Source of the DNA: Halogeometricum rufum
GTDB lineage: Archaea > Halobacteriota > Halobacteria > Halobacteriales > Haloferacaceae
DNA length: 64,000 bases
Reading direction: 5' to 3'
Assembly (NCBI RefSeq): GCF_900112175.1
Contig: NZ_FOYT01000001.1
Coordinates: forward strand, 186,001-250,000
The translations under genes were made by a program, and so were the position numbers. Of this stretch, positions 1-64,000 are shown piece after piece. The notes under the pieces were generated by a model that made no database searches, was not told the origin of the DNA, and saw only the letters and a program-made list of their open reading frames with translations. Numbering within the stretch: the stretch's first letter is position 1; each line of letters opens with the position of its first letter.

Positions 1-181
1 CGCTGGAGGCGCTCGAATGCCGTCGAGGGGATTTCGACATCGGGAGTCGTTCTCCACAATATACCAACTAACGCTATATCGAATCCGAAAGAGACGCGGA
101 CGACCCGGCGACTGGCCGTCGACTCGGTCGGACCGGTCGCTCGTCGGCTCGAACTCGACGACCGACCCGCAGGGCGCAGAA

Positions 182-592
182 TCAGGGGAACGACGACCCG
201 CCGACGGAGACGGTCACGCTCTCGACGAACGCGCCGGTGTTGTCCGTGGCGGTGAGCGTGGCGGGCTCGCCGACCGGCAGGCGAACGTCGCTCACGTTGG
301 TCTGCCCCGCGGCCACCGTGTCGCTCCAGACGCTACTGCCGTCGCTGTCGACCACTGCCAGTTCGCGGACGTTGCGTTCGGTCGTCGCGCTCTCGGTCAG
401 TTTCACCGACGCGACGGCCTTGTTCGCCGTCCACGACTCCGACAGCGAGACGGACTCGAACACGTTCGACGCGTCGACGCCGTCGGTGCGGAGCGAGAGA
501 CCGGTCGTCACGCACCCGCCGAGTGCGGCGGCGCCGACGGTGGCGAGGCCTGCGAGCAGTCGTCTCCGCGTAGGCGAGGGTTCCGTATCCAT
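182..592 (-). CDS. Tat-type secreted lipoprotein, function unknown
   Basis: A 136-residue protein. It begins with a twin-arginine signal (TRRRLLAG at residues 8-15), a short hydrophobic stretch, and a lipobox ending LGGC with the lipidated cysteine at residue 27, so it should be exported folded and anchored to the outer face of the membrane, as is usual for haloarchaeal lipoproteins. The remaining ~110 residues are rich in Thr, Ser, Val and Asp and look like a single beta-sandwich (possible FxLYD-like fold, inferred only from the alternating pattern). No catalytic motif is visible. It stands alone, downstream of the minus-strand DHH gene. Function is unknown. Confidence 0.75.
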   Translation of the reverse strand: MDTEPSPTRRRLLAGLATVGAAALGGCVTTGLSLRTDGVDASNVFESVSLSESWTANKAVASVKLTESATTERNVRELAVVDSDGSSVWSDTVAAGQTNVSDVRLPVGEPATLTATDNTGAFVESVTVSVGGSSFP

Positions 593-689
593 GTAACCAC
601 GGCCGAGCGACCGTACGTGGTCCTCGCTCGGCGCTCGCTTAGGCGGTTCGGCCGTTTCCCCGCCTTCGTTCGCCGACCGGTCTCCGGCC

Positions 690-2126
690 TCACTCGAGTT
701 GTTCGCCGACGATTCGGTCGGCTTCCGCGACGAAAGTCTCGCGGGTGCCCGCGGGGATGGTCGCGCCCGCGGCGACGTCGTGGCCGCCGCCGTCGCCGCC
801 GACGGCCCGCGACGCCTCCCGCATCACCGTCGAGAGGTCCAGTCCCTGCCGAACGAGGACGTGCGACCCGCGGGCGGACACCTTCACCTCGTCGGCGGAC
901 TTCTCGGCGAACGCGAGGATGGGGACGTCGCCGCGGATTCCCGCCGCGCCGACGGCCATCCCGGCGACGATGCCGACGATAGTCTCGCGGATGCGCGTCC
1001 CGGCGTCGAACCACTGGACGTTCTCCTCGACGGTGACGCCCTCGTTCTTCACCCACTGCAGCCCCTCCGAGAGGTTCCGACGGTGGTTGCGCAGGAGTTT
1101 CCGCGCGCGTTCGAGCGCTTCATCCCTGTCGCCGAGGCACACGGCCAGTCCCACGTCGGCGCGTTCGTACCGCGCGGTGGCGTTCAGCAGGGTGGAGAAC
1201 TCGCTCACGTCGCGGAGTTCCGTCCCCTCTTCCTCGTCCAGCAGCGAGTACGTCGTCCCCACCAGGTCGTCGATGCGGTTCGCGGGCACGCCCGAGGCGA
1301 TGGCGCGGCGCATCAGCGCGCTGACGACGGTCTTTCGCTCCGCCATCGACAGGTCCACCCACCGCCGCCAGTCGCCGTCGGTCTTCAAGTCGAGGTCGAG
1401 TTCCGAGAGGAACTCGATGGCGCCGTTCTGGTCGTTCGAGATACCGGGGATGCGCACGTCGCTGGCGTACTCTAAGAACTTCGGGAGCGGACGGGTCTGC
1501 CGTCCGTAGATGACGAGGTCGGTGGCCTCCTCCAGCACCCCCGCTTCGACGCCGTCGGCGACGATGCCGGCGTTCGCACCGTGGAGGCCGCCCTGCGAGT
1601 TCTGCATGTCGCCCACCGCGCCGACGACGGCGAGGCCCGCCAAATCGCGGTTCGCGCCGTCTGCCGGTTCCAGCGCCCGCGCGAGGACGTAACTCGCGCC
1701 CGCGCCGGACAGTTCCGACGCGCCGTCGATGCCGAACCGGAGGGGGTTGAGGTGGTAGTCGGTGTCGGCGTCGGCCGGTTGGTGGTGGTCGGCGATGACC
1801 GGGTCGAAGTCGCCCGCCCTCTCGTGCGCCGCGATGACGTCCAACTGCCCGCTGCCGAAGTCCGTGAAAAGCACCGTCTCGTACTCCGTCGCGGCTATCT
1901 TCGCCACCTCCGTCTCGTCCAACTGCTTCGAGAACACCGTCTCGAACGGGATTTCCGCGCGTTCCAGCGCCGTAGCGGCGATGGCGGCACTCGTCAGGCC
2001 GTCGGCGTCGATGTGCGAGGCGAGGAGGACTCGGTCGGCGTCGCGCAACCGCGCGGCGCAGTCGGCGGCGTGGTCTTCCATCTCCGGCACCGGGCCGTCG
2101 GCCGTCGTGACACCGTCCGCGCTCAT
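690..2126 (-). CDS. DHH/DHHA1 family phosphoesterase (RecJ-like)
   Basis: A 478-residue protein of the archaeal RecJ/GAN-like DHH superfamily, which hydrolyses phosphodiester bonds in single-stranded nucleic acid with Mn or Mg. The N-terminal DHH domain has motif I SHIDADGLTS (about residues 37-46), an FTDFGSGQ segment and the DHH signature ADHHQ (about residues 111-115). The C-terminal DHHA1 substrate-binding domain ends in the glycine-rich GGGGHDVAAGA motif near residue 450. Haloarchaea carry several such paralogues, so whether this one is the repair exonuclease, the replisome-associated GAN or a c-di-AMP or nanoRNase-type enzyme cannot be decided here. The catalytic residues appear intact. 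Confidence 0.88.
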   Translation of the reverse strand: MSADGVTTADGPVPEMEDHAADCAARLRDADRVLLASHIDADGLTSAAIAATALERAEIPFETVFSKQLDETEVAKIAATEYETVLFTDFGSGQLDVIAAHERAGDFDPVIADHHQPADADTDYHLNPLRFGIDGASELSGAGASYVLARALEPADGANRDLAGLAVVGAVGDMQNSQGGLHGANAGIVADGVEAGVLEEATDLVIYGRQTRPLPKFLEYASDVRIPGISNDQNGAIEFLSELDLDLKTDGDWRRWVDLSMAERKTVVSALMRRAIASGVPANRIDDLVGTTYSLLDEEEGTELRDVSEFSTLLNATARYERADVGLAVCLGDRDEALERARKLLRNHRRNLSEGLQWVKNEGVTVEENVQWFDAGTRIRETIVGIVAGMAVGAAGIRGDVPILAFAEKSADEVKVSARGSHVLVRQGLDLSTVMREASRAVGGDGGGHDVAAGATIPAGTRETFVAEADRIVGEQLE

Positions 2127-2194
2127 ACGGGGGAGTTTCCGCGCTCTCGGATTTAAACCTGCGCTCTACCGGTTCCTCGGTTCGGCGGCGCGGC

Positions 2195-3367
2195 TCACAG
2201 CCGCCGTCTGACGGCGAACAGCAGGGCCGCGCCGGCGACGGTGACGACGGCGACGAACGCCCACGCCGTCCCGTAGCCCGGTCCCTCGACGACGAGTCCG
2301 AACGCGGGCGGCGCGAGCAGTCCCCCGGCGTTCAGCGCCGTCTGTCCGCCCGCCGTCGCCGCGCCGATGTCGTCGTCGGCCACCACGTCGCTCAGGCAGG
2401 AGTAGAAGACGCCCGTCGAGCCGTGGATGGTGACGCCGAGGCCGACGAACACGGCGACGGTGACGAGGAGCGACCCGCCGACGCCGACGAGGACGGCGAA
2501 CAGTCCGGCGGCGGCGACGGACTGCCCGAGGGCGACGGTGGCCGCACCGCGCGCACCGCCGAGGCGGTCCGCCAGCGTCCCCGCGCCGATGCGGCCGAGG
2601 CTGCCGACCACCTGCGTCGCCGCGAGGACGGCGCCGCCGACGGCGACGCTCGCGCCCACCACGTCCTCGACGTAGAGGACGGTGTAGCCGAGCATCGAGT
2701 AGATGGCCGCGCCGACGAAGAAGCCCGCGGCGACCAGCGCCACGTAGGCGCGGTTCGACCGCAGGCCGCCCAGTTCGGGCCACGTCAGGTCGCCGCTGCC
2801 GGGCTTCCCGCCGTAGACGACGGCGAACCCGACGGCGTAGACGCAGGCGAGGACGGCGACGACCCAGAAGCCCACCTGCCACGCGGCGACGGCGGCGACG
2901 CCGGTGACGAGCAGCGACGCCGCGCCGCTCCCGGCGGTGACGCCGACCTGTTTCAGCCCCATGGCGAGGTTCGACCGGCCGGGGGGCGCTCCGGCGACGA
3001 TGCCGCGGTTCGTGCCGGGCATCGCAACCGAGTACGCCACCCCGAGGAGCGCGCCGGCGACGAGCAACAGCGCGTAACTCGGCGCGAAGGAGACGCCGAC
3101 GGTGGCCGCGGCGAGGGCGACGAGGCCGACGGCCATCACCGGCTTCTCGCCGTAGCCGTCCACGGCGGCACCGCTCGGGAACAGCGACACCGTGTAGCCG
3201 AGTAGCGCCGCGGTGAGGAAGACGCCGACCAGCGACTCCGTGAGGCCGAACGACTCGCGGAGGAAGCCCGTCGCGGCGAAGATGCTGTAGTAACAGAGGC
3301 TGGCCGCCGTCTGCCACCCGGCGACGACGCCGACGGTCCGCCACGACCCCGACTCGCTCACGCGCAC
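2195..3367 (-). CDS. MFS transporter
   Basis: A 390-residue integral membrane protein with about 12 hydrophobic helices and the organisation of the major facilitator superfamily: two six-helix halves, with basic loops near the middle (GGKPGSGDLTW around residue 190) and a DRLGGARG-type A-motif after helix 8. Substrate is not evident. The gene begins with GTG and lies 45 bp downstream of hemD on the same strand, so it may be read through from the hemC-cobA-hemD operon, but nothing in the protein points to a tetrapyrrole or metal substrate. Similar carriers in haloarchaea are annotated generically. Confidence 0.82.
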   Translation of the reverse strand: MRVSESGSWRTVGVVAGWQTAASLCYYSIFAATGFLRESFGLTESLVGVFLTAALLGYTVSLFPSGAAVDGYGEKPVMAVGLVALAAATVGVSFAPSYALLLVAGALLGVAYSVAMPGTNRGIVAGAPPGRSNLAMGLKQVGVTAGSGAASLLVTGVAAVAAWQVGFWVVAVLACVYAVGFAVVYGGKPGSGDLTWPELGGLRSNRAYVALVAAGFFVGAAIYSMLGYTVLYVEDVVGASVAVGGAVLAATQVVGSLGRIGAGTLADRLGGARGAATVALGQSVAAAGLFAVLVGVGGSLLVTVAVFVGLGVTIHGSTGVFYSCLSDVVADDDIGAATAGGQTALNAGGLLAPPAFGLVVEGPGYGTAWAFVAVVTVAGAALLFAVRRRL

Positions 3368-3412
3368 CTCCCAGTCGTCGCCCGCACCCAGAGGCGTTCC
3401 CCTCTCACGGTG

Positions 3413-4156
3413 TCACTCGTGGTACGTCGGTGCGGCCGCTTCGACGACGGCGCAGGCCAGTTCCTCGAAGTCGGCGTTCTCGGGGACCACGTCCACGTCG
3501 ATGCCGTGCGACGCGGCCGTCTCCCGCGTCGGCGGCCCGATGACGCCGACGACGAGTCCGTTCAGTCCCTCGACGGCCTCCTCGCGCACGCCGCGTTCGG
3601 CGGCGGCGTCGAGGAAGTTCTCGACGGTCAGAGAGGAGGAGAAGCAGACGCCCTCCAACTCGCCGCCGGCGGCCATCACCGTCGACTGCCCCGCGCCCTC
3701 GGGACGGACGAGTCGGTACAGCACCGTCTCGTGGACGTCCGCGCCCGCGTCGCGCAGGCCGTCGACGAGCACGTCGCTGCCGTGGTCGCTCCGGGCGACT
3801 TCCACCGTCGCGCCCGCCACCTCGTCGCGCAGGCGTTCGACCAGTCCCGCCGAGGTGTACTCCGCGGGGACGACGTCGACGGTCCACCCGGCGTCGCGGG
3901 CGGCGTCGGCCGTCGCGGGACCGATGCAGACCAGCGTGGCGTCGCCGGGGTCCCACCCCGACTCGGCGAGCAGTTCGACGCCCGTCTTGCTCGTGAGGAC
4001 GACGTACGCGCCCGGTTCGGGCGTCGCGCCGGTCGGTTCGACGGCGAGCATCGGGTCGGGGACGGGCGTCGCGCCCAGCGAGTCCAGCAGTTCGACGGCG
4101 TCGGCCATTCGGTCGTCGTCCGGGCGGAAGACGGCCACGCGGACCTGCTGGCTCAC
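3413..4156 (-). CDS. hemD: uroporphyrinogen-III synthase
   Basis: A 247-residue HemD. It closes and inverts ring D of hydroxymethylbilane to give uroporphyrinogen III. Sequence features typical of the family are the two-domain layout, the VLTSKTGVE segment near residue 49, the CIGPATADA segment after it and the C-terminal VGVIGPPTRETA motif (HemD usually has IG-x-T-x-x-A in this place). The GTG start at 4156 overlaps the stop codon of cobA in a GTGA tetranucleotide, which fixes the start and implies translational coupling. Third gene of the hemC-cobA-hemD operon. HemD diverges quickly between species, so context contributes to the call. Confidence 0.9.
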   Translation of the reverse strand: MSQQVRVAVFRPDDDRMADAVELLDSLGATPVPDPMLAVEPTGATPEPGAYVVLTSKTGVELLAESGWDPGDATLVCIGPATADAARDAGWTVDVVPAEYTSAGLVERLRDEVAGATVEVARSDHGSDVLVDGLRDAGADVHETVLYRLVRPEGAGQSTVMAAGGELEGVCFSSSLTVENFLDAAAERGVREEAVEGLNGLVVGVIGPPTRETAASHGIDVDVVPENADFEELACAVVEAAAPTYHE

Positions 4157-4968
4157 TCGTCTCCCCCCTCGCCCTCGGGCGTCGCCGCCGCGTCCGGCGA
4201 GTCCAGTTCGCCCGTCCGGTTCCGGAGGAACTCGACCACGCGTTCGCGCGTCGCGGCCACTTCGCCGACGACGGTGACGGCCGGCGGCTCTATCTCCGCC
4301 TCGTCGCGGACGCCGACGATGGTCTCCAAGGTGCCGGTGGCGACGCGCATCTCGGGCCACGTCGCGCGTTCGACCAGTGCAACGGGCGTCTCGGGGTCCA
4401 TCCCGGCGTCCCGGAGCGCGGCGGTGTAGTCCGGCAGTTTCCCGACCCCCATCAGGACGACGAGGGTGCCGCCCGTGGCCGCCAGCGCCTCCCAGTTCAC
4501 CGCCGACTCCTCCTTCGTCGGGTCCTCGTGGCCCGTGACGAACGAGACGGAGGAGGCGTGGTCGCGGTGGGTGACGGGGATGCCCGCCGTCCCCGGGCCG
4601 CCGATGGCCGACGTGATTCCGGGCACCACCTCGAACGGGATTCCCTCGGCGGCGAGGTGTTCCATCTCCTCGCCGCCGCGGCCGAAGACGAACGGGTCGC
4701 CGCCCTTCAGGCGGACGACGGTCTTGCCCTCGCGGGCGAGTTCGACCAGTCGCTTGTTCGTGTACTCCTGCGGCGTCCACTCGCCGCCGGCGCGCTTGCC
4801 CACGTCCTCCCGTTTCTCCTCCGGGATGCGCTCCAGAATCTCCGGGCCGGGGAGCTTGTCGTGCAGCACCACGTCCGCCGTCTCCAGCAGACGCGCGGCC
4901 TTCACCGTCATCAGGTCCGGGTCGCCCGGACCGCTGCCGACGAGGTAGACGGTGCCGACGGCCGTCAC
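4153..4968 (-). CDS. cobA: uroporphyrinogen-III C-methyltransferase (SUMT)
   Basis: A 271-residue SUMT that methylates uroporphyrinogen III twice at C2 and C7 with SAM to yield precorrin-2, the entry to siroheme, cobamides and the archaeal siroheme-dependent heme route. The family motifs are all present: VYLVGSGPGDPDLMT at the N-terminus, RLKGGDPFVFGRGGEE about residue 85 and VVPGITSAIGGPGTAGIP after it. The GTG start at 4968 overlaps the hemC stop by four bases (GTGA), and its own stop overlaps the hemD start in the same manner. A Ser/Asp/Glu-rich tail follows the catalytic domain. Confidence 0.95.
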   Translation of the reverse strand: MTAVGTVYLVGSGPGDPDLMTVKAARLLETADVVLHDKLPGPEILERIPEEKREDVGKRAGGEWTPQEYTNKRLVELAREGKTVVRLKGGDPFVFGRGGEEMEHLAAEGIPFEVVPGITSAIGGPGTAGIPVTHRDHASSVSFVTGHEDPTKEESAVNWEALAATGGTLVVLMGVGKLPDYTAALRDAGMDPETPVALVERATWPEMRVATGTLETIVGVRDEAEIEPPAVTVVGEVAATRERVVEFLRNRTGELDSPDAAATPEGEGGDE

Positions 4969-6158
4969 GCCCCGTCCACCTCGCCGTCGGCGTCGAGTTC
5001 GCTTCGCTCGTCGTCCGTCTCGGCGCGTGCCCCGCCGCCGACGCTGTCGGCGTCCGCGTCGTCCCGCGCCGCGGCGATGAGGTCGGCCGCGCCCCGGTCG
5101 GCCAGCGAGTCGGCGAACTCGGCGGCCGCGTTCGCGTGGTCGCGCACCGGCAGGTCGCGACTCGCCTTCACCTCCTCGGTGCCGTCGGCCGAGAGGACGC
5201 GCGCGGTGACGTGGACGTACTCGCCCTGCAGTTTCGCGTGGACGCCGATGGGGGCGATGCACCCGCCGCCGAGTTCCGCGAGGACGGTCCGCTCGACGGT
5301 GGTCGTCACGCGCGTCCGCGGGTCGTCCAGCGCCTCGCGTATCCGGTCTAACTGCTCGTGGTCGCTTCGGGTGGTGACGGCGATGGCGCCCTGTCCGGGC
5401 GAGGGGACGAACTCCGTCGGCGGGAGGCGTTCGTACTCGACGCGGTGGAGCAGTCCCGACCGCTGGAGGCCCGCCTCCGCGAGGACGATGGCGTCGTACT
5501 CCGTCTCCACGTCGCGTTCGAGCGCGCGACGCTGTATCTCGCTCAGGTCGTCGAACCACTCGTCGATGGAGCGGTCGAACTCGGTATCGTACTCCTCGCC
5601 GGACGCCGACGCCTCGGCGGCGTTACCCTTCTTCTCCCGGTCGTCGTCGACGCGCGCGGCGTGTTCGCGCTGGAGTTCGGGCGCGAGCAGTTTCTCCACG
5701 CGGGTGTCGACGTTGCCGCGCAGGGGTTCGACCCGCAGGTCGGGCCGCGCGGCCAGAATCTGTGCCTTGCGCCGGAGCGACGAGGTGCCGACGACGGCGT
5801 CGGCGGGGAGGTTCTCCAGCGACGTGCCGTCGGGCGTGAGAAGCAGGTCGGTCGCCGGTGCGCGTTCGGGGACGCCGGTGACGACGAGGTCCGCGGGGCG
5901 TTCGGTCGGCATGTCCTTCATCGAGTGGACGGCGGCGTCGGCGTCGCCGTCGAGCACCCGTTCGTCGAGGGCGCGGACGAACGCACCCGTCTTCCCCAGC
6001 CGATGGATGAGTTCGTCGCGTATCTGGTCGCCACGCGTCTCCACCTCCATGAGGTCGACTTCGAACCGACGGTCGGCGAGTGCGTCCCGCACGCTCGCCG
6101 TCTGTCGGAGTGCGAGGTCTGACCCTCGCGTCGCCAGTCGGAGCGTCCCGCGTTTCAT
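4965..6158 (-). CDS. hemC: hydroxymethylbilane synthase (porphobilinogen deaminase) with insertion
   Basis: A 397-residue HemC, which polymerises four porphobilinogens into hydroxymethylbilane. It starts MKRGTLRLATRGSDLALRQT, has the HSMKDMPTE motif and TSSLRRKAQI motif, and the cofactor-cysteine segment is LGGGCIAPIGVHA near residue 287. Family members are usually about 300-320 residues. The excess comes from an acidic insertion after VDTRVEKLLAPELQ (about residues 170-220, with Glu/Asp/Ser runs) and an acidic C-terminal tail. The ATG at 6158 is preferred because upstream in-frame sequence has no family similarity. First gene of the hemC-cobA-hemD operon; the divergent neighbour is the PQQ-repeat protein. 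Confidence 0.93.
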   Translation of the reverse strand: MKRGTLRLATRGSDLALRQTASVRDALADRRFEVDLMEVETRGDQIRDELIHRLGKTGAFVRALDERVLDGDADAAVHSMKDMPTERPADLVVTGVPERAPATDLLLTPDGTSLENLPADAVVGTSSLRRKAQILAARPDLRVEPLRGNVDTRVEKLLAPELQREHAARVDDDREKKGNAAEASASGEEYDTEFDRSIDEWFDDLSEIQRRALERDVETEYDAIVLAEAGLQRSGLLHRVEYERLPPTEFVPSPGQGAIAVTTRSDHEQLDRIREALDDPRTRVTTTVERTVLAELGGGCIAPIGVHAKLQGEYVHVTARVLSADGTEEVKASRDLPVRDHANAAAEFADSLADRGAADLIAAARDDADADSVGGGARAETDDERSELDADGEVDGA

Positions 6159-6305
6159 ATCTGTCCGAACGTGGGCGCCGGTGGGTGAAAAGCCCACCAG
6201 TTCGCGTTCGCGGGCGTGACGCGGTGTCGTGCCGGGGGGACCGCGCGACGGCGGTCGGTCGACCACACCGGAGCGGCTAACTGTCGGTCGGCCGTCCACT
6301 CCGGC

Positions 6306-7493
6306 GTGCGCCCTCCCCGCCTCACCCGCCGTCGCCTCCTCGTCGCGGGCGGCCTGTCGCTCGCGGCCAGCCTCGCCCTCGACCCGTCGCTCGTCGTCGC
6401 CGACGACGCCGGTTCCGAAGCGGTCACCGACTGGCCGATGCCGCGGCGCGACCCCGCGCGGACCGGGTTCGACCCCGCCGGCGTCGCCCCGCGCGGCGAC
6501 CTCTCGGTCGCGTGGGAGGCCCCCGTTCCCGACGCGGCGTATCGCACGCGGTCGCTCGCCGTCGCCGACGGTGCCGTCTACGCCGTCGGACGCGACGCCG
6601 TCGTCGCCCGCGACGCCGCCACCGGGACGCTCCGCTGGCGCTTCGACGGCCGGAAGCGACCGTGGCGCGAGTCCCTCCAGTTCTCGTCGCCGCCGCTGGC
6701 GTCCGACGGCGGCCTTCTCGTCGCCGCCGAGACGGAGGTACTGGAGTTCGGTACCGCGTCCGGACGCCTCCGCTGGTCGTACGACGAGACGACGAGCGTC
6801 GAGACCCCGCTCCTCGCCGCCGGGAGCGTCTACTGCCCGGACGCCACTGACGGGACCGCCGTCCTCGACGCGACGACCGGACTCCCGCGCGACCGGTCGC
6901 CGCTTCGGACGGAACTCGACCCGCTGGCGTTCCGCGGCGGCCTCCTCGTCGGCCGCGGCGACGCCCCGGACGAACTCGCGGCGGTGGACGCCCGGACGGG
7001 TCGCCGCGAGTGGCGACTGACGCTCGGTGTCGCCGACCCCTCGTCGCTCTCGCCGTGCGTCGGCCGGGACGCCGTCTACTACGGGAGCGGCCCGCTGTAC
7101 GCGGTTTCGCTCGGCGACGGCGACGTGCTGTGGGAGGGCGACGTCGGCGTGCGACGCTCGGCCCTCCGGCCCGTCACCGACGGCGACCGGGTGTTCGTCG
7201 CGGCCGGCGACGGCGCGTCGCCGTTCGCTGCCGCCCTCGACGCCGCGACGGGCGACAGACTGTGGCGGACCGACGTTCCGGTGCCGCGCGACGGTCTCGC
7301 CGCCGTCGTCGGCGAGACGCTGTACCTCCCGACGAGCGACGGGTTCGTCGCCCTCGACGCGACCGACGGGGCGGAGGTCGGCCGGTTCGAGGCATCGACC
7401 GACGAGGGCGACGTTCGCTCGCCAGTCGTCGCGGACGGCACCGTCTACGTCGGCGTCGGCGGGACGCTGTACGCCGTGGAGGGTTCGGCGTGA
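6306..7493 (+). CDS. Tat-exported PQQ-like beta-propeller protein
   Basis: A 395-residue secreted protein. The start proposed is GTG 6306, giving a compact twin-arginine signal (RLTRRRLLVAGG) followed by a hydrophobic stretch and a WPMPRRDPARTGF segment, the usual opening of haloarchaeal PQQ-propeller proteins. Repeated units of the form A-x-D-A-x-T-G-x-x-x-W (for example RDAATGTLRWRF and DARTGRREWRL) identify pyrrolo-quinoline-quinone-like blades, about seven of them. No PQQ-binding or dehydrogenase residues were identified, so this is likely a structural or binding propeller such as BamB-like proteins. It overlaps the next gene by GTGA. Confidence 0.82.
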   Translation: MRPPRLTRRRLLVAGGLSLAASLALDPSLVVADDAGSEAVTDWPMPRRDPARTGFDPAGVAPRGDLSVAWEAPVPDAAYRTRSLAVADGAVYAVGRDAVVARDAATGTLRWRFDGRKRPWRESLQFSSPPLASDGGLLVAAETEVLEFGTASGRLRWSYDETTSVETPLLAAGSVYCPDATDGTAVLDATTGLPRDRSPLRTELDPLAFRGGLLVGRGDAPDELAAVDARTGRREWRLTLGVADPSSLSPCVGRDAVYYGSGPLYAVSLGDGDVLWEGDVGVRRSALRPVTDGDRVFVAAGDGASPFAAALDAATGDRLWRTDVPVPRDGLAAVVGETLYLPTSDGFVALDATDGAEVGRFEASTDEGDVRSPVVADGTVYVGVGGTLYAVEGSA

Positions 7494-7951
7494 CGGACGA
7501 CCGGAGCGCGGAATCCGGAAGCGACCCGAGCGCGGAATCCGGCGGCGACCGGAGCGCCACCGGCATCGTCGTCGCCGGCGTCGCCGACTTCTTCGGCCTC
7601 GTCTGGCTCTGGATCGCCTTCGGGACGCTGTTCCGACCGCTCTCGGTCGTCGTGAACGCCGCGCTCGTCGCGGACCCGTTCTCGTTCGGCCAACTCGCCG
7701 TGCAGGCTCCGACGCTCGCCGCCGTCGCCGTCACGAACGCGCGGTATCCGGACGCCTCCGCGCTCAGAATCTGGCTCGTCGGCCTCGCCTCGACGTTCCT
7801 GTTCGTCGCCTGCGCGGCCCTCGCGGGGACGCTCGACCCGCCGACGAGCGGGTCCGTCGTCGTCGTGGTTCGACTCGTCCTCCTCTGGGCCGGGTCGCTC
7901 GCCCTCGTCGTCGCCGCGGCCCGCTACCGATGGGCCGAGCGAGGCGCGTGA
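7490..7951 (+). CDS. four-helix membrane protein, unknown function
   Basis: A 153-residue protein starting at GTG 7490, which overlaps the stop of the PQQ-propeller gene (GTGA), so the two are probably translated together. After a hydrophilic, Ser/Asp/Gly-rich N-terminus of about 23 residues containing a direct repeat (RSAESGSDPSAESGGD), about four hydrophobic segments follow, ending in a short Arg-rich tail. No known domain is recognised. Coupling to an exported propeller suggests a membrane partner, but this is only inference from gene order. Confidence 0.65.
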   Translation: MTDDRSAESGSDPSAESGGDRSATGIVVAGVADFFGLVWLWIAFGTLFRPLSVVVNAALVADPFSFGQLAVQAPTLAAVAVTNARYPDASALRIWLVGLASTFLFVACAALAGTLDPPTSGSVVVVVRLVLLWAGSLALVVAAARYRWAERGA

Positions 7952-7964
7952 GGCGTCGGGGCGC

Positions 7965-8507
7965 TTACGGCGTGCCGACGGCCACGTGCCGCCGGTAGAG
8001 GTAGTAGATGGCGAGGGGGACGCTCACCGTGAACGCCGTCAGGACGACGCCCGCGAGGGCGACCAGCCCGTACAGCAGGGGGTCGGGCGACCACGGCGAC
8101 GCCGGGTCGTCCGAGAGCGCTCGCGCGTCCACGTAGACGGCGACCGGAAACATGACCGAGAGGACGAGGCCGACGAGTGCGGCGACGCCGCCGGCGACGA
8201 CGGCCAGTCCGACCGTCAGCAGGCCGCCGGTGAGGAACACGTCGAACAGGAAGCCGACGAAGAACAGCACGCCGCCGACCGCCGAGAGGACGAAGAAGAC
8301 GAGCGGTGCGGCGATCCAGTACCACCAGTTCGAGTCGACCGACGCGTACGGGAGCAGGTCGCCGACCGGGTCCTCGTAGTCGCCGGTGTCGGCGGCAGGT
8401 TCGACGCCGCCTGCGCCGGCGTCGGGTTCAACGCTGCTCGCATCGGCCTCGGGTCCGGTGCCGTCCGCGCCCGCGTCGGCGTCCGCGGAAGTGGAGGGGT
8501 CGTCCAT
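7965..8507 (-). CDS. membrane protein with acidic N-terminal tail
   Basis: A 180-residue protein if started at ATG 8507. The first ~55 residues are an Asp/Ala/Gly/Glu-rich, probably disordered cytoplasmic tail with repeated ADAG/EPDAG units. Then come a YASVDSNWWYWI segment and four hydrophobic helices ending with a short basic tail (YYLYRRHVAVG). The NWWYW entry into the first helix resembles other haloarchaeal small membrane proteins, but I cannot assign a family. Convergent with the preceding gene and divergent from the YihY-like gene. Confidence 0.65.
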   Translation of the reverse strand: MDDPSTSADADAGADGTGPEADASSVEPDAGAGGVEPAADTGDYEDPVGDLLPYASVDSNWWYWIAAPLVFFVLSAVGGVLFFVGFLFDVFLTGGLLTVGLAVVAGGVAALVGLVLSVMFPVAVYVDARALSDDPASPWSPDPLLYGLVALAGVVLTAFTVSVPLAIYYLYRRHVAVGTP

Positions 8508-8624
8508 GCTCGAACCGACGGGGCGCGGGGACAAAAAGCCGCGACCGGGTGCCGAGCGACGCCGCGACCGGTCGCGCGTCGCCGGGCGAACAGACCTTTG
8601 ACGGTTCGAATCCTACCGTGGGCC

Positions 8625-9386
8625 ATGTCCCGCCCGGGCGATTCTGTCCGCGTCGCGTGGACCGTCGTCAAACGGGCGCACGCTCACGACGTCAAGTATC
8701 CCGCGGCCTCGCTGGCGTACTACGGCTTCGTCTCCCTGTTCCCGTTGCTCGTGCTCGCGCTGGCCGTTCTGAGCCGTCCCGAGGCCGCCTGGATTCAGCG
8801 GGCGACGCCGACGTTTCTCTCCCCGGCGACGCGACAGTTGGTGTACGAGGCGACGGCGAACGGGGCGGGTCGAGAGGGGGCGACGCTTCTCGCCGTCGCC
8901 GTCCTCCTGTGGAGCGGAGCCAACGTCACCGTCGGCTTCCGGTCGGCCGTCGAACGCGCGGAGGGCGGCGTCGCGTCGTCGCTCGCGGGGCGACTCCGAG
9001 ACGGTGTCTGCATCCTCGGGTCGCTCGTCCTCGCGGTGGCCGTCATCGTCGCCACGAGCGCGCTGTTCTCGATATTCCCGACGGGACGGGTCGTCGAGGC
9101 AGCGACGCTCGCCGCCCTTCTCGCGGCGCTGACCGTCGTCTTCCTCCCCCTCTACTACGCTCCGTCCCGCCGCGTCACGTCGCTCCGCGGGGCGCTTCCG
9201 GGGGCCGTGACCGCCGCCGTCTGTTGGACCTCCATGCTCGCCGTCGTCCACGTCTACGCGGTCAACGCGGACCGCTACGCCGTCTACGGCGTCGTCAGCG
9301 GCATCGTCATCGTCCTCACGAGCCTCTACGTCGGCGCACTCGTCCTCCTCGTCGGCGTCGTCGTCAATGCGACGGTGGCCGAGTAG
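8625..9386 (+). CDS. YihY/BrkB-like inner membrane protein
   Basis: A 253-residue membrane protein resembling the YihY (formerly BrkB/RNase BN-like) family: an amphipathic start (VVKRAHAHDVKYPAASLAYYGFVSLFPLLVL), the typical Y-x-x-FxSLFPLLVL helix near residue 35, a long periplasmic-type loop, and a C-terminal half with four more helices and a YGVVSGIVIVLTSLYVGALVLL segment. The biochemical role of YihY proteins is not established. The ATG at 8625 lies about 28 bases after a CTTTGA promoter-like box (8595-8600), consistent with leaderless transcription. Confidence 0.82.
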   Translation: MSRPGDSVRVAWTVVKRAHAHDVKYPAASLAYYGFVSLFPLLVLALAVLSRPEAAWIQRATPTFLSPATRQLVYEATANGAGREGATLLAVAVLLWSGANVTVGFRSAVERAEGGVASSLAGRLRDGVCILGSLVLAVAVIVATSALFSIFPTGRVVEAATLAALLAALTVVFLPLYYAPSRRVTSLRGALPGAVTAAVCWTSMLAVVHVYAVNADRYAVYGVVSGIVIVLTSLYVGALVLLVGVVVNATVAE

Positions 9387-9430
9387 GCGGGGAAGCTCCT
9401 CCTCCGGTCCGTCGTCCCTCTTCCGCCCGA

Positions 9431-10768
9431 CTACAGCGCCTCTTTGTACGCCTCGAGCGTCGTCTCGATGTCCTCGTCGGTGTGCGCGTAGGAGACGAAC
9501 TGCGACTCGAACTGGTTGGCGGTGAGGAAGACGCCGCGCTCTTTCATCTCCTGCCAGAAGATGCGCTCCCAGCGTTCGGTCTCCGCGTCGGCCACGTCCG
9601 CGCCGTTCTTCGGGCAGTAGTCGTAGCGCGGGCAGTCCTCGCGCTGTTCGCACCCCGCGGGACAGCAACCGTCGAGGTCGGACGGCCCCTCGCGCGTGAA
9701 CACGGTCTTGAACATCGAGTCGGTACCGACGACGGTGTACGCGGGCGCCTGGTCCTCCACGACGTCGGTGAGTCCGCGGCGGAGTTTCTCGCCGAGGCGG
9801 TTCACGTGGTCGTACACGTCGTTCTCGGCGGCGTACTTCAGCGACTCGTAGCCGGCGGCCATCGTCACCGGGTGGCCAGAGAACGTCCCCGACTGGAACA
9901 CGTCGCCGGCGGGTGTGAACTGTTCGAGTATCTCGGATTTGCCGCCGATTGCGCCGACGGGGAAGCCGCCGCCGACTATCTTCCCGAACGTCGTCACGTC
10001 GGGCGTGACGCCGAACTTCCCCTGTGCGCACTGCAGGCCGCCGACGCGGAACCCGGTGATGACCTCGTCGAATATCAGCAGCGACCCGTGCGCCTCGGTC
10101 AGGTCGCGGAGGTGTTCGAGGTAGCCGTCCACGGGCAGCACGATGCCGTTGTTGCCGAGGATGGGTTCGGTGAGGACGGCGGCGACGTCGTCGCCGTGTT
10201 CCTCGAACACCTCGGAAATCGCCTCGGCGTCGTTGAACGGCACCGGAATCGTGTGCTGGGCGAACGACTCGGGGATGCCGCGCGTGCTCGGGTGGACGTC
10301 GCCGGGTTCGCCCTCGACGAGCGTGGACTCCTGCGCGCCGTGGTAGCCGCCCTGCATGACGACTATCTTGTCGCGGCTGGTGTAGCCGCGGGCGAGACGG
10401 ACGGCCGAGACGGTGGCCTCGGTGCCGGAGTTGACGAACCGCGTCATCTCCACCGAGGGGACGTGGCGGGCGACGAACTCCGCGAGTTCGACCTCGACTT
10501 CGGTCGGCGCGCCGTACATCGGGCCGTCGGAGGCGTGCGACTGGACGGCCGCGCGGACCGGGTCGGGCATGTCGTGCCCGTAGAGGAGGGGGCCGTAGCC
10601 CATCACGTAGTCGAGGTAGCGGTTCCCGTCGGCGTCGACGACGTGGGCGCCGTCGCCGCGTTCGACGAAGAACGGATACGGTCGCGTCGCGCGGACCGAG
10701 GAGTTCACGCCGCCGGGGATGACCGACAGCGCTCGGTCGTACAGGTCCCGGGACTCGTCGTGGTTCAT
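9431..10768 (-). CDS. hemL: glutamate-1-semialdehyde 2,1-aminomutase with Cys-rich insert
   Basis: A 445-residue PLP enzyme that converts glutamate-1-semialdehyde to 5-aminolevulinate in the C5 pathway. It opens with [18 protein letters not shown], keeps the aminotransferase elements [28 protein letters not shown] and the Schiff-base lysine in [15 protein letters not shown]. Near the C-terminus it has an insertion with five cysteines (residues 368, 369, 373, 379, 385; CCPAGC...DC...YC) not found in bacterial HemL as I know it. The gene is monocistronic, in the same region as hemCD, cobA and hemB, but the first enzyme hemA is not in the window. Confidence 0.95.
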
Positions 10769-10790
10769 GCGCGGAGCGTTGGCGGGGTAC

Positions 10791-10825
10791 GAAAAAAGAA
10801 GTACGGGGTTCGGCCGTCGAACCCC
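10791..10825 (-). terminator. hairpin plus T-tract terminator for the CPBP gene
   Basis: On the minus strand, the CPBP protease gene ends at 10834 and is followed by an inverted repeat GGGGTTC/GAACCCC (10805-10811 and 10819-10825, 7-bp arms, 7-base loop), then by a run of six T residues a few bases further (10792-10797 on the complement). The order hairpin then T-tract fits an intrinsic-type terminator placed before hemL. Confidence 0.6.
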
Positions 10826-10833
10826 GGCGCGAC

Positions 10834-11547
10834 CTACTGTTCGCCCTCCAACCAGCGGACGACCGACGGCGTCTCCTCGTCGTCCTCCTCCTCTATCGGC
10901 GCGTAGCGGTCGGCGACGACCAGTCCGACGGCGTCGTTCAGCGCGTGGATGGCGATGAGGGCGGGTAACGAGCGGAACCAGAGGTACAGCAGGGTGGTGA
11001 CGAGCGCTGGTTGGGCGATGCGGAGGACGGCCTGCCGGTCCCACGTCTCGCCGAGGTGACCGAGCGTGAACGCGACGAAGGAGACGACGCCGGCCAGCGG
11101 GAGGCTCCCCGTGAGGGCGGTGATTCGCTCGACTGCGTAGCCGTGGTACGGTATCTCCTCGGTCACGCCCGCCGTCACGGCGACGAACAGGCGTTCCGAC
11201 AGGGACAGCGACGCGAACGAGCCGATGCCTCGCGCGAGGCTCTCGCCGCCGTCGCCGACGCGGGACCACAGCGGAGCGAGAAGCAGGTTCGTCCCCAGCA
11301 TCACCGCGAGTCCGCTGCTCACCTGCCAGACGAACAGCCACGGCGACCCGACGCGCCACCCGATGGAGGCGAACGTCTTCCCCTCGGCGGCGACGACGAG
11401 GACGATGACGGCGGGGACGACCCACTTCCAGGCGTGTTCGGCGAGTGTGCCGCCGGACAGGTCGAACCGCTCGCGGAGTCGGTGTAGCAACTCGAAGCCG
11501 ACGAGCGCGACCACGAGTCCGACGGCGGTGACCGGCGTCAGTTCCAC
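10834..11547 (-). CDS. CPBP-family intramembrane protease homologue (variant motif 1)
   Basis: A 237-residue protein with about seven membrane helices. The CPBP (CAAX protease/bacteriocin-processing, Abi) family has three motifs: EExxxR, FxxxH and HxxxN. Motif 1 here reads EEIPYHG, with His at the place usually held by Arg; motif 2 is FTLGH and motif 3 is HALND. The glutamates and histidines thought to bind the metal are kept, so it could be active, but the Arg replacement is unusual. GTG start at 11547. Substrate unknown. It is followed by a terminator hairpin. Confidence 0.78.
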
Positions 11548-11647
11548 GTTCGCTCACGGGATGGGGGAACGCTTGGGTCTTTTCGTCTCTCACGACCTCC
11601 GCGGGCGTCCGTCGTCGGCCGCGTCCTGCGACGACCGAGCGACCGGC

Positions 11648-12016
11648 TCAGACCGCGTCGCGGCCGGTCTTCCCGGTGCGGACCTGGACGGCGTCGTCGA
11701 CGGGGAGGACGAACACCTTCCCGTCGCCGGGGTCGCCCGTGCGCGCCGCGTCGGCGATGGCGTCCGCCACGTCCTCGGCGGGAACGTCGGCGACGACGCA
11801 CTCTACCTTGACCTTCTGGTGGAGGTCGACGGTGTACTCCTCGCCGCGCCACTGACTCTTCGTGGCGGGTTGGGACCCGCGACCGGAGACGTTCGTCACC
11901 GTCAGCGACGGCGCGCCGACGTCGGCCAGCGCGCGCTTCACCTCGGAGAGCTTGTCGGGCCGAACGACGGCCATGACCAGCTTTATCTCGCCGTCGTTCG
12001 GCAGGTCAGCGCTCAT
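11648..12016 (-). CDS. glnK: PII nitrogen regulator, second copy
   Basis: A 122-residue PII protein, with an N-terminal extension of a few residues compared with its neighbour. PII trimers bind ATP/ADP and 2-oxoglutarate and, as GlnK, plug the ammonium channel AmtB. The T-loop (GSQ...[17 protein letters not shown]) with the modifiable tyrosine, the B-loop ([14 protein letters not shown]) and the C-loop are intact. It is about 80 percent identical by eye to the copy at 12238-12594. It has its own Shine-Dalgarno (GAGGAGG about 10 bases before ATG 12016) and a near-palindrome CTACCGTGGTAG further upstream (12034-12045), so it may be separately regulated. Confidence 0.93.
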
Positions 12017-12237
12017 GGTTCACTCGTCCTCCTCTACCGTGGTAGTCTTTTGCACCCGTCTGTCCCCCACTATCGGCTAGCAGTCGAAGCCAGACGGAAC
12101 GTACTCTGCCGTCCCACAGCCGTCGCCAAAATCCGCTGCGCGCGTCGTCTCAGAAACGTATCGAAAACCCCGACGAGCAGTTCCGGTCGGTTCGGTCGGT
12201 TCGGCCGTGCGGGCGACGCCGTCCCCGTGCGCGGGAC

Positions 12238-12594
12238 CTACACCGCGTCCATCCCCTCCTTTCCGGTGCGGACCTGCACGGCGCTGTCGACGGGGAGGAC
12301 GAACACCTTCCCGTCGCCGGGTTCGCCGGTGTGTGCCGCCTCGCGGATGGCCTCCACCACGTCGTCGGCGGGGATGTCGGCGACGATGCACTCTACCTTG
12401 ACCTTCTGGTGGAGGTCGACGGTGTACTCCTCGCCGCGCCACTGACCCTTCTTGGCGGGTTGAGAGCCGCGGCCGGAGACGTTCGTCACCGTCAGCGACG
12501 GCGCGCCGACTTCGGCCAGACCGCGCTTCACGTCGGCGAGTTTGTCCGGGCGGATGACCGCCATGACCATCTTGATCCCGTCGTTGTCGCTCAT
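12238..12594 (-). CDS. glnK: PII nitrogen regulator GlnK, first copy coupled to amt
   Basis: A 118-residue PII protein. Its start ATG at 12594 overlaps the amt stop codon in ATGA, the classic amtB-glnK coupling, so this is the cognate channel regulator. T-loop tyrosine (GEEYTVDL), 2-oxoglutarate/ATP-binding Q in GRGSQPA, and the B-loop [14 protein letters not shown] are all present. By family knowledge it binds the cytoplasmic face of the Amt trimer and blocks it when 2-oxoglutarate is low. A 221-bp gap separates it from the second glnK. Confidence 0.95.
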
Positions 12595-13970
12595 TCGTCG
12601 TCACCTCCGCTCACCGCACCGCCGTCGGTCCGCACGTTCGACCCGCCGTCGGCCATCGGGCTCTCGCCGTCGGCGACGAACTCGGGGTAGACGGAGACGC
12701 CGTGTTCGCCGAGGTCCAGTCCCTCGGCCTCTTCGCCTTCGGAGACGCGCAGTCCGACCGTGAGGTCGAGGGCGTACAGCACGACCCCCGAGGCGGCGAC
12801 GGTCCAGGCGGCGATGACGACGACGCCGAGGACCTGCAGCAGCAGCTGGTTCACCGAGAACCCGCCGACCGCGAACACGGGGATGAGCGCCGTCCCCACC
12901 GCGCCGGCGACGCCGTGCACCGCGAAGACGCCACAGACGTCGTCGACCTTCAGCGTGTCCACCGTGAAGCGGAACGCGGGCAGGACGAGGAAGCCGCCGA
13001 GGCCGCCGAGGAGCGCGCCACCCCACCACGTCACGTGCGGGACCGCGCCCGTGACCGCCACGAGACCGGCCAGCAGTCCGTTCGCCGTCCAGAGCGGGTC
13101 GGGTTTGCCCTGGTAGCGGGCGGACATGAGCATCGCCATCGCACCGCCAGCGCCCATGCCGAGGGTGGTGACGAGGGCGACGCGACCGAGCGCCGCGCCC
13201 ATGAACGTCAGGCTCCCGTCGTCGCCGACGGCGAGGATGGTCGCCTGCGTGCCGACGTTGAAGCCGTACCAGCCGAACGCGAGGATGAACGTCCCGAGGA
13301 CGGCCAACAGCATCGAGTGACCCGGGATGGGTTGGCTCTCGCCGTTCTCGTCGTAGCGTCCCTTGCGCGCGCCGACCATCTTCGCGGCGACCAGACCGGC
13401 CACCCCACCGCACATGTGGACGACCGTCGCGCCGGCGAAGTCGAGGTAGCCCGTGCCGAGGATGCTCCCGAGGTACCCGCCGCTATCAGGCCCCGCGAGC
13501 AGGCCGCCGCCCCACGTGAAGCCGACGACCACGGGGTAGATGATGGCCACCATCAGTATCGTGAACAAGACGTACGCGTCGAAGTCCATGCGCTCGGCGA
13601 CGGCGCCGGAGACGATGGTCGCGGCGGTCATCGCGAACACCGCGCCGAATAGCCAGCCGATCCACGCCGTCGGGTCGTTGACGTACGCGAACGCGCTGGC
13701 GACGCTGAACGACCCGGAAGAGGTCAGCCCGCCCACGATGGTCGCGACCCCCGCACCCACGACGAAGTAGGTGAGCGTGCCGAGTATCCAGTCGTTCATG
13801 TTCTTCATCAGGACGTTCCCGACGTTCTTCGCGCGGACCTGCCCCGCCTCGAGGAGGGCGAAGCCGGGCTGCATGAAGAAGATGAGGAACGTCACGACCA
13901 GCACCCAGACGTTGTTGACGCCCGACGCGATGGTCGAGGCGTCGGCCTGCAGGAGGACGCTCACGACCAT
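12591..13970 (-). CDS. amt: ammonium transporter
   Basis: A 459-residue Amt/Mep/Rh channel with about 11 helices. Recognised elements are the helix-1 segment ending [38 protein letters not shown] with the pore His, [11 protein letters not shown], and the C-terminal HGVAGAVGT with the twin pore histidine. I choose ATG 13970 rather than ATG 14048 because an A/T-rich promoter box (AAATAATAG, 13994-14002) sits at about -27 from it and the N-terminus then matches the family. The C-terminal ~60 residues are acidic. Translationally coupled to glnK. Confidence 0.95.
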
Positions 13971-13993
13971 CCCTCCGCCGATGGACAACCGTC

Positions 13994-14002
13994 TATTATT
14001 TC
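13994..14002 (-). promoter_or_regulatory. TATA-like box of the amt-glnK promoter
   Basis: The minus strand reads AAATAATAG centred about 28 bases before the amt ATG (13970). This spacing is that of a haloarchaeal leaderless or near-leaderless promoter and decides between the two candidate start codons of amt. Confidence 0.55.
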
Positions 14003-14090
14003 GCCCACTTCCGCTTCGTTCGTGCTCATATTCACGCGAGAGAGTCATGGGAAAGAACTACATAAGTGTATGTGACCAAATTGTCCATTT

Positions 14091-14109
14091 ATGGGGTCCG
14101 TTATTGGAC
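14091..14109. promoter_or_regulatory. inverted repeat upstream of amt, possible operator
   Basis: In the unusually A/T-rich 14049-14262 region upstream of amt, GTCC (14096-14099) and GGAC (14106-14109) flank a six-base spacer, and a second GTCC (14083-14086) lies just before it within TGTGACCAAATTGTCC. The region is otherwise free of open frames. It could hold a nitrogen-responsive activator site; arms are short, so this is only suggestive. Confidence 0.3.
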
Positions 14110-14262
14110 GTGCGGCCGATTTGGGTAACAATATAATGGGTATAAGGGAAACTACTGTCCGATTCGACCACTGATTGCCCAAGATATCTGGACGTACGTT
14201 CACGCAAAATCTGCCGAACCGGACGAATCGGCTCGCGCGCGGCCGGCCGGTAACGAACGACT

Positions 14263-15243
14263 TCAGAGCGCCGCGGCGACGTCCTCGGCGAAGTAGGTGA
14301 GGATCAGGTCCGCCCCCGCCCGCTTCATCGCGAGGAGCGATTCGAACGCCGTCGCTTCGAGGTCCAGCCAGCCCTTCTCCGCGGCGGCGTGAATCATCGC
14401 GTACTCGCCGGAGACGTTGTAGGCGGCGACGGGGTGGTCGAACTCCTCGCGCACGGCGCGGACGACGTCGAGGTACGCCAGCGCCGGTTTCACCATCAAC
14501 ACGTCCGCGCCCTGTTCGACGTCGAGTCGCACCTCGCGCAGGGCCTCCCGCCCGTTCGCGGGGTCCATCTGGTAGTGCCGCCGGTCGCCGAACGCGGGCG
14601 CGCCGTCGGCGGCGTCGCGGAACGGCCCGTAGAAGGCGCTCTCGTACTTCGCGGCGTAGGACATGACGGGGACGCTCTCGTGCCCATCGGCGTCCAACGC
14701 CTCCCGAATCGCGCCGACCATGCCGTCGGTCATCGAACTCGGCGCGACCATGTCCGCGCCTGCCCGCGCGTGCGAGACGGCCGTCTTCGCCAGCAGTTCG
14801 AGCGTCTCGTCGTTCTTCACGGTCAGCGTCGGGTCCGTCTCGGCCTCGTCCTCGACGACGCCGCAGTGGCCGTGGCTCGTGTACTCACAGAGGCAGACGT
14901 CCGTGACGACGTACGCGTCCGTCGCCGCCGTCACGCGCCGCGTGGCCTCCTGGACGACGCCGTCCTCGGCCCACGCGCGGGTCCCGCGTTCGTCCTTCGA
15001 CTCGGGGATGCCGAACAGCATCACCGCCTCGACGCCGGTGTCGAGAACCTCTTGGACGCGCGCGACGGCCTCCGAGACTGGGACGCGTTCGTGCCCCGGC
15101 ATCGACTCGATTTCGACCCGTTCGTCCGTCGTGGCGTCCACGAAGACGGGCGCGAGGAGGTCCGTCGCCGAGAGGTTCGTCTCGCTGACGAGCGACCGGA
15201 TGCCGTCTGTCCGCAGGCGTCGCGGGCGGTCGGTGAGGTTCAT
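14263..15243 (-). CDS. hemB: delta-aminolevulinic acid dehydratase (porphobilinogen synthase)
   Basis: A 326-residue HemB that condenses two 5-aminolevulinates into porphobilinogen. The zinc-type cysteine cluster DVCLCEYTSHGHCG is at about residues 120-133, and the two Schiff-base lysines appear in SYAAKYESAFYGPFRDA and in MVKPALAYLD. The ATG at 15243 is selected because the sequence MNLTDRPRRLR matches the usual R-RLR opening, while the upstream in-frame extension is unlike any HemB. It provides the substrate of HemC, encoded 8 kb away on the same strand. Confidence 0.96.
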   Translation of the reverse strand: MNLTDRPRRLRTDGIRSLVSETNLSATDLLAPVFVDATTDERVEIESMPGHERVPVSEAVARVQEVLDTGVEAVMLFGIPESKDERGTRAWAEDGVVQEATRRVTAATDAYVVTDVCLCEYTSHGHCGVVEDEAETDPTLTVKNDETLELLAKTAVSHARAGADMVAPSSMTDGMVGAIREALDADGHESVPVMSYAAKYESAFYGPFRDAADGAPAFGDRRHYQMDPANGREALREVRLDVEQGADVLMVKPALAYLDVVRAVREEFDHPVAAYNVSGEYAMIHAAAEKGWLDLEATAFESLLAMKRAGADLILTYFAEDVAAAL

Positions 15244-15370
15244 ACGCGCCGTTCGAACCGCACCGGAAAAACCACGTCGCTCCCGGCGGTTCGGGGCGCG
15301 TTCGGGCACTCACTCCGGTGCGGACGACAGAGCGAAACTGGTTTCAACGACTCGGGGATACACCCTCTCG

Positions 15371-15886
15371 ATGCAGTCTGCCCTCCAAGTGGCTCAGATG
15401 CCGGACGAACTGCAGGCCCTGTTGAACTCCGAGTGGGCCTACGTCGTCCTGTTCGGCGTCTTCCTCTTGGAGGGGGCGATGCTGATGTACTTCATGCCGA
15501 GCGAACTCATCGTCCCGGCGTCTCTCGTCCTCCTCGGCACCGACGCCGCCGCCCCCGTCATCGGCGTCGCCGTCGTCGGCGCCACCATCGGCCAGTACGG
15601 CCTGTTCAAAGTCGCTCAACGCGGCGGCCGGGAGTACCTCCTCCAGAAGCGGTGGTTCAAGATCAGCGAGTCGAAACTGAACAAGTTCGACGGCTGGTTC
15701 GAGCGCTGGGGTCCCGTCGTCGTCCCCGTCAGCAACTCCTTCCTGTTCACGCGCGGGATGCTCACCGTCCCCGCCGGGTTCGCCGAGATGGACGACAAGA
15801 AGTTCGTCGCCCTCTCGGCGGTGGGCACGCTCTCGTTCGAGGTGTTACTGGCGGCACTGTTCCTCTACTTCGACACGCTGTTGTGA
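15371..15886 (+). CDS. DedA/SNARE-associated family membrane protein
   Basis: A 171-residue membrane protein. It shows the DedA-like signature: re-entrant hydrophobic stretches with an acidic residue (FLLEGAMLMYFMPSELIVPAS), the G-x-x-x-G region VIGVAVVGATIGQYG, and the F/YWGPVVVPVSNSFLFTRGMLTVPAG motif corresponding to the family's F-x-R-F-x-P-x-x-R-x-x-x-x-x-x-x-G. DedA proteins act as lipid scramblases or proton-dependent transporters (C55-P recycling in bacteria); the archaeal role is not known. Divergent from hemB with a 127-bp spacer. Confidence 0.83.
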   Translation: MQSALQVAQMPDELQALLNSEWAYVVLFGVFLLEGAMLMYFMPSELIVPASLVLLGTDAAAPVIGVAVVGATIGQYGLFKVAQRGGREYLLQKRWFKISESKLNKFDGWFERWGPVVVPVSNSFLFTRGMLTVPAGFAEMDDKKFVALSAVGTLSFEVLLAALFLYFDTLL

Positions 15887-15996
15887 CGGCGACGAGCGAG
15901 ATGCCGGTCAGAAACGGCGTCGGCTTCCCGTCCACTCACGTCGGTCGTTCGGTCGATTTCTACTCGACGTCGACCGCGTCCTCGTTCATACAAGAT

Positions 15997-16161
15997 TCAC
16001 TCGGTGCGGTCGATATCGATTTGCTCCCGCAGGGCGGCGAGTTCCTCGGAGTCGGCGAGTTCCTCGACACGCTCTCGGAAGTGCCGTTCGCAGAGACCCA
16101 CCTTTATCCCGTCCTTCTCGGCGGCGTACGCGGCGTCTCGGTCGCAGTAGTGGCACTTCAT
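15997..16161 (-). CDS. small CxxC...CxxH zinc-finger protein
   Basis: A 54-residue protein with C3-x2-C6 and C24-x2-H27 as a likely single zinc site, followed by an acidic helix (ERVEELADSEELAALREQ). Small zinc-finger proteins of this size (often with the CPxCG form) are numerous in haloarchaea and several affect biofilm or swarming; this one is not assigned to any. ATG at 16161 gives the full first zinc knuckle immediately at the N-terminus, so the start is well supported. Confidence 0.8.
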   Translation of the reverse strand: MKCHYCDRDAAYAAEKDGIKVGLCERHFRERVEELADSEELAALREQIDIDRTE

Positions 16162-16226
16162 ACAACCCCTTCGGGCTTCACCTGATTTAACTCTACGCTC
16201 CCGGTTATCGGCGACGAGAGTCCGCG

Positions 16227-17057
16227 TCAGACGCCCGGCACGCGCGCGGCGAACGCGGCGAACGACTCCGCGTCGGGACCGGCCACGCCGAGCGTTCTGT
16301 CGTGCGCGTCGCTCCCGCCGGTCAGGAGCAGGTCGTTCTCGGCGGCGACGCGTTCGACCAGTTCGCCGTCCGCCGCCGCCGCACTCCCCTCGCCGTAGGG
16401 GTAGAATCGCTCGACTGCATCGAGGTCGGCGGCGCGGTCCAGCGCCGCCTCGGGGTCCGGGTACCGAAACGGGTGCGCGAGGCCGACGACGGCGCACGAC
16501 TCCCGCAGGGCCGTCACGCCCGTCTCGAAGTCCGGGACGTACCGCTGGACGTAGCAGGGGCCGTCGTTCCCGATGAGGTGTTCGAACGCCCCCTCGTAGT
16601 CGTACGGGGCGTCGCTCTCGTCGATGGCGCGGGCGACGTTCGGCCGGCCGATGCCCTCGCGCAGTTCGACGTCGAGTTCCACGTCCAGATGCGACTCGAC
16701 GCGTTCGACCATCTTCCGGCCGCGTTCCTTCCGGTCGGTCTGGATTCGCTCGGTCACCGCGCGGAGCGTCTCGGTGTCGCGGACGCCGTAGCCGAGGAGG
16801 TCCAGTCGCTGTGCGGGCGTCTCGACGCGCAGTTCGACGCCGCGTATCACCGTCACGCCGTCGCGTTCGGTTACGGGGGCGTCGAGGGACGGGTGGACCC
16901 GGTCGTGGTCGGTCACCGCCACCACGTCGATGCCGGCCGCCGCCGCCGCCGCGGGGAGTTCGGGCACCGTCAGGACGCCGTCCGACGCCGTCGTGTGGAG
17001 GTGGAGGTCCGCCACGGGCCGTCCCTCGTCGCCGTCGCCGTTCCGGTCTCGAGTCAC
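16227..17057 (-). CDS. PHP-domain metal-dependent phosphoesterase
   Basis: A 276-residue PHP protein. Metal ligands are visible in DLHLHTTASDG (about residues 13-23), VTDHDRV, the central HPFRYP and the C-terminal GGSDAHD. This layout matches the YciV/RNase AM (3',5'-nucleoside bisphosphate phosphatase) group rather than a polymerase PHP domain, but the substrate is not certain. The start chosen is GTG 17057, giving VTRDRN before the first motif; a longer in-frame extension exists but is not family-like. Divergent from the DUF5789 gene across an A/T-rich promoter region. Confidence 0.82.
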   Translation of the reverse strand: MTRDRNGDGDEGRPVADLHLHTTASDGVLTVPELPAAAAAAGIDVVAVTDHDRVHPSLDAPVTERDGVTVIRGVELRVETPAQRLDLLGYGVRDTETLRAVTERIQTDRKERGRKMVERVESHLDVELDVELREGIGRPNVARAIDESDAPYDYEGAFEHLIGNDGPCYVQRYVPDFETGVTALRESCAVVGLAHPFRYPDPEAALDRAADLDAVERFYPYGEGSAAAADGELVERVAAENDLLLTGGSDAHDRTLGVAGPDAESFAAFAARVPGV

Positions 17058-17099
17058 GACTGGGCCTCCGCGGCCGCCCGGGAAAGCGTTTTCGCCCCG

Positions 17100-17172
17100 A
17101 CCTTGTATGTGATATATTGTTGTATAAGGTCCTTTATGTGTAAAATCACGATAATGGAAAACCATTAAGAAT
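17100..17172. promoter_or_regulatory. divergent A/T-rich promoter region (PHP gene and DUF5789 gene)
   Basis: Between the PHP gene start and 17197 lies a strongly A/T-rich stretch with TATATTG, TATAAGG and ATTAAGAAT. The box CATTAAGAAT (17163-17172) is about 29 bases before the ATG of the plus-strand gene, a leaderless arrangement. The other boxes could serve the minus-strand PHP gene. Confidence 0.5.
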
Positions 17173-17196
17173 AGTGCTCGGGTAGGACTGCCTGTA

Positions 17197-17481
17197 ATGC
17201 GCCTGAACCGAACCGACGAAGTCATCGACGCCCACGAGTTCCCCGCGACCACCGAAGAACTCATCGAGGCGTTCGGCGACCAGACCATCGAACACCCCAA
17301 CGGCAGCGAACGACTCGCGGACGTGCTCGCCCGCGCGGGGTTCGAGACGTACACCTGCGCCGACGATGCGCGGAACGCCCTCCTCTGCGGCATGGGCCAC
17401 GAGGCCATCGGCCGCCGCTACTACAGCGACCGAGACGTCTCTACCTTCGGCGAAGACGGCCCGCAGCAAGTCTCCTTCTAG
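17197..17481 (+). CDS. DUF5789-like small haloarchaeal protein
   Basis: A 94-residue protein resembling the haloarchaeal DUF5789 family: start MRLNRTDEVIDAHEFPATTEELIEAFGD, a conserved LPNG/HPNGSE turn, an ETY segment and a final RRYYSDRD. Members are highly conserved in halophiles and of unknown function, possibly regulatory. A leaderless promoter box is present at -29. Its TAG stop overlaps the TAG stop of the convergent DUF5784-like gene in a shared CTAG (17478-17481). Confidence 0.78.
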   Translation: MRLNRTDEVIDAHEFPATTEELIEAFGDQTIEHPNGSERLADVLARAGFETYTCADDARNALLCGMGHEAIGRRYYSDRDVSTFGEDGPQQVSF

Positions 17482-18467
17482 AACGGGACGTCGAGGGGAA
17501 CGCTTCCTTTCGTGTAGCCCTCGAATCGACCGTCCGGCCGGACGCGGAAGACGACGGCCGGCCGATGGTGAACCTCCGGTTTCTCGGCGTGGACGGACCG
17601 CCACTCGTCGTCCGGGAACGACGAGCAGTCCACGAACAGGACGACGCCGCCGCCGTGTTCCTGCAACTGCCCGCCGGACTTCGTCTCGGCGGTGTCGCGC
17701 ACGGCGGCGACGGGCGTCCCGGCGCTTCGCTTGCTCGTCGGTAGCGGCCGCGTCACCTCGACGAGGGTACCCTCGCCGTTCCGGGAGGCCCGGTAGTCGA
17801 TGGCGTGCCCGGTGGTGACGTCTATCTCGGGGACGATGTCGTAGCCCGCGTCAACGAGGAACTTGCCGGCGTTGAACTCGCCCATCGCGGCGGTCATCCG
17901 CGTCAGGTCGAGGTACTCCGAGGTACCCAGTTTCCCGGCCATCACCTCCCGGTCGTCGTCGAGGACGCCCGTCGCGAGGAACTCCTCGTAGAAGGACAAC
18001 GCCTCGTCGCGCGTCGCGTCGGGGAAGCCGGCGGCGTGGTCGTCGAAGAACGACCGGGTCGTCTCCCGGCCGTCCTTCGAGAGGAAGACGGGGAGGAAGA
18101 ACCACGAGAGGTGGGGGTAAGGTTCGAGCCACGGCGACTCCTCGTGCAGTTGGGCGGTCAGTTCGCGCGTCACCCACCGCGAGACGTCGTCGGGGACCTC
18201 TGTGAACCCCTTCTTGTCCGTCCGCCAGAGCGTCTCGGGCGTCTCGGTGTTCCCCATCCAGTAGGCGACGTCGTCGTTCCACAGGAACAGGGCAACGTCT
18301 CCGTTGTCCATCTCGAACCGCGCCGCGTCGAAGCCGTCCGGGGGTTTGAACCAGGGCGTCTCCCACGTCGCGCCGAGGTTCGAGTCGAGGTCGTCGTAAA
18401 TGTCGCGCCGGACGCGGGTCTCGTCCCACCGTCCCGGCGCGTAGCGAAATCGCAGAGGGCGTGCCAC
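17478..18467 (-). CDS. DUF5784-like protein, nuclease-like C-terminal half
   Basis: A 329-residue cytoplasmic protein I place in the haloarchaeal DUF5784 family. The N-terminal half is rich in aromatic residues (WDETRVRRDI, WETPWFKPPDGF, VAYWMGNTETP). The C-terminal half contains EIDVTTGHAIDYRAS, then GTLVEVTRPLP and a later SGGQLQEH, followed by a hydrophobic strand VVLFVDCSSF; the D-x(n)-E-x-T arrangement and GGQL helix recall the PD-(D/E)XK nuclease core, though the expected Lys is Thr here. GTG start at 18467. Convergent with DUF5789, sharing stop codons in CTAG. Confidence 0.7.
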   Translation of the reverse strand: MARPLRFRYAPGRWDETRVRRDIYDDLDSNLGATWETPWFKPPDGFDAARFEMDNGDVALFLWNDDVAYWMGNTETPETLWRTDKKGFTEVPDDVSRWVTRELTAQLHEESPWLEPYPHLSWFFLPVFLSKDGRETTRSFFDDHAAGFPDATRDEALSFYEEFLATGVLDDDREVMAGKLGTSEYLDLTRMTAAMGEFNAGKFLVDAGYDIVPEIDVTTGHAIDYRASRNGEGTLVEVTRPLPTSKRSAGTPVAAVRDTAETKSGGQLQEHGGGVVLFVDCSSFPDDEWRSVHAEKPEVHHRPAVVFRVRPDGRFEGYTKGSVPLDVPF

Positions 18468-18527
18468 ACGCCCAGTTATCGGTGAACGGGTATATCGGTT
18501 CCGCGTCGATGGCCGCGTATGTCACCG

Positions 18528-18538
18528 ATAATTATATG
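18528..18538 (+). promoter_or_regulatory. promoter box of the DUF5786-like gene
   Basis: ATAATTATATG lies 30-40 bases before ATG 18568 in an otherwise G+C-rich setting, consistent with a haloarchaeal TATA element. Confidence 0.5.
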
Positions 18539-18567
18539 TGAGTAAGCTTCACAAGGTAAACTGTAAC

Positions 18568-18741
18568 ATGTCAATGGGTGCCTACGACGAAGACGAACAC
18601 GAGCGCCGAGAGCGGAAGAACGGCTCGGTCGACACGACGTTCGACGACGACCGAACGGTGTACCACGGAGAGGTCACCTACGACTCCGGCGACTCCGCGG
18701 AAGCACTCCTCGACAAGTTCCGCGAGATGAAGGGGAACTAG
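18568..18741 (+). CDS. DUF5786-like small acidic protein
   Basis: A 57-residue, very acidic protein that starts MSMGAYDEDEHERRE and carries TTFDDDRTVYHGEV and SAEALLDKFREMK, a pattern I recognise from the haloarchaeal DUF5786 family. Function is unknown. The ATG at 18568 is preferred over the upstream in-frame ATG 18538 because family members begin with MSMGAYDE and the promoter box would overlap the longer version. Confidence 0.8.
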   Translation: MSMGAYDEDEHERRERKNGSVDTTFDDDRTVYHGEVTYDSGDSAEALLDKFREMKGN

Positions 18742-18745
18742 CCAG

Positions 18746-19471
18746 TCACTCGATTCTCACCGTCACCGCCGCGACTGTCGAGACGACAGTGACGGCGACG
18801 ACGTGGCCCGCCACGGCGAGCAGCAGCACTTGCTGGTCGAGGATGAACGGGACGAGTGCGAGTTGGGCGACGCCGAAGACGACGTTCCAGCCGTCGGCGA
18901 CGCGGAGCGTCCGCGCCGTCGCGGGGTCGACGGTGTAGCGCCACGACCCCCACAGCGAGACGATGGCGGCCCACCACGACGTTCCGATGCGGTAGCAGAG
19001 GTCCCACAGGACCAGGAGCGCCAGGTAGACGACGACGACGGGCGGTTCCGCGCCGAACAGCGACGTGAACAGCGCCGACCCGCCCTGACGGGTGTCGTAG
19101 ACGAACAGGTGCGTCACGAGGGCGACGAACGCGAGGACGCCGAGGACCACCTCGATGCTCGACCCGAACAGGAGGCGCGTGTACGCCTCGGGGAGGTTCG
19201 TCTCCCGCGTCGTGCGGCCCATCCGGAGCATCACGACGCTCCCGACGGCGGCGACGCCGACGGCGATGGTACCGGGCACGACGGCCTCCCAGAGGTCGTA
19301 CGCCCACGCGAAGAAGAGGACGAACACCTGGAACAGACCGAGTTGTAGGGCGATGGCCTCGCCGTCGGTCAGGTGGATGCCCGGGAGGGCGCCGACGATG
19401 CTCTCGTACACCCACGTCTCGCCGAACTGCGTGCGGGAGAGCCTCGTCTCCCGCGAAGCGCGCGGCGCCAT
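18746..19471 (-). CDS. conserved haloarchaeal membrane protein
   Basis: A 241-residue protein with about six membrane helices. Near the start is an amphipathic segment (LSRTQFGETWVYESIVGALPGIHLT); a CYRIGTSWWAAIVSLWGSWRY loop with clustered Trp lies between helices 4 and 5. No enzymatic motif is seen. Its ATG follows the stop of the preceding SDR gene with no gap (TGAATG), so the pair is surely one operon; the Trp-rich loop and pairing with a NAD-binding protein suggest a redox- or lipid-linked job, which is speculation. Confidence 0.72.
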   Translation of the reverse strand: MAPRASRETRLSRTQFGETWVYESIVGALPGIHLTDGEAIALQLGLFQVFVLFFAWAYDLWEAVVPGTIAVGVAAVGSVVMLRMGRTTRETNLPEAYTRLLFGSSIEVVLGVLAFVALVTHLFVYDTRQGGSALFTSLFGAEPPVVVVYLALLVLWDLCYRIGTSWWAAIVSLWGSWRYTVDPATARTLRVADGWNVVFGVAQLALVPFILDQQVLLLAVAGHVVAVTVVSTVAAVTVRIE

Positions 19472-20545
19472 TCAGCTGTCGGCCGCGCTCGCGCTCGATT
19501 CGGCGTCCGTCTCGCCCTCGCGTTCCGCCCCGTCGTCGGCCGCCCCCTCGACCGTCTCGACGGGCGAGGCGGGCACCGCGTCCTCGGCCGCCTCGTGTTC
19601 CCCGAGGGCGCGTTCGACCGACTCGTCGAACGACGTCAACGTCACGTCGACGTACCGCTTGATGCTGTCGTCGCGGACGACGACGGGGTTCTTCAGCCCC
19701 TCGATGAGCGGCCGGGCCACCGACGCCGGCACGTCCGTGACGAGGCTGACCCAGTACGAGGAGAGCCGCGGCGTCAACACCGGCACGGAGACGAGGTGCG
19801 TCCGGTTCCCGAGATGTTCGCCGACGCGGCGCAGCACCTCCCCGTAGGTCAGCACGTCGGGGCCGCCTATCTCGTAGGTCCTGTCGGCCGTCTCCGGCAC
19901 GTCGAGGACGCCGACGAGGTAGGCCACCACGTCGTCGACGTAGATGGGCTGACACTCCGTGTCGACCCACCGCGGCGTCAGCATCACCGGCAGACGGCCG
20001 GCGAGTTGCCGAATCACCTCGAAACTCGCGCTCCCGTCGCCGACGATGATGGCGGCTCGCAGCGTCGTCAGGTCGTAGTCGCCCTCGCCGAGGATGAACT
20101 CCACCTCGCGGCGCGACTGCAGGTGCGGCGAGAGGCGGTCCCGCTCCTCGCCGAGGCCCCCGAGGTAGACGACGCGCCGCACGCCTGCCGCCGAGGCGGC
20201 GCGCTCGAAGTGCCGGGCGGCCCGCCTGTCGCGTTCCTCGAAGTCCGACCCCGACTGCATCGAGTGGACGAGGTAGTACGCCGCCTCGATTCCGAGGGCC
20301 GAGAGGCAGTCTGCGAGGTTCTCGGCGGTTTCGCCGCCGCCGTCGTCGCTGTCTCCGCCGCCGCCGTCGACGATGCGGTAGTCCGACGCCGTCAACAGGT
20401 CGCCTTCGACGACCTGAACCTCCGCGGGTAGGTCCGCGCCCGACGCGTCCCGGGTGAGGGCCGACACCTCGTGCCCGGCGTCGAGGAGGGCGCGGACGAG
20501 GCGGCTGCCGACGAATCCGGTCGCGCCCGTCACGAGTACTCTCAT
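19472..20545 (-). CDS. NAD(P)-binding atypical SDR protein
   Basis: A 357-residue protein with the Rossmann motif VTGATGFVGSRLVRALL (GxxGxxG) at residues 5-21, a VEGDLL strand and a YYLVHSMQS segment typical of the atypical SDR group that includes NDUFA9-like and NmrA-like proteins. The middle part contains VDDVVAYLVGVL and YEIGGPDVLTYGEVL, also typical of these. The usual Tyr-x-x-x-Lys catalytic pair is not evident. The last ~45 residues are acidic and low-complexity. Starts at ATG 20545 with a TTAACA promoter box 25-30 bases upstream. Coupled to the membrane protein downstream. Confidence 0.83.
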   Translation of the reverse strand: MRVLVTGATGFVGSRLVRALLDAGHEVSALTRDASGADLPAEVQVVEGDLLTASDYRIVDGGGGDSDDGGGETAENLADCLSALGIEAAYYLVHSMQSGSDFEERDRRAARHFERAASAAGVRRVVYLGGLGEERDRLSPHLQSRREVEFILGEGDYDLTTLRAAIIVGDGSASFEVIRQLAGRLPVMLTPRWVDTECQPIYVDDVVAYLVGVLDVPETADRTYEIGGPDVLTYGEVLRRVGEHLGNRTHLVSVPVLTPRLSSYWVSLVTDVPASVARPLIEGLKNPVVVRDDSIKRYVDVTLTSFDESVERALGEHEAAEDAVPASPVETVEGAADDGAEREGETDAESSASAADS

Positions 20546-20616
20546 GTCGTGTCGATAGGCCGGAACGGTGTTAACAGTTCTCGCTCACGCGGCTCGGAGC
20601 GGCCGCCCCGACGAGA

Positions 20617-21489
20617 CTACGCCGCGTCGTCCCACCCGGGCGTCTCCGGCGCGCCGCGGGCGACTTCCACGCTCTCGCCGGCGGGCGCGTCGTCAGCGTC
20701 GACGCTCCCGGCGAGTTCGGTCCACGCCTCGACGGCCTCGCCCGCCCACGACGCCGCGTCGAGGACGCTCTCGCGCGCCGCCGCGGCGCGGGACTCGTCC
20801 ACCTCCGTCGACCCGGGACGGGACCCGACGGCGACGCCGACGAACGCCGCGCGGTCCGCGTCGGTCAGGTCGCCGCGCCGCATCCGTTCGACCGTCCCCG
20901 CGAGTTCGTCGGCGTCGGGGTAGGCGAACAGCTTCGACCCGACGGCGTGCGGCCCGAGGAGCAGGCCGCTCACGTCCGGCGCGTCGGCGTCGAGGAGTCT
21001 ATCGCCGCCGAACGCCTCCTCGACCCGTTCGCACTCCGACCGCTGGTCGAGGGCGAGATTGTGTCCGGGGTAGTCGGCGCACTCGTCGGGGTACAGGTCG
21101 TCGTCGTGGATGCGACACTGCAGCGTCTCGGGGTCGAGGAAGACGCAGGCGTCCAGCCACGTCCGCTCGGTGCCGAACGGCGCGACGGGCTTCGGCGGCT
21201 TCCGCAGGCCGACGAAGAACGCCGGCCGGTCGCCGACGGCCGCCACCCTGACGCCGTCCACCTCGACGGCGGCGTCCGACTCGTCGTCCGCCGCCCACAT
21301 CCGCGGGACCAGCACGTCGCCGAAGCCGGCCCGCACGAACGCCGCCACCTCGTCGCGCGTCAGCGGCACGAGGTTGTACACGTCGTCCAGCGGTCGCCGC
21401 GGGCCGCGACGCTCGTGGTCGGAGGGCGCGGGCGACACCGGGCGCCAGTCGATGCAGCAGCCTGCGCAGCCTTCGCAATCGACGTCCAT
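20617..21489 (-). CDS. YkgJ-type cysteine-cluster protein
   Basis: A 290-residue protein that opens with a CxxCxxCC cluster (C5, C8, C11, C12: CEGCAGCC), continues with VPLTRDEVAAF and ACVFLDPETLQCRIHDDDLYPDECADYPGH, which is the YkgJ/UPF0153 pattern of four-plus-four cysteines expected to bind zinc or an Fe-S cluster. The family has no well-established function. C-terminal ~120 residues are Ala/Asp/Glu rich and less conserved. ATG 21489 has a T-rich box about 30 bases upstream. Confidence 0.82.
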   Translation of the reverse strand: MDVDCEGCAGCCIDWRPVSPAPSDHERRGPRRPLDDVYNLVPLTRDEVAAFVRAGFGDVLVPRMWAADDESDAAVEVDGVRVAAVGDRPAFFVGLRKPPKPVAPFGTERTWLDACVFLDPETLQCRIHDDDLYPDECADYPGHNLALDQRSECERVEEAFGGDRLLDADAPDVSGLLLGPHAVGSKLFAYPDADELAGTVERMRRGDLTDADRAAFVGVAVGSRPGSTEVDESRAAAARESVLDAASWAGEAVEAWTELAGSVDADDAPAGESVEVARGAPETPGWDDAA

Positions 21490-21657
21490 ACCTGTGTGCT
21501 ACGTTACCGCCGCACAAGAAAGGCCGTCTCGGTCGCACGCGCGGCATCTGCGTCCCGTCGCCGGCGGCCCGGGTCCCGAACCGGGACCGACTCCGCCGCG
21601 GGAGCGGTGGCCCGGACAGACCGACCACTCTTGTCGTTCGACGCCGTCTCCTCGGAC

Positions 21658-21861
21658 GTGACCAAAGAACCGTGCGACGGCTGCGGGAAGTCCGTCCGTA
21701 TCGGCGGCGGCATCGGCGACTTCTGGTCGTTCTCGAACGAGTCCACGCAGGGAATCACGCTCGAACTGGAGGACGGCGGCGAGTTCTTCCTCTGCTACGA
21801 CTGCATCGACCGCCTGCCCGAGGACCGGGCGGTGACGACGGCGGACGTTGAGGGCCTCTGA
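21658..21861 (+). CDS. small zinc-ribbon protein
   Basis: A 67-residue protein with C6-x2-C9 and C46-x2-C49 as probable zinc ligands. Between them lie a Gly-rich segment (RIGGGIGDFWSF) and an acidic strand (GITLELEDGGEFFLC). It resembles haloarchaeal zinc-ribbon families of unknown role. The start is GTG 21658, which places the first knuckle five residues from the N-terminus; a longer in-frame reading lacks any family-like sequence. Divergent from the YkgJ gene. Confidence 0.75.
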   Translation: MTKEPCDGCGKSVRIGGGIGDFWSFSNESTQGITLELEDGGEFFLCYDCIDRLPEDRAVTTADVEGL

Positions 21862-21985
21862 GATGCGGACGACGCCCGTCGCCCCCGCGCCGGCGTCTCG
21901 CTCGCTCCCGTCTCCTCACCTCTCCTCCCCCCTCGGCCCCCGCCGGGAGCGAACCTTTTAGGCCGGGTGGGCGACAGTCTCCGAC

Positions 21986-23842
21986 GTGGACCCCGACCGA
22001 ATCCTGCCGTCGTTTCCGGCCCCCAGTTACCGCGGTGCGCAGGAGGACGCCCTCCGCGACATCCGCGACGCGTTCGCCGACGGGAACGACGTCGTCCTCG
22101 TCCGCGCGCCGACGGGGAGCGGAAAGTCGCTCCTCGCGCGGGCCATCGCCGGCGCCGCGCGGACGACGGCGGAGGCGAAGCCGGCGCAGGCGACGGACGC
22201 CTACTACACGACGCCGCAGGTGTCGCAGTTGGACGACGTGGCCGAGGACCCCCTGCTCGACGACCTGAGCGTCATCCGCGGCAAGTCCAACTACACCTGC
22301 ATCCTCAACGGCGAGACGGACACGCCCGTCGACCGGGCGCCGTGCGCCAGACAGAAGGGGTTCGACTGCACCGTCCGGCACCGGTGTCCGTACTTCTCGG
22401 ACCGCGCCATCGCCTCCAACCGGAACATCGCGGCGATGACGCTGGCGTACTTCATGCAGACCGCCGGCTCGGACGTGTTCCGCCAGCGCGACGTGGTGGT
22501 GATAGACGAGGCGCACGGGCTGGCCGAGTGGGCCGAGATGTACGCCACCATCGACCTGAGCCCCCGCACCGTCCCCGTCTGGGACGACGTGGGCGTCCCC
22601 GACGTGACCGCCGCGGACGACCCCCTCGAACGCACCGTCCGGTTCGCCGAAGCCCTGCTGGGCGTCTGCTCGAACGCGAAGGACGAACTCCTGCGGAAGC
22701 CCGAACTCACGCCCGAGGAGGCGGCGCGGCGCGACCGGTTGCAGGAACTCCGCTCGGAACTGAAGTGGTTCGTCGAGGACTACCGCGACCCCGAGAGCCC
22801 GACGACGTGGGTGGTGGACCAACCCGACGGCGAGGGCGAACCCGTCACGGTGAAACCGCTGGACCCGGCGCGCTACCTGAAACACACCGTCTGGGACCGG
22901 GGGAACCGCTTCGCCCTCCTCTCGGCGACGATTCTGAACAAGGAGGCGTTCTGCCGGGGCGTCGGCCTCGACCCCTCGAACGTCGCCCTCGTCGACGTCG
23001 AACACACGTTCCCCCTCGAGAACCGGCCGCTGTACGACGTGACGCAGGGGAAGATGACGTACGAACACCGCGACGACACCCTCCCGAAGATCGCTCGCCT
23101 CCTCGTCCGACTGATGGCGAAACACCCCGACGAGAAGGGACTCGTCCACTGCCACTCCTACGCCATCCAGTCGGCGTTGCGGAAGCGACTCGCGCAGTTG
23201 GGCCTCGGGAACCGCGTCCGCGGCCACGACAAGGCGAACCGCGACGCCGAGTTGGAGTCGTGGAAGGCCTCCTCGGGCGCGGACGTGTTCCTCTCGGTGA
23301 AGATGGAGGAGGCGCTCGACCTGCGCGGGGACCTGTGCCGCTGGCAGGTCGTCTGCAAGGCGCCGTACCTCAACACGAACGACTCGCGGGTCGCCCGCCG
23401 TCTCGAAGACGGGCAGTGGTCGTGGTACCGGCGCGCGGCGCTCAGAACCGTGATACAGGCCTGCGGCCGCGTCGTCCGCGCGCCGGACGACTACGGCGCG
23501 ACGTACCTCGCGGACTCCTCGCTCCTGCAGTTGTTCGACCGCACCCGGTCGGAGATGCCCGACTGGTTCGAAGCGCAGGTCGAGGAGATGACGACGCCGG
23601 ACCTACCCGAGTTCGACCAGGAGGCCGCCGGTGGCCGCGGTCGGTCGTCGGGGTCGCGGTCCTCGGGCACCCGGTCGTCTCTCGGGTCTTCGGGGTCCGC
23701 GTCCGGGTCGTCGAACCCGTCTTCGAACGGGTCACGCGGGACCGGTGAGAGCGGCCGAACCGACGGCTCTCGCGGCCGGTCGGACGACGCCGACGACGGC
23801 CGGTCGAACCACCCCCTCTCCGACGTCTGGGGCGACGGCTGA
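21986..23842 (+). CDS. XPD/DinG-type superfamily 2 DNA helicase with Fe-S domain
   Basis: A 618-residue helicase. Walker A is APTGSGKSLL (residues 41-50) and the DEAH box is IDEAH (171-175). Four cysteines at 105, 120, 128 and 134 lie between them (TC...PC...DC...RC) as in the 4Fe-4S domain of XPD/FancJ/DinG. Motifs III-VI follow (LLSATIL, GLVHCHSY, QACGRVVRAPDD). XPD-type enzymes unwind 5'-3'. The last ~70 residues are a Ser/Gly/Arg/Asp low-complexity tail, likely disordered. GTG start at 21986. Haloarchaea often have several Rad3-related paralogues, so the repair role is not specific. Confidence 0.92.
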   Translation: MDPDRILPSFPAPSYRGAQEDALRDIRDAFADGNDVVLVRAPTGSGKSLLARAIAGAARTTAEAKPAQATDAYYTTPQVSQLDDVAEDPLLDDLSVIRGKSNYTCILNGETDTPVDRAPCARQKGFDCTVRHRCPYFSDRAIASNRNIAAMTLAYFMQTAGSDVFRQRDVVVIDEAHGLAEWAEMYATIDLSPRTVPVWDDVGVPDVTAADDPLERTVRFAEALLGVCSNAKDELLRKPELTPEEAARRDRLQELRSELKWFVEDYRDPESPTTWVVDQPDGEGEPVTVKPLDPARYLKHTVWDRGNRFALLSATILNKEAFCRGVGLDPSNVALVDVEHTFPLENRPLYDVTQGKMTYEHRDDTLPKIARLLVRLMAKHPDEKGLVHCHSYAIQSALRKRLAQLGLGNRVRGHDKANRDAELESWKASSGADVFLSVKMEEALDLRGDLCRWQVVCKAPYLNTNDSRVARRLEDGQWSWYRRAALRTVIQACGRVVRAPDDYGATYLADSSLLQLFDRTRSEMPDWFEAQVEEMTTPDLPEFDQEAAGGRGRSSGSRSSGTRSSLGSSGSASGSSNPSSNGSRGTGESGRTDGSRGRSDDADDGRSNHPLSDVWGDG

Positions 23843-23867
23843 CTCCCCCGGAGACGACCACCCCCGC

Positions 23868-23954
23868 TCAGAACAGGAGACTGGCCCCGTACGCGAACGT
23901 CGAGCCGATCATCAACACGACGAGTATCAACGCGAGTATCTGCTGTCGGTCCAC
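23868..23954 (-). CDS. 28-residue single-helix membrane microprotein
   Basis: On the minus strand GTG 23954 opens a 28-residue frame (VDRQQILALILVVLMIGSTF, then AYGASLLF) ending in TGA at 23868. It has a polar start with R and two Q, then a hydrophobic helix with an M-x-G-S and Y-G-A pattern. A T-rich promoter-like box (23981-23989, AAAAGATT on the minus strand) lies about 30 bases before the GTG, as expected for leaderless transcription. It resembles very short membrane proteins I have seen in haloarchaeal genomes, but I cannot name one. Too short for usual gene finders. Confidence 0.45.
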   Translation of the reverse strand: MDRQQILALILVVLMIGSTFAYGASLLF

Positions 23955-23989
23955 ACCTCTCGTCACCACCCGGGGGATTTCAATCTTTT

Positions 23990-24200
23990 CGCCTGACCAG
24001 TCCGAGTGGCAGCATTTACACCGAACGCAACCGACGGACGGACGTTTACTTAATGATTGTTAACTGCATTATGCGTATGCTCTATTGTAGGCCGAATAAT
24101 GCTCCAATCAACGCATTAATTTCGCCCTACCGTCTCGGTCTGTCAAGCGTTCTCACGAAATAGTTAACACCCTCGGGTCTGTCTGTGGGAGCATACGGCC
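23990..24200. other. A/T-rich intergenic region
   Basis: About 210 bases without a convincing frame, clearly lower in G+C than its surroundings, with several T-rich boxes (TTTACTTAATG, GTTAACTGC, CATTAATTTCGCC, TAGTTAACACC). Probably regulatory sequence for the small gene at 24201 and perhaps for the microprotein on the other strand. No repeat or RNA fold was identified. Confidence 0.45.
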
Positions 24201-24392
24201 ATGCACAATCACGCCCTGACGGCCGCGATGACGCTGTACAAAAGCGGAACGCTGACACTCTCGCAGGCGGCGACCAGAGCGGGTCGCTCCGAGGAGGAAC
24301 TCGTAGTCGCGCTCCGCCGACACGACATCGACGTCCGGGAAGAAGGGGACCTGACGGCGGCGACGGCGGACAGCCCGGTGCGAGCGGACTAA
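24201..24392 (+). CDS. 63-residue helix-turn-helix-like haloarchaeal protein
   Basis: A 63-residue protein, MHNHALTAAMTLYKSGTLTLSQAATRAGRSEEEL and then VVALRRHDIDVREE. The segment GTLTLSQAATRAGRSEEELVVAL reads as a compact helix-turn-helix in the style of UPF0175 antitoxin-like proteins, so a DNA-binding role is plausible. It lies in an A/T-rich upstream context, with a TAGTTAACA box about 40 bases before ATG 24201. No toxin-like partner is nearby, so a toxin-antitoxin role is not supported. Confidence 0.65.
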   Translation: MHNHALTAAMTLYKSGTLTLSQAATRAGRSEEELVVALRRHDIDVREEGDLTAATADSPVRAD

Positions 24393-24410
24393 CCGTCGAC
24401 TCGCGGACCG

Positions 24411-25541
24411 TTACGCCGACTCGTCGGTCCGTTCGACCATCTCGTCGGGGAGCACGTGGAGTCCGGCGCGACTCTTGAGGACGTGGACCGACCCCGCCTC
24501 GTCGTCGAAGTAGTCGGGCCGCGCTATCGTTTTCGACTCGTACGTCTCGGGGTCGAGCACCTGCACCGCGTTCTCGTCTTCGACGGTGACCACAGTCGTC
24601 TCCGCGGCGTCCTCGACGGTGCCGACCCGGCGCGCGTCGGGCGTCTCGCCCTCCTCGAACTCCGACTCGTACTTCTCACCGCTGGCGAGGCGGACGCCCT
24701 TCAGGTTACCGCGGACGCTTCGGACCAGCACCGGTCCCTCGTCGTCCTCGGGGTCGATGACGTCGCCCGGCGTGAACTTGGGCAGTCGGACGGCGTAGGT
24801 GACGCGGTACACCTCGTTGCCGTCGCCGTCCTCGGTAACGAGCGTCGGGTACTCCTCGAAACTCCCCCCGAGTTCGCGGACGACGTGCTTGGCCACGCCG
24901 CCGCCCATCTGGTTCGTGGATATCTTGATGTCGGGGCCGTCGCCGGACTCGGTTATCTCGGAGATGAACGCGTTCCTGTCGCCCGTCTCCTCGCGTTCGG
25001 CGATGTACGACTCCGCGATTTCGATGGCTCGCTGCGCCTCCTCCTCCGTCGGGTCGCGGTCCGTCGCCCGAACCTGCACGACGCTGGAGTAGTAGCCGCC
25101 GGCGATGCGGCCGCACCGCTTGCACGTCTGCCGCGATATCTTGACCGGCACGGTCACCGTCTCCTCGACGTGCGTGTCGCGGACGAACCCGGTGAACGTG
25201 CAGTGCATCCGGATGGTGTTCTGGTCGACCTGCTCGGGTTCGACGCCCCACTGCACGTCCTCGGCGCTCAGGTGGACGCCGAGCGCTTCGGACACCTCCT
25301 CGACGGCGACGTCGGTGTAGTCCTTCGCACCCACGTCCACCCATCGGTTCCCCCTGTGGACCGCGCCGCACTGCGAACAGACGCGGACCTCGATGCGGTC
25401 TGGCGCGTCCACGAGGTCGAAGTCCTCGAAGTAGCACGCGTCGCAGAGCACCGCGTCTCGGTCGCGGGGCATCCCGGGGAGCGGTTCGGCACGCTCCGGC
25501 ACGGGGTCCCCACAGCGCGGACAGAAGTCGGCTGAACTCAT
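24411..25541 (-). CDS. nmd3: NMD3-family ribosome-associated protein
   Basis: A 376-residue archaeal NMD3. The N-terminus has zinc-binding pairs C7/C10, C33/C36 and C55/C58, and a further pair TCKRCGR near residue 140. Downstream segments SQMGGG/STNQMGGGVAKHVVREL and the beta-rich domain KFTPGDVIDPEDDEGPVLVRSVRG are typical. In eukaryotes NMD3 is the nuclear export adaptor of the 60S subunit; in archaea it is thought to act in late large-subunit maturation together with aIF6, also encoded in this window. A TTAAAC box lies 30 bases before ATG 25541. Confidence 0.93.
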   Translation of the reverse strand: MSSADFCPRCGDPVPERAEPLPGMPRDRDAVLCDACYFEDFDLVDAPDRIEVRVCSQCGAVHRGNRWVDVGAKDYTDVAVEEVSEALGVHLSAEDVQWGVEPEQVDQNTIRMHCTFTGFVRDTHVEETVTVPVKISRQTCKRCGRIAGGYYSSVVQVRATDRDPTEEEAQRAIEIAESYIAEREETGDRNAFISEITESGDGPDIKISTNQMGGGVAKHVVRELGGSFEEYPTLVTEDGDGNEVYRVTYAVRLPKFTPGDVIDPEDDEGPVLVRSVRGNLKGVRLASGEKYESEFEEGETPDARRVGTVEDAAETTVVTVEDENAVQVLDPETYESKTIARPDYFDDEAGSVHVLKSRAGLHVLPDEMVERTDESA

Positions 25542-25620
25542 TCGCCGTCACTAGCGGACGAGCGCGTTTAAGAACGACGGAGTCCGCGTCTCGCGGGCCG
25601 TCGCGCCGGACGCGTCCCCG

Positions 25621-26250
25621 TCACCCCTCCGCGGCCAGATACGTCAACGCCTCCTCGTCGGTCACCTGACCGAAGTCCCGATAGTGGTAGCCGACGGCCG
25701 AGAACTGCTCGGGTACCTCCACGACCACCACGTCGTCGGCCTCCTCGCGCAGGCGCGGAATCGTGGACGCGGCGGCGACGGGCGTCCCGAAGACGACGCG
25801 TGCGGCGCCGCCCTCGCGGACCTGCTTCAGGCACGCCAACGCCGTCGCGCCCGTCGCCACGCCGTCGTCCACGACGACGACGTGCTTGCCGGACACGTCC
25901 GGGAGGGGGTCGCCGCCGCGGTACTCGCTCACCTTCTCGCGGGCGACGCCGGCCTCTCGCTCGCGTTCCGCCTCGACGTACCCCTCGTCGACGCCGAGTC
26001 GGTCGACCAGCGACTCGTTCAGCCACAGACTGCCGTCGCCCGCGACGGCGCCGATGGCGAGTTCGGGGTTGCCCGGCGCGCCCACCTTCGACGCCACCAC
26101 CACGTCCAACGGCGCGTCGAGGGCGTCCGCGACGGCGCGGCCGACGGGGAGACCGCCGCGCGGGATGGCCAGCACGAGGTCCGGCGTCACCGCCGCTTCG
26201 CGCAGTCGTTCGGCGAGTCGTCCGCCCGCCTCCGTGCGGTCTGTGAACAT
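25621..26250 (-). CDS. phosphoribosyltransferase-like protein
   Basis: A 209-residue PRTase-fold protein if started at ATG 26250 (MFTDRTEAGGRLAERL). It has the PRPP-binding motif VVVVDDGVATGATALACL (about residues 116-133), an IPRGGLPVGRAVADAL segment and a SKVGAPGNPELAIGAV stretch. These are the signatures of the COG1926 family of predicted phosphoribosyltransferases, which often occur with hydrolase or universal-stress genes and whose substrate is unknown. No such partner is adjacent here. Confidence 0.85.
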   Translation of the reverse strand: MFTDRTEAGGRLAERLREAAVTPDLVLAIPRGGLPVGRAVADALDAPLDVVVASKVGAPGNPELAIGAVAGDGSLWLNESLVDRLGVDEGYVEAEREREAGVAREKVSEYRGGDPLPDVSGKHVVVVDDGVATGATALACLKQVREGGAARVVFGTPVAAASTIPRLREEADDVVVVEVPEQFSAVGYHYRDFGQVTDEEALTYLAAEG

Positions 26251-26401
26251 GTCTGAACGTACGCCGGCCGCCGACAAAAATCACCGCGCCGTCACGACCC
26301 GGACGCGAGGGTACTCACGCCGTCGTCTGCGGCGTCGCACGGCGGATTCCCGGTCGAACGGCGGCACGCGCGGGCGGGCGACACGTTACGCTCCAACAAC
26401 G

Positions 26402-26407
26402 TTTAGA
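26402..26407 (+). promoter_or_regulatory. promoter box of htpX-pspAB
   Basis: TTTAGA at 26402-26407 is 24-29 bases upstream of ATG 26431, the standard spacing for haloarchaeal leaderless mRNA. Confidence 0.5.
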
Positions 26408-26430
26408 GCGACGAACGCGAAGTTGAGCGC

Positions 26431-27300
26431 ATGGATTGGAAACCGGACTGGGGACTTCGCGGGCGGATGGTGCTCACGATGTTCCTGCTCTTCGCCCTGT
26501 ACATCGTCTTCGTCGGGGCGCTCGCGGCGACGCGGAACTGGTTCATCCTGCCGTTCGTCGGGGTGTTCCTGCTCGCCCAGTTCTTCTTCAGCGACAGACT
26601 CGCGCTGTACAGCATGGGCGCGAAGGAGGTGTCCGAAGAGGAGTACCCCGAACTGCACGGGACCATCTCGCGACTCTCCCAGCAGGCCGACCTGCCGAAA
26701 CCGAAGGTTGCCGTCGTGGACTCGCGCATCCCGAACGCCTTCGCGACCGGCCGGTCCCAGAAGAAGGCGGCCGTCGCCGTGACGACGGGCCTGCTCCGGA
26801 TGCTCGACAGAGACGAGTTGGAGGGCGTCCTCGCGCACGAACTCGCGCACGTGAAGAACCGCGACGTGATGGTGATGACCATCGCCTCGTTCCTCTCGAC
26901 GGTCGCGTTCATGATCGTCCGCTGGGGCTTCTGGTTCGGCGGCGGCAGTCGCGACCGGCAGGGCGGCGGCATCATCGTCGCTATCGCCGTCTCGCTGGTC
27001 GTCTGGATCGTCTCGTTCGTCCTCATCCGCGCGCTCTCGCGCTACCGCGAGTACGCCGCGGACCGCGGCGCGGCCGTCATCACGGGCCGGCCCTCGGCGC
27101 TCGCCTCGGCGCTGATGAAGATATCCGGCAACATGGAGAACGTGCCGAAGGACGACCTGCGCGAGCAGTCGGAGATGAACGCGTTCTTCATCATCCCCAT
27201 CAAGAGCGACTTCATCGGCCGCGTCTTCAGCACGCACCCCTCGACGGAGAACCGCATCGAACGACTCCGCGACCTGGAACGCGAGATGGAGACGGCGTAA
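26431..27300 (+). CDS. htpX: HtpX membrane zinc metalloprotease
   Basis: A 289-residue M48B protease. Two helices at the N-terminus, the zinc motif HELAH (residues 136-140, LAHELAHVKNRD), two more membrane segments, and the third zinc ligand Glu in RYREYAADRGAAVITG. HtpX degrades misfolded membrane proteins at the cytoplasmic face. STHPSTENRIERL near the end is also typical. It is immediately followed, one base away, by pspAB, an association seen in other archaea and actinobacteria that links it to envelope stress. Confidence 0.95.
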   Translation: MDWKPDWGLRGRMVLTMFLLFALYIVFVGALAATRNWFILPFVGVFLLAQFFFSDRLALYSMGAKEVSEEEYPELHGTISRLSQQADLPKPKVAVVDSRIPNAFATGRSQKKAAVAVTTGLLRMLDRDELEGVLAHELAHVKNRDVMVMTIASFLSTVAFMIVRWGFWFGGGSRDRQGGGIIVAIAVSLVVWIVSFVLIRALSRYREYAADRGAAVITGRPSALASALMKISGNMENVPKDDLREQSEMNAFFIIPIKSDFIGRVFSTHPSTENRIERLRDLEREMETA

Positions 27301-27301
27301 G

Positions 27302-27907
27302 ATGGGACTGTTCGACTCGCTCCGCTCCATCCTCGGCACGAGCGCCGAGGCGGACGCCACGCGCGACGCGGACCCCGAGGACCTGTTCGGCATGAGCACG
27401 GCGTACATCACGATGGAGGCCGACCTCGGATTCGAGTCCGTCGGCGCCGCCGCGCTCTGCTTCTCCTCGGTGGACAGCACCGACTTCGCCGAGACGGTCG
27501 AAGAGGTGGAGACCATCCTCAAGGCCGGCGAGGAGGAGACGGGCACCGACTTCCGCCTCCGCGAGGACTCTCACGGGTGGGAGTGGGTCGTCCTCGAGGA
27601 CGACGACCCCGAGGACCTCGTGACGAGCGTCCACTTCGCCGCCGACGAGTTCATCGAACGCGGCTACGGCTCTCGACTGCTCGCCGCCGTCTTCGGCTTC
27701 GAACGCGACGACGACCGGGCCTACTGGATCTACTCGTTCCGCCGCGGGGCCTACTACCCGTTCGCCCCCGAACGCGGCCGCGAGCAGAACGACCGCGTCC
27801 TGCTGAAACTGGAGTCGGTGCTGGACGGCGAACTCGAACTCGAACCGGACAAGGAGTACTGGTACCCGATGTGGTCCGACCGGTCCGGCGGCCACCCCTG
27901 GGAGTAG
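27302..27907 (+). CDS. pspAB: PspA-associated protein PspAB
   Basis: A 201-residue acidic protein that I recognise as PspAB: opening MGLFDSLRSILGTSAEAD, a LFGMSTAYITMEADLGFES segment, WEWVVLEDDDPEDLVTSVHFAAD, FERDDDRAYWIYSFRRGAYYPFAP and the C-terminal DKEYWYPMWS. No catalytic residues are known for the family. It is encoded one base after the htpX stop, so the two are co-translated; the gene order argues for a role with HtpX in membrane-stress response, although no PspA homologue lies in the window. Confidence 0.88.
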   Translation: MGLFDSLRSILGTSAEADATRDADPEDLFGMSTAYITMEADLGFESVGAAALCFSSVDSTDFAETVEEVETILKAGEEETGTDFRLREDSHGWEWVVLEDDDPEDLVTSVHFAADEFIERGYGSRLLAAVFGFERDDDRAYWIYSFRRGAYYPFAPERGREQNDRVLLKLESVLDGELELEPDKEYWYPMWSDRSGGHPWE

Positions 27908-28148
27908 CGCCGACGGCCCGCGTCTGACTCCGCGCCACCTCTCGCCCCCTCGTCGCGTTTCGACTCCGTCGCCACTCCTCGATTCTGTCCTTCCCTCCGT
28001 CCCGCTCTCACTCCGCGCGTCGCTCACCGCCTCTCGCTCTCCAGTCTCGACGCCGTTCGGGACCACATCGGGCTTAAACGTTCACGAGTTCTTGAACGCC
28101 GGCCCGCCGCTGTCCGTCAGTTTCACTTCCACTCCGCTGTTAACGAGG

Positions 28149-28155
28149 CTTTATG
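28149..28155 (+). promoter_or_regulatory. radA promoter box
   Basis: CTTTATG at 28149-28155 is about 30 bases before the radA ATG (28183), the expected position of a TATA element for a leaderless transcript; it lies in a 275-bp spacer with no other gene. Confidence 0.55.
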
Positions 28156-28182
28156 TGGCCGTGGGCCGCAGGTCCGTATACG

Positions 28183-29214
28183 ATGCCAGAAGACGACCTC
28201 GAAAGTCTCCCGGGCGTGGGCCCCGCTACCGCAGACAAACTCGTCGACGCCGGTTTCGAGAGCTACCAGGCTATCGCCGTCGCGAGTCCCAGCGAACTCT
28301 CCAACACCGCGGACGTGGGTGAGTCCACCTCCTCGGACATCATCAACGCCGCGCGTGAGGCGGCCGACATCGGCGGCTTCGAGACCGGTTCGATGGTCCT
28401 CGAACGACGCCAGCAGATCGGTAAACTCAGCTGGCAGATTCCCGAAGTCGACGAACTCCTCGGCGGTGGACTGGAGACGCAGTCCATCACCGAGGTGTAC
28501 GGCGAGTTCGGTTCCGGGAAGTCGCAGGTGACCCACCAGATGGCGGTCAACGTCCAACTGCCGCCCGAACACGGTGGCCTCGGCGGGTCCTGCATCTTCG
28601 TGGACTCCGAGGACACGTTCCGTCCCGAACGAATCGAGGACATGCTCTTCGGCCTCGACGACGAGAAGCTTCAGGCCACGATGGACGACCGGGAGATAGA
28701 GGGTTCCCCGGACGACGAGGCGGCGATGGAGGAACTCCTCAGCGACGTCCTCGACAAGATTCACGTCGCGAAGGCGTTCAACTCCAACCACCAGATTCTG
28801 CTCGCCGAGAAGGCCAAGGAACTCGCCCGCGACCACGAGGACGACGAGTACCCCGTCCGTCTGCTCTGCGTGGACTCGCTGACCGCGCACTTCCGCGCGG
28901 AGTACGTGGGCCGCGGCCAACTCGCCGAACGGCAGCAGAAACTCAACAAGCACCTGCACGACCTGATGCGCATCGGCGACCTGTACAACACGGCCGTCCT
29001 CGTGACGAACCAGGTGGCTTCGAACCCCGACTCGTACTTCGGTGACCCGACACAGCCCATCGGTGGCAACATCCTCGGCCACACCTCGACGTTCCGCATC
29101 TACCTCCGCAAGTCGAAGGGCGACAAGCGTATCGTCCGCCTCGTGGACGCGCCGAACCTCGCCGACGGCGAGGCGGTCATGCGCGTGCAGGACGGCGGTC
29201 TGAAGCCCGAGTAG
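28183..29214 (+). CDS. radA: DNA repair and recombination protein RadA
   Basis: A 343-residue archaeal RecA/Rad51 recombinase that forms filaments on single-stranded DNA for strand exchange. The N-terminal helix-hairpin-helix ([20 protein letters not shown]) is at residues 6-25, Walker [10 protein letters not shown] at 107-115, Walker B LLCVDS near 226, and the L2/ATP-cap region [19 protein letters not shown] at about 290-310. It ends with the acidic-tail-free KPE. The promoter box and family length both select ATG 28183, not the in-frame ATG 28153. No intein is present. Confidence 0.98.
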
Positions 29215-29344
29215 ACCGCTCTCGGTCTCGACGCTCCACCGCGCTCCCTTTCCCCTCTCACATCTCCGAGCGACGGCGTTCCGATCCGTCGAGTGTCTCT
29301 CGCGGCACCGACTGTTAATGTCTCTGCGCACTAACAGGTCGGGC

Positions 29345-29701
29345 ATGTCGTCGCGCATCGACACCGCCTCGCTCACGACGGTGCACTACGTCGGTATCGC
29401 CCTCGCCGCCCTCTCGGGCGTCGTCCACCTCGTCCTCGGCGTCGCCGCCCTCCCGTCGGCGTTCGGCGTCTCCTTTCTCGTCGCCACAGTCGGGTTCGCC
29501 GTCGGCGTCGCCATGGTGGTCCTGAACGTCCGCCGCCGACTCGCGTACCTGGTCGGTATCCCGTTCGTCCTCGGACAGGTCGCCATCTACGCCGTCACGG
29601 TGGTTCAGGGACTGAACCAGCTCTCTCCGGTCGCCGTCGTCGACAAAGTCGCCCAACTCGCCCTCGTCGGCGTCCTCGTCGTCCTCCTCCGGCGCGACTA
29701 G
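29345..29701 (+). CDS. four-helix haloarchaeal membrane protein
   Basis: A 118-residue protein with about four membrane helices; it begins MSSRIDTASLTTVHYVGIALAALSG and ends LALVGVLVVLLRRD. The regular HYVGIALAALSGVVHLVLG first helix recalls haloarchaeal small membrane families of unknown role. The ATG at 29345 follows the promoter-like stretch TTAATG (29312-29317). Its TAG stop shares a CTAG with the TAG stop of the convergent CDP-alcohol transferase gene (29698-29701). Confidence 0.68.
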   Translation: MSSRIDTASLTTVHYVGIALAALSGVVHLVLGVAALPSAFGVSFLVATVGFAVGVAMVVLNVRRRLAYLVGIPFVLGQVAIYAVTVVQGLNQLSPVAVVDKVAQLALVGVLVVLLRRD

Positions 29702-30537
29702 GGGAACGGGCGCTCCCGCCGGCCCGAGACGACGAACCAGTCGCGGAGGAAGTTCCCGAGGAACGGGAGCATCGTCGCCGTCGCCAGCGTCCACGCGGCC
29801 CAGCGCGGAACCACCGGCGCGAGCGCCACGGCCGTCGTCGCCATCTGCACGCCCGCGAGGACGCGACGGGGGGTACTGTGCGGGAGTTCGAAGACGGGAA
29901 GCCCCCGCCGCCGTCGCACCCGTTCGCCGAGGAGGAACAGGTAGCGGGCGACGCCGACGAGGAGGTACCACGGCGGGAGTGACCCCGCGACGACGCCGAC
30001 GAGGGCGGCGACGAGGAGTCCGGCGGCGTCGACGTTCATATCCAGCGACGCCCCGAGGAGCGTCGTCCGGCCGCGCAGACGGGCGATGGCGCCGTCGAGG
30101 GCGTCGAGCGCCGCGACGGACCCGTAGAGGAGGGCGGGGAGCCAGCCGAACGGCGTCGGGACGACGAGCAACCCGGCGAGGAAGGCGACGAGTGCGCCGC
30201 GGCAGAGCGTCACCGCGTTGGCGACGCCGAGCGACTCGAACGCTCGACGTCCCTCGGCCGGGCGGTTCCGGTCGGTGCGCAGTCCGGCGAATCCGACGAC
30301 GGCGGCCACCCCCGACGCCGCGACGACGGCCCACGGGAGTCCCGCGCCCGGCACTCGACGCTCGCCGACGACGGCGACGACGGCGGTACACGCGGCGAGT
30401 CCGACGCCGAGGGAGAACAGTTGTCGGGTCGTTCGTCGGGCGCCCGCGCCGGTACCGGACTCCGCGCTGGTACCGGACGGCGCGTCGGCACCGGCGTCCG
30501 CGTCGACGCCGGGCGTCACTTCGGCCTCGTCGCTCAC
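29698..30537 (-). CDS. CDP-alcohol phosphatidyltransferase family protein
   Basis: A 279-residue membrane enzyme. The family motif D-x2-DG-x2-AR-x8-G-x3-D-x3-D is matched exactly by DALDGAIARLRGRTTLLGAS followed by LDMNVD. The last Asp is the catalytic base of the transfer from a CDP-activated donor to an alcohol. There are about seven membrane helices and a hydrophilic, Asp/Thr-rich N-terminal tail. Acceptor (glycerol-phosphate, serine, inositol-phosphate) cannot be read. Start is GTG 30537, with upstream in-frame sequence not helix-like. Divergent from the pterin/MDR cluster. Confidence 0.88.
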   Translation of the reverse strand: MSDEAEVTPGVDADAGADAPSGTSAESGTGAGARRTTRQLFSLGVGLAACTAVVAVVGERRVPGAGLPWAVVAASGVAAVVGFAGLRTDRNRPAEGRRAFESLGVANAVTLCRGALVAFLAGLLVVPTPFGWLPALLYGSVAALDALDGAIARLRGRTTLLGASLDMNVDAAGLLVAALVGVVAGSLPPWYLLVGVARYLFLLGERVRRRRGLPVFELPHSTPRRVLAGVQMATTAVALAPVVPRWAAWTLATATMLPFLGNFLRDWFVVSGRRERPFP

Positions 30538-30585
30538 GGTCCAGCGTAGGACCCGTGCGATGGTGAACGTTCCCCCGCGCGACAG

Positions 30586-30591
30586 TTTTAC
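30586..30591 (+). promoter_or_regulatory. promoter box of the MDR dehydrogenase unit
   Basis: CAGTTTTACC (30583-30592) precedes ATG 30616 by about 28 bases. The same core CAGTTTTAC occurs again 29 bases before the PTPS gene (31688-31696). Confidence 0.5.
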
Positions 30592-30615
30592 CCCGTCGCC
30601 GTCGTCAGTTTGGGT

Positions 30616-30678
30616 ATGACTCGACCGACAGCGGACGGAACCGCGCCGCACTCGCCTCTCCCGGGCGTGCACACGTGA
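30616..30678 (+). CDS. possible 20-residue leader peptide overlapping the MDR gene
   Basis: ATG 30616 opens a 20-codon frame (MTRPTADGTAPHSPLPGVHT) whose TGA overlaps the GTG start of the following dehydrogenase in GTGA (30675-30678). The promoter box at 30586 places the likely transcript start at or very near this ATG, so a leaderless message would translate it first. It may be a coupling leader peptide or merely chance; no similarity is recognised. Confidence 0.35.
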   Translation: MTRPTADGTAPHSPLPGVHT

Positions 30679-31685
30679 CGGGCGCCAGACGAGTGCGGTT
30701 CACCGGTCCGCGCTCCGTCGAGGTGGCGAGGGAGCCGGTTCCGTCGCCGGACGACGGCGAGGTGCTGGTGGAGACGTCGACGTCGGCGGTGAGTCCCGGC
30801 ACCGAACTCCTCGTCTACCGCGACGAGGTGCCCGACGACACGCCCCTCGACGAGACGATAGACGCGCTGAACGAACCGTTCGCCTATCCTCTCTCGTACG
30901 GGTACGCGGCCGTCGGCGTCGTCGCCGCCGTCGGCGACGCCGTGGACCCCTCGTGGGCGGGCCGGCGCGTCTTCGCCTTCCACCCGCACGCGAGTCACTT
31001 CTGCGCCGACCCGGCGTCGCTCGTCCCCCTGCCGGACGCCCTGTCCGACGAGGACGCCGCGATGCTGGCGACGATGGAGACGGCGACGGGGTTGGTGATG
31101 GACGGCCGGCCGCGCGTCGGCGAACGCGCCGCCGTCTTCGGGCAAGGCGTCGTCGGCCTCGTCACCACCGCGTTGCTGTCGCGGTTCCCCCTCTCGGAAC
31201 TGGTCACCGTGGACTGCCACGCGCCGCGTCGCGAGCGGTCGCGTTCGCTCGGCGCGGACGCGTCGTTCGCCCCCGAGGAAGTGCCGGGAGCCGTCACCGA
31301 CCGGTTCGCCGGCGACGGGCGCAGCGACCTCTCCTTCGAACTCTCGGGGAACCCCGACGCCCTCTCGGACGCCCTGTCGACCACCGGCGACGACGGCCGC
31401 CTCGTCGTCGGGTCGTGGTACGGCGAGAAACGCGTCTCGCTGGACCTCGGCGGGCGGTTCCACCGGAGCAAGATACGCATCCGGTCGAGTCAGGTCAGCC
31501 GAATCGACGCCGACCACGCCGGCCGGTGGGACAAGGACCGCCGTCTGGACTACGCCCTCGATGCCCTCGCGGACCTCGAACCGTCGTCGCTCGTCACTCA
31601 CCGGATTCCGGTCGCGGAGGCGGCCGACGCCTACCGGTTGCTGGAGCGAAACCCCGCGGCCGTGCAGGTGTTGTTCACCTACTGA
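30675..31685 (+). CDS. MDR-family dehydrogenase lacking zinc ligands
   Basis: A 336-residue medium-chain dehydrogenase/reductase. The N-terminal catalytic domain begins with VRFTGPRSVEVAREPVP and has TSAVSPGTELLVYR where zinc enzymes have a Cys-containing G-x-C-G-S-D, so the catalytic zinc ligand is missing, and no four-Cys structural zinc lobe is seen. This resembles BchC-type and other zinc-free MDRs. The nucleotide-binding segment is AAVFGQGVVGLVTTALL (GxGxxG, about residues 153-169) with LVTVDCHAPRR after it, where an acidic residue suggests NAD. First gene of the PTPS-GT4-methyltransferase cluster. Confidence 0.83.
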   Translation: MTGARRVRFTGPRSVEVAREPVPSPDDGEVLVETSTSAVSPGTELLVYRDEVPDDTPLDETIDALNEPFAYPLSYGYAAVGVVAAVGDAVDPSWAGRRVFAFHPHASHFCADPASLVPLPDALSDEDAAMLATMETATGLVMDGRPRVGERAAVFGQGVVGLVTTALLSRFPLSELVTVDCHAPRRERSRSLGADASFAPEEVPGAVTDRFAGDGRSDLSFELSGNPDALSDALSTTGDDGRLVVGSWYGEKRVSLDLGGRFHRSKIRIRSSQVSRIDADHAGRWDKDRRLDYALDALADLEPSSLVTHRIPVAEAADAYRLLERNPAAVQVLFTY

Positions 31686-31690
31686 CCGCA

Positions 31691-31696
31691 GTTTTA
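31691..31696 (+). promoter_or_regulatory. internal promoter box before the PTPS gene
   Basis: TTTTAC at 31691-31696, preceded by CAG, is 26-31 bases upstream of ATG 31722, only a few bases after the MDR stop codon. It is the same core as the promoter of the MDR unit. Confidence 0.45.
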
Positions 31697-31721
31697 CGGC
31701 ATCGCCGGCCGATTACCGGGT

Positions 31722-32099
31722 ATGTACGCCGTCACCGTCGTCAGACCGCTCGTCGCGCAGCACGCGCTGACCGTCCCGGACCCCGGCCCGGAGGGGGACC
31801 CCCACTCGCACCGCTACCGCGTCGAGGTGGAACTGACGGGCGAGGCGCTGAACGAGTACGACTACCTCGTCGACATCGACGCCGTCGAGGCGGCGCTGGA
31901 CGGCGTGGAGTCGCGGTACGCGGACGCGTTCCTGAACGACCTGCCCGAGTTCGAGGGGTACAACCCGAGCGTCGAACGCTTCGCGCGGGTGATTCACGAC
32001 CGACTCGCCGACGAACTCGCCGCCGACGCGGTGGCCGAGACGACGGTCACCGTCTGGGAGGACGACGTCGCCAACGCCGCCTACACCGCACCGCTCTGA
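31722..32099 (+). CDS. 6-pyruvoyl-tetrahydropterin synthase/QueD family protein (Glu variant)
   Basis: A 125-residue COG0720 enzyme. Zinc-binding histidines are H14 (AQHALT) and H28, H30 in HSHRYRVEVEL. Four residues before H28, where QueD and PTPS have the catalytic Cys, this protein has E24 (GPEGDPHSH), the substitution described for the PTPS-III type, which in some organisms converts dihydroneopterin triphosphate to 6-hydroxymethyl-dihydropterin. The C-terminal VTVWEDD contains the pterin-anchoring Glu. QueD normally acts in queuosine or archaeosine synthesis, but no queC or queE is near. It overlaps the GT4 start (TGATG). Confidence 0.88.
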   Translation: MYAVTVVRPLVAQHALTVPDPGPEGDPHSHRYRVEVELTGEALNEYDYLVDIDAVEAALDGVESRYADAFLNDLPEFEGYNPSVERFARVIHDRLADELAADAVAETTVTVWEDDVANAAYTAPL

Positions 32100-33289
32100 T
32101 GCGCGTCGCCCTCGTCGTGCCGGGGTCGGTGGACGCCACCTCCGGCGGGTTCGCCTACGACCGGGCCCTCCTCGAGGAACTCCGCGCGGCGGGCGACGAG
32201 GCGCGCGTCGTCTCCGTCCCGTGGCGACGGTATCCGCTCGGCGTGGTCGACGCACTCTCGACGCCGCCCCTCGGCGACGCGGACGTGGTTCTCGCCGACG
32301 AACTCGCCCACCCCGCGCTCCTCCGCCTCGACGCCGACGCGCCGGTGGTCGCCCTCGTCCACCACCTCCGCTGCGACGCCACCGAGGGCCTCCCTGCCGC
32401 CGTCGCGCGGACGCTCGAACGGCGGTTCCTCCGCGGGTGCGACGCGGCCGTCTGCACGAGTCGGGCCACCGCGCGGTCGGTCGAACGCCACGCTCCCGGC
32501 CTGCCGACGCACGTCGCCCCGCCGGCCGACACGCAGTTCGACCCCGCGGTGACGGCCGACGAGGTGGCCGAACGCGCCCGCGAGGACCCGTTCCGCGTCG
32601 CCTTCGTCGGCAACCTCGTCCCGCGGAAGGGCGTGCTGACGCTCCTCGACGCCCTCGCCCGCCTCGACGCCGGGGGCTCCGCCCCCTCGTGGCGCGCGAC
32701 GTTCGTCGGCGCACACGCAGACGAGACGTACCTCCGGCGCGTCCGCGACCGAATCCGGCGACACGGCCTCGGCGACGCAGTCCGTCTGTCCGGGTCGCTC
32801 CCAACCGACGAGACGGCGGCCGTCCTCCGCGAGAGCCACGTCTACGCGATGCCCTCGACCCACGAGGGGTTCGGCATCGCCTACCTCGAAGCGATGGGGT
32901 TCGGCCTCCCCGTCGTCGCCTCGGCGTCCGGCGGCGCCTCGGACCTCGTGGACGGCGAGGCGGGCGTCCTCGTGGACCCGGGGGATGCGGCGGCCGTCGG
33001 CGACGCACTCGCCGGGTTCGCGGCCGACCGAGAGCGTCTCGCGGCGGCGGGGCGGGCGGCACTCGACCGCTACCGCGCGCACCCGTCGTGGACCGAGACG
33101 GTGGCCGACCTCCGAGGATTCCTCGGGGACGTCGCCGCGATGGGGGCCGAGGCGACGGCAGACGACGAGGAACGAACGGCAGACGACGAGGAACGAACGG
33201 CAGACTGCGACGAGGCGAGGCCGGACACCGACGGGGCGACGTCGGACGCCGCGGGTCACCGGCGGACCCGCGCGGAGGGGGAGCGATGA
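32099..33289 (+). CDS. GT4 family glycosyltransferase
   Basis: A 396-residue GT-B fold enzyme. The C-terminal domain has FVGNLVPRKGVLTLLDAL (about residues 168-186) and the family E-x7-E signature in STHEGFGIAYLEAMGFGLPVVAS. The N-terminal domain is MRVALVVPGSVDATSGGFAYDRALL. Retaining transfer from a nucleotide or phosphate sugar is expected; the acceptor is unknown. The last ~50 residues are an acidic, poorly conserved tail with two exact copies and part of a third of a 21-bp unit encoding ADDEERT. ATG 32099 overlaps the PTPS stop; its TGA overlaps the methyltransferase ATG (ATGA). Confidence 0.9.
   Translation: MRVALVVPGSVDATSGGFAYDRALLEELRAAGDEARVVSVPWRRYPLGVVDALSTPPLGDADVVLADELAHPALLRLDADAPVVALVHHLRCDATEGLPAAVARTLERRFLRGCDAAVCTSRATARSVERHAPGLPTHVAPPADTQFDPAVTADEVAERAREDPFRVAFVGNLVPRKGVLTLLDALARLDAGGSAPSWRATFVGAHADETYLRRVRDRIRRHGLGDAVRLSGSLPTDETAAVLRESHVYAMPSTHEGFGIAYLEAMGFGLPVVASASGGASDLVDGEAGVLVDPGDAAAVGDALAGFAADRERLAAAGRAALDRYRAHPSWTETVADLRGFLGDVAAMGAEATADDEERTADDEERTADCDEARPDTDGATSDAAGHRRTRAEGER
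33155..33203 (+). repeat. 21-bp tandem repeat in the GT4 tail
   Basis: The unit ACGGCAGACGACGAGGAACG(A) occurs at 33155-33175 and 33176-33196, and begins a third time (ACGGCAGA at 33197). It encodes repeated TADDEER residues in the acidic tail, so copy number changes would keep the frame. Confidence 0.8.
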
Positions 33290-34173
33290 AGGGGGACGAC
33301 CGGCGCTACCTCCTCGCGAAGGAGACGGTCGACGACCGAGCGTTCGACCCCGGCGTCCGCCGACGCGTCCGGACGGACCTCGCCGGGCGGTCCGGCGACG
33401 TTCGCCTCCTCGACGCGGGCGCCGGGACGGCCCCGTTCCTCCGCCGTCTCCTCGACTGGCCGGACCCGCCGGACCTGACGTACGTCGCCGTCGACGCCGA
33501 CGCCGACGTCCTCCGCCTCGGCCGCGACCTGACCGCGGCGGCGGCGCGGGACCGCGGGTGGGCCGTCTCGGACGCCGGCGTCTTCGACGGACCGGGCGAG
33601 ACGGTGGGGTCGCTGTCGCTCCGCGGCGAGAGTGCGATAGACGCCCGGTTCGTCCGCGGCGACGCCCTCGACGCCGCCGACGCGGGCGGGTGGACGTTCG
33701 TCCTCGCGCAGGCGTTCGTGGACCTACTCGGACCGGCGGGCGTCGACCGACTGCTCGACGGCCTCGACGCTGGCGGTCGGTTCTCCTTCCCCATCACGTT
33801 CGACGGCGGGACGGCGTTCTCCCCGTCCCACGAGGCCGACGACGAGGTTCTCTCGGCGTACCACGACACCATGCGCGGCGACGACCGACTGGGGTCGCGG
33901 GCGGGCCGCCGACTCGAACGCCACCTCGGCCGGCGCGGCGTCGAGTTCGTCGCCGCCGACGCCGACTGGGCGGTTCGTCCGGTCGACGGCGCGTACCCGG
34001 CGGACGAGGCGTACTTCCTCCGCGTCATCGTGGACACCGTCGCCGACGCGGTTTGGGGGCGGGTCCCGCCGGCGACGAGGACGGCGTGGCACGCCGCACG
34101 CACGGCGCAACTCGACGACGGGCGACTCGGGTACGACGCGCACAACCGGGACGTGACCGGCCGCATCGACTGA
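33286..34173 (+). CDS. class I SAM-dependent methyltransferase
   Basis: A 295-residue protein with motif I VRLLDAGAGTAPFLRRLL (about residues 39-56), the acidic strand YVAVDADADVLRL, and a post-II FVLAQAFVDLL stretch. The C-terminal half (TMRGDDRLGSRAGRRLERHL, WAVRPVDGAYPADEAYFLR) is not typical of the well-known families, so the substrate cannot be named. The ATG overlaps the GT4 stop (ATGA), a clear sign of coupled translation. Last gene of the MDR-PTPS-GT4 cluster, which suggests methylation of the same product. Confidence 0.85.
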   Translation: MKGDDRRYLLAKETVDDRAFDPGVRRRVRTDLAGRSGDVRLLDAGAGTAPFLRRLLDWPDPPDLTYVAVDADADVLRLGRDLTAAAARDRGWAVSDAGVFDGPGETVGSLSLRGESAIDARFVRGDALDAADAGGWTFVLAQAFVDLLGPAGVDRLLDGLDAGGRFSFPITFDGGTAFSPSHEADDEVLSAYHDTMRGDDRLGSRAGRRLERHLGRRGVEFVAADADWAVRPVDGAYPADEAYFLRVIVDTVADAVWGRVPPATRTAWHAARTAQLDDGRLGYDAHNRDVTGRID

Positions 34174-34401
34174 GGGGCCTCGTCGACGCGATGCCCGTCG
34201 AGACGCGCGGTGCCGACACCGACGAATCTTGTACGTAACGAGAACTCGTGAACGGGTGGGCGAATCGGTCAGTTCCGAACCGGAGCGGATACCAGCCGAA
34301 CGGAACGATGCCGGAGCAAGCGCCGAGACGATTCTCACGGTATTGGAAACAGACCACAATATTATCCGCCGTGGCTCCTAACGACTAACCGTGACCCCAT
34401 C

Positions 34402-34461
34402 ATGAACAGATTCCCAGCGTCCCGACGGAACTGGAGCCTTCGAGGTGACGACAATGAGTGA
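34402..34461 (+). CDS. possible 19-residue leader ORF before tusA
   Basis: ATG 34402 opens a 19-codon frame (MNRFPASRRNWSLRGDDNE) whose TGA (34459-34461) overlaps the tusA start. It lies about 40 bases after an A/T-rich box (CAATATTATCC, 34357-34367). It contains four Arg and one Trp but no run of one amino acid that would indicate classical attenuation. Listed as a possibility only. Confidence 0.3.
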   Translation: MNRFPASRRNWSLRGDDNE

Positions 34462-34696
34462 ATCGATATCCCCCGACGTGACGCTAGACCAACGCGGTGC
34501 CGGCTGCCCCGGTCCCCTGATGGAGCTGGTCAGTGCGATCAAAGACGCCGACCCCGGAACCGTCATCGAACTGCAGACGAGCGACGCGGGTTCGAAAGAC
34601 GACGTCCCGGAGTGGCTGGAGAAGGCCGGCCACGAACTCCTCGCGATGGAGGAACACGACGACTACTGGAGCATCTACGTCCAGAAGTCGTCGTGA
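34454..34696 (+). CDS. tusA: TusA-family sulfur carrier
   Basis: An 80-residue sulfur-transfer protein with the hallmark DQRGAGCPGPLMELVSAIK, where Cys18 carries the persulfide. TusA proteins shuttle sulfane sulfur to thiouridine, molybdopterin or dissimilatory sulfur enzymes. The start at ATG 34454 is chosen over GTG 34445 because GAGGTGA (34442-34448) is a Shine-Dalgarno with correct spacing. It is followed 56 bp on by an SQR-like flavoprotein and a DUF1641 protein, a set that occurs together in other archaea and bacteria. Confidence 0.92.
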   Translation: MSESISPDVTLDQRGAGCPGPLMELVSAIKDADPGTVIELQTSDAGSKDDVPEWLEKAGHELLAMEEHDDYWSIYVQKSS

Positions 34697-34752
34697 CCGC
34701 TCCGGGATAGTTTGAACAGCTCGCTGAACGAACCCCTCACCGATCCAATACA

Positions 34753-35895
34753 ATGACAGAACGAATTGCAATCGTCGGCGGCGGAACCGGCGGCTCGGTC
34801 CTCGCGAACCGACTGGCAGACGGTCTCGCGTCGGAACTGGACGCGGGCGACGTCGAAGTGACGCTCGTGAACGAATCGACCGACCACGTCTACAAGCCGG
34901 TCTGGCTGTACGTCGCCTTCGGTCAGCGCGACGTGTCCGACGGCGTCAGACCCCTCGCGGACCTCGTCGATCCGCGGATCGACCTCGTGTACGACCGCGT
35001 CGAGGGCATCGACACCGACGGGAAGCGCCTGACGCTTCGCGACGGCTCCGACCTGTCGTACGACCACCTCGTCCTCGCGACGGGGGCGACCATCACCCCC
35101 GAGGAGGTGCCCGGACTGGTCGAGGGGGCGCACAACTTCTACAGCGCCGACGGCGCGGAGCGACTCCGCGACGCCCTCGCGGACTTCACCGAGGGTCACC
35201 TCGTCCTCTCCGTCGTCGGGTCGCCGCACATGTGCCCGGCGGCCCCCGTCGAGTTCGTGATGATGGCGGACGAGTGGTTCCGCGAACGCGGCGTCCGCGA
35301 CCAGGTGGACATCACCTACACGTACCCCATCCAGCGACTCCACGGGAAGGTGCCCGTCCACGACTGGGCCGAACCGCGCTTCGCGGAACGCGACATCGAC
35401 GCGGTCACGTTCTTCAACGCGGAGGAGGTCGACCCCGAGGCGGGCGTCGTCCACTCGATGGAGGGCGAGGAACTCGACTACGACCTCCTCGTCGCCATCC
35501 CGCCCCACCGCGGCGACGAACTCGTGATGGACTCGGGCCTCGGCGACGGCGGGTGGGTCGAGGTGGACAAGCACACGCTCGAAGCGAAGCACGCCGACGA
35601 CGTGTACGCCCTCGGCGACGCGAGCGACGTGCCGGCGCCGAAGGCCGGCAGCGCCGCCCACTACCAGGCGTCCGTCGTCGCCGAACGCATCGCCAGTCGC
35701 GTCCGCGACCGGGTGCCGACGGCGACGTACGACGGGAAGACCGTCTGCTTCCTGGAGGCGGGCATGGACTCGGCGACGTTCCTCTCGTTCGACTACGAGA
35801 CCGAACCGGTCGTCAGAGACGAGTCGAAGTTCGTCCACTGGGCGAAACTCGCCTACAACGAGTCCTACTGGCTCACCGCCCGAGGGTTACTCTGA
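34753..35895 (+). CDS. SQR-like FAD-dependent pyridine nucleotide-disulfide oxidoreductase
   Basis: A 380-residue flavoprotein. FAD-binding IAIVGGGTGGSVLANRL (residues 5-21) and a second Rossmann element with DVYALGDASDVPAPK near residue 285 are clear. Cys161 in SPHMCPAAP and Cys332 in TVCFLEAG are candidates for the disulfide/persulfide active site, as in sulfide:quinone oxidoreductases, which pass electrons from sulfide to the quinone pool. The C-terminus (FVHWAKLAYNESYWLTARGLL) is amphipathic, consistent with membrane attachment. Substrate sulfide is inferred from family and the tusA neighbour. Confidence 0.87.
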   Translation: MTERIAIVGGGTGGSVLANRLADGLASELDAGDVEVTLVNESTDHVYKPVWLYVAFGQRDVSDGVRPLADLVDPRIDLVYDRVEGIDTDGKRLTLRDGSDLSYDHLVLATGATITPEEVPGLVEGAHNFYSADGAERLRDALADFTEGHLVLSVVGSPHMCPAAPVEFVMMADEWFRERGVRDQVDITYTYPIQRLHGKVPVHDWAEPRFAERDIDAVTFFNAEEVDPEAGVVHSMEGEELDYDLLVAIPPHRGDELVMDSGLGDGGWVEVDKHTLEAKHADDVYALGDASDVPAPKAGSAAHYQASVVAERIASRVRDRVPTATYDGKTVCFLEAGMDSATFLSFDYETEPVVRDESKFVHWAKLAYNESYWLTARGLL

Positions 35896-35904
35896 GGTGA
35901 TACC

Positions 35905-36540
35905 ATGAGCGAATCCAACTCCGAAGTCGAGTTCGAGGCGGCGACGACCGACCTCGAACGCGCCATCGAGGAGAACCCCGAGGCGGTCGCCCGCTTCGTG
36001 GAACGACTCGACGTGGTGAACGAACTGCTCGACGTGGTCGAACTGGGAAGCGGCGCGCTCGAAGACGACATGGTGGCCGAACTCACCGGGACGGCGGCCA
36101 CGCTGGCCGAGGCGGGCGACGCCGCGGCCACGCCCGAGACGGTCCGCCTCGCGGCGGCGGTCGGCGAGAACGGCGACGAACTGTCCGAGGCGCTGGAGAC
36201 GCTGGTCGAACTTCAGCGCTCGGGGACCCTCGACGACGTCGTCGCACTCGCCGACGTCGTCTCGCTGGCCTCCGGCGCACTCGAAGACGACATGGTGGCC
36301 GAACTCGCCTCGACGGGGTCGGCCCTCGGCGAAGTCGTCGACGAGGCGTCCGACCCCGACACCGTCCGGGGACTGACGGTGCTCGTGCGGGCGGTCGGAC
36401 GGGCGAGCGACCCGGACGACCCGCCGGAACCCATCGGGCTCCGGGGCGTGATTCGGGCCCTGCGAGACGGCGACGTTCGGGCTGGCGTCGGCTACTTCGT
36501 CTCGATAGCGAAGTCGGTCGGCGCGTCGCTGCGCCGGTGA
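35905..36540 (+). CDS. DUF1641 protein, internally duplicated
   Basis: A 211-residue acidic alpha-helical protein of the DUF1641 family, which is commonly encoded beside SQR-type or formate dehydrogenase-type redox genes. Two similar halves are seen: GSGALEDDMVAELTGTAATL (about residues 49-68) and ASGALEDDMVAELASTGSAL (about 125-144), each followed by (S/T)-P-E/D-T-V-R. The C-terminal part (GLRGVIRALRDGDVRAGVGYF) is the most typical part of the family. Start ATG 35905 has a strong Shine-Dalgarno (GAGGTGAT, 4 bases before). Third gene of the tusA operon. Confidence 0.85.
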   Translation: MSESNSEVEFEAATTDLERAIEENPEAVARFVERLDVVNELLDVVELGSGALEDDMVAELTGTAATLAEAGDAAATPETVRLAAAVGENGDELSEALETLVELQRSGTLDDVVALADVVSLASGALEDDMVAELASTGSALGEVVDEASDPDTVRGLTVLVRAVGRASDPDDPPEPIGLRGVIRALRDGDVRAGVGYFVSIAKSVGASLRR

Positions 36541-36564
36541 GAAACGGCGGAGACGGGCGGCCGG

Positions 36565-36984
36565 CTACTCCTCGGTCGTCGTCGTGGCCTCGTCGGCGTC
36601 GCCCTCGTAGATGGCGGCGCCGTCCTGTGCCACCTGCCGAGCGAGGACGGCGCACTTGATGCGCATCGGCGAGATGTCGACGCCGAGCATCTCGGTCACG
36701 TCGTCGGTGTCCATCTCCTCCAGTTCCGACAGCGTCGTCCCCTGCAGTCGCTCCGAGAGCATGCTCGCGGAGGCCTGACTGATGGCGCAGCCGTCACCGG
36801 TGAAGGCGACGAACTCGATTGTCTCGCCGTCGTCGGCCAGTTTGACCTGCATCGTGATGGTGTCGCCGCAGGAGGGGTTCTCCCCGGTGTGGGCGAACGT
36901 GGGGTCCTCCATCTCGCCCTTGTTTCGGGGGTTCTTGTAGTGGTCCAGAATCTGCTGTCGATACATGTCCGAGCCCATACCCAT
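36565..36984 (-). CDS. sufU: Fe-S cluster scaffold SufU/IscU-like
   Basis: A 139-residue scaffold and cysteine-desulfurase partner. The conserved cysteines are in NPSCGDTIT (C39 with D41), GDGCAISQAS and MRIKCAVLA. SufU-type proteins accept sulfur from SufS. ATG 36984 is selected because family N-termini are MGxGSDMYRQQILDHYKNPRN and a TATA-like CCTTATGG (37011-37019) lies 30 bases upstream. It faces sufS across MscS, a universal stress protein and a membrane protein. The C-terminus carries a Thr/Glu tail. Confidence 0.92.
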   Translation of the reverse strand: MGMGSDMYRQQILDHYKNPRNKGEMEDPTFAHTGENPSCGDTITMQVKLADDGETIEFVAFTGDGCAISQASASMLSERLQGTTLSELEEMDTDDVTEMLGVDISPMRIKCAVLARQVAQDGAAIYEGDADEATTTTEE

Positions 36985-37010
36985 AGTGGGCGTTGGTAGG
37001 CGAGTTCGTC

Positions 37011-37019
37011 CCATAAGGG
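37011..37019 (-). promoter_or_regulatory. sufU promoter box
   Basis: The minus-strand sequence CCCTTATGG is centred 30 bases before ATG 36984, as expected for leaderless sufU mRNA. Confidence 0.5.
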
Positions 37020-37066
37020 TTCCGGGGCGTTCGAAAACCGCCGCGTCCCTCGGTTCCGGAACGGGG

Positions 37067-37660
37067 TCACGCGGCCGACGTCGACGCCGACTCCGCGCCG
37101 CCGTCGCCGTCCGCGCCAGCGCTCACCTGCCGCCACTTCTTCTCCACGTCGCGGTTCGCGACGACCACCACGTCGCCCGACTCGTCGCGGAAGCGGCTCT
37201 TCCGCAGGCCGATGGACTCGACGACGCCCGTCACGGGGTCGGCGACCACCCGGTCGCCCGGGTTGAAGTCCGGGTCGCGGAGCAGGTAGACGCCCGCCAC
37301 CGTGTCGGCTATCATGTTCGACAGCGCGTAGGAGACGCCGAGGGCGACGAACCCCGTCGCGGTGCCGAGACTCGCCGCCACGTCACCCATGCCGACTATC
37401 TTGAAGAACGCCAGCGCGGCACCGAACCAGAGGAACACGCCCGCGGCGGTGACGCCGAGGTCGACGACGAGGTCCTGTTCGTCGGGGTACAGCGCGTCGA
37501 GCGACCCGCGGAGGACCCACAGCGCGACTCTGATGAGGACGTACGCGAGGGCGAGGAAGACGAGGCCCCCGAGCACGTTCGGGACCGCCTCCTGCAGGCC
37601 GCCGAGGAACTCCGCCGTCGTCTCGCGAACGACTCCGGCGATACCAGTCGTCTGGAGCAT
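37067..37660 (-). CDS. MscS-type mechanosensitive channel, short form
   Basis: A 197-residue small-conductance mechanosensitive channel. Three membrane helices are followed by the pore region ASLGTATGFVALGVSYALSNMIADTVAGVY and the beta-domain FNPGDRVVADPVTGVVESIGLRKSRFRDESGDVVVVANRD, with the G/A spacing of MscS helix 3. Shorter than E. coli MscS, with no C-terminal alpha-beta vestibule; family members of this size are common in haloarchaea. A Ser/Ala tail ends the protein. It likely relieves osmotic downshift. Confidence 0.86.
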   Translation of the reverse strand: MLQTTGIAGVVRETTAEFLGGLQEAVPNVLGGLVFLALAYVLIRVALWVLRGSLDALYPDEQDLVVDLGVTAAGVFLWFGAALAFFKIVGMGDVAASLGTATGFVALGVSYALSNMIADTVAGVYLLRDPDFNPGDRVVADPVTGVVESIGLRKSRFRDESGDVVVVANRDVEKKWRQVSAGADGDGGAESASTSAA

Positions 37661-37749
37661 ACCACCGACCGACGTATCAGCGGTGAATAACGATTGGGGT
37701 GGCGTGGAGGCGGTCCGACGAGTCGACCGCTATTTTCACACAGATGACA

Positions 37750-37755
37750 TTAATA
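37750..37755 (+). promoter_or_regulatory. promoter box of the universal stress gene
   Basis: TTAATA at 37750-37755 lies 24-29 bases before ATG 37779, giving a leaderless arrangement. Confidence 0.5.
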
Positions 37756-37778
37756 GCCGCCGGGACGTACCCGTCGGT

Positions 37779-38225
37779 ATGCCTTCACACGTTCTGGTTC
37801 CGTACGACGGCTCGATGCTCGCGGAACAGGCGCTGCGGTACGTCTGCTCGGAGTTTCCGACGAGCGAGGTCACGGTCCTGTTCGTCGTGGACAGAGGGAC
37901 CGACGAGACGGCGGCGGCCGGGTGGGGCGACCACCCCAGCGAGTGGGACCAGTGGCTCGAGGAACGGCGAGAGCACGCCGAGGAGTTGTTCGAGGAGGCG
38001 ACGACGATAGCCGACGAGTACGACGTCACCGTCGAGACGGGCGTCGGCGTCGGCCCCCTCGTCGACACCATCGTCGGGGCGACCGACGAGTACGGCGCCG
38101 ACCTGATCGTCGTCGGCGCACACGGTCGACCGTCGCTGGAAGCGCGCATCTTCGGGAGCGTCGCCAGCGGACTGGTCCGACGCTCGCCGGTCCCCGTCAC
38201 CACGATTCGCAAACCGGTGACGTGA
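37779..38225 (+). CDS. universal stress protein (UspA family)
   Basis: A 148-residue USP domain. VLVPYDGSMLAEQALRY opens the Rossmann-like fold and LIVVGAHGRPSLEARIFGSVASGLVRRSPVPVT near the end is the G-x2-G-x9-G-(S/T) ATP-binding segment (here GAHGRPS and GSVAS), so nucleotide binding is expected. USPs are numerous in haloarchaea and their roles are mostly unassigned. Leaderless start with TTAATA at -28. Confidence 0.92.
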   Translation: MPSHVLVPYDGSMLAEQALRYVCSEFPTSEVTVLFVVDRGTDETAAAGWGDHPSEWDQWLEERREHAEELFEEATTIADEYDVTVETGVGVGPLVDTIVGATDEYGADLIVVGAHGRPSLEARIFGSVASGLVRRSPVPVTTIRKPVT

Positions 38226-38239
38226 GTCCGCGCGGTCGA

Positions 38240-39088
38240 CTACGCGACCGCACTCTGCAAGGACTCGGGTCCGTCCGCGTCACCCGGTCGGTCGAGCGAC
38301 CGGTAGAACGCGACCGAGAACACCAGAAAGAGGCTCCCGAACAACGCCATGAGGACGTTGCCGGCGACTGCGAGTCCCGCCAGGAGCGACAGCGGGAGGT
38401 CCGGGAACGTCGCGGCGGGGAGGCGCTGTGCGGAGATGAGCGTCGAGGGGATGCTCGTGAGCAGTCCGAGGACGAGACCGACGATGAACACGACGACGGA
38501 GTACCCGAACACCGACAGCAGGTTCCGCCGGACGACGCCGACGCTCCGCTTGAAGCCGCCGAGCGCGCCCGCCCCGTCGAGGACGATGGCCTGCCCGTAG
38601 AACTGCACGAAGAACAGCGGCAGGAACCACAGCAGGACGAACGCGACGAGGACGACGGGCGCGACGATGCCGAACGTCGAGGGGTTCAGCGCCCCGCCGG
38701 ACGCCAACGGCGCGAACACGCCCACGGAGACGACGGCGAACAGTATCGACGAGACGATGCCGAAGACGACCGCGCCGACCAACAGCAGGCCGTACGCGCC
38801 CAGCATCGACGTGTAGTGTCGCTTGCCCGCCGCGACGAACGTGCCGAGACTCGTCGTGCCGTCGAGCGCTTCGGCGGCCATCCCGAGCATGCCGGCGAAG
38901 ACGAACGGGACGAGCACCAGCGACAGGACGACGGTGACGCCGCTTGCCGCGACGGCCGCCGTCGGGCCGAGGAGTTGCGCGAACTGTACCGGAAGTTGTG
39001 CCAACATGAAGGCGAGCACGACGCCGACGATGCTCGGATTTCGTCGGAGCGCGCCGCCTGCTGCCTGGAGGGCTCTGGCGACTGCCAT
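38240..39088 (-). CDS. six-helix membrane protein, unknown function
   Basis: A 282-residue protein with about six membrane helices, ending in a polar tail (DRPGDADGPESLQSAVA). An amphipathic start (MAVARALQAAGGALRRNPSI) precedes helix 1. The segment GGFKRSVGVVRRNLLSVFGYS between helices 4 and 5 recalls the membrane domain of glycerophosphodiester phosphodiesterase-associated and DUF-type haloarchaeal proteins. No enzymatic residues are seen. Convergent with the stress gene and in the same direction as sufS but separated from it by 112 bp. Confidence 0.68.
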   Translation of the reverse strand: MAVARALQAAGGALRRNPSIVGVVLAFMLAQLPVQFAQLLGPTAAVAASGVTVVLSLVLVPFVFAGMLGMAAEALDGTTSLGTFVAAGKRHYTSMLGAYGLLLVGAVVFGIVSSILFAVVSVGVFAPLASGGALNPSTFGIVAPVVLVAFVLLWFLPLFFVQFYGQAIVLDGAGALGGFKRSVGVVRRNLLSVFGYSVVVFIVGLVLGLLTSIPSTLISAQRLPAATFPDLPLSLLAGLAVAGNVLMALFGSLFLVFSVAFYRSLDRPGDADGPESLQSAVA

Positions 39089-39200
39089 ACGACGCGGTTG
39101 TCCTGCCCCATAAAAATACGCGACACCCGTTGTCTGGGACAGTGACTCGCCCCCCAGATTTTTAACTGGGTTCGACGCGGCAGTCGAGGGACGGCCGGTC

Positions 39201-40478
39201 CTACGCGAACAACTGGCGGGCGTCGTCGACGGCGTCGACGAGTTCGTCTATCTCGTCGTACGTGTTGTAGATGTAGAACGACGCGCGAGTGGACGCGGAG
39301 ACGCCGAGTTTGTCGTGCAGGGGTTGCGTGCAGTGGTCGCCGGCGCGGACGGCGACGGCGCGGTCGTTGAGGATGCTGGAGAGGTCGTGCGCGTGGACGC
39401 CGTCGAGGTTGAACGCGACCAGTCCGCCCCTGTCGTCGCCCGGCGGGCCGTAGATTTCGATGTCGTCGAACTCGGTCAGTCGGTCGTAGGCGTACTCGGC
39501 GAGGCGTTCCTCGTGTTCCTGGACGTTCTCCATCCCGACGTCGTCGAGGTAGTCGATGGCCGCGTGGAGGGCGATGCCCTGTTCGATGACGGGCGTGCCC
39601 GCCTCGAACTTCCACGGCAGGTCTTCCCACGTCGAGTCCTCGTAGGTGACGCGGCGAATCATCTCGCCGCCGTAGAGGTACGGCGACATCTCGTCGAGAA
39701 TCTCTTCCTTCCCGTAGAGGACGCCGATGCCCGTCGGGCCGAGCATCTTGTGCCCCGAGAAGGCGAAGAAGTCGGCGTCGATGTCCTTCACGTCCACCGG
39801 GCGCGTCGGGACGGACTGCGCGCCGTCGACGAAGACGTACGCGCCCACCTCGTGGGCCATGTCGGCGAGTTCGGCGACGGGGTTGACGGTGCCGAGCGTG
39901 TTCGAGACGTGGACGACGGACACCATCTTCGCGTCCTCGTCTATCAGTTCCTTCGCGTGCTCCATGTCGAGGCGGCCCTCGTCGTCCACTCGGACGTACT
40001 CCACGGACGCGCCCGTCTTCTTGGCTATCTGCTGCCACGTGACAAGCGAGGCGTGGTGTTCCATCTCCGTGAGGACCACCGTGTCGCCGGGTTCGAGTTC
40101 CTCCAGACCCCACGCGTAGGCGACGAGGTTCATCGCCTCGGTGGTGTTCTTCGTGAACACGACCTCCTCGCGGCCGGCCGCCCCGACGAACTCCGCCACC
40201 CGGTCGTGGGCGTTCTCGTAGGCGACGGACGCCTCCTGACTCAGGTGGTGGATGCCGCGGTGGACGTTCGAGTTGTAGCCGTAGTAGTAGTCCACGATGG
40301 CGTCGACTACCTGTTTCGGCGTCTGACTGGTCGCCGCGTTGTCGAGGTAGACAAGCGGTAAGTCGTCGTCCTCGCCCTCGCCGGGTACCGTGAAGTCGCC
40401 GCCCACCTTCCGGTCGAGGATGGGGAAGTCCTCGCGGATGGCCGCGACGTCTATCGGGTACGATTCCTGCACTCCCAT
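39201..40478 (-). CDS. sufS: cysteine desulfurase SufS
   Basis: A 425-residue class II cysteine desulfurase. PLP-lysine lies in FFAFSGHKMLGPTGIGVLYGK, the substrate-activating His in TEMEHHASLVTWQ, and the nucleophilic cysteine in AVRAGDHCTQPLHDKLG near the C-terminus. The N-terminal IREDFPILDRKV and YLDNAATSQTPKQVV also fit. It moves sulfur from cysteine to SufU. ATG at 40478 is preceded by nothing better. It is unlinked to sufBCD in this window. Confidence 0.96.
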   Translation of the reverse strand: MGVQESYPIDVAAIREDFPILDRKVGGDFTVPGEGEDDDLPLVYLDNAATSQTPKQVVDAIVDYYYGYNSNVHRGIHHLSQEASVAYENAHDRVAEFVGAAGREEVVFTKNTTEAMNLVAYAWGLEELEPGDTVVLTEMEHHASLVTWQQIAKKTGASVEYVRVDDEGRLDMEHAKELIDEDAKMVSVVHVSNTLGTVNPVAELADMAHEVGAYVFVDGAQSVPTRPVDVKDIDADFFAFSGHKMLGPTGIGVLYGKEEILDEMSPYLYGGEMIRRVTYEDSTWEDLPWKFEAGTPVIEQGIALHAAIDYLDDVGMENVQEHEERLAEYAYDRLTEFDDIEIYGPPGDDRGGLVAFNLDGVHAHDLSSILNDRAVAVRAGDHCTQPLHDKLGVSASTRASFYIYNTYDEIDELVDAVDDARQLFA

Positions 40479-40610
40479 TGGGGGAACGTAGCAGTCCCAG
40501 CACTAACACGGCTTCGGTCTGTGCGACCCGGCGAAACCGAATTCGGTAACGTCCCGTCCGAATATTCACGAGAATCGGCGACGGTCACGGTCGGTGCTGG
40601 GCGGGAGAGC

Positions 40611-40631
40611 CTAAAAAAGCCCGTTGGGCTT
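40611..40631 (-). terminator. hairpin with T-tract on the minus strand
   Basis: AAGCCC (40617-40622) and GGGCTT (40626-40631) form a six-bp stem with a GTT loop, and on the minus strand the stem is followed directly by TTTTTT (40613-40618 on the complement). It would stop minus-strand transcription before sufS. It lies in the 270-bp space between sufS and the YdeI-like gene, which holds no other frame. Confidence 0.5.
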
Positions 40632-40748
40632 CGTCGAACCAGCAGTCCGTGACCGGTTTGGGAGTTCGCGCCGAGTTCGGAGCGTGTATCGCTCGATTCC
40701 GTTCGAGCGTTCGGTCAGGGTTATCTCTTCTCGTGGCGAACTCCTACC

Positions 40749-41333
40749 GTGCACCCGATTTTCTTCGACTCGCGTGAGGAGTTTCGCGAGTGGGTAGCGG
40801 AGCACCACGACACGGCCGAGGAACTATGGGTCGGCTACTACAAGGTCGACGCCGAGCGGTCAGGAATCAGCTACGATGCGTCTGTCGAGGAGGCTCTCTG
40901 CTACGGTTGGATCGACGGCCTGATCAACGGCATCGACAGCACACGGTACAAACGGCGATTCACGCCGCGGAAGCCCGACAGCAAGTGGTCGAAGAAGAAT
41001 ACCGAGCGCGTCCAGAAGATGCTCGACGCCGGGAAGATGACGCCGGCCGGGATGGAACTCGTCGAGGCGGCCAAGGAGTCGGGTGAGTGGGCGAACGCCT
41101 ACTGCCTATCCGACGACCACGAGATTCCCGACGCGTTGGCGACGGCGTTGAGAGCGAACGAGGCGGCTTGGAAGAACTTCCGGGCCCTCTCGAACACCGA
41201 CCAGTACGCCTTCATATCGCTCGTCGAAGCAGCGAAGACCGAGGCGACGAAACGGAAGCGGATCGACCGAGCCGTCCAACTGGCGGAGCGAAACCTGCGG
41301 GCGTACGATGGAGATAACAAACGTCGCCTGTAG
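40749..41333 (+). CDS. YdeI/OmpD-associated family protein
   Basis: A 194-residue cytoplasmic protein. It has the YdeI pattern: FDSREEFREWVAEHHDTAEELWVGYYK, then YDASVEEALCYGWIDGLINGIDSTRYKRRFTPRKPDSKWSKKN (the CYGWID core near residues 50-56) and a C-terminal helical domain AWKNFRALSNTDQYAFI and QLAERNLRAYDGDNKRR. The biochemical function is not known. Lower G+C and more A/T-ending codons than neighbours suggest recent transfer. GTG 40749 is 25-30 bases after GTTATC, consistent with a leaderless start. Confidence 0.88.
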   Translation: MHPIFFDSREEFREWVAEHHDTAEELWVGYYKVDAERSGISYDASVEEALCYGWIDGLINGIDSTRYKRRFTPRKPDSKWSKKNTERVQKMLDAGKMTPAGMELVEAAKESGEWANAYCLSDDHEIPDALATALRANEAAWKNFRALSNTDQYAFISLVEAAKTEATKRKRIDRAVQLAERNLRAYDGDNKRRL

Positions 41334-41449
41334 CCGAGTCCAACCGAACGCGGTTCCGGGGGAGGTCCGCGCTCTCTGTTCGATACGGTGTTCCGGTCGC
41401 TCGCTGAGCGTTCGACCGAGCCGTCTGTTAGTAGATTCAGAACCGCCCG

Positions 41450-41752
41450 CTACCGCATCCAGAGCAGTTGCGCGTGGCGCGTCTCGCCCACGTCGAGGAC
41501 CGTCTCCTCGTCCACGATGCCGGCGTCCACGGCGACTTCGACCGCACGTTCGCCGACGATGTTCGCCACCGACGCGCGCGTGAGACTGTCGACGACGGCC
41601 TGCGGGCCCACGTCGTCGGCCTCCTCGCCGCCGTAGAACTCCTCGGTCACTTCGAGCGACACCGGACCGTCCTCGTACGTCTTCCCGAGGCAGTCGCGGT
41701 CACAGACGGAGACCAAGAGCCCCTCCGGCGTCTCTCGCTCTCGCAGTAGCAT
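41450..41752 (-). CDS. DUF424 family protein
   Basis: A 100-residue protein of the archaeal DUF424 group: LLVSVCDRDCLGKTYEDG at the start, YGGEEADDVGPQAVVDSLTRASVANIVGERAVEVAVDAGIV in the middle and HAQLLWMR at the end. Archaeal DUF424 proteins are often encoded near translation genes and thought to act in that context, but function is unproven. ATG 41752 overlaps the stop of the TPR gene (TGATG), so the two are an operon. Confidence 0.85.
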   Translation of the reverse strand: MLLRERETPEGLLVSVCDRDCLGKTYEDGPVSLEVTEEFYGGEEADDVGPQAVVDSLTRASVANIVGERAVEVAVDAGIVDEETVLDVGETRHAQLLWMR

Positions 41753-42498
41753 CACCGGTCCTCGACGAGTTCCTGTTCCTGCTGCTGCCGGAGTTCGTTG
41801 GCCTGCTGTTGGACCTGTTCGGCCTCGTCCTCGCGGCCGAGGTCCTCCAGCGCGCGCGCCTTCTCTTCGAGCACGTCCGCGCTGCGCATCCCGAGGCGGA
41901 TGGCGTTGTCGAACGCGTTGACGGCGTCCTCGCTCAGGCCGCGTTCCTGCAGGAAGAAGCCGCGGTTGTACCACGCCTGCGCGAAGCGCGGGTCTATCTC
42001 GACGGCGCGTTCGGCGTGGTGAAGTGCCTCCTCGGTCTCGCCGAACTGCCAGAGGGCGTAGGCGAGGTTCGTCTCCGCCGAGGCGGCGTGTTCGGAGTCG
42101 TCGTCGATGCGGAGGGCCTCCTGATACGCGCCGATGGCCTCGTCGTACTCCTCCAGTTGGGCGTGCGCGGCGCCCTTGTTCACCCACGCCTCCTGCGCCG
42201 CCAACGAGTCCTCGTCGGCGAACTGCGCGGCGCGTTCGAACGTCTCGGTCGCCTCCTCGAACCGGTTTATCTGCATGTACGAGAGGCCGACGTCGACGAG
42301 TTGTTCGACGTCGACTTCGTCGGACGCGACGTTCCGTTCGTCGAGTTCGTCGGCGATGACCCGCGTGTCGACGGGGTCCACCTTCGCCGGGTCGACGTTC
42401 AGTTCCGGCGGGTCGAGCGAGAACTCGTCGTAGTCCTCGCTGAACCCCTGTCCCTCGGAGAAGCGGTGGGGCTTGTCTCGCTCGCCGTCTTCTGCCAT
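41752..42498 (-). CDS. TPR-repeat protein
   Basis: A 248-residue acidic protein with about five tetratricopeptide repeats in residues 65-240. Units such as YMQINRFEEATETFERAAQF, KGAAHAQLEEYDEAIGAYQEALRI, LAYALWQFGETEEALHHAERAVEI and RGFFLQERGLSEDAVNAFDNAIRL carry the W/L/G/Y/A/F/A/P spacing of TPRs. The first ~60 residues are a low-complexity acidic tail. It likely acts as a protein-interaction scaffold; coupled with DUF424, it may be a translation-related partner, by gene order only. Confidence 0.87.
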   Translation of the reverse strand: MAEDGERDKPHRFSEGQGFSEDYDEFSLDPPELNVDPAKVDPVDTRVIADELDERNVASDEVDVEQLVDVGLSYMQINRFEEATETFERAAQFADEDSLAAQEAWVNKGAAHAQLEEYDEAIGAYQEALRIDDDSEHAASAETNLAYALWQFGETEEALHHAERAVEIDPRFAQAWYNRGFFLQERGLSEDAVNAFDNAIRLGMRSADVLEEKARALEDLGREDEAEQVQQQANELRQQQEQELVEDR

Positions 42499-42629
42499 GC
42501 GGACGGATTCGGTGTCGAGACGGTTAAGAACTGCGTCACGCGGCCGTCGTGCGGGCGAACTGCGCCCGGCGCGAACGAGTGACGGACGGCGACCGAACGT
42601 TGAATTCGCTGGGAAACCGACGTTCCGCC

Positions 42630-43190
42630 ATGCGACTGTTCGTGAGCATCGACCTCCCCGACTCGCTCACCGACGCCGTCCGGTCGGCCCAAGAGCGCTT
42701 CGCCGACGCCGACGGCCTCCGGTTCACCGATCCCGCACAGGCGCACGTGACGATGAAGTTCCTCGGCGACACCGACGAGTCGCGCGTCCCCGACGTGCGA
42801 GACGCGGTGCGGGCGGCGATAGCCGACGCCGACGCGGCACCGTACGACGCCACCGTCGGCGGATTCGGCGTCTTCCCGTCGCCGGACTACATCAGCGTCG
42901 TCTGGGCGGGCGTCCGCGACGGCGCGGGCGCGGCGGAGACGACGGCCCTCGCCGAGGCCATCGAACGCGAGGCGGTCGAACGCGGCTTCGACGCGGAGTC
43001 GCACTCGTTCACGCCGCACGTGACCATCGCGCGGATGGACGACGCGCGCGGCAAGGACCTGGTGCGGCGCGTCGTCAGCGAGGCGGACCCGGACATCGGG
43101 ACGTTCCGCGTCGAGGAGGTTCGCCTGAAGGAGAGCAGACTGACCGACGACGGCCCCCGGTACGAGACGGTCGAGCGGTATCCGCTGTAG
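42630..43190 (+). CDS. thpR: RNA 2',3'-cyclic phosphodiesterase/2'-5' RNA ligase (ThpR)
   Basis: A 186-residue two-H phosphoesterase. The paired catalytic motifs are HVT (H39, AHVTMKFLG) and HVT (H130, PHVTIAR). The N-terminus MRLFVSIDLPDSL and LGDTDESR loops fit the archaeal/bacterial ThpR group; the in vivo reaction is unsettled, either cyclic phosphate hydrolysis or 2'-5' ligation. ATG 42630 is chosen because the protein starts directly with the family's MRLFVSID strand. Confidence 0.93.
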   Translation: MRLFVSIDLPDSLTDAVRSAQERFADADGLRFTDPAQAHVTMKFLGDTDESRVPDVRDAVRAAIADADAAPYDATVGGFGVFPSPDYISVVWAGVRDGAGAAETTALAEAIEREAVERGFDAESHSFTPHVTIARMDDARGKDLVRRVVSEADPDIGTFRVEEVRLKESRLTDDGPRYETVERYPL

Positions 43191-43255
43191 AGCGACAGCG
43201 GCGTCCGCTGTAGACCGATAGCGGCGTCCGCCGCCGCGACGGCTGTCTGCCGCGC

Positions 43256-44194
43256 TCAGTCCGCGTCGCGCGCGGCGGCCCGCCCGCGGTCCTGCAACCG
43301 GACGAACTCCCGGCGCACGTCCTCGCGCTTGACGAGGAGGAAGCCGACGAAGATGACGCCGAACCCGCCGACGGTGGTGGCGTCGACGGCCGTCCCGCGG
43401 ACCAGCCACCCGGCGACGGCGGCGAAGACGGGGATGACGTACTCCAGCAGGCTCGCCTCCATCGGCCCGACGTGGTCGAGCAGCCAGAAGTACATCCCGA
43501 ACCCGCCCGCGCCGGCGACGACGGCGAGGTAGAAGAGCGCGGCGACGGCCTCGGGCGTCCACTCGGCGGCCGCGAACGACTCCCACGGGAGGGCGACGCT
43601 CGTGCCGTGGAGGACGAGAGCGCCGACGAGCATCATCCACGCCTGCGTCGAGAAGAAGGGGAGGTCCGACTCCGCGCCGTGCGTCAGCACCGCCCCGAGG
43701 GCGAACGCGACGGCGGAGGCGAGGACGAGGCCGACGCCCAGCAGGTCCGAACCGAGGAGGTTCGACGGATCCGGGTCGGCGATGACGACGACGCCGACGA
43801 AGCCGAGGAGGACGCCGACGGCGCCGACGGGCGAGAGGCGGTCCGCCGAGGCGGTCATGCGGGTGAGCGCCGGCGTGATGACCGGGATGAGGCCGAGGAG
43901 GACGGCGGCGACGGCGCTCCCGACGTACACCTGCCCGGAGAACAGGAAGGCGTGGTGGACCCCGATGTTGAGCGCGCCGCCGGTGAGGATGGGAAACCAC
44001 TCGGCTCGGGAGGCGGGTCTGAGTCGGTCGCTCCGCAGGAGAGCGACGCCGAACAGGACGGCGGCGGCCACGTCGAATCGAACCGCGGCGAACAGCGCGG
44101 GCGGCAACGAGTCGAGCCCCACCTTCGTGACGACGAAAGCGGTGCCCCATATCGCAGAGAGAACGAGGAAGACGACGGTGGTCCGGTGACGCAT
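43256..44194 (-). CDS. EamA/DMT-superfamily transporter
   Basis: A 312-residue membrane protein with ten helices in two EamA repeats. The first opens [38 protein letters not shown], and the second has [31 protein letters not shown], both typical of DMT carriers (RhaT/YdcZ-like). Substrate not determinable. ATG 44194 follows the family, the longer reading is a charged extension. The C-terminal tail is basic ([18 protein letters not shown]). Confidence 0.87.
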
Positions 44195-44352
44195 CGCTCG
44201 CCTCGAAGCGACGAACCGCCCTGAATGGCTCGGTTCGCCCCCGCGTCGCGTCGGGCGTTCGAGCTCGGGTCCCACGCCGCCTTCGACGGCGTCAGGCCGC
44301 CGATATCGGGGGCGTGAGCGTCCGTGTCACCGGCGGAACCGAAGGAACAAGA

Positions 44353-44359
44353 TTTTATG
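44353..44359 (+). promoter_or_regulatory. promoter of the eL39-eL31-aIF6 operon
   Basis: TTTTATG at 44353-44359 is 26-32 bases upstream of the eL39 ATG (44385); a clear TATA element for a leaderless ribosomal transcript. Confidence 0.6.
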
Positions 44360-44384
44360 CCGGCCGAGGGTAGTTCCGGACACC

Positions 44385-44537
44385 ATGAGCAAGAAGTCGA
44401 AGGCCAAGAAGAAGCGTCTGGCCAAACTGGAGCGTCAGAACAGTCGCGTCCCCGCGTGGGTCATGATGAAGACCGACATGGAAGTCACGCGAAACCCCAA
44501 GCGTCGCAACTGGCGGCGGAGTGACACGGACGAGTAA
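44385..44537 (+). CDS. rpl39e: 50S ribosomal protein eL39
   Basis: A 50-residue basic protein, [20 protein letters not shown] at the start and [17 protein letters not shown] at the end. This is the complete archaeal eL39, which lies in the peptide exit tunnel of the large subunit. Shorter than common gene-finder limits but unmistakable. It begins the conserved eL39-eL31-aIF6 block and is followed after three bases by eL31. Confidence 0.97.
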
Positions 44538-44540
44538 GCG

Positions 44541-44819
44541 ATGAGTGCAAGCGACTTCGAGGAGCGCGTCATCACGGTGCCGCTCCGCGACGTGAAGGCC
44601 GTCCCCTCGTACGAGCGTGCGGGTCGCGCGATGAAGCTCATCCGCGAACACCTCGCACAGCACTTCTCGGTCGACGCCGAGGACGTCCGTCTCGACCCCG
44701 CCATCAACGAGGAAATCGGCGGCCGCGGCCGGCAGAACCCGCCGAGCAAGTTCCGCGTTCGCGCCGCTCGATTCGACGAAGAGGGCGAACAGGTCGTCGA
44801 AGCCGAACCGGCCGAATAA
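44541..44819 (+). CDS. rpl31e: 50S ribosomal protein eL31
   Basis: A 92-residue ribosomal protein of the eL31 family: [70 protein letters not shown]. It binds 23S rRNA near the tunnel exit where SRP docks, fitting its location upstream of SRP receptor genes. Only two bases separate it from aIF6. Confidence 0.97.
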
Positions 44820-44821
44820 CG

Positions 44822-45487
44822 GTGCTTCGCGCCTCCTTCGCTGGCTCGGCCTACGTCGGCGTCTTCGCCTGCGTGACCGACGACGTGCTCGTCGTCCGTC
44901 CGGACGCCGAGGACGACGTCGTCGACGCGATGACCGCGGAACTCGACGTGCCCGCGGTGAAGACAACCGTCGGCGGGTCCGGAACCGTCGGTGCCCTAGC
45001 GATGGGTAACGGCCACGGCATCCTCGTCTCCGCCCGCGCGACCGAGCGAGAGAAGGAGACCATCGAGGACGCCGCCGGCGTCCCCGTGAGCGAACTCCCC
45101 GGCCGCATCAACGCCGCCGGAAACGTCGTCCTCGCCAACGACACGGGCGCGTACGTCCACCCGGACCTCTCCGAGGACGCCCTCGCCGTCGTCGAGGACG
45201 CCCTCGGCGTCCCCGCCGAACGCGGTGACCTCGCGGACGTTCGGACCGTCGGCACCGCCGCCGTCGCGTCGAACGACGGGGTGCTCTGTCACCCCAAGTC
45301 CCGCGAACCCGAACTGGAAGCGCTCGAGGAACTGCTCGACGTGCGAGCCGACATCGGGACGGTCAACTACGGCGCACCGCTCGTCGGCTCCGGGCTGGTC
45401 GCCAACGAAGCCGGCTACGTCGTCGGCGAGGAGACGACCGGGCCGGAACTCGGCCGCGTCGAGGACACGCTGGGCTATCTCGACTGA
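44822..45487 (+). CDS. eif6: ribosome anti-association factor aIF6
   Basis: A 221-residue homologue of eIF6. It binds the large subunit and prevents premature joining. The five-fold pseudosymmetric propeller repeats are visible: [55 protein letters not shown] and [17 protein letters not shown] start at 44822, two bases after eL31. Its presence with nmd3 in this window reflects late large-subunit maturation. Confidence 0.97.
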
Positions 45488-45620
45488 CGCCCGCCCGTCC
45501 TCACTCTCTTCCTCCACGCTCTCGTCTCCGAGTCGTCACCCCGGGCGTTCGATTCGTCGCTCCTGCGAACGCTACTCCGAGTAGGAAGATACTTCCCGCT
45601 CGCGGGCCGAGGATGCGGGT

Positions 45621-45797
45621 ATGAGTCAATTTACGGTGAGCGGCCAGTTCCAGAGCCGCGACGGTTACAGCAAGTTCCAGACCGCCGTCGAGGCGCCGAA
45701 CGAGAACGTCGCCCGCGAGCACGTCCTCTCGAACATCGGGAGCCAGCACGGGCTCAAGCGCACGCAGATCGAGATTTCGGAGGTGACGGCCGCATGA
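45621..45797 (+). CDS. rpl18a: 50S ribosomal protein eL20 (LX)
   Basis: A 58-residue protein of the archaeal LX/eL20 family: MSQFTVSGQFQSRDGYSKF, NENVAREHVLSNIGSQHGLKR and IEISEV. It is related to eukaryotic eL20 (L18a). The frame is complete from ATG 45621 to TGA 45795, which overlaps the prefoldin ATG (ATGA). A separate promoter-like GAAGATACTT is about 30 bases upstream. Confidence 0.95.
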   Translation: MSQFTVSGQFQSRDGYSKFQTAVEAPNENVAREHVLSNIGSQHGLKRTQIEISEVTAA

Positions 45798-46273
45798 TGG
45801 GCGGTATGGGCGGTGGCGGCGGCCAGCAGCAACTCCAGCAGCTCTCGCAGGAACTGCAGGCGATCGACGAGGAGATAACGGAGCTCGAAGGCGACGTCGA
45901 TGACCTCGAGCAGGAGAAGAACGAGATAGACGAGGCCGTCGAAGCCATCGAGACGCTCGAGACGGGCTCGACCGTGCAGGTGCCCCTCGGCGGCGGCGCG
46001 TACCTCCGCGCCGAAGTCCAGGACATCGACGAGGTCATCGTCGACCTCGGCGGCAACTACGCCGCAGAGCAGGAGTCCGGCGACGCCATCGACGCCCTCC
46101 GCACGAAGCAGGACGCGCTCGACGAGCGCATCGCGGAGGTCGAGGGCGAGATTTCCGACCTCGAAGACGAGAGCTCGGAACTCGAACAGCAGGCACAGCA
46201 GATGCAGCAGCAGATGCAGCAACAGCAGATGCAGCAGATGCAGCAGATGCAGGGCGACGAAGACGGCGAGTAA
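45794..46273 (+). CDS. pfdA: prefoldin subunit alpha
   Basis: A 159-residue prefoldin alpha. Two long coiled coils (residues ~10-50 and ~100-150) frame a beta-hairpin pair with LGGGAYLRAEVQDIDEVIVDLGGNYAAEQ. The alpha2-beta4 hexamer holds unfolded proteins and passes them to the thermosome. The N-terminus is Gly/Met-rich, and the C-terminal coiled coil ends in a Gln/Met repeat (QQMQQQMQQQQMQQ) plus an acidic tail, which is unusual in composition. Coupled to eL20 by ATGA. Confidence 0.95.
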   Translation: MMGGMGGGGGQQQLQQLSQELQAIDEEITELEGDVDDLEQEKNEIDEAVEAIETLETGSTVQVPLGGGAYLRAEVQDIDEVIVDLGGNYAAEQESGDAIDALRTKQDALDERIAEVEGEISDLEDESSELEQQAQQMQQQMQQQQMQQMQQMQGDEDGE

Positions 46274-46303
46274 CGTCGGCGACCCACCTTTCCACGCTTT
46301 CAC

Positions 46304-47746
46304 ATGTTCGACGGACTGAAAAAGAAGCTCAACAGTTTCCGCGAAGACGTCGAGGACACCGCCGAGGAGAAGGCCGAAGCGCAGGCCGAGGCCGAGGAGG
46401 CCGCAGCGGACGAGGCTGCGGCCGACGCTCCCGAGAACGCCGAGGAGGCCGACGCGCCCACGGGGTCCGAGACGCACGACGCGGACGCCGAGACGGTGGC
46501 GACCGACGAACCGGCCGCCGGCACCCCGGACGCCGCCCACGGCGAGACCGAATCCGGTGAGACGACCGCCCAGATGCCGGGCGAAGACCCCGGCGGCGTC
46601 TCCCTCTCCGAGAGCGCAGACGAGACGCCCGCACGGACGGGCGACGCCGACACCGACGCGCGGACGCCGCCGGAGTCGGAGCCGGCGACGACGCCCGAAC
46701 CGGAGTCGACGGACGCCGACGCGGTCGAACCCGCCGACGACGTCGTCGACGACGCCGCGACCGACGCCGACGACGAGGAGGAACCGCCGCGCGAGCGACT
46801 CGCCTCCGACGCCGCGAGCGAGGCCCTCGAAGCCGACGAGAAGCGGTCCGCCGGCGCGGGCCGACTCAAGCGCGCCGCGGCGTTCGCCACGGGGAAGATA
46901 ATCATCGAGGAGGAGGACCTCGAAGACCCCCTGTGGGAACTGGAGATGGCGCTGCTCGAGAGCGACGTGGAGATGCACGTCGCAGAAGAGATTCTGGACA
47001 CCATCCGCGAGAAGATGATCGGCGAGTCGCGCCGACAGGTCGAGACGATGGGCCAACTCGTTCAGGAGGCGCTTCACGACGCGCTCTACGACGTCATCAG
47101 CGTCGGCCAGTTCGACTTCGACCAGCGAATCGCGGAGGCTGACAAGCCCGTCACGCTCATCTTCACCGGCGTCAACGGCGTCGGGAAGACGACGAGCATC
47201 GCCAAGATGGCCCGTTACTTCGAGAAGCAGGGGCTCTCGGTCGTCCTCGCCAACGGCGACACCTACCGGGCGGGGGCGAACGAGCAGATTCGCAAGCACG
47301 CGGAGAACCTCGACACGAAGCTCATCTCGCACGAACAGGGCGGCGACCCGGCGGCGGTGCTCTACGACGGCGTCGAGTACGCCGAGGCGCACGACATCGA
47401 CGTCGTCCTCGGCGACACCGCCGGCCGCCTACACACCTCCAACGACCTGATGGCGCAGTTGGAGAAGATAGACCGCGTGGTCGACCCGGACATGACGCTG
47501 TTCGTGGACGAGGCCGTCGCCGGACAGGACGCCGTCGAACGCGCGAAGAAGTTCAACGACGCCGCCGAGATAGACGGCGCCGTCCTCACGAAGGCGGACG
47601 CCGACTCCAACGGCGGTGCGGCCATCTCCATCGCCTACGTCACGGGCAAGCCCATCCTGTTCCTCGGCGTGGGGCAGGGCTACGACGACATCGAGAAGTT
47701 CGACCCCGAGCGAATGGTCGACCGCCTCCTCGGCGACGAGGAGTGA
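46304..47746 (+). CDS. ftsY: signal recognition particle receptor FtsY
   Basis: A 480-residue SRP receptor GTPase. The first ~170 residues are a very acidic A-region (Glu/Asp/Ala/Thr), typical of halophilic FtsY, and are followed by the N domain (DPLWELEMALLESDVEMHVAEEIL) and G domain with G1 GVNGVGKTTSIAK, the DTYRAGANEQ insertion-box element, G3 DTAGRLHTSNDLM and G4 TKADADS. It binds SRP54 at the membrane to deliver ribosomes. Last gene of the eL39-pfdA block and 2 kb before srp54. Confidence 0.97.
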   Translation: MFDGLKKKLNSFREDVEDTAEEKAEAQAEAEEAAADEAAADAPENAEEADAPTGSETHDADAETVATDEPAAGTPDAAHGETESGETTAQMPGEDPGGVSLSESADETPARTGDADTDARTPPESEPATTPEPESTDADAVEPADDVVDDAATDADDEEEPPRERLASDAASEALEADEKRSAGAGRLKRAAAFATGKIIIEEEDLEDPLWELEMALLESDVEMHVAEEILDTIREKMIGESRRQVETMGQLVQEALHDALYDVISVGQFDFDQRIAEADKPVTLIFTGVNGVGKTTSIAKMARYFEKQGLSVVLANGDTYRAGANEQIRKHAENLDTKLISHEQGGDPAAVLYDGVEYAEAHDIDVVLGDTAGRLHTSNDLMAQLEKIDRVVDPDMTLFVDEAVAGQDAVERAKKFNDAAEIDGAVLTKADADSNGGAAISIAYVTGKPILFLGVGQGYDDIEKFDPERMVDRLLGDEE

Positions 47747-47865
47747 CGGTCGCGCGACTGTTCTCGAACTCCCGACGACGACGGTTTCGCGCCCGCGACG
47801 CCGACGTTTTCGGACCGCGTTTATCGCTTCGCTGACCCCTTCGTTTCCACTCCAGCACCGGCTCC

Positions 47866-48483
47866 TCAGTCGACGGCGACGCCGACGCCGAGCGCGACCA
47901 TCACGCTCCCGCCGAGCCAGCTCAACCCCGACGAGAAGCGCGAAGACGACAGTATTCGGCCGACTCGCCCGGACGCCACCGCGACGACGGTGAGGTACAG
48001 GGCGGTGAGCGCGGCGTACGTCGCGCCGAGGAGCAACATCCGCGCGTCCGCACCGGAACCGCTCCCCGCGAACCCCGGCAGGAAGGCGAGGAAGAACAGC
48101 GCGACTTTCGGATTGAGGGCGTTGACGAGGACGCCGCGGCGGAAACTCGCCTCGGCGTCCGTCTCTATCGCGGGGTCGAACTCGTCGTCGCGAACGGCGG
48201 AGACGCCGAGGTAGACGAGGTAGGCGGCGCCGGCGTACTTCACGAGGCGGTAGGCCGTCGGCGCGGCGCGCAGGAGGGCCGCGAGTCCCAGTGCCGCGGC
48301 GGCGGTGTGGACGAGGACGCCCGTCGAGATGCCCAGCGCCGACCGGACGCCCGCGCCGCGGCCCTGCATCCCGCGGGCGAGGACGTACATCGTGTCCGGC
48401 CCGGGGGTGAGGATGAGTGCGACGGCGGCCCCGCAGAACGCGAGGAACGTCGTCGTCGTCAGTCCGGCGAGTGCGCCCGTCAT
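47866..48483 (-). CDS. LysE/RhtB-family amino-acid exporter
   Basis: A 205-residue protein with six helices. It has the family's LTPGPDTMYVLARGMQGRGAGVRSALGISTGVLVHTAAAALG and YAGAAYLVYLGVSAVR segments plus the NALNPKVALFFLAFLPGF motif. LysE/RhtB carriers export lysine, arginine, homoserine or threonine; the substrate here is unknown. Divergent from srp54 side, next to a hydroxyacid dehydrogenase on the same strand. Confidence 0.9.
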   Translation of the reverse strand: MTGALAGLTTTTFLAFCGAAVALILTPGPDTMYVLARGMQGRGAGVRSALGISTGVLVHTAAAALGLAALLRAAPTAYRLVKYAGAAYLVYLGVSAVRDDEFDPAIETDAEASFRRGVLVNALNPKVALFFLAFLPGFAGSGSGADARMLLLGATYAALTALYLTVVAVASGRVGRILSSSRFSSGLSWLGGSVMVALGVGVAVD

Positions 48484-48522
48484 CGTCTCCGGTTCGCGCC
48501 CCGGCGGACTAAAAGGCCGCGC

Positions 48523-49479
48523 TCAGGGCGACACCTGATTCTCCAGTCCCGTCCACTCGCCCGTCTCCGCGACCCGTTCGACGTTGCGCGCGAGGACGTC
48601 CGCCCGTCGCGTCCAGTAGTGCGGCGTGTAGCCCGAGACGTGGGGCGTGATGAGGACGTTCTCGAAGTCCCACAGCGGGTGGTCGCGCGGGAGGGGTTCG
48701 GGGTCGGTCACGTCGAGTGCGGCGGCGCGGACGTAGCCGCGGCGAATCGCGCCGACGAGAGCGTCCGTGTCGACGACGCCGCCGCGGCCGACGTTCACCA
48801 CCGCCGCGTCCGTCGGCAGCGAGTCCAACGCGTCGGCGTCTATCAGTTCCCTCGTCGTCTCGGTCAGGGGGCAGGCGAGGACGAGGTAGTCGGTCCGCAC
48901 CAGCGCGGACTCTATCTCGTCGAACCCCACCACCTCGTCCGTCGGGCCGCCCTTCGACGGCGTGTAGCGCACGCCGACGGTGTCGACGCCGAACGGTTCC
49001 AAGCGCTCGACGACGGCCCGTCCGATGGCCCCGAGACCGACCACCGTGACGGTCGACCCCCGGAGTTCGCCGAACGCCTGGAACTGTCGCCACTCCCGCC
49101 GTTCCTGCCGGCGGATGCCTTCGTCGAGACTGCGCGCGAGGGTGAGCAGCCACCCCAGGACGTGTTCGGCGATGTTCGGCCCGTGGACGCCCGAGGCGTT
49201 CGTCACGGTGACCCCGCGTTCGCGGAGTCGGTCCAGCGGCAGGTGGTCGGTGCCGGCCGACCCGGCGGCGAACAGGCGCATCTCCGTGGCCGCCGCCAGC
49301 ACGTCGTCCGGGAGGCGGATGCCCGTCACCACGTCGGCGTCGCCGGCGGCCGCTACCGTGCCGTCGGCCGTCCGTTCGTGGCGGACCGTGGCGTCCGGGA
49401 GACGCTCTCGCAGTGCGTCGGCGTACTCGGAGGCGGGGATGCCGTGCGCCGGGTCGTCGAGGACGAGGAGTTCGGTCAT
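48523..49479 (-). CDS. D-2-hydroxyacid dehydrogenase family protein
   Basis: A 318-residue NAD-dependent enzyme. NAD-binding VTVVGLGAIGRAVVERL (GxGxxG, about residues 140-156), Arg in VNVGRGGVVD and the Glu/His pair from PEPLPRDHPLW and ITPHVSGYTPHYW are the dehydrogenase signatures. It reduces 2-keto acids or oxidises D-2-hydroxyacids; the specific substrate cannot be read. ATG at 49479; the longer in-frame reading lacks family-like sequence. The histidine in HVSGYTPHYW is the catalytic acid-base. Confidence 0.9.
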   Translation of the reverse strand: MTELLVLDDPAHGIPASEYADALRERLPDATVRHERTADGTVAAAGDADVVTGIRLPDDVLAAATEMRLFAAGSAGTDHLPLDRLRERGVTVTNASGVHGPNIAEHVLGWLLTLARSLDEGIRRQERREWRQFQAFGELRGSTVTVVGLGAIGRAVVERLEPFGVDTVGVRYTPSKGGPTDEVVGFDEIESALVRTDYLVLACPLTETTRELIDADALDSLPTDAAVVNVGRGGVVDTDALVGAIRRGYVRAAALDVTDPEPLPRDHPLWDFENVLITPHVSGYTPHYWTRRADVLARNVERVAETGEWTGLENQVSP

Positions 49480-49678
49480 CGTCGGTATCCTCGGCCGGTC
49501 TCGGGATAGTGCTTTGCCCGCCGGCGGTTCTCGGCCGGTGCGTCCGGCGTTCTCGTTCGTTCGACACTCGGGCACGACACCCCCTCCTCGCTCGCGGGCG
49601 GACACGCGGCTTCGACGGTCCGGACTCGGAATAGCGACGGATAAAGCCTTTACACCGGCGGCGGCGTAGGGAGAGACA

Positions 49679-51073
49679 ATGGTACTCGACAATCTCGGGA
49701 GTTCCCTCCGCGGCAGTCTCGACAAACTGCAGGGGAAGTCCCGCCTCGACGAGGAAGACGTCGAGGAGATCGTCCGCGAGATTCAACGCTCGCTCCTCTC
49801 TGCGGACGTGGACGTGAACCTCGTGATGGACCTCTCCTCGTCCATCGAGGAGCGCGCGCTGAACGAAGAACCGCCCGGCGGCACGTCCGCCCGCGACCAC
49901 GTCCTCAAAATCGTCTACGAGGAACTGGTCGGCCTCATCGGCGAGTCGACGGAGATTCCGCTGGAACCGCAGACCATCCTGCTGGCCGGCCTGCAGGGGT
50001 CGGGCAAGACCACCACCGCCGCGAAGATGGCGTGGTGGTTCTCCACGAAGGGCCTGCGCGCGGCCGTCATCCAGACGGACACGTTCCGTCCGGGCGCGTA
50101 CGATCAGGCCAAGCAGATGTGCGAACGCGCGGAGGTGGAGTTCTACGGCGACCCCGAGGAGGAGGACCCCGTCAAAATCGCTCGCGACGGACTGGAGGCC
50201 ACCGAGGACGCCGACGTCCACATCGTCGACACCGCGGGTCGGCACGCCCTCGAAGACGCCCTCATCGACGAGATAGAGCAGATAGAGGGGGCGGTGAACC
50301 CCGACCGCTCGTTGCTCGTCCTCGACGCCGCCATCGGGCAGGGCGCGAAGGACCAGGCGCGCCAGTTCGACGACTCCATCGGCATCGACGGCGTCGTCAT
50401 CACGAAGTTGGACGGGACGGCGAAGGGCGGCGGCGCCCTGACCGCGGTGAACGAGACGGACTCGTCCATCGGCTTCCTCGGCACCGGCGAGACGGTGCAG
50501 GACATCGAGCGCTTCGAACCCAACGGCTTCATCTCCCGCTTGCTGGGGATGGGCGACTTGAAGCAGTTGTCCGAACGGGTCGAACGCGCGATGGCCGAGA
50601 CCCAAGAGGAGGACGACGACTGGGACCCCGAGGACATCATGAAGGGGTCGTTCACCCTCAAGGACATGCAGAAGCAGATGGAGGCGATGAACCGCATGGG
50701 TCCGCTGGATCAGGTTCTCGACATGATTCCGGGTCTCGGCGGCGGGTTCAAGGACCAACTGCCGGACGACGCGATGGACGTCACGCAGGACCGGATGCGG
50801 TCGTTCGACGTCATCATGGACTCGATGACAGAGGAGGAACTGGAGAACCCCCGCACCGTCGGCGCCTCGCGCGTCCGACGCATCGCCCGCGGGTCCGGCA
50901 AAGACGAGGAGACGGTGCAGGAACTCCTCGAACAGCACAAGATGATGGAGCGGACCATCAAGCAGTTCCAGGGGATGGGCGACGGCGACATGCAGCGGAT
51001 GATGAAGAAGTTGCAGAATCAGGGCGGCGGTGGCGGCGGCGGACTCGGCGGCATGGGTCCGTTCGGCGACTGA
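49679..51073 (+). CDS. srp54: signal recognition particle 54 kDa protein
   Basis: A 464-residue SRP54. N domain ([42 protein letters not shown]), G domain with [32 protein letters not shown] and [13 protein letters not shown], and the Met-rich M domain ([41 protein letters not shown]) that binds signal peptides and 7S RNA. It ends in a Gly tail. Promoter-like CTTTACA lies 26-31 bases before ATG 49679. 7S RNA is not in the window. Confidence 0.98.
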
Positions 51074-51089
51074 CTGCGCCGTCCGACCC

Positions 51090-51161
51090 GCTCGACCCGT
51101 CTCCCGCGTTTGACCCCGCTCGACCCGTCTCCCGCGTTTGACCCCGCTCGACCCGTCTCCC
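51090..51161. repeat. 28-bp tandem repeat downstream of srp54
   Basis: A GC-rich unit GCTCGACCCGTCTCCCGCGT plus TTGACCCC (28 bp) occurs exactly twice (51090-51117 and 51118-51145), then the first 16 bases again (51146-51161). It lies in the 245-bp spacer after srp54 and contains no gene. Confidence 0.85.
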
Positions 51162-51318
51162 TCGACATTCTCACCGCGCTGACACGCCGCTCCGGGTAGG
51201 AGGACCTTAACCGGTCCTCGACGCCCGCTCAGGCCGGAAGCCGACCGAACCCGCGCTGGGGACACCTGTCAGTCTTACCCGCTCTCTACTAATCCGCGTC
51301 CCCGCGCACAGTCCGCAC

Positions 51319-52287
51319 ATGCACGTCGGAGACTGCGCCAGTCACTGTCGGGACGTTCTGGACGAAGTGGGCGACGCCGTCGTCGCCGACCGGTCGGTGT
51401 TGCGGACGATTCTCCTCGGCTACCTCTCCCGCGGGCACGTCCTCCTCGAGGACGTCCCCGGGACGGGCAAGACGCTCACCGCGCGGTCGTTCGCCACCGC
51501 ACTCGGCCTCTCGGCCTCGCGCGTGCAGTTCACGCCGGACCTGCTCCCGGCGGACGTGACGGGCACGCACGTGTTCGACGAACGCTCGCGGGAGTTCGAG
51601 TTCCAGTCCGGTCCCATCTTCGCCAACGTCGTCCTCGCCGACGAGATAAACCGCGCCTCGCCGAAGACGCAGGCCGCGTTGCTGGAGGCGATGGAGGAGG
51701 GGCAGGTGACGGTGGACGGCGACACGTACCCGCTCCCGGACCCGTTCTTCGTCATCGCCACCCAGAACCCCGTCGAACAGGAGGGGACCTTCGAGTTGCC
51801 CGAGGCGCAGAAGGACCGCTTCGTCGTCAAGACGAGTCTCGGCTTCCCCGACGAGGCGGGCGAACTCGAACTCATCGACCGGCGCGCCGAACGCCACGAA
51901 CAGTCGCCGACGGCGAGTCGGGTCTGCGACGACCGGACGGCGACGGACGTCCGCACCGCGCCCGAACGGGTCCACGTCGAACGCGACGTGCGGAAGTACG
52001 TCGTCAGCGTGGCCCGCGCGACGCGCGAGGACCACCGCGTCCGGGAGGGAGTCTCCCCGCGGGCGACGCAGCGACTGTTCGAGGCGGCGCGCGCACTCGC
52101 GGCCATCCAGGGGCGGGAGTTCGTGACGCCCGACGACGTGAACGCCGTCGCCAAGCCCGTCCTCGCGCACCGTCTCACGCTCACGCCCGACGCCCGCGTC
52201 GGACAGGTCGACCAGCGAGGCGTCCTCGAAGACGTCCTCGACGGACTCACGGTCCCGTCGGTGAACGCGCGCCGACGGGCGCAGTAG
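51319..52287 (+). CDS. MoxR-type AAA+ ATPase
   Basis: A 322-residue MoxR ATPase. Walker A EDVPGTGKTLTARSF (about residues 45-59), Walker B NVVLADEINRASPKTQAALLEAMEE, and sensor FFVIATQNPVEQEGTFELPEAQKDRF are classic. MoxR ATPases act as chaperones that activate von Willebrand or DUF58 partner proteins. It is convergent with the DUF58 operon (minus strand), but the functional pairing is highly conserved. ATG 51319 chosen; no overlap upstream. Confidence 0.93.
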   Translation: MHVGDCASHCRDVLDEVGDAVVADRSVLRTILLGYLSRGHVLLEDVPGTGKTLTARSFATALGLSASRVQFTPDLLPADVTGTHVFDERSREFEFQSGPIFANVVLADEINRASPKTQAALLEAMEEGQVTVDGDTYPLPDPFFVIATQNPVEQEGTFELPEAQKDRFVVKTSLGFPDEAGELELIDRRAERHEQSPTASRVCDDRTATDVRTAPERVHVERDVRKYVVSVARATREDHRVREGVSPRATQRLFEAARALAAIQGREFVTPDDVNAVAKPVLAHRLTLTPDARVGQVDQRGVLEDVLDGLTVPSVNARRRAQ

Positions 52288-52332
52288 CGGTAGTAGTAGT
52301 GAACTGTTTTCGACGGCTCCGCGCCGTCAGGC

Positions 52333-53052
52333 TCAGCGGTTCGAGAGGGCGACCAGCACCGCGACGGTGCCGCAGAGCAACAGCAGCAGTCCGACGAGGG
52401 GCACGTCGGTGACGTTCAACTCCCGGACGGCGAGCGTCGCGCCGACGATTGCGCCGCCATAGAGCGCCGTCGCCGCCGTCCGCGTCACCTCGACGGGCCA
52501 CGTCCGGCCGCGCACGCCGACCTGTTCGCCGAGCGAGACGGCCCGTTCCCCGGCGTCCCACGCCACGACGGCGGCGACCATCGCGCCGAGGAGGGGGAGC
52601 GCGCCGACGTCGGTCAGCACGCCGCCGAGGACGACGGCGACGGTGAGGACGGCCGCTCCCGCGGTGACGAGGCCGCGGGCGCGGTCCGACCGGACGGGGG
52701 CGACGCCCGCGCCGAGGACGCCGACGCCCGCGACGCCGGTGCCGGCGACGAGTCGCGTCGGGAGCGTCCCCGGCCCCGTGGCGACGACGAGGACGCCGCC
52801 CACGACGCCGCCGACGCCCGCGAGGAGGAGGAGTCCGGCGACGACGGCGTGTCCCCGTCGGCGGACGGCGGCCGCCGCGACGAGGAGGGCCACGCCGCCC
52901 AGTTCGGCCGCGAGAGCGAGTTCGAGCGACGCGGCGTCGGCGAGACTCCCCGGTCCCGCCCCGCCGGCGGTGGCGGCCGCGACGACGCCGACGGCCGCGA
53001 GGAGAGCGAGGACGCCACCCGGACGGGTCGGCTGTGCCACGTGTCGAGTCAC
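52333..53052 (-). CDS. multi-helix membrane protein of the MoxR-DUF58 cluster
   Basis: A 239-residue protein with about eight hydrophobic helices, ALa/Gly/Val-rich. No residues of a known enzyme are seen. GTG start at 53052 overlaps the DUF58 stop (GTGA). Similar proteins follow DUF58 genes in other haloarchaea (I recall them as DUF7519-type), but I cannot verify this. It terminates the operon read from 55749 down to 52333. Confidence 0.72.
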   Translation of the reverse strand: MTRHVAQPTRPGGVLALLAAVGVVAAATAGGAGPGSLADAASLELALAAELGGVALLVAAAAVRRRGHAVVAGLLLLAGVGGVVGGVLVVATGPGTLPTRLVAGTGVAGVGVLGAGVAPVRSDRARGLVTAGAAVLTVAVVLGGVLTDVGALPLLGAMVAAVVAWDAGERAVSLGEQVGVRGRTWPVEVTRTAATALYGGAIVGATLAVRELNVTDVPLVGLLLLLCGTVAVLVALSNR

Positions 53053-54314
53053 GCGACCCCCTCCCGCGCGCGGAGGAGTTCGGGTCCGAGCGGGTCCGAC
53101 GGCGACCAGTCCACGACGCGGACGCCCGCGCTCCGGAGGCGGCGGATTCGCGCCGTCCGTTCCACCGTCGCCAGTCGTCCGCCCCGCGTCGCCGTCGTCG
53201 TCACGTCCGGGCAGACGACGGTGACGGCCGTCCCCGAGCCCTCCAGTCGGAGCGCGAACGAGGTCACCGCCTCGTCCGAGAGCGGCGAGAACAGGACCAC
53301 CTGCGTCCCGGGCGAGAGCCGTCGCCGCAACTGCTCCAGTTGGCCGTCCGCCTCCCAGTCGGTCCCGGGCGACGGCGGGAGCGTCGAGAACGCGGGGTGA
53401 CTCCCCACGCGCCGGCGCGCCCGGGCGAGGTGGTCGTCGCCGGCCCCCGGCGGGAGCCAACACGGCTCCCGTCCGACCGCCGCGAGGCCGACCGGATTCC
53501 GGCTGTCGGCCAGCGAAGTCAGGAGTTGCGACAGACCCTCGCGCCCGCAGGCGACGGCGTTCGGTTCGTCCTCGCCGGCCGCGCGGTAGGCCGACGCCCG
53601 GGCGTCGAGGCAGAGCACCACCGAGGCGAGACGCTCCTCGCGGAACTCGACGGTGGTCAGTTCGCCCGTCTTCGCGCGCCGCTTCCAGTCGATGCGGGAG
53701 AGTGGGTCGCCCGTTCGGTACTCGCGGGTCTGGTGGAACTCGGTTCCGCTCCCGCCCTCGTCCGTCGGGACGGTTCCGCTCCCGCGCCGGGTCTGCCGAC
53801 GCAGGGGCACCTCGGGAACCGACGCGGCGCACTCGACGGCGGTGTCGGCCCGGACCGTCGTCTCAACCTCCGTCGCGCCGGTCACGTCGCGCGCGAGGAC
53901 CGTCGCCGGGTCGAACTGGTGGCGGCCGTGTTCGGCGCGGACGGCGTACGTGAACGCCGTCGTCCCGCCGGGCCGGAGGACCGCGGCGTGTCGCGGCGTC
54001 CCCGAACTCACGGTGAGCATCGGCGGGACGCCGTCCACGAGGCGAACGTCGGTCAGCGTCTCGTCGCCGACGTTGCGGACGCGGACGGTCACGTCGACGT
54101 CGTCGCCGGCCGCGGGGTCGGTTGGTTCGACCGACCGCTCCAGTTCCAGTTCGACCGACGGCGCGGACGACAGCCACGGATAGGCCGCGTAGCCGACGCC
54201 GACGGAACCGAGGAGGAGGACGAGCGAATCCTGCACGAGGAGACCGGCCGCGCAGGCGAACAGGGCGACGGCGACGACGCCGCGCCACCGCCGCGTCCGG
54301 CGAACGGTCGTCAT
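53049..54314 (-). CDS. DUF58 family protein
   Basis: A 421-residue membrane-anchored protein: two helices at the N-terminus, a beta-rich extracellular CARDB-like region (residues 50-160), then the DUF58 signature REYRTGDPLSRIDWKRRAKTGELTTVEF (about residues 195-220) and a vWA-like domain with VVLCLDARAS (MIDAS-like DxS variant) and VVLFSPLSDEAV. DUF58 proteins pair with MoxR. ATG 54314 overlaps the next gene's stop (ATGA) and its stop overlaps the membrane gene. No intact MIDAS DxSxS was identified. Confidence 0.88.
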   Translation of the reverse strand: MTTVRRTRRWRGVVAVALFACAAGLLVQDSLVLLLGSVGVGYAAYPWLSSAPSVELELERSVEPTDPAAGDDVDVTVRVRNVGDETLTDVRLVDGVPPMLTVSSGTPRHAAVLRPGGTTAFTYAVRAEHGRHQFDPATVLARDVTGATEVETTVRADTAVECAASVPEVPLRRQTRRGSGTVPTDEGGSGTEFHQTREYRTGDPLSRIDWKRRAKTGELTTVEFREERLASVVLCLDARASAYRAAGEDEPNAVACGREGLSQLLTSLADSRNPVGLAAVGREPCWLPPGAGDDHLARARRRVGSHPAFSTLPPSPGTDWEADGQLEQLRRRLSPGTQVVLFSPLSDEAVTSFALRLEGSGTAVTVVCPDVTTTATRGGRLATVERTARIRRLRSAGVRVVDWSPSDPLGPELLRAREGVA

Positions 54315-54916
54315 CGCTCGCCCCCGTCGACGCCCTCGCGCCGGCAGAGTTCGTCCACCGCGCGCTTCGCGCCGCGTTCGAACCGCGACCCCGCGGAGAG
54401 CGTCCCGAGGACCCGTCTCGTGGCCGGGACGCGGACGCCGTCGGAGAGGAAGGCGGCCGCCGCCGCGTCGTCGGTCCACGACCCGGCGGTCACGCGCGCC
54501 TGCGCCTCCTCGCGGGAACAGCCGTCACGGTGCATCACCGACCGGACGGCCGCCCGGCGGACCCGTTCTCGGACGGCGTCTCGCTCTTCGGCGTCGCCGC
54601 GGAACGGGAGTCGCGACTCGCCTTCGACCGTCCGGTCGAACGCGACGCCGGGGTGCGGCGCGTCCTGCACCGTCTCGGGGTTCGGCGGCGTCGCCTGGTC
54701 GACGCCCCCGACGCCGCGCAGGCCGAGGACGGCGACGACGACGAGGAGGGAGACGGCGGCGACGCCCGCCGCGAGGAAGTAGTCGTTGCCGGCGGCCGCG
54801 ACGAGTGCGGCGGCGTCGGGTCCGCTGCCGGGTTCGCCGCCCGCGACGAGGACGATGGCGGCGGCGAGGCCGAGGACGCCGACGACCGCGACGGCGACAC
54901 GTCCGTGCCGGCTCAT
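54311..54916 (-). CDS. two-helix protein between DUF58 and DUF4129-like genes
   Basis: A 201-residue protein with two membrane helices at the N-terminus and a soluble, Arg/Asp-rich C-terminal region (DAVRERVRRAAVRSVMHRDG, SREEAQARVTAGSWTDDAAAAAFLSDG). It overlaps both neighbours (ATGA at 54913-54916 and 54311-54314). The RVTAGSWTDDAAAAAFL motif is also seen in other haloarchaeal proteins (DUF7269-type, from memory) in the same gene order. Function unknown, but it is clearly a regular component of the cluster. Confidence 0.74.
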   Translation of the reverse strand: MSRHGRVAVAVVGVLGLAAAIVLVAGGEPGSGPDAAALVAAAGNDYFLAAGVAAVSLLVVVAVLGLRGVGGVDQATPPNPETVQDAPHPGVAFDRTVEGESRLPFRGDAEERDAVRERVRRAAVRSVMHRDGCSREEAQARVTAGSWTDDAAAAAFLSDGVRVPATRRVLGTLSAGSRFERGAKRAVDELCRREGVDGGER

Positions 54917-55749
54917 CGGTCGCCCCTCCCCGGGTCGACGCCCGCGAGGTCCAACTGCGACAGTCCGCGCTCCATCCGGCGTCGACGCGCCGCCGTCACC
55001 TCGCCGCCGCCGTATCTGACCTCCTCGAACACGCGCCGGAGGCGTTCGACGCCGTCGGGGTCGAGGCCGCTCTCCACCGCCGCCGCGGCGCACTCCGCGG
55101 TCGTCCGCCGCCACGGGTCGTCCACGTCGGCGGCCGCGAGTACCGACACCCACGCGCGTTCGACGGCGTTCCGCGGTTCGGGTTCGCGCGGCGCGGCCGC
55201 CCCCTCGCGCTCTGTGGCCGGCGTGGCGAGGAGTCGGACGATTCGGTCGCGGTGGCGGAAGAGAAGCACGGCCGCCGCGGCGAGGACGCCGAGGACGACG
55301 AGGGAGGGGAGCCACGTCGCGAGGAGGTCGAGTAGCTCGTCCAGCAGGCTCTCGTCCGTCGAGGTGCCGCCGCTCCCGTCGTCGGACGAGGACTCGCTCG
55401 CGCCCGACGACCGGTCGCCGTCCGACGGGTCCGCCCGCTGGTCGCGTCGCTCTCCGTCGGCCGGCCTCGACCGCCGACGGTCCTCCTCGCCCGCACCGGG
55501 GTTCGCGCGTGGCTCGCCGCCACCCTCGCCGGCGGCGGGCCGATTGCGCTCCGCTCCCTCGTCCGACCGGGTCATCGCGCGCTTCAGTTTCCCGGCGTCG
55601 TCGGGGCTGATGGGGACGGTTTCGTAGTCGAGGTCGACCGCTTCGTCGGGCGTCGTCTCGAACGTCGTTTCGAGCGTCGTCGAGGCGACGCCGACCGCAG
55701 CGATACAGGAGCAGACGACGAGGACAGTGGTGACTGTGTGCAGTTTCAT
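54913..55749 (-). CDS. DUF4129-like membrane protein
   Basis: A 278-residue protein. It has an N-terminal signal-like helix (MKLHTVTTVLVVCSCIAAVGVAS), a Ser/Asp/Arg-rich external stretch, one transmembrane helix (SLVVLGVLAAAAVLLF) and a cytoplasmic domain with VERAWVSVLAAADVDDPWRRTTAECAAAAVESGLD and RLRRVFEEVRYGGGEVTAARRRR. The latter matches the DUF4129 C-terminal module common beside MoxR-DUF58 genes, often with transglutaminase. First gene of the operon. The ATG 55749 is chosen for the signal. Confidence 0.8.
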   Translation of the reverse strand: MKLHTVTTVLVVCSCIAAVGVASTTLETTFETTPDEAVDLDYETVPISPDDAGKLKRAMTRSDEGAERNRPAAGEGGGEPRANPGAGEEDRRRSRPADGERRDQRADPSDGDRSSGASESSSDDGSGGTSTDESLLDELLDLLATWLPSLVVLGVLAAAAVLLFRHRDRIVRLLATPATEREGAAAPREPEPRNAVERAWVSVLAAADVDDPWRRTTAECAAAAVESGLDPDGVERLRRVFEEVRYGGGEVTAARRRRMERGLSQLDLAGVDPGRGDR

Positions 55750-56045
55750 CGTTCGGGGTGCCGGCCGGCCGGCCGACTGTACCGCGGCGGCGGACAGTCG
55801 CCGTGGCCCGGAGCCCGCCCCGCGGTTCGCGTCTGCCGTTCCCGACGCGCGGCCCGGATAAGGCGCTTGTGACGTTTGCAGCTGAAACGCGGCGGTTAGT
55901 GAGCCGTTAGGCGTGAAACCGTCTGAAACGGTGCGGGACGCGCCGAGGGGAGTGTCCGCCGTCGCTCGAACCACGGCGAACGGCGGCGCGGTTCGCCCCG
56001 AACTGACACGTCCGACTTTTTATCCCCGCGCTCGTCGCCCCGTGT
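55750..56045. other. divergent intergenic region with inverted repeat
   Basis: About 296 bases between the DUF4129-like gene and the MgtE-like pair. ACCGT (55918-55922) and ACGGT (55928-55932) form an inverted repeat around CTGAA. TTTTTATCC at 56017-56025 is about 25 bases before ATG 56046, a promoter for the plus-strand gene. No gene is seen. Confidence 0.5.
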
Positions 56046-56627
56046 ATGAGTGTCCGCGACGCGGCCGTCGAGGCGTACCGAGAGGCGCTCCCGGCGCTCG
56101 TCGCCAGCCTCGTCGGCGGGCTTGTCGCGGGTGTCATCCTCGGCGGCATGCGCGCGGAACTGCGCGACGTGCCGGGTCTGCTCGTCCTCGTCCCCGCCCT
56201 CCTCGCCACCCGCGGGAACGTCTACGGCTCCCTCGGCGCGCGCATCGCCACCGCGCTCCATCAGGGGCTCATCGAACCCCGCGTCACGGCCGGTGACCGA
56301 CGCCTGCGCGCCGCCGCCGCGGCCGCCCTCGGTAACGGGCTCCTCGCGTCCACGTTCGCCGCCGTCGCCGTCTTCGTCGTCCTCTCGGCCCTCGGGAGCC
56401 GGGTCGCGCCGCTCCCGGTCCTCGTCGGCGTCGCCGTCCTCGCGGGACTGCTCTCGGGCGTCGTCCTCGTCGCCGTCGTCGTCACCGTCGTCTTCGCGGG
56501 CTACCGCCGCGGGCGCAACCCCGACACGCTGGTCGGCCCCATCGTGACGACGACGGGCGACGTGTTCGGCGTGCTCTTCCTCCTCGTCGCCGTCCGCACC
56601 GTGCTCGCCATCCGGGGGGTGCTCTGA
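56046..56627 (+). CDS. MgtE-like transporter, first half
   Basis: A 193-residue membrane protein. It resembles the transmembrane (SLC41/MgtE) domain: GGLVAGVILGGMRAELRDVPGLLVLVPALLATRGNVYGSLGARI, with the conserved P-A-x-x-x-R/x-G-N and PDTLVGPIVTTTGDVFGVLFLL near the end, where Asp residues are metal ligands. No cytoplasmic N or CBS domain. Its stop is next to the second half of the same fold, so the two likely assemble as a heterodimer. Mg or other divalent transport is by family inference. Confidence 0.8.
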   Translation: MSVRDAAVEAYREALPALVASLVGGLVAGVILGGMRAELRDVPGLLVLVPALLATRGNVYGSLGARIATALHQGLIEPRVTAGDRRLRAAAAAALGNGLLASTFAAVAVFVVLSALGSRVAPLPVLVGVAVLAGLLSGVVLVAVVVTVVFAGYRRGRNPDTLVGPIVTTTGDVFGVLFLLVAVRTVLAIRGVL

Positions 56628-57185
56628 GTGCCCACCGAGTGGACCGTCCGCGCCATCACGCGGGCGATGCTCCCCATCCTCCTCCTCCTCACCCTCGTGG
56701 AACTCGGCAGCGGACTCGTCCTCGGCAGTTTCGAGGCGGAACTGCTGGAGTATCCGACGCTGCTCGCACTCGTCCCGGTCACCATCGGGACGGCCGGCAA
56801 CCTCGGGAGCATCCTCGCCGCCCGCCTCTCCACCGCGTTCCACCTCGGGACGCTGTCGTTCGACCCGACCGACGAGGAACTCGTGGGGAACGCCGCCGCC
56901 ACCGTCGCCCTCTCGGTCACCGTCTTCCCCGTCGTCGGCGCGGGCGCGTGGGGGCTCACCGGCCTCCTCGGCGGGACGAGACTACCGCTGCGGACCGTCC
57001 TCGCGGTGTCGCTCGCCTCCGGCGTCGTCCTCGCCGTCCTCGCCGTCGCCGTCACGCTGGCGGCGACGTACGCCGCCTACCGGTTCGAACTCGACCCCGA
57101 CGACGTGGTCATCCCGCTCGTGACGAACTCCTGCGACGTGCTCGGCGTGGTGGTGCTGTTCGCGTCGGTGCAGGTGTTCGTCTGA
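56628..57185 (+). CDS. MgtE-like transporter, second half
   Basis: A 185-residue membrane protein of the same fold as its neighbour: LVELGSGLVLGSFEAELLEYPTLLALVPVTIGTAGNLGSILAARLSTAFHLG and DPDDVVIPLVTNSCDVLGVVVLFASV, showing the N-S-C-D metal-binding segment where its partner has TTGD. GTG 56628 directly follows the partner's stop. Two-gene MgtE is known in archaea, in contrast to single-chain bacterial MgtE. Confidence 0.8.
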   Translation: MPTEWTVRAITRAMLPILLLLTLVELGSGLVLGSFEAELLEYPTLLALVPVTIGTAGNLGSILAARLSTAFHLGTLSFDPTDEELVGNAAATVALSVTVFPVVGAGAWGLTGLLGGTRLPLRTVLAVSLASGVVLAVLAVAVTLAATYAAYRFELDPDDVVIPLVTNSCDVLGVVVLFASVQVFV

Positions 57186-57246
57186 CCCCGCGCCGTTCGA
57201 CGCGTCAACCGACGCCGATTAGGTCCGTCAGTCCTCACCCTCACTC

Positions 57247-58323
57247 GTGCAGTCGGTCGACTCTCTCGCCACGCTGTGGCCCGTCTTCGTCGAGGTGCTC
57301 CCCCGCGTCGCCCGCATCGCCGCCCTCGTCGCCGTCGGCGTCTTCGTCGCCAACCTCGCCGTCGGGTTCGGTCTCGTCGAGTACGTCGCCGGCCTCTCGA
57401 AGTACCTCACCCGGCCGGCGAACCTCCCGGACGAGGTGGGGACGGCCATCCTCACCACCGCCGCCTCCACGACGGCGGGATACGGCATGCTCGCGGAGTT
57501 CCGCGAGTCGGGGCGACTGGACGACGCCGCCACCCTCGTCGCCGTCACCATCAACACGTTCTTCGGCTTCGTCCAGCACATCTTCACGTTCTACGCGCCC
57601 GTCCTCATCCCCATCCTCGGCCTCCGCGTCGGCCTCATGTACGTCGGCGCGCGGGCGGCCATCTCGCTGGGCATCACGCTCACCGGCGTCCTCGCGGGCG
57701 CTGTGTTGCTCTCCGATGCGAACGTGAGTGGGCGAAGCGCCCCCGACGCCGCGGGCGACGCGGAGAACACGGTCGAAGCCGACGGCGGCGAGACGGACGA
57801 CGGCACCGCGACCGGTTCCGCGGCGTTCGACGACGGCCCGGAGACGACGCGCGGCGTCGTCCGCGAGGCGGGCGAGAAGACGTGGCCGAAACTGAAGCGC
57901 CTCGTCCCCCGCCTCGCCGTCGTCTACTTCCTCGTCACCGCCCTCGTGGAGACGAACGCGGCCGTGTGGCTGCTCGAACGGACGACGGGCGTCCAGACGG
58001 TCACGGAGGTGACCGGGTCGATGACGGCCCTGCTCGGACTCCCGGGTGCGGCCGTCCCCGTCGTCGCGGTGTTCGCCTTCGACACCACCGTCGGCGCGGC
58101 GACCATCGCACCTCTCATTGGCGAGACGTTCACGCCGCGGACGGCGGTGGCGACGATGCTCGTCGGCGGCATCGTCTCGTTCGCCGTCTCGACGTTCAAG
58201 CGCTCCATCCCGTTCCAGTACGGCATCTGGGGGGCGCGCTTCGGGTCGAAAGTCGTCGCCGTCAACACCGCGCTGAAGGTGCTGTTCATCTCGCTCGCGT
58301 TGGTCGTGTTGCTCGCGCCGTGA
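57247..58323 (+). CDS. nucleoside-recognition/GATE domain membrane protein
   Basis: A 358-residue membrane protein with about nine helices. Two GATE-type segments are apparent: ILTTAASTTAGYGMLAEFRESGRLDDAATLVAVTINTFFGFVQHIFTFYAPVL and TALLGLPGAAVPVVAVFAFDTTVGAATIAPLIGETFTP. A hydrophilic, acidic loop (residues 155-210) joins the halves. Family members (SpmA/SpmB, FeoB-like gates) are transporters or gates; substrate unknown. GTG start at 57247. Confidence 0.8.
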   Translation: MQSVDSLATLWPVFVEVLPRVARIAALVAVGVFVANLAVGFGLVEYVAGLSKYLTRPANLPDEVGTAILTTAASTTAGYGMLAEFRESGRLDDAATLVAVTINTFFGFVQHIFTFYAPVLIPILGLRVGLMYVGARAAISLGITLTGVLAGAVLLSDANVSGRSAPDAAGDAENTVEADGGETDDGTATGSAAFDDGPETTRGVVREAGEKTWPKLKRLVPRLAVVYFLVTALVETNAAVWLLERTTGVQTVTEVTGSMTALLGLPGAAVPVVAVFAFDTTVGAATIAPLIGETFTPRTAVATMLVGGIVSFAVSTFKRSIPFQYGIWGARFGSKVVAVNTALKVLFISLALVVLLAP

Positions 58324-58440
58324 GACGGCCCGCACCGTGAGACTGCCGCCGCGTCACTCCGCGTCGGCTGCCGCTCGCGACGCCGCGTACGCCCCGAAGC
58401 CGGGGGCGGCTCTTTGTCCGCCCCGACCGTATCGGGGCCT

Positions 58441-58656
58441 ATGACGGACCAGCGACGGTGCCCCGATTGCGGTGTCGACATGGAGCGGATGGACGTACAG
58501 ACGACGGACGGCTTCAAACTCCACCTCGTGACGAACGAACCGAAGCGGGGGCTACTCGGCGGCATCGGGATGAAAGAGACGCTCGCGCCGTCGGTGTACG
58601 TCTGCCCGGAGTGCGGACTCGTCCGCCTCTACGCGGACCGCGACGAGGCGGACTGA
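58441..58656 (+). CDS. small zinc-ribbon protein
   Basis: A 71-residue protein with C7-x2-C10 (RRCPDCG) and C55-x2-C58 (VCPECGLVRLY). The intervening beta strands (KLHLVTNEPKRGLLGGIGMKE) and the L-Y-A-D end match haloarchaeal zinc-ribbon families. Function unknown, possibly nucleic acid binding. ATG 58441 used because the longer reading adds only low-complexity residues. Confidence 0.8.
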   Translation: MTDQRRCPDCGVDMERMDVQTTDGFKLHLVTNEPKRGLLGGIGMKETLAPSVYVCPECGLVRLYADRDEAD

Positions 58657-58668
58657 GACTCCGCCGCG

Positions 58669-59088
58669 CTACTCCCGTTCGTCGGGCTGAACCGGTTTCC
58701 CGTCCTCCGTCGGCGGCGCGACGTGGTCGACGAACGCCTCGACGCCCGGGCTGTCGACGGTGACGTGCACTTCGATGTCGCCGAGTTCGTCGGGGTTGCC
58801 GACGGCGAAGTTGACGACGCCCTTGAACGCCGCCTGCTTCTTCAGCGCGAACGAGAAGCCGTCCTCGTCGGCGCGCTTGGTGAACTCCCGGCGGGCGGTG
58901 TCGAGGATGGCCTGCTCGTGGAGTTTCTCGGAGAACTGTTCGAGCGAGTGCGTCTCGCCGACGATTCGGCCCGCCTCGCGCTCGAACTCCACGTTCGGGA
59001 AGATGTTGCGCACGGCGTCTTCGACCCTGTCCGTCACCTCCGTGTCGCGCACCGGGACGACGATGCGCGCTTCGGCGCTGTATATCAT
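58669..59088 (-). CDS. UPF0201-type RNA-binding protein
   Basis: A 139-residue protein similar to the archaeal UPF0201 family, with a ferredoxin-like fold typical of exosome-linked RNA-binding domains: VVPVRDTEVTDRVEDAVRNIFPN at the start and LHEQAILDTARREF and SFALKKQAAFKGVVNF later. Its ATG (59088) overlaps the stop of the nucleotide kinase-like gene (ATGA), so the pair is co-translated. A role in RNA metabolism is inferred from family. Confidence 0.8.
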   Translation of the reverse strand: MIYSAEARIVVPVRDTEVTDRVEDAVRNIFPNVEFEREAGRIVGETHSLEQFSEKLHEQAILDTARREFTKRADEDGFSFALKKQAAFKGVVNFAVGNPDELGDIEVHVTVDSPGVEAFVDHVAPPTEDGKPVQPDERE

Positions 59089-59684
59089 GCGTTGCCCTCC
59101 GCTTCGCGTTCGGTTTCCGGGTCGTCGGACTCGACGGCGTCGGGACCCTCCCGCAGGAGCGTCCGGATTCGCTCGCGGAACCGTTCGAGCGACTCCGTGT
59201 TCTCGACGACGACGTCCGCGCGGTCCATCACCTCGCCCATGCCGAAGCCGAGTTCGCGCTCCTCCCGTTCGCGCAACGCCTCGCGGTCCACGTCGCTGTC
59301 GTCGCGGCCGCGGTCCGACAGGCGTTCCGCGCGCAGGTCGAACGGGGCTTCGATGCTGACGAGGACGAACTCGTCGCCGTAGGCCTCCTCGAAGCGGTCG
59401 AGTTCGTACTCCGAGCGGAGGCCGTCCACCAGCACCACGTCGCTCGTCTCCAACTCCGTCTCGATGAGGGGGAGCGACCGCGCGGCGATGGCGTCCAGTC
59501 CCTCCTCATCGCGGAGCGCTTTGGCTATCTCGCCGTGGTGCTCCGCGGGGTCGAGGCCGCGCGACCGACACTCGGCGCGAATCACGTCGCCCATGGTCAC
59601 GACCGGGACCCCCGCGTCCCGCGCGACGTCCGCGGCTTCGCCCTTCCCGCTTCCGGGGAGCCCGACGGTTCCGATGACCTTCAT
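59085..59684 (-). CDS. UPF0200-type P-loop nucleotide kinase-like protein
   Basis: A 199-residue protein. P-loop GLPGSGKGEAADVAR (residues 8-22), then VTMGDVIRAE, EYELDRFEEAYG, VLVDGLRSEYEL and REREERELGFGMGEVMDRADVVVENT. This resembles the archaeal UPF0200/adenylate kinase-dephospho-CoA kinase-like group. The real substrate is not known; archaea use a different enzyme for dephospho-CoA, so the name CoaE would be unsafe. Overlaps the UPF0201 gene. Confidence 0.85.
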   Translation of the reverse strand: MKVIGTVGLPGSGKGEAADVARDAGVPVVTMGDVIRAECRSRGLDPAEHHGEIAKALRDEEGLDAIAARSLPLIETELETSDVVLVDGLRSEYELDRFEEAYGDEFVLVSIEAPFDLRAERLSDRGRDDSDVDREALREREERELGFGMGEVMDRADVVVENTESLERFRERIRTLLREGPDAVESDDPETEREAEGNA

Positions 59685-59817
59685 CGTCGCTCGCTTCTCG
59701 TCTGCCGGACTTAGGAGTGCCGTTCCACCTCTTTACTTCGTCCGGCGCGCCGAAAGCGCACCACTCCTCGTAACAATCTGGACCACAGGCGGTGAATCGA
59801 GAGCGATGGTTGCGAGG

Positions 59818-60267
59818 CTACTCGCTGACGTCGGTCTTTATCACCGTCGCTGCCCGCGTGGTCAACCGGAGGACCCGATCGGTGACGCTCCCGAGAAGGG
59901 CCCGGTACTCTGCGGGTCGGCGCTTCGTCCCGAGCACCAACAGGTCGACGTCGCTCTCGTCAGCGTACGTCACGATCTGTTCGGCGGGCTGGCCGTGCCG
60001 TAGAGCCTCGACGACTTCGACGCCGTGCTCGGCTGCTCTGGTACGGATATCCTCTATCGTGTCTTCACCCAGTTCTTCCAAGCCGTGCTCCGGACCTTCG
60101 GCTTCGTCGACGTACTCATCACCACTATACGACGTCACCACGTCCTCGTCGACGACGTAGAGCACGTGCAGTACGGCGTCGTGAGCTGCAGCTAATTCGA
60201 TCGCGTGCGATTCGGCCTCCGCAGAGGCAATCGTTCCGTCGGTCGAGAGCAAGATTCGGTCGTACAT
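59818..60267 (-). CDS. universal stress protein (UspA family)
   Basis: A 149-residue USP. YDRILLSTDGTIASAEAESHAIELA opens the fold, LLVLGTKRRPAEYRALLGSVTDRVLRLTTRAATVI gives the G-x2-x-x9-G-S nucleotide element, here with GTKRRP rather than GxxG, so ATP binding is less certain. The second USP of the window. ATG 60267 with TTTTAT promoter about 30 bases upstream. Confidence 0.9.
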   Translation of the reverse strand: MYDRILLSTDGTIASAEAESHAIELAAAHDAVLHVLYVVDEDVVTSYSGDEYVDEAEGPEHGLEELGEDTIEDIRTRAAEHGVEVVEALRHGQPAEQIVTYADESDVDLLVLGTKRRPAEYRALLGSVTDRVLRLTTRAATVIKTDVSE

Positions 60268-60293
60268 TCGGCGGCATTTCGACGACGAAGGAG

Positions 60294-60300
60294 ATAAAAC
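60294..60300 (-). promoter_or_regulatory. promoter box of the second universal stress gene
   Basis: Minus-strand GTTTTAT at 60294-60300 is about 30 bases before ATG 60267, the usual haloarchaeal promoter position. Confidence 0.5.
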
Positions 60301-60521
60301 CAGTTCTGGCTCTTACCGTCTGAGGAATGCATCCAGAAGACGGGCACGTCATCGGACCTGCTCGTCCGGGTTTCGTTCGTTTGGCTGGTTTCAAACGGAG
60401 GGGAACCGGGGCTCGGACGGATGTGAGCGCATCCTCTCGGAGCGTTCGAGCAGGGCCTGACCGACCGCCGGGCCCCCGGTGGCTTCGACCCGACCCGGCG
60501 CGTTCGTTGCCGCACCGACAT

Positions 60522-60728
60522 CCCAACCACTGGGACCGACTCGCGCCCCGCCTCTTGCAAGACGGCGAAACCGTCGTCTCCGTCTGGTAGGACTCGTAGC
60601 GGTCGGTTCTCCACCTGCACGTAGCGAATCTCGCCGTCTCGTTCCAGTTCTTTTCGACGAGGAGAAATGGTGCTCCTGACTGCCGGAACTCTCTTCTCTA
60701 CTCGCCGCTCCGTCCGACGACGCTTTAC
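60522..60728 (-). pseudogene. possible remnant of a DNA-binding-like protein
   Basis: The 484-bp interval 60268-60751 has no gene. Within it, the minus strand reads VKRRRTERRVEKRVPAVRST then ISPRRKELERDGEIRYVQVE and NRPLRVLPDGDDGFAVLQEA, which looks like a coding stretch (balanced residues, basic then beta-like, possible winged-helix end) but has no start, runs into low-similarity sequence, and its upstream part coincides with the YccF promoter. I read it as a decayed gene fragment; the call is tentative. Confidence 0.3.
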
Positions 60729-60729
60729 T
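60724..60729 (+). promoter_or_regulatory. promoter box of the YccF-type gene
   Basis: TTTACT at 60724-60729 lies 23-28 bases before ATG 60752. Confidence 0.5.
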
Positions 60730-60751
60730 CTCCGAGCGACTCGTTCCGCGT

Positions 60752-61129
60752 ATGAGCGACCGTTCCCTCCTGGTCCGTGCGCTGTGGTTCGTGTTCGTCG
60801 GCTGGTGGGCGACGCCCATCGTCGTCAACGCCGCGTGGGCGCTGAACGCCACTATCGTTCTCCTCCCACTCGGTATCAAACTCATCAACCTCGTCCCGAC
60901 GGTACTCTCGCTGAAGGAACCGCGCTCGCTGTCGGCGCCCGACTCCGGCCGCGGTCAGCGTTCTCTGCTCGTCCGCGCCGTCTACTTCGTGTTCGTCGGC
61001 TGGTGGCTCAGTTTCCTGTGGGCGAACGCCGCCGCGATACTGGCCGTCACCGTCGTCGGCCTGCCCGTCGCCTACTGGATGTTCAACCGTCTGCCGTTCG
61101 TCACGTCGCTGTACCGATTCGACGGCTGA
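60752..61129 (+). CDS. YccF-domain inner membrane protein
   Basis: A 125-residue protein built from two similar halves: LLVRALWFVFVGWWATPIVVNAAWALNATIVLLPLGIKLINLVPTV and LLVRAVYFVFVGWWLSFLWANAAAILAVTVVGLPVAYWMFNRLP. This is the duplicated YccF domain, a small membrane domain of unknown biochemistry. Each half has two hydrophobic helices. ATG 60752 is fixed by the promoter box. The gene is immediately upstream of tRNA-Arg. Confidence 0.87.
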   Translation: MSDRSLLVRALWFVFVGWWATPIVVNAAWALNATIVLLPLGIKLINLVPTVLSLKEPRSLSAPDSGRGQRSLLVRAVYFVFVGWWLSFLWANAAAILAVTVVGLPVAYWMFNRLPFVTSLYRFDG

Positions 61130-61179
61130 CGGGCCGAACCCACATCGCTTTTGAACTGCCGGGAAGTGAGTGCAATCGA

Positions 61180-61253
61180 GGGCGCGTAGCTCAGTTGGAC
61201 AGAGCGTCGGACTTCTAATCCGATGGTCGCGGGTTCGAATCCCGTCGCGCTCG
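61180..61253 (+). tRNA. tRNA-Arg (anticodon UCU)
   Basis: A 74-nt cloverleaf. Acceptor GGGCGCG (61180-61186) pairs with CGCGCTC (61246-61252, one G-U), D arm GCTCAGTTGGACAGAGC, anticodon stem TCGGA/TCCGA with loop CTTCTAA (anticodon TCT, reads AGA/AGG), and T arm GCGGG TTCGAAT CCCGT. Discriminator G at 61253; no intron. Followed at once by T5 (61254-61258), a likely terminator. The 3' 22 bases occur twice more downstream. Confidence 0.95.
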
Positions 61254-61258
61254 TTTTT
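61254..61258 (+). terminator. T-tract terminator of tRNA-Arg
   Basis: Five T residues directly after the discriminator base of the tRNA, as is usual for archaeal tRNA transcription ends. Confidence 0.5.
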
Positions 61259-61260
61259 CG

Positions 61261-61354
61261 CCGAGCGAAGCGAGGCGTGAAAACGATTACCGGCGGGATT
61301 CGAATCAGAGAGCGAACGGAGTGAGTGACCGTGGTTCGAATCCCGTCGCGCTCG
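61261..61354. repeat. 94-bp repeat downstream of tRNA-Arg, copy 1
   Basis: A 94-bp unit starting CCGAGCGAAGCGAGGCGTGA and ending GGTTCGAATCCCGTCGCGCT plus CG. The last 22 bases equal the tRNA-Arg 3' end (T-arm to discriminator). The unit also has CGGCGGGATTCGAATC, an inverted T-arm-like sequence. Copy 2 starts 138 bp later with only about four mismatches, so this is a real duplication; probably an attachment-site remnant or tRNA-linked repeat. Confidence 0.85.
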
Positions 61355-61398
61355 CTTCGTTCGCGGGGGTCCCGTCGCGTTCTTATCTGTTTCCGCCG

Positions 61399-61492
61399 CC
61401 GAGCGAAGCGAGGCGTGAAAACGACTACCGGCGGGACTCGAATCAGAGAGCGAACGGAGTGAGCGACCGTGGTTCGAATCCCGTCCCGCTCG
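61399..61492. repeat. 94-bp repeat downstream of tRNA-Arg, copy 2
   Basis: Second copy of the tRNA-linked unit, ending GGTTCGAATCCCGTCCCGCT plus CG, where one base differs from the tRNA (TCCC for TCGC). A 44-bp spacer (61355-61398) separates the copies. Confidence 0.85.
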
Positions 61493-61727
61493 TTCGGCCT
61501 TCGGGAGAACTTCGTTCTTCCGTGCTCCCGTTCGCTCCGCTCACGGGAACTTCGGCCTCACTCGCGCGACGACCCCCCGCTCGCTTCGCTCGCGGGGGTC
61601 CGTCACTTCTCCTGCCGACGCCCACCATTCCATCGACGCGAGCAGCAGAACCGCGCTCCGCTTCGAGAGTCGTTGCATGGAACGGTCGACGACCAACTAG
61701 TGCAATTTTTGGTATTTCACAACTTCT

Positions 61728-61735
61728 TTACTATC
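61728..61735 (+). promoter_or_regulatory. promoter box of the orphan gene at 61756
   Basis: TTTACTAT is about 25 bases before ATG 61756 in an A/T-rich stretch, supporting the reality of the downstream gene and its start. Confidence 0.5.
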
Positions 61736-61755
61736 TCTGCTCGTAACAGTTCGAT

Positions 61756-62181
61756 ATGGTAAATATCGATCATCAAGCGATAACTCATCTGACGAGTGGC
61801 TCGGTCGGTCGTCCCGTTATCGCGAGTGCGACGCTCTCTTTGGAGGACGGACGCCAGGTGCGAGGATTCGGAAAGTCGTATCTCACGTGGGGCCGCGCGG
61901 AGTCGAAGGCGCTCCAACAGGCGAAGTGGGCCGCCGAGGAAACGGGGTTATCGTACGAGGTGACGGAACTTTCGGTCGGAAATGGCCTCTCGATAACGTT
62001 CCTCGACACCGAGTACCGCGTCCGTGAGTCGAACTTCGACTTCCCGCCGTACAAGGTCGGACTGCGCGTCCACGCACCCAACCAGTCGTTCGACGTCGCC
62101 GGTACCTCCTTCTTCCGCCTCGGTCGAGCCTTCGGGGACGCCATCTCGACGGCCCAGTCTCGCCTATCGTCCCAGCCCTAG
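61756..62181 (+). CDS. orphan 141-residue protein, unknown function
   Basis: A 141-residue protein without a recognised family: MVNIDHQAITHLTSGSVGRP, a strand ASATLSLEDGRQVRGFGKSY, then helix RAESKALQQAKWAAEETG, and later ESNFDFPPYKVGLRVHAPNQ. The beta-beta-G-x-G-(K/S)-helix with SKALQQAKWAA is vaguely like a double-stranded RNA-binding motif, but the resemblance is weak. A leaderless promoter precedes it, and codon use is less GC-biased than its neighbours. It follows the tRNA-linked repeats. Confidence 0.6.
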   Translation: MVNIDHQAITHLTSGSVGRPVIASATLSLEDGRQVRGFGKSYLTWGRAESKALQQAKWAAEETGLSYEVTELSVGNGLSITFLDTEYRVRESNFDFPPYKVGLRVHAPNQSFDVAGTSFFRLGRAFGDAISTAQSRLSSQP

Positions 62182-62224
62182 CGGCGGCATTGCGCCCTTC
62201 TCGAACCGTTCGCCGACCGCGTTC

Positions 62225-63919
62225 TCACTTTCGGAGTTCGTCGAGGACGCTCCGTTTGGCGATCCACTCGCCGACCTGCGAGAGCAACCAGACGGGTGTG
62301 AACACGATGGCCGTCCCGACGACCAAGAGTAACCGCGCCGCGGCTTTCGCCAGGTCGTAGAGCACCAACGCCGTGTTGACGGCCACCGCGAACGCGGAGA
62401 CGAGTAAGGCGATTCCGAGCACGCCCCCGACCGGTTCGGGTAGCGACTCGGGCGACCCGACGGCGATGAAGACGCCCACGCTGACGAGGAAACAGACGGT
62501 GAACGCGCCCCAACTGATGGCGAGTCGTCTCATACCGCCGTCGGTACCGTACTGCGGGTCGTCTCGCCACGCGCTGAATCCCGTGACGACGACGTACGGC
62601 GACATGAGCACGAACGCGACGACGGCGGCGACGCCGACCGTCTCCACTTCGTTCGGACCACCGGTGAGGGGACCGTTCACTGCGGCGAACCCGACGCCGG
62701 TCGCGAGCGTCGACACGCCGACGGCCCACGGGAGAGCGTGGAAGTCGGAGAGTTCGACAGCGACGGGGAACGTTCCGAACGCGAACAACAGCGTCGACGC
62801 GGCGGCGACGACAGCGACGGCCCAGAACGCGGTTTCGCCGAGCGGGATGGCCGCGGTCTGTTCCGTGAGCGACGCCAGCAGAACCAGACAGACCGGGGGG
62901 AGCAGGAATCCGGGTGCACGCGTCCGTATCTCGTCGGGCGTCTCGACCCCGTGCATCGACGTGCGCATCTGTCCGGGGATTCGTTCGAGTATTCGCACGC
63001 CGTACTGTACCGCGTAGACGATGGAGGGGACGACGAGAATCAGCCCGAGTCCGACGTTCTCGGGGGAGTCGATGACGGACTGCGGGAGGCTCCATTGCGA
63101 GAAGACGTACAGGCCGAACACGACGGCGACGAAGATGACGAAGGTGACGTACAGGAGGACGAGCAACTCTCGGATTCCGCCCCACGCGGCGACCGTTCCG
63201 GTCGATATCTTCTCGGCGAGGTCCCGCCCTGCCGGCAGATAGCTCGGCGTACCGATAGACCCGCCGACGCTGTCGTAGGCCGCGAACCCGACGACGAGCA
63301 GTTCCGGTATCGGATACAGCAGCGACACCTCCGCCAGCAACACGCCGAGAGCGACAGCGACGAACGCGCCGCGGAACGTGAACTCGAAGAACGACAGTTC
63401 CGTCCGCATCCTCTTCGGGAGCACTACCATCGACTCGTCGTCGTAAGAGAGGACCCTCGTCGAGGACCCGACGTTCGGGAGAACGGTCGCCACGCCGAAC
63501 AACGGGACCGTCATCCCGACGACGACGACGGCCGACTGCACGGAGAGGGGAAACGGGGTCGTTCCGACCGAGGGGATAAGCGAGACGATCGCCTTCTCCG
63601 TCACGATACCGACGAGGATGGCGGACACCGAGAGCGCGGTTCGTACGGGGAGGCCGGCGGCCCAGTCGCTGATTCGCGTCGGAAACAGATGTGGCGCGAA
63701 GTAGAACACGAGCGAGAACAGGAACAGCCACCCGATTCCCCACCCGATCGTTGCGAGGTCTAGCACGTGGCGGCTGACGATCAACATTCCCAGCGGAACG
63801 ACGAGACTGTCGCCGATACCGACCAACTCAGCCACACCCCGAAAGAGGAGGTCCGTCACCGCGAGTCCGCCGATGCCACCGAGGAACAGCAATCGACTCT
63901 GTCCGGAACCTACTACCAT
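62225..63919 (-). CDS. large multi-helix membrane protein, unknown function
   Basis: A 564-residue protein with about 13-14 hydrophobic helices and few polar loops; the longest, LSYDDESMVVLPKRMRTELS and RTSMHGVETPDEIRTRAPG, are near residues 160 and 325. No transporter or enzyme motif was recognised. ATG 63919 is preferred to ATG 63937 because a strong A/T box (TATATTTTA on the plus strand, 63947-63955) is 28-36 bases upstream of the former but too close to the latter. It resembles no family I know and follows the orphan at 61756, convergent to it. Confidence 0.7.
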   Translation of the reverse strand: MVVGSGQSRLLFLGGIGGLAVTDLLFRGVAELVGIGDSLVVPLGMLIVSRHVLDLATIGWGIGWLFLFSLVFYFAPHLFPTRISDWAAGLPVRTALSVSAILVGIVTEKAIVSLIPSVGTTPFPLSVQSAVVVVGMTVPLFGVATVLPNVGSSTRVLSYDDESMVVLPKRMRTELSFFEFTFRGAFVAVALGVLLAEVSLLYPIPELLVVGFAAYDSVGGSIGTPSYLPAGRDLAEKISTGTVAAWGGIRELLVLLYVTFVIFVAVVFGLYVFSQWSLPQSVIDSPENVGLGLILVVPSIVYAVQYGVRILERIPGQMRTSMHGVETPDEIRTRAPGFLLPPVCLVLLASLTEQTAAIPLGETAFWAVAVVAAASTLLFAFGTFPVAVELSDFHALPWAVGVSTLATGVGFAAVNGPLTGGPNEVETVGVAAVVAFVLMSPYVVVTGFSAWRDDPQYGTDGGMRRLAISWGAFTVCFLVSVGVFIAVGSPESLPEPVGGVLGIALLVSAFAVAVNTALVLYDLAKAAARLLLVVGTAIVFTPVWLLSQVGEWIAKRSVLDELRK

Positions 63920-63946
63920 GGCGTACTTTCTGTACATCTGTCTTGT

Positions 63947-63955
63947 TATATTTTA
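63947..63955 (-). promoter_or_regulatory. promoter of the large membrane protein gene
   Basis: The complement reads TAAAATATA. It is centred about 31 bases before ATG 63919 and supports that start codon. Confidence 0.55.
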
Positions 63956-64000
63956 GTCGATACCGCTCCGGCCGACCGAGTGCTCCTGAGCGGCCCCGAT

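Follow-up and report, generated by a model that had tools for sequence, protein, structure and literature searches.

Among known systems, the orphan cluster that surrounds SCO6650 in Streptomyces comes closest to the block described here. In it, a divergently transcribed CDP-alcohol phosphotransferase gene precedes genes for an MDR dehydrogenase, a PTPS-like protein, a GT4 glycosyltransferase and a methyltransferase, and SCO6655, a GCH II, is also part of it. Expression of SCO6655 has been reported to be anticorrelated with the flux predicted for it (PMC2853524). Among the literature searched, no paper that describes this cluster was found. Precedent for secondary metabolism that starts from GCH II and RibD and involves a methyltransferase is provided by the toxoflavin and pseudoiodinine clusters, in which RibD is described as a deaminase; unlike the block studied here, the genes given for them do not include a PTPS-like protein, an MDR dehydrogenase, a GT4 glycosyltransferase or a CDP-alcohol phosphotransferase (PMC9911603). 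Further points of comparison are the COG0720 enzymes (QueD and PTPS-I to PTPS-III) and the archaeal entry into riboflavin and F420 synthesis (ArfA-ArfB-ArfC), whose first steps are probably common to the present pathway.

The stretch of DNA analysed (hereafter the window, 64,000 nucleotides) belongs to a haloarchaeal genome of 4.19 Mb, and its core block comprises the following features:

29698-30537, minus strand: CDP-alcohol phosphotransferase, divergent partner gene (279 aa; PF01066, 2.5e-15)
30538-30674, no strand: divergent intergenic region with a TATA-like TTTTA (30586-30590) and a 20-codon micro-ORF, read from the sequence
30675-31685, plus strand: MDR dehydrogenase, BchC/sorbitol-dehydrogenase-like (GTG start, 336 aa; PF00107, ADH_zinc_N, 5.6e-9)
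31722-32099, plus strand: PTPS-like T-fold protein, non-canonical (125 aa; PF01242, 1.3e-25)
32099-33289, plus strand: GT4 glycosyltransferase (396 aa; PF00534, Glycos_transf_1, 2.3e-32)
33286-34173, plus strand: class I SAM-dependent methyltransferase (295 aa; motif I and fold match)

A preliminary description of this locus had reported four consecutive genes on one strand with short overlaps, and the open reading frames confirm this arrangement, with overlaps of 1 nt (TGATG) between the PTPS-like and GT4 genes and 4 nt (ATGA) between the GT4 and methyltransferase genes. The four-gene cluster is therefore real, but its partner had been overlooked: the CDP-alcohol phosphotransferase gene, which shares its upstream region with the MDR gene and is transcribed divergently from it, belongs with the block. 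Position 30586, given earlier as the start of the cluster, is not a coding start and falls on the TATA-like TTTTA that precedes the MDR gene. This motif lies ~26–30 bases 5′ of the micro-ORF, which begins with ATG at 30616, runs for 20 codons and ends in a TGA that overlaps the MDR start as GTGA (window 30586-30678). The same architecture, with differing peptide sequences, is found in four other loci (L023-L026) and perhaps reflects a leaderless transcript with coupled re-initiation. A gene for a small DUF7475 protein (29318-29701) recurs close to the block at 16 loci from haloarchaea, while the downstream TusA and SQR genes are not generally conserved neighbours across relatives' loci. Within the window, no cyclohydrolase, creatininase or flippase-like gene stands beside the block.

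Comparison of gene order across the haloarchaea revealed that homologues of these genes are not scattered. Within the family, 49 of 60 genomes have a relative of the PTPS-like protein, and the gene occurs in 114 of 194 genomes of the haloarchaeal class, representing 45 of 65 genera. Among 79 haloarchaeal loci, which share descent and therefore do not count as independent events yet span many genera and families, the MDR gene lies immediately upstream of the PTPS-like gene in 66, the GT4 gene immediately downstream in 49, a methyltransferase gene downstream in 52 and a CDP-alcohol phosphotransferase gene within 8 kb in 47. Of these associations, that of MDR with PTPS varies least, and it is retained in several haloarchaeal loci without GT4. 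The gene order recurs in haloarchaea, Actinomycetota and Proteobacteria far above chance, upholding the earlier view that the four genes form one conserved pathway block. A sulfatase-like gene (weak PF00884 match, under the cut-off) lies directly 5′ of MDR in L149 (6979-7848) and in a haloarchaeal group (L241-L249).

Scanning a genome collection with the SCO6650 sequence returned at least 80 loci, those listed all being from Streptomyces. The divergent CDP-alcohol phosphotransferase followed by MDR-PTPS-GT4-methyltransferase, as in the window, was exact in 71 loci of Streptomyces, made up of plasmid L145 and 70 of the 80 from the scan, within a full pattern that reads, with strands in brackets, CDP-alcohol phosphotransferase (−), MDR (+), PTPS-like (+), GT4 (+), methyltransferase (+), flippase-like (+), creatininase (−) and RibA (+). 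MDR-PTPS-(GT4)-methyltransferase blocks were also found on annotated plasmids of Thiodictyon, Methylosinus, Rhizobiaceae, Rhodobacterales and Microbacterium, most of which also carry RibD-family, GCH II or CDP-alcohol phosphotransferase genes. Eight further actinobacterial loci have the order RibD-MDR-PTPS-GT4, with RibD immediately 5′ of MDR, and one locus (L212) combines a Streptomyces-like order with GCH II and RibD. Identity between the bacterial and window proteins is 34–38% for MDR, 28–31% for GT4 and 28–29% for the PTPS-like protein, the methyltransferase being more distant. Two matches from small actinobacterial genomes (L214 and L215) were rejected as cluster members, as they encode a conventional QueD (C, HGH, DH). 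On two Streptomyces plasmids (L156 and L157), PTPS-like genes stand near MEKHLA-domain and cupin genes without other cluster genes, so the PTPS-like protein is found outside the cluster too. A cytochrome b561 gene lies within or at the edge of proteobacterial blocks (L146, 11528-12085; L153, 10011-10544; L161, 10055-10582), which hints that the product might act in membrane redox reactions.

The search for a GTP cyclohydrolase near the homologues, suggested in the preliminary description, was successful, but what it found were riboflavin-type enzymes. GCH III (ArfA, recognised from sequence) is encoded near the PTPS-like gene in 30 of the 79 haloarchaeal loci, 23 of which have it just upstream on the same strand, and arfA is absent within 8 kb in the other 49. 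In the bacterial clusters the enzyme is GCH II, and the accompanying genes include one of the creatininase family and one for a RibD reductase that stands alone, although RibD is missing from the majority of Streptomyces clusters. A type I cyclohydrolase was found neither among the annotated cluster genes nor in the gene families that recur next to the block. At the switch position, Met occurs in each of the 75 GCH II proteins from Streptomyces clusters, and Tyr in the housekeeping copies that were checked in two Streptomyces genomes. Spoonamore and co-workers reportedly found in 2006 that SCO6655, owing to its Met switch, goes no further than the formyl compound FAPy, and a creatininase-family gene would thus be expected with Met-type but not with Tyr-type GCH II. 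This prediction holds, with such a gene in 75 of 75 Met-type loci versus 0 of 5 Tyr-type loci (L153, L154, L161, L211 and L212). A creatininase-family protein has been proven to deformylate the FAPy intermediate, and GCH III yields the same formyl compound (PMC9478397).

The window genome itself encodes a single ArfA, three creatininases and a GCYH-IB/MptA-type cyclohydrolase, and RibD_C matches one of its proteins strongly and a second weakly; neither GCH I nor GCH II was found in it. Its arfA gene (contig position 1580422) is on the same contig as the block but 1.36 Mb away, and arfC is likewise not linked to the block; the substrate is therefore deduced from relatives. ArfA is also an enzyme of riboflavin and F420 synthesis, and its neighbourhood could therefore reflect general flavin supply. 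Compared with the SCO6650-SCO6655-type cluster, the haloarchaeal blocks share a FAPy-type start, but the FAPy-forming cyclohydrolase is GCH III, often in the cluster, rather than GCH II, and in the window none is linked. The window block is thus a variant rather than a strict member of the SCO6650 type.

The PTPS-like protein retains the zinc-binding histidines H14, H28 and H30 and the glutamate E113, has E24 in place of the catalytic Cys and has lost the Asp-His pair. In an alignment of 40 haloarchaeal copies, H14, H30, E24 and E113 are invariant and H28 nearly so. Bacterial cluster copies have Ala at the Cys position, and one bacterial branch has also lost the third zinc histidine, so that the three histidines and the Glu set the window protein apart from its SCO6650-type counterparts. 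The catalytic Cys four residues before HxH is absent from the cluster copies and the Asp-His pair is missing from all aligned copies displayed, yet E113, the anchor for a 2-amino pterin-like ring, is invariant. The closest solved relative is SCO6650 (3d7j), both by sequence and by model (pLDDT 80, TM 0.86), and the NCBIfam QueD score is 48.5 bits against a cut-off of 89.25. In a phylogenetic tree (few bacterial QueD, a short alignment with few columns, and long branches flagged), the cluster proteins of both domains form one group (99/94) apart from 13 QueD, a further likeness between the window block and the SCO6650 type. The T-fold, the anchor Glu, the zinc histidines of the haloarchaeal copies and their Glu for Cys, the latter a hallmark of PTPS-III, are shared with the QueD and PTPS-I to PTPS-III enzymes; the lost Asp-His pair and the lack of adjoining queuosine, archaeosine or folate genes are not. 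The window genome has a separate QueD (C-x3-HGH, DH) encoded beside queC and queE on another contig, and a QueD role for the PTPS-like protein was rejected on this basis. The earlier remark that no queuosine or archaeosine genes are present thus applies near the locus but not to the genome, which carries queC-queE-queD elsewhere.

These features bear on the route by which a pterin might be made. A type I cyclohydrolase could supply dihydroneopterin triphosphate to the PTPS-like protein, with MDR reduction, glycosylation and methylation leading to a tetrahydropterin glycoside. The COG0720 fold, the GCYH-IB/MptA-type cyclohydrolase of the genome, and the three zinc histidines with Glu at the Cys position fit such a route, as the same Glu in the Plasmodium PTPS yields 6-hydroxymethyl-dihydropterin from dihydroneopterin triphosphate (PMC2229834). 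However, the bacterial copies have Ala at this position and mostly lack the third zinc histidine as well, the Asp-His pair is gone throughout the copies displayed, and the cyclohydrolases that accompany the clusters, GCH III and GCH II, give (formyl)aminopyrimidines. Dihydroneopterin triphosphate is therefore unsupported as the substrate, the earlier assignment of it on the basis of COG0720 membership is probably wrong, and we consider the tetrahydropterin glycoside route improbable.

The MDR protein has its nearest solved relatives in butanediol and sorbitol dehydrogenases, and its best NCBIfam match is BchC (1.4e-16, far under its cut-off). In the displayed haloarchaeal and bacterial copies, the His of the GHE motif is replaced by Tyr (GY, Y77) and the Cys motif reads SPGTE, making the annotation 'zinc-binding' a misnomer. 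The GT4 protein has the motif EGFGIAYLE (E-x7-E) and solved relatives that include MshA-type and phosphatidylinositol mannosyltransferases; its C-terminal extension, missing in relatives' alignments, contains a perfect 21-nt direct repeat (33155-33205, TADDEER repeated). Neither Pfam nor NCBIfam gave a match for the methyltransferase, but its motif I (LLDAGAGTAPF) and a low-confidence model (mean pLDDT 66) match class I SAM methyltransferases, and LLDAGAGT and D70/D72 are shared with the Streptomyces copies. A PDB sequence search gave no match for the CDP-alcohol phosphotransferase, whose motif is complete (D145-x2-D148-G149-x2-A152-R153-x8-G162-x3-D166-x3-D170) and kept in haloarchaeal and bacterial copies.

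Taken by themselves, the GT4 glycosyltransferase, CDP-alcohol phosphotransferase and methyltransferase might make a lipid-linked glycan for the cell surface, with the PTPS-like protein and cyclohydrolase as bystanders. The resemblance of GT4 to phosphatidylinositol-mannoside and MshA enzymes is in keeping with this, as is the presence of CDP-alcohol phosphotransferase, LPG_synthase_TM, MdoH-like and sulfatase-like genes in some clusters. Such a glycolipid block is nevertheless very unlikely, since MDR-PTPS is the pair that persists where GT4 is missing and since the linkage to RibD and GCH II in separate lineages would be left unexplained.

The RibD-family proteins of the bacterial clusters match RibD_C alone and have no deaminase domain; the 2-amino group of the substrate should therefore remain, in agreement with the conserved anchor Glu. 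This also bears on whether the pathway leads to a modified flavin, lumazine or F420-like compound, with the PTPS-like protein acting on a riboflavin or deazaflavin intermediate that the other enzymes decorate. ArfA, GCH II, creatininase and RibD are flavin/F420 supply enzymes, arfA adjoins the block in many relatives, and the Streptomyces cluster has a gene for an F420-dependent oxidoreductase in its vicinity. Flavins, however, lose the 2-amino group that the deaminase-free RibD proteins and the invariant Glu appear suited to keep, and the annotations of the clusters include neither a lumazine or riboflavin synthase nor CofG/CofH, making a flavin-type product a distinctly unlikely outcome. The distribution of the block is also patchy in the haloarchaea, unlike that of an essential pathway.

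We therefore favour the reading that the block converts a ring-opened, riboflavin-type GTP precursor to a decorated product (probability about 0.6), and propose that it is the late part of a biosynthetic pathway common to haloarchaea, Actinomycetota and Proteobacteria. The product is probably sugar-decorated, membrane-linked and GTP-derived, with the ring opened as in vitamin B2 synthesis rather than by the classical pterin route. From the observed gene content, gene order, linkage to riboflavin-type cyclohydrolases and loss of canonical catalytic residues, we infer every reaction after the formamidase, the order of substrates, the lipid link and the product. GTP would be opened as in riboflavin synthesis, by ArfA (GCH III) with a creatininase-family formamidase or by GCH II, giving 2,5-diamino-6-ribosylamino-pyrimidinone phosphate, which a RibD/ArfC-type reductase without a deaminase domain would convert to the ribitylamino form with its 2-amino group kept. 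In the window genome, these early steps would be provided by the unlinked arfA, arfC-like and creatininase genes. The MDR dehydrogenase could then oxidise the ribityl C2′ to a 1′-amino-2′-keto intermediate, the same intermediate at which GCH I arrives via an Amadori rearrangement. The T-fold PTPS-like protein might hold the 2-amino-4-oxopyrimidine via E113 and promote closure with the 5-amino group to a dihydropterin phosphate. GT4 and the methyltransferase would decorate the dihydropterin and the CDP-alcohol phosphotransferase would link it to a membrane lipid. The ring-closure chemistry assigned to MDR and the PTPS-like protein, proposed by analogy, is doubtful when taken alone, and the absence from MDR of the zinc ligands that sorbitol dehydrogenases use counts against its step. 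The complete GCH I-independent sequence, from riboflavin-type opening through RibD/ArfC reduction, MDR reoxidation at C2′, closure by a PTPS-like protein without its triad, glycosylation and methylation to lipid attachment by the CDP-alcohol phosphotransferase, is likewise a tentative scheme that we hold to be unlikely as a whole. Of the modified pterin pathway first suggested for this locus, a conserved glycosylated and methylated GTP-derived metabolite is retained and the dihydroneopterin triphosphate route is not, a pterin end product being possible by a different route.

The database names '6-carboxytetrahydropterin synthase' and 'zinc-binding alcohol dehydrogenase' cover genes without the defining residues of those enzymes. 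The occurrence of an equal gene order in two domains, with unrelated first-step enzymes, indicates that the pathway must make something useful. If the product is a lipid-linked pterin-like compound, GTP-derived metabolites would gain a new class, and the pterin ring would be accessible by a second chemistry.
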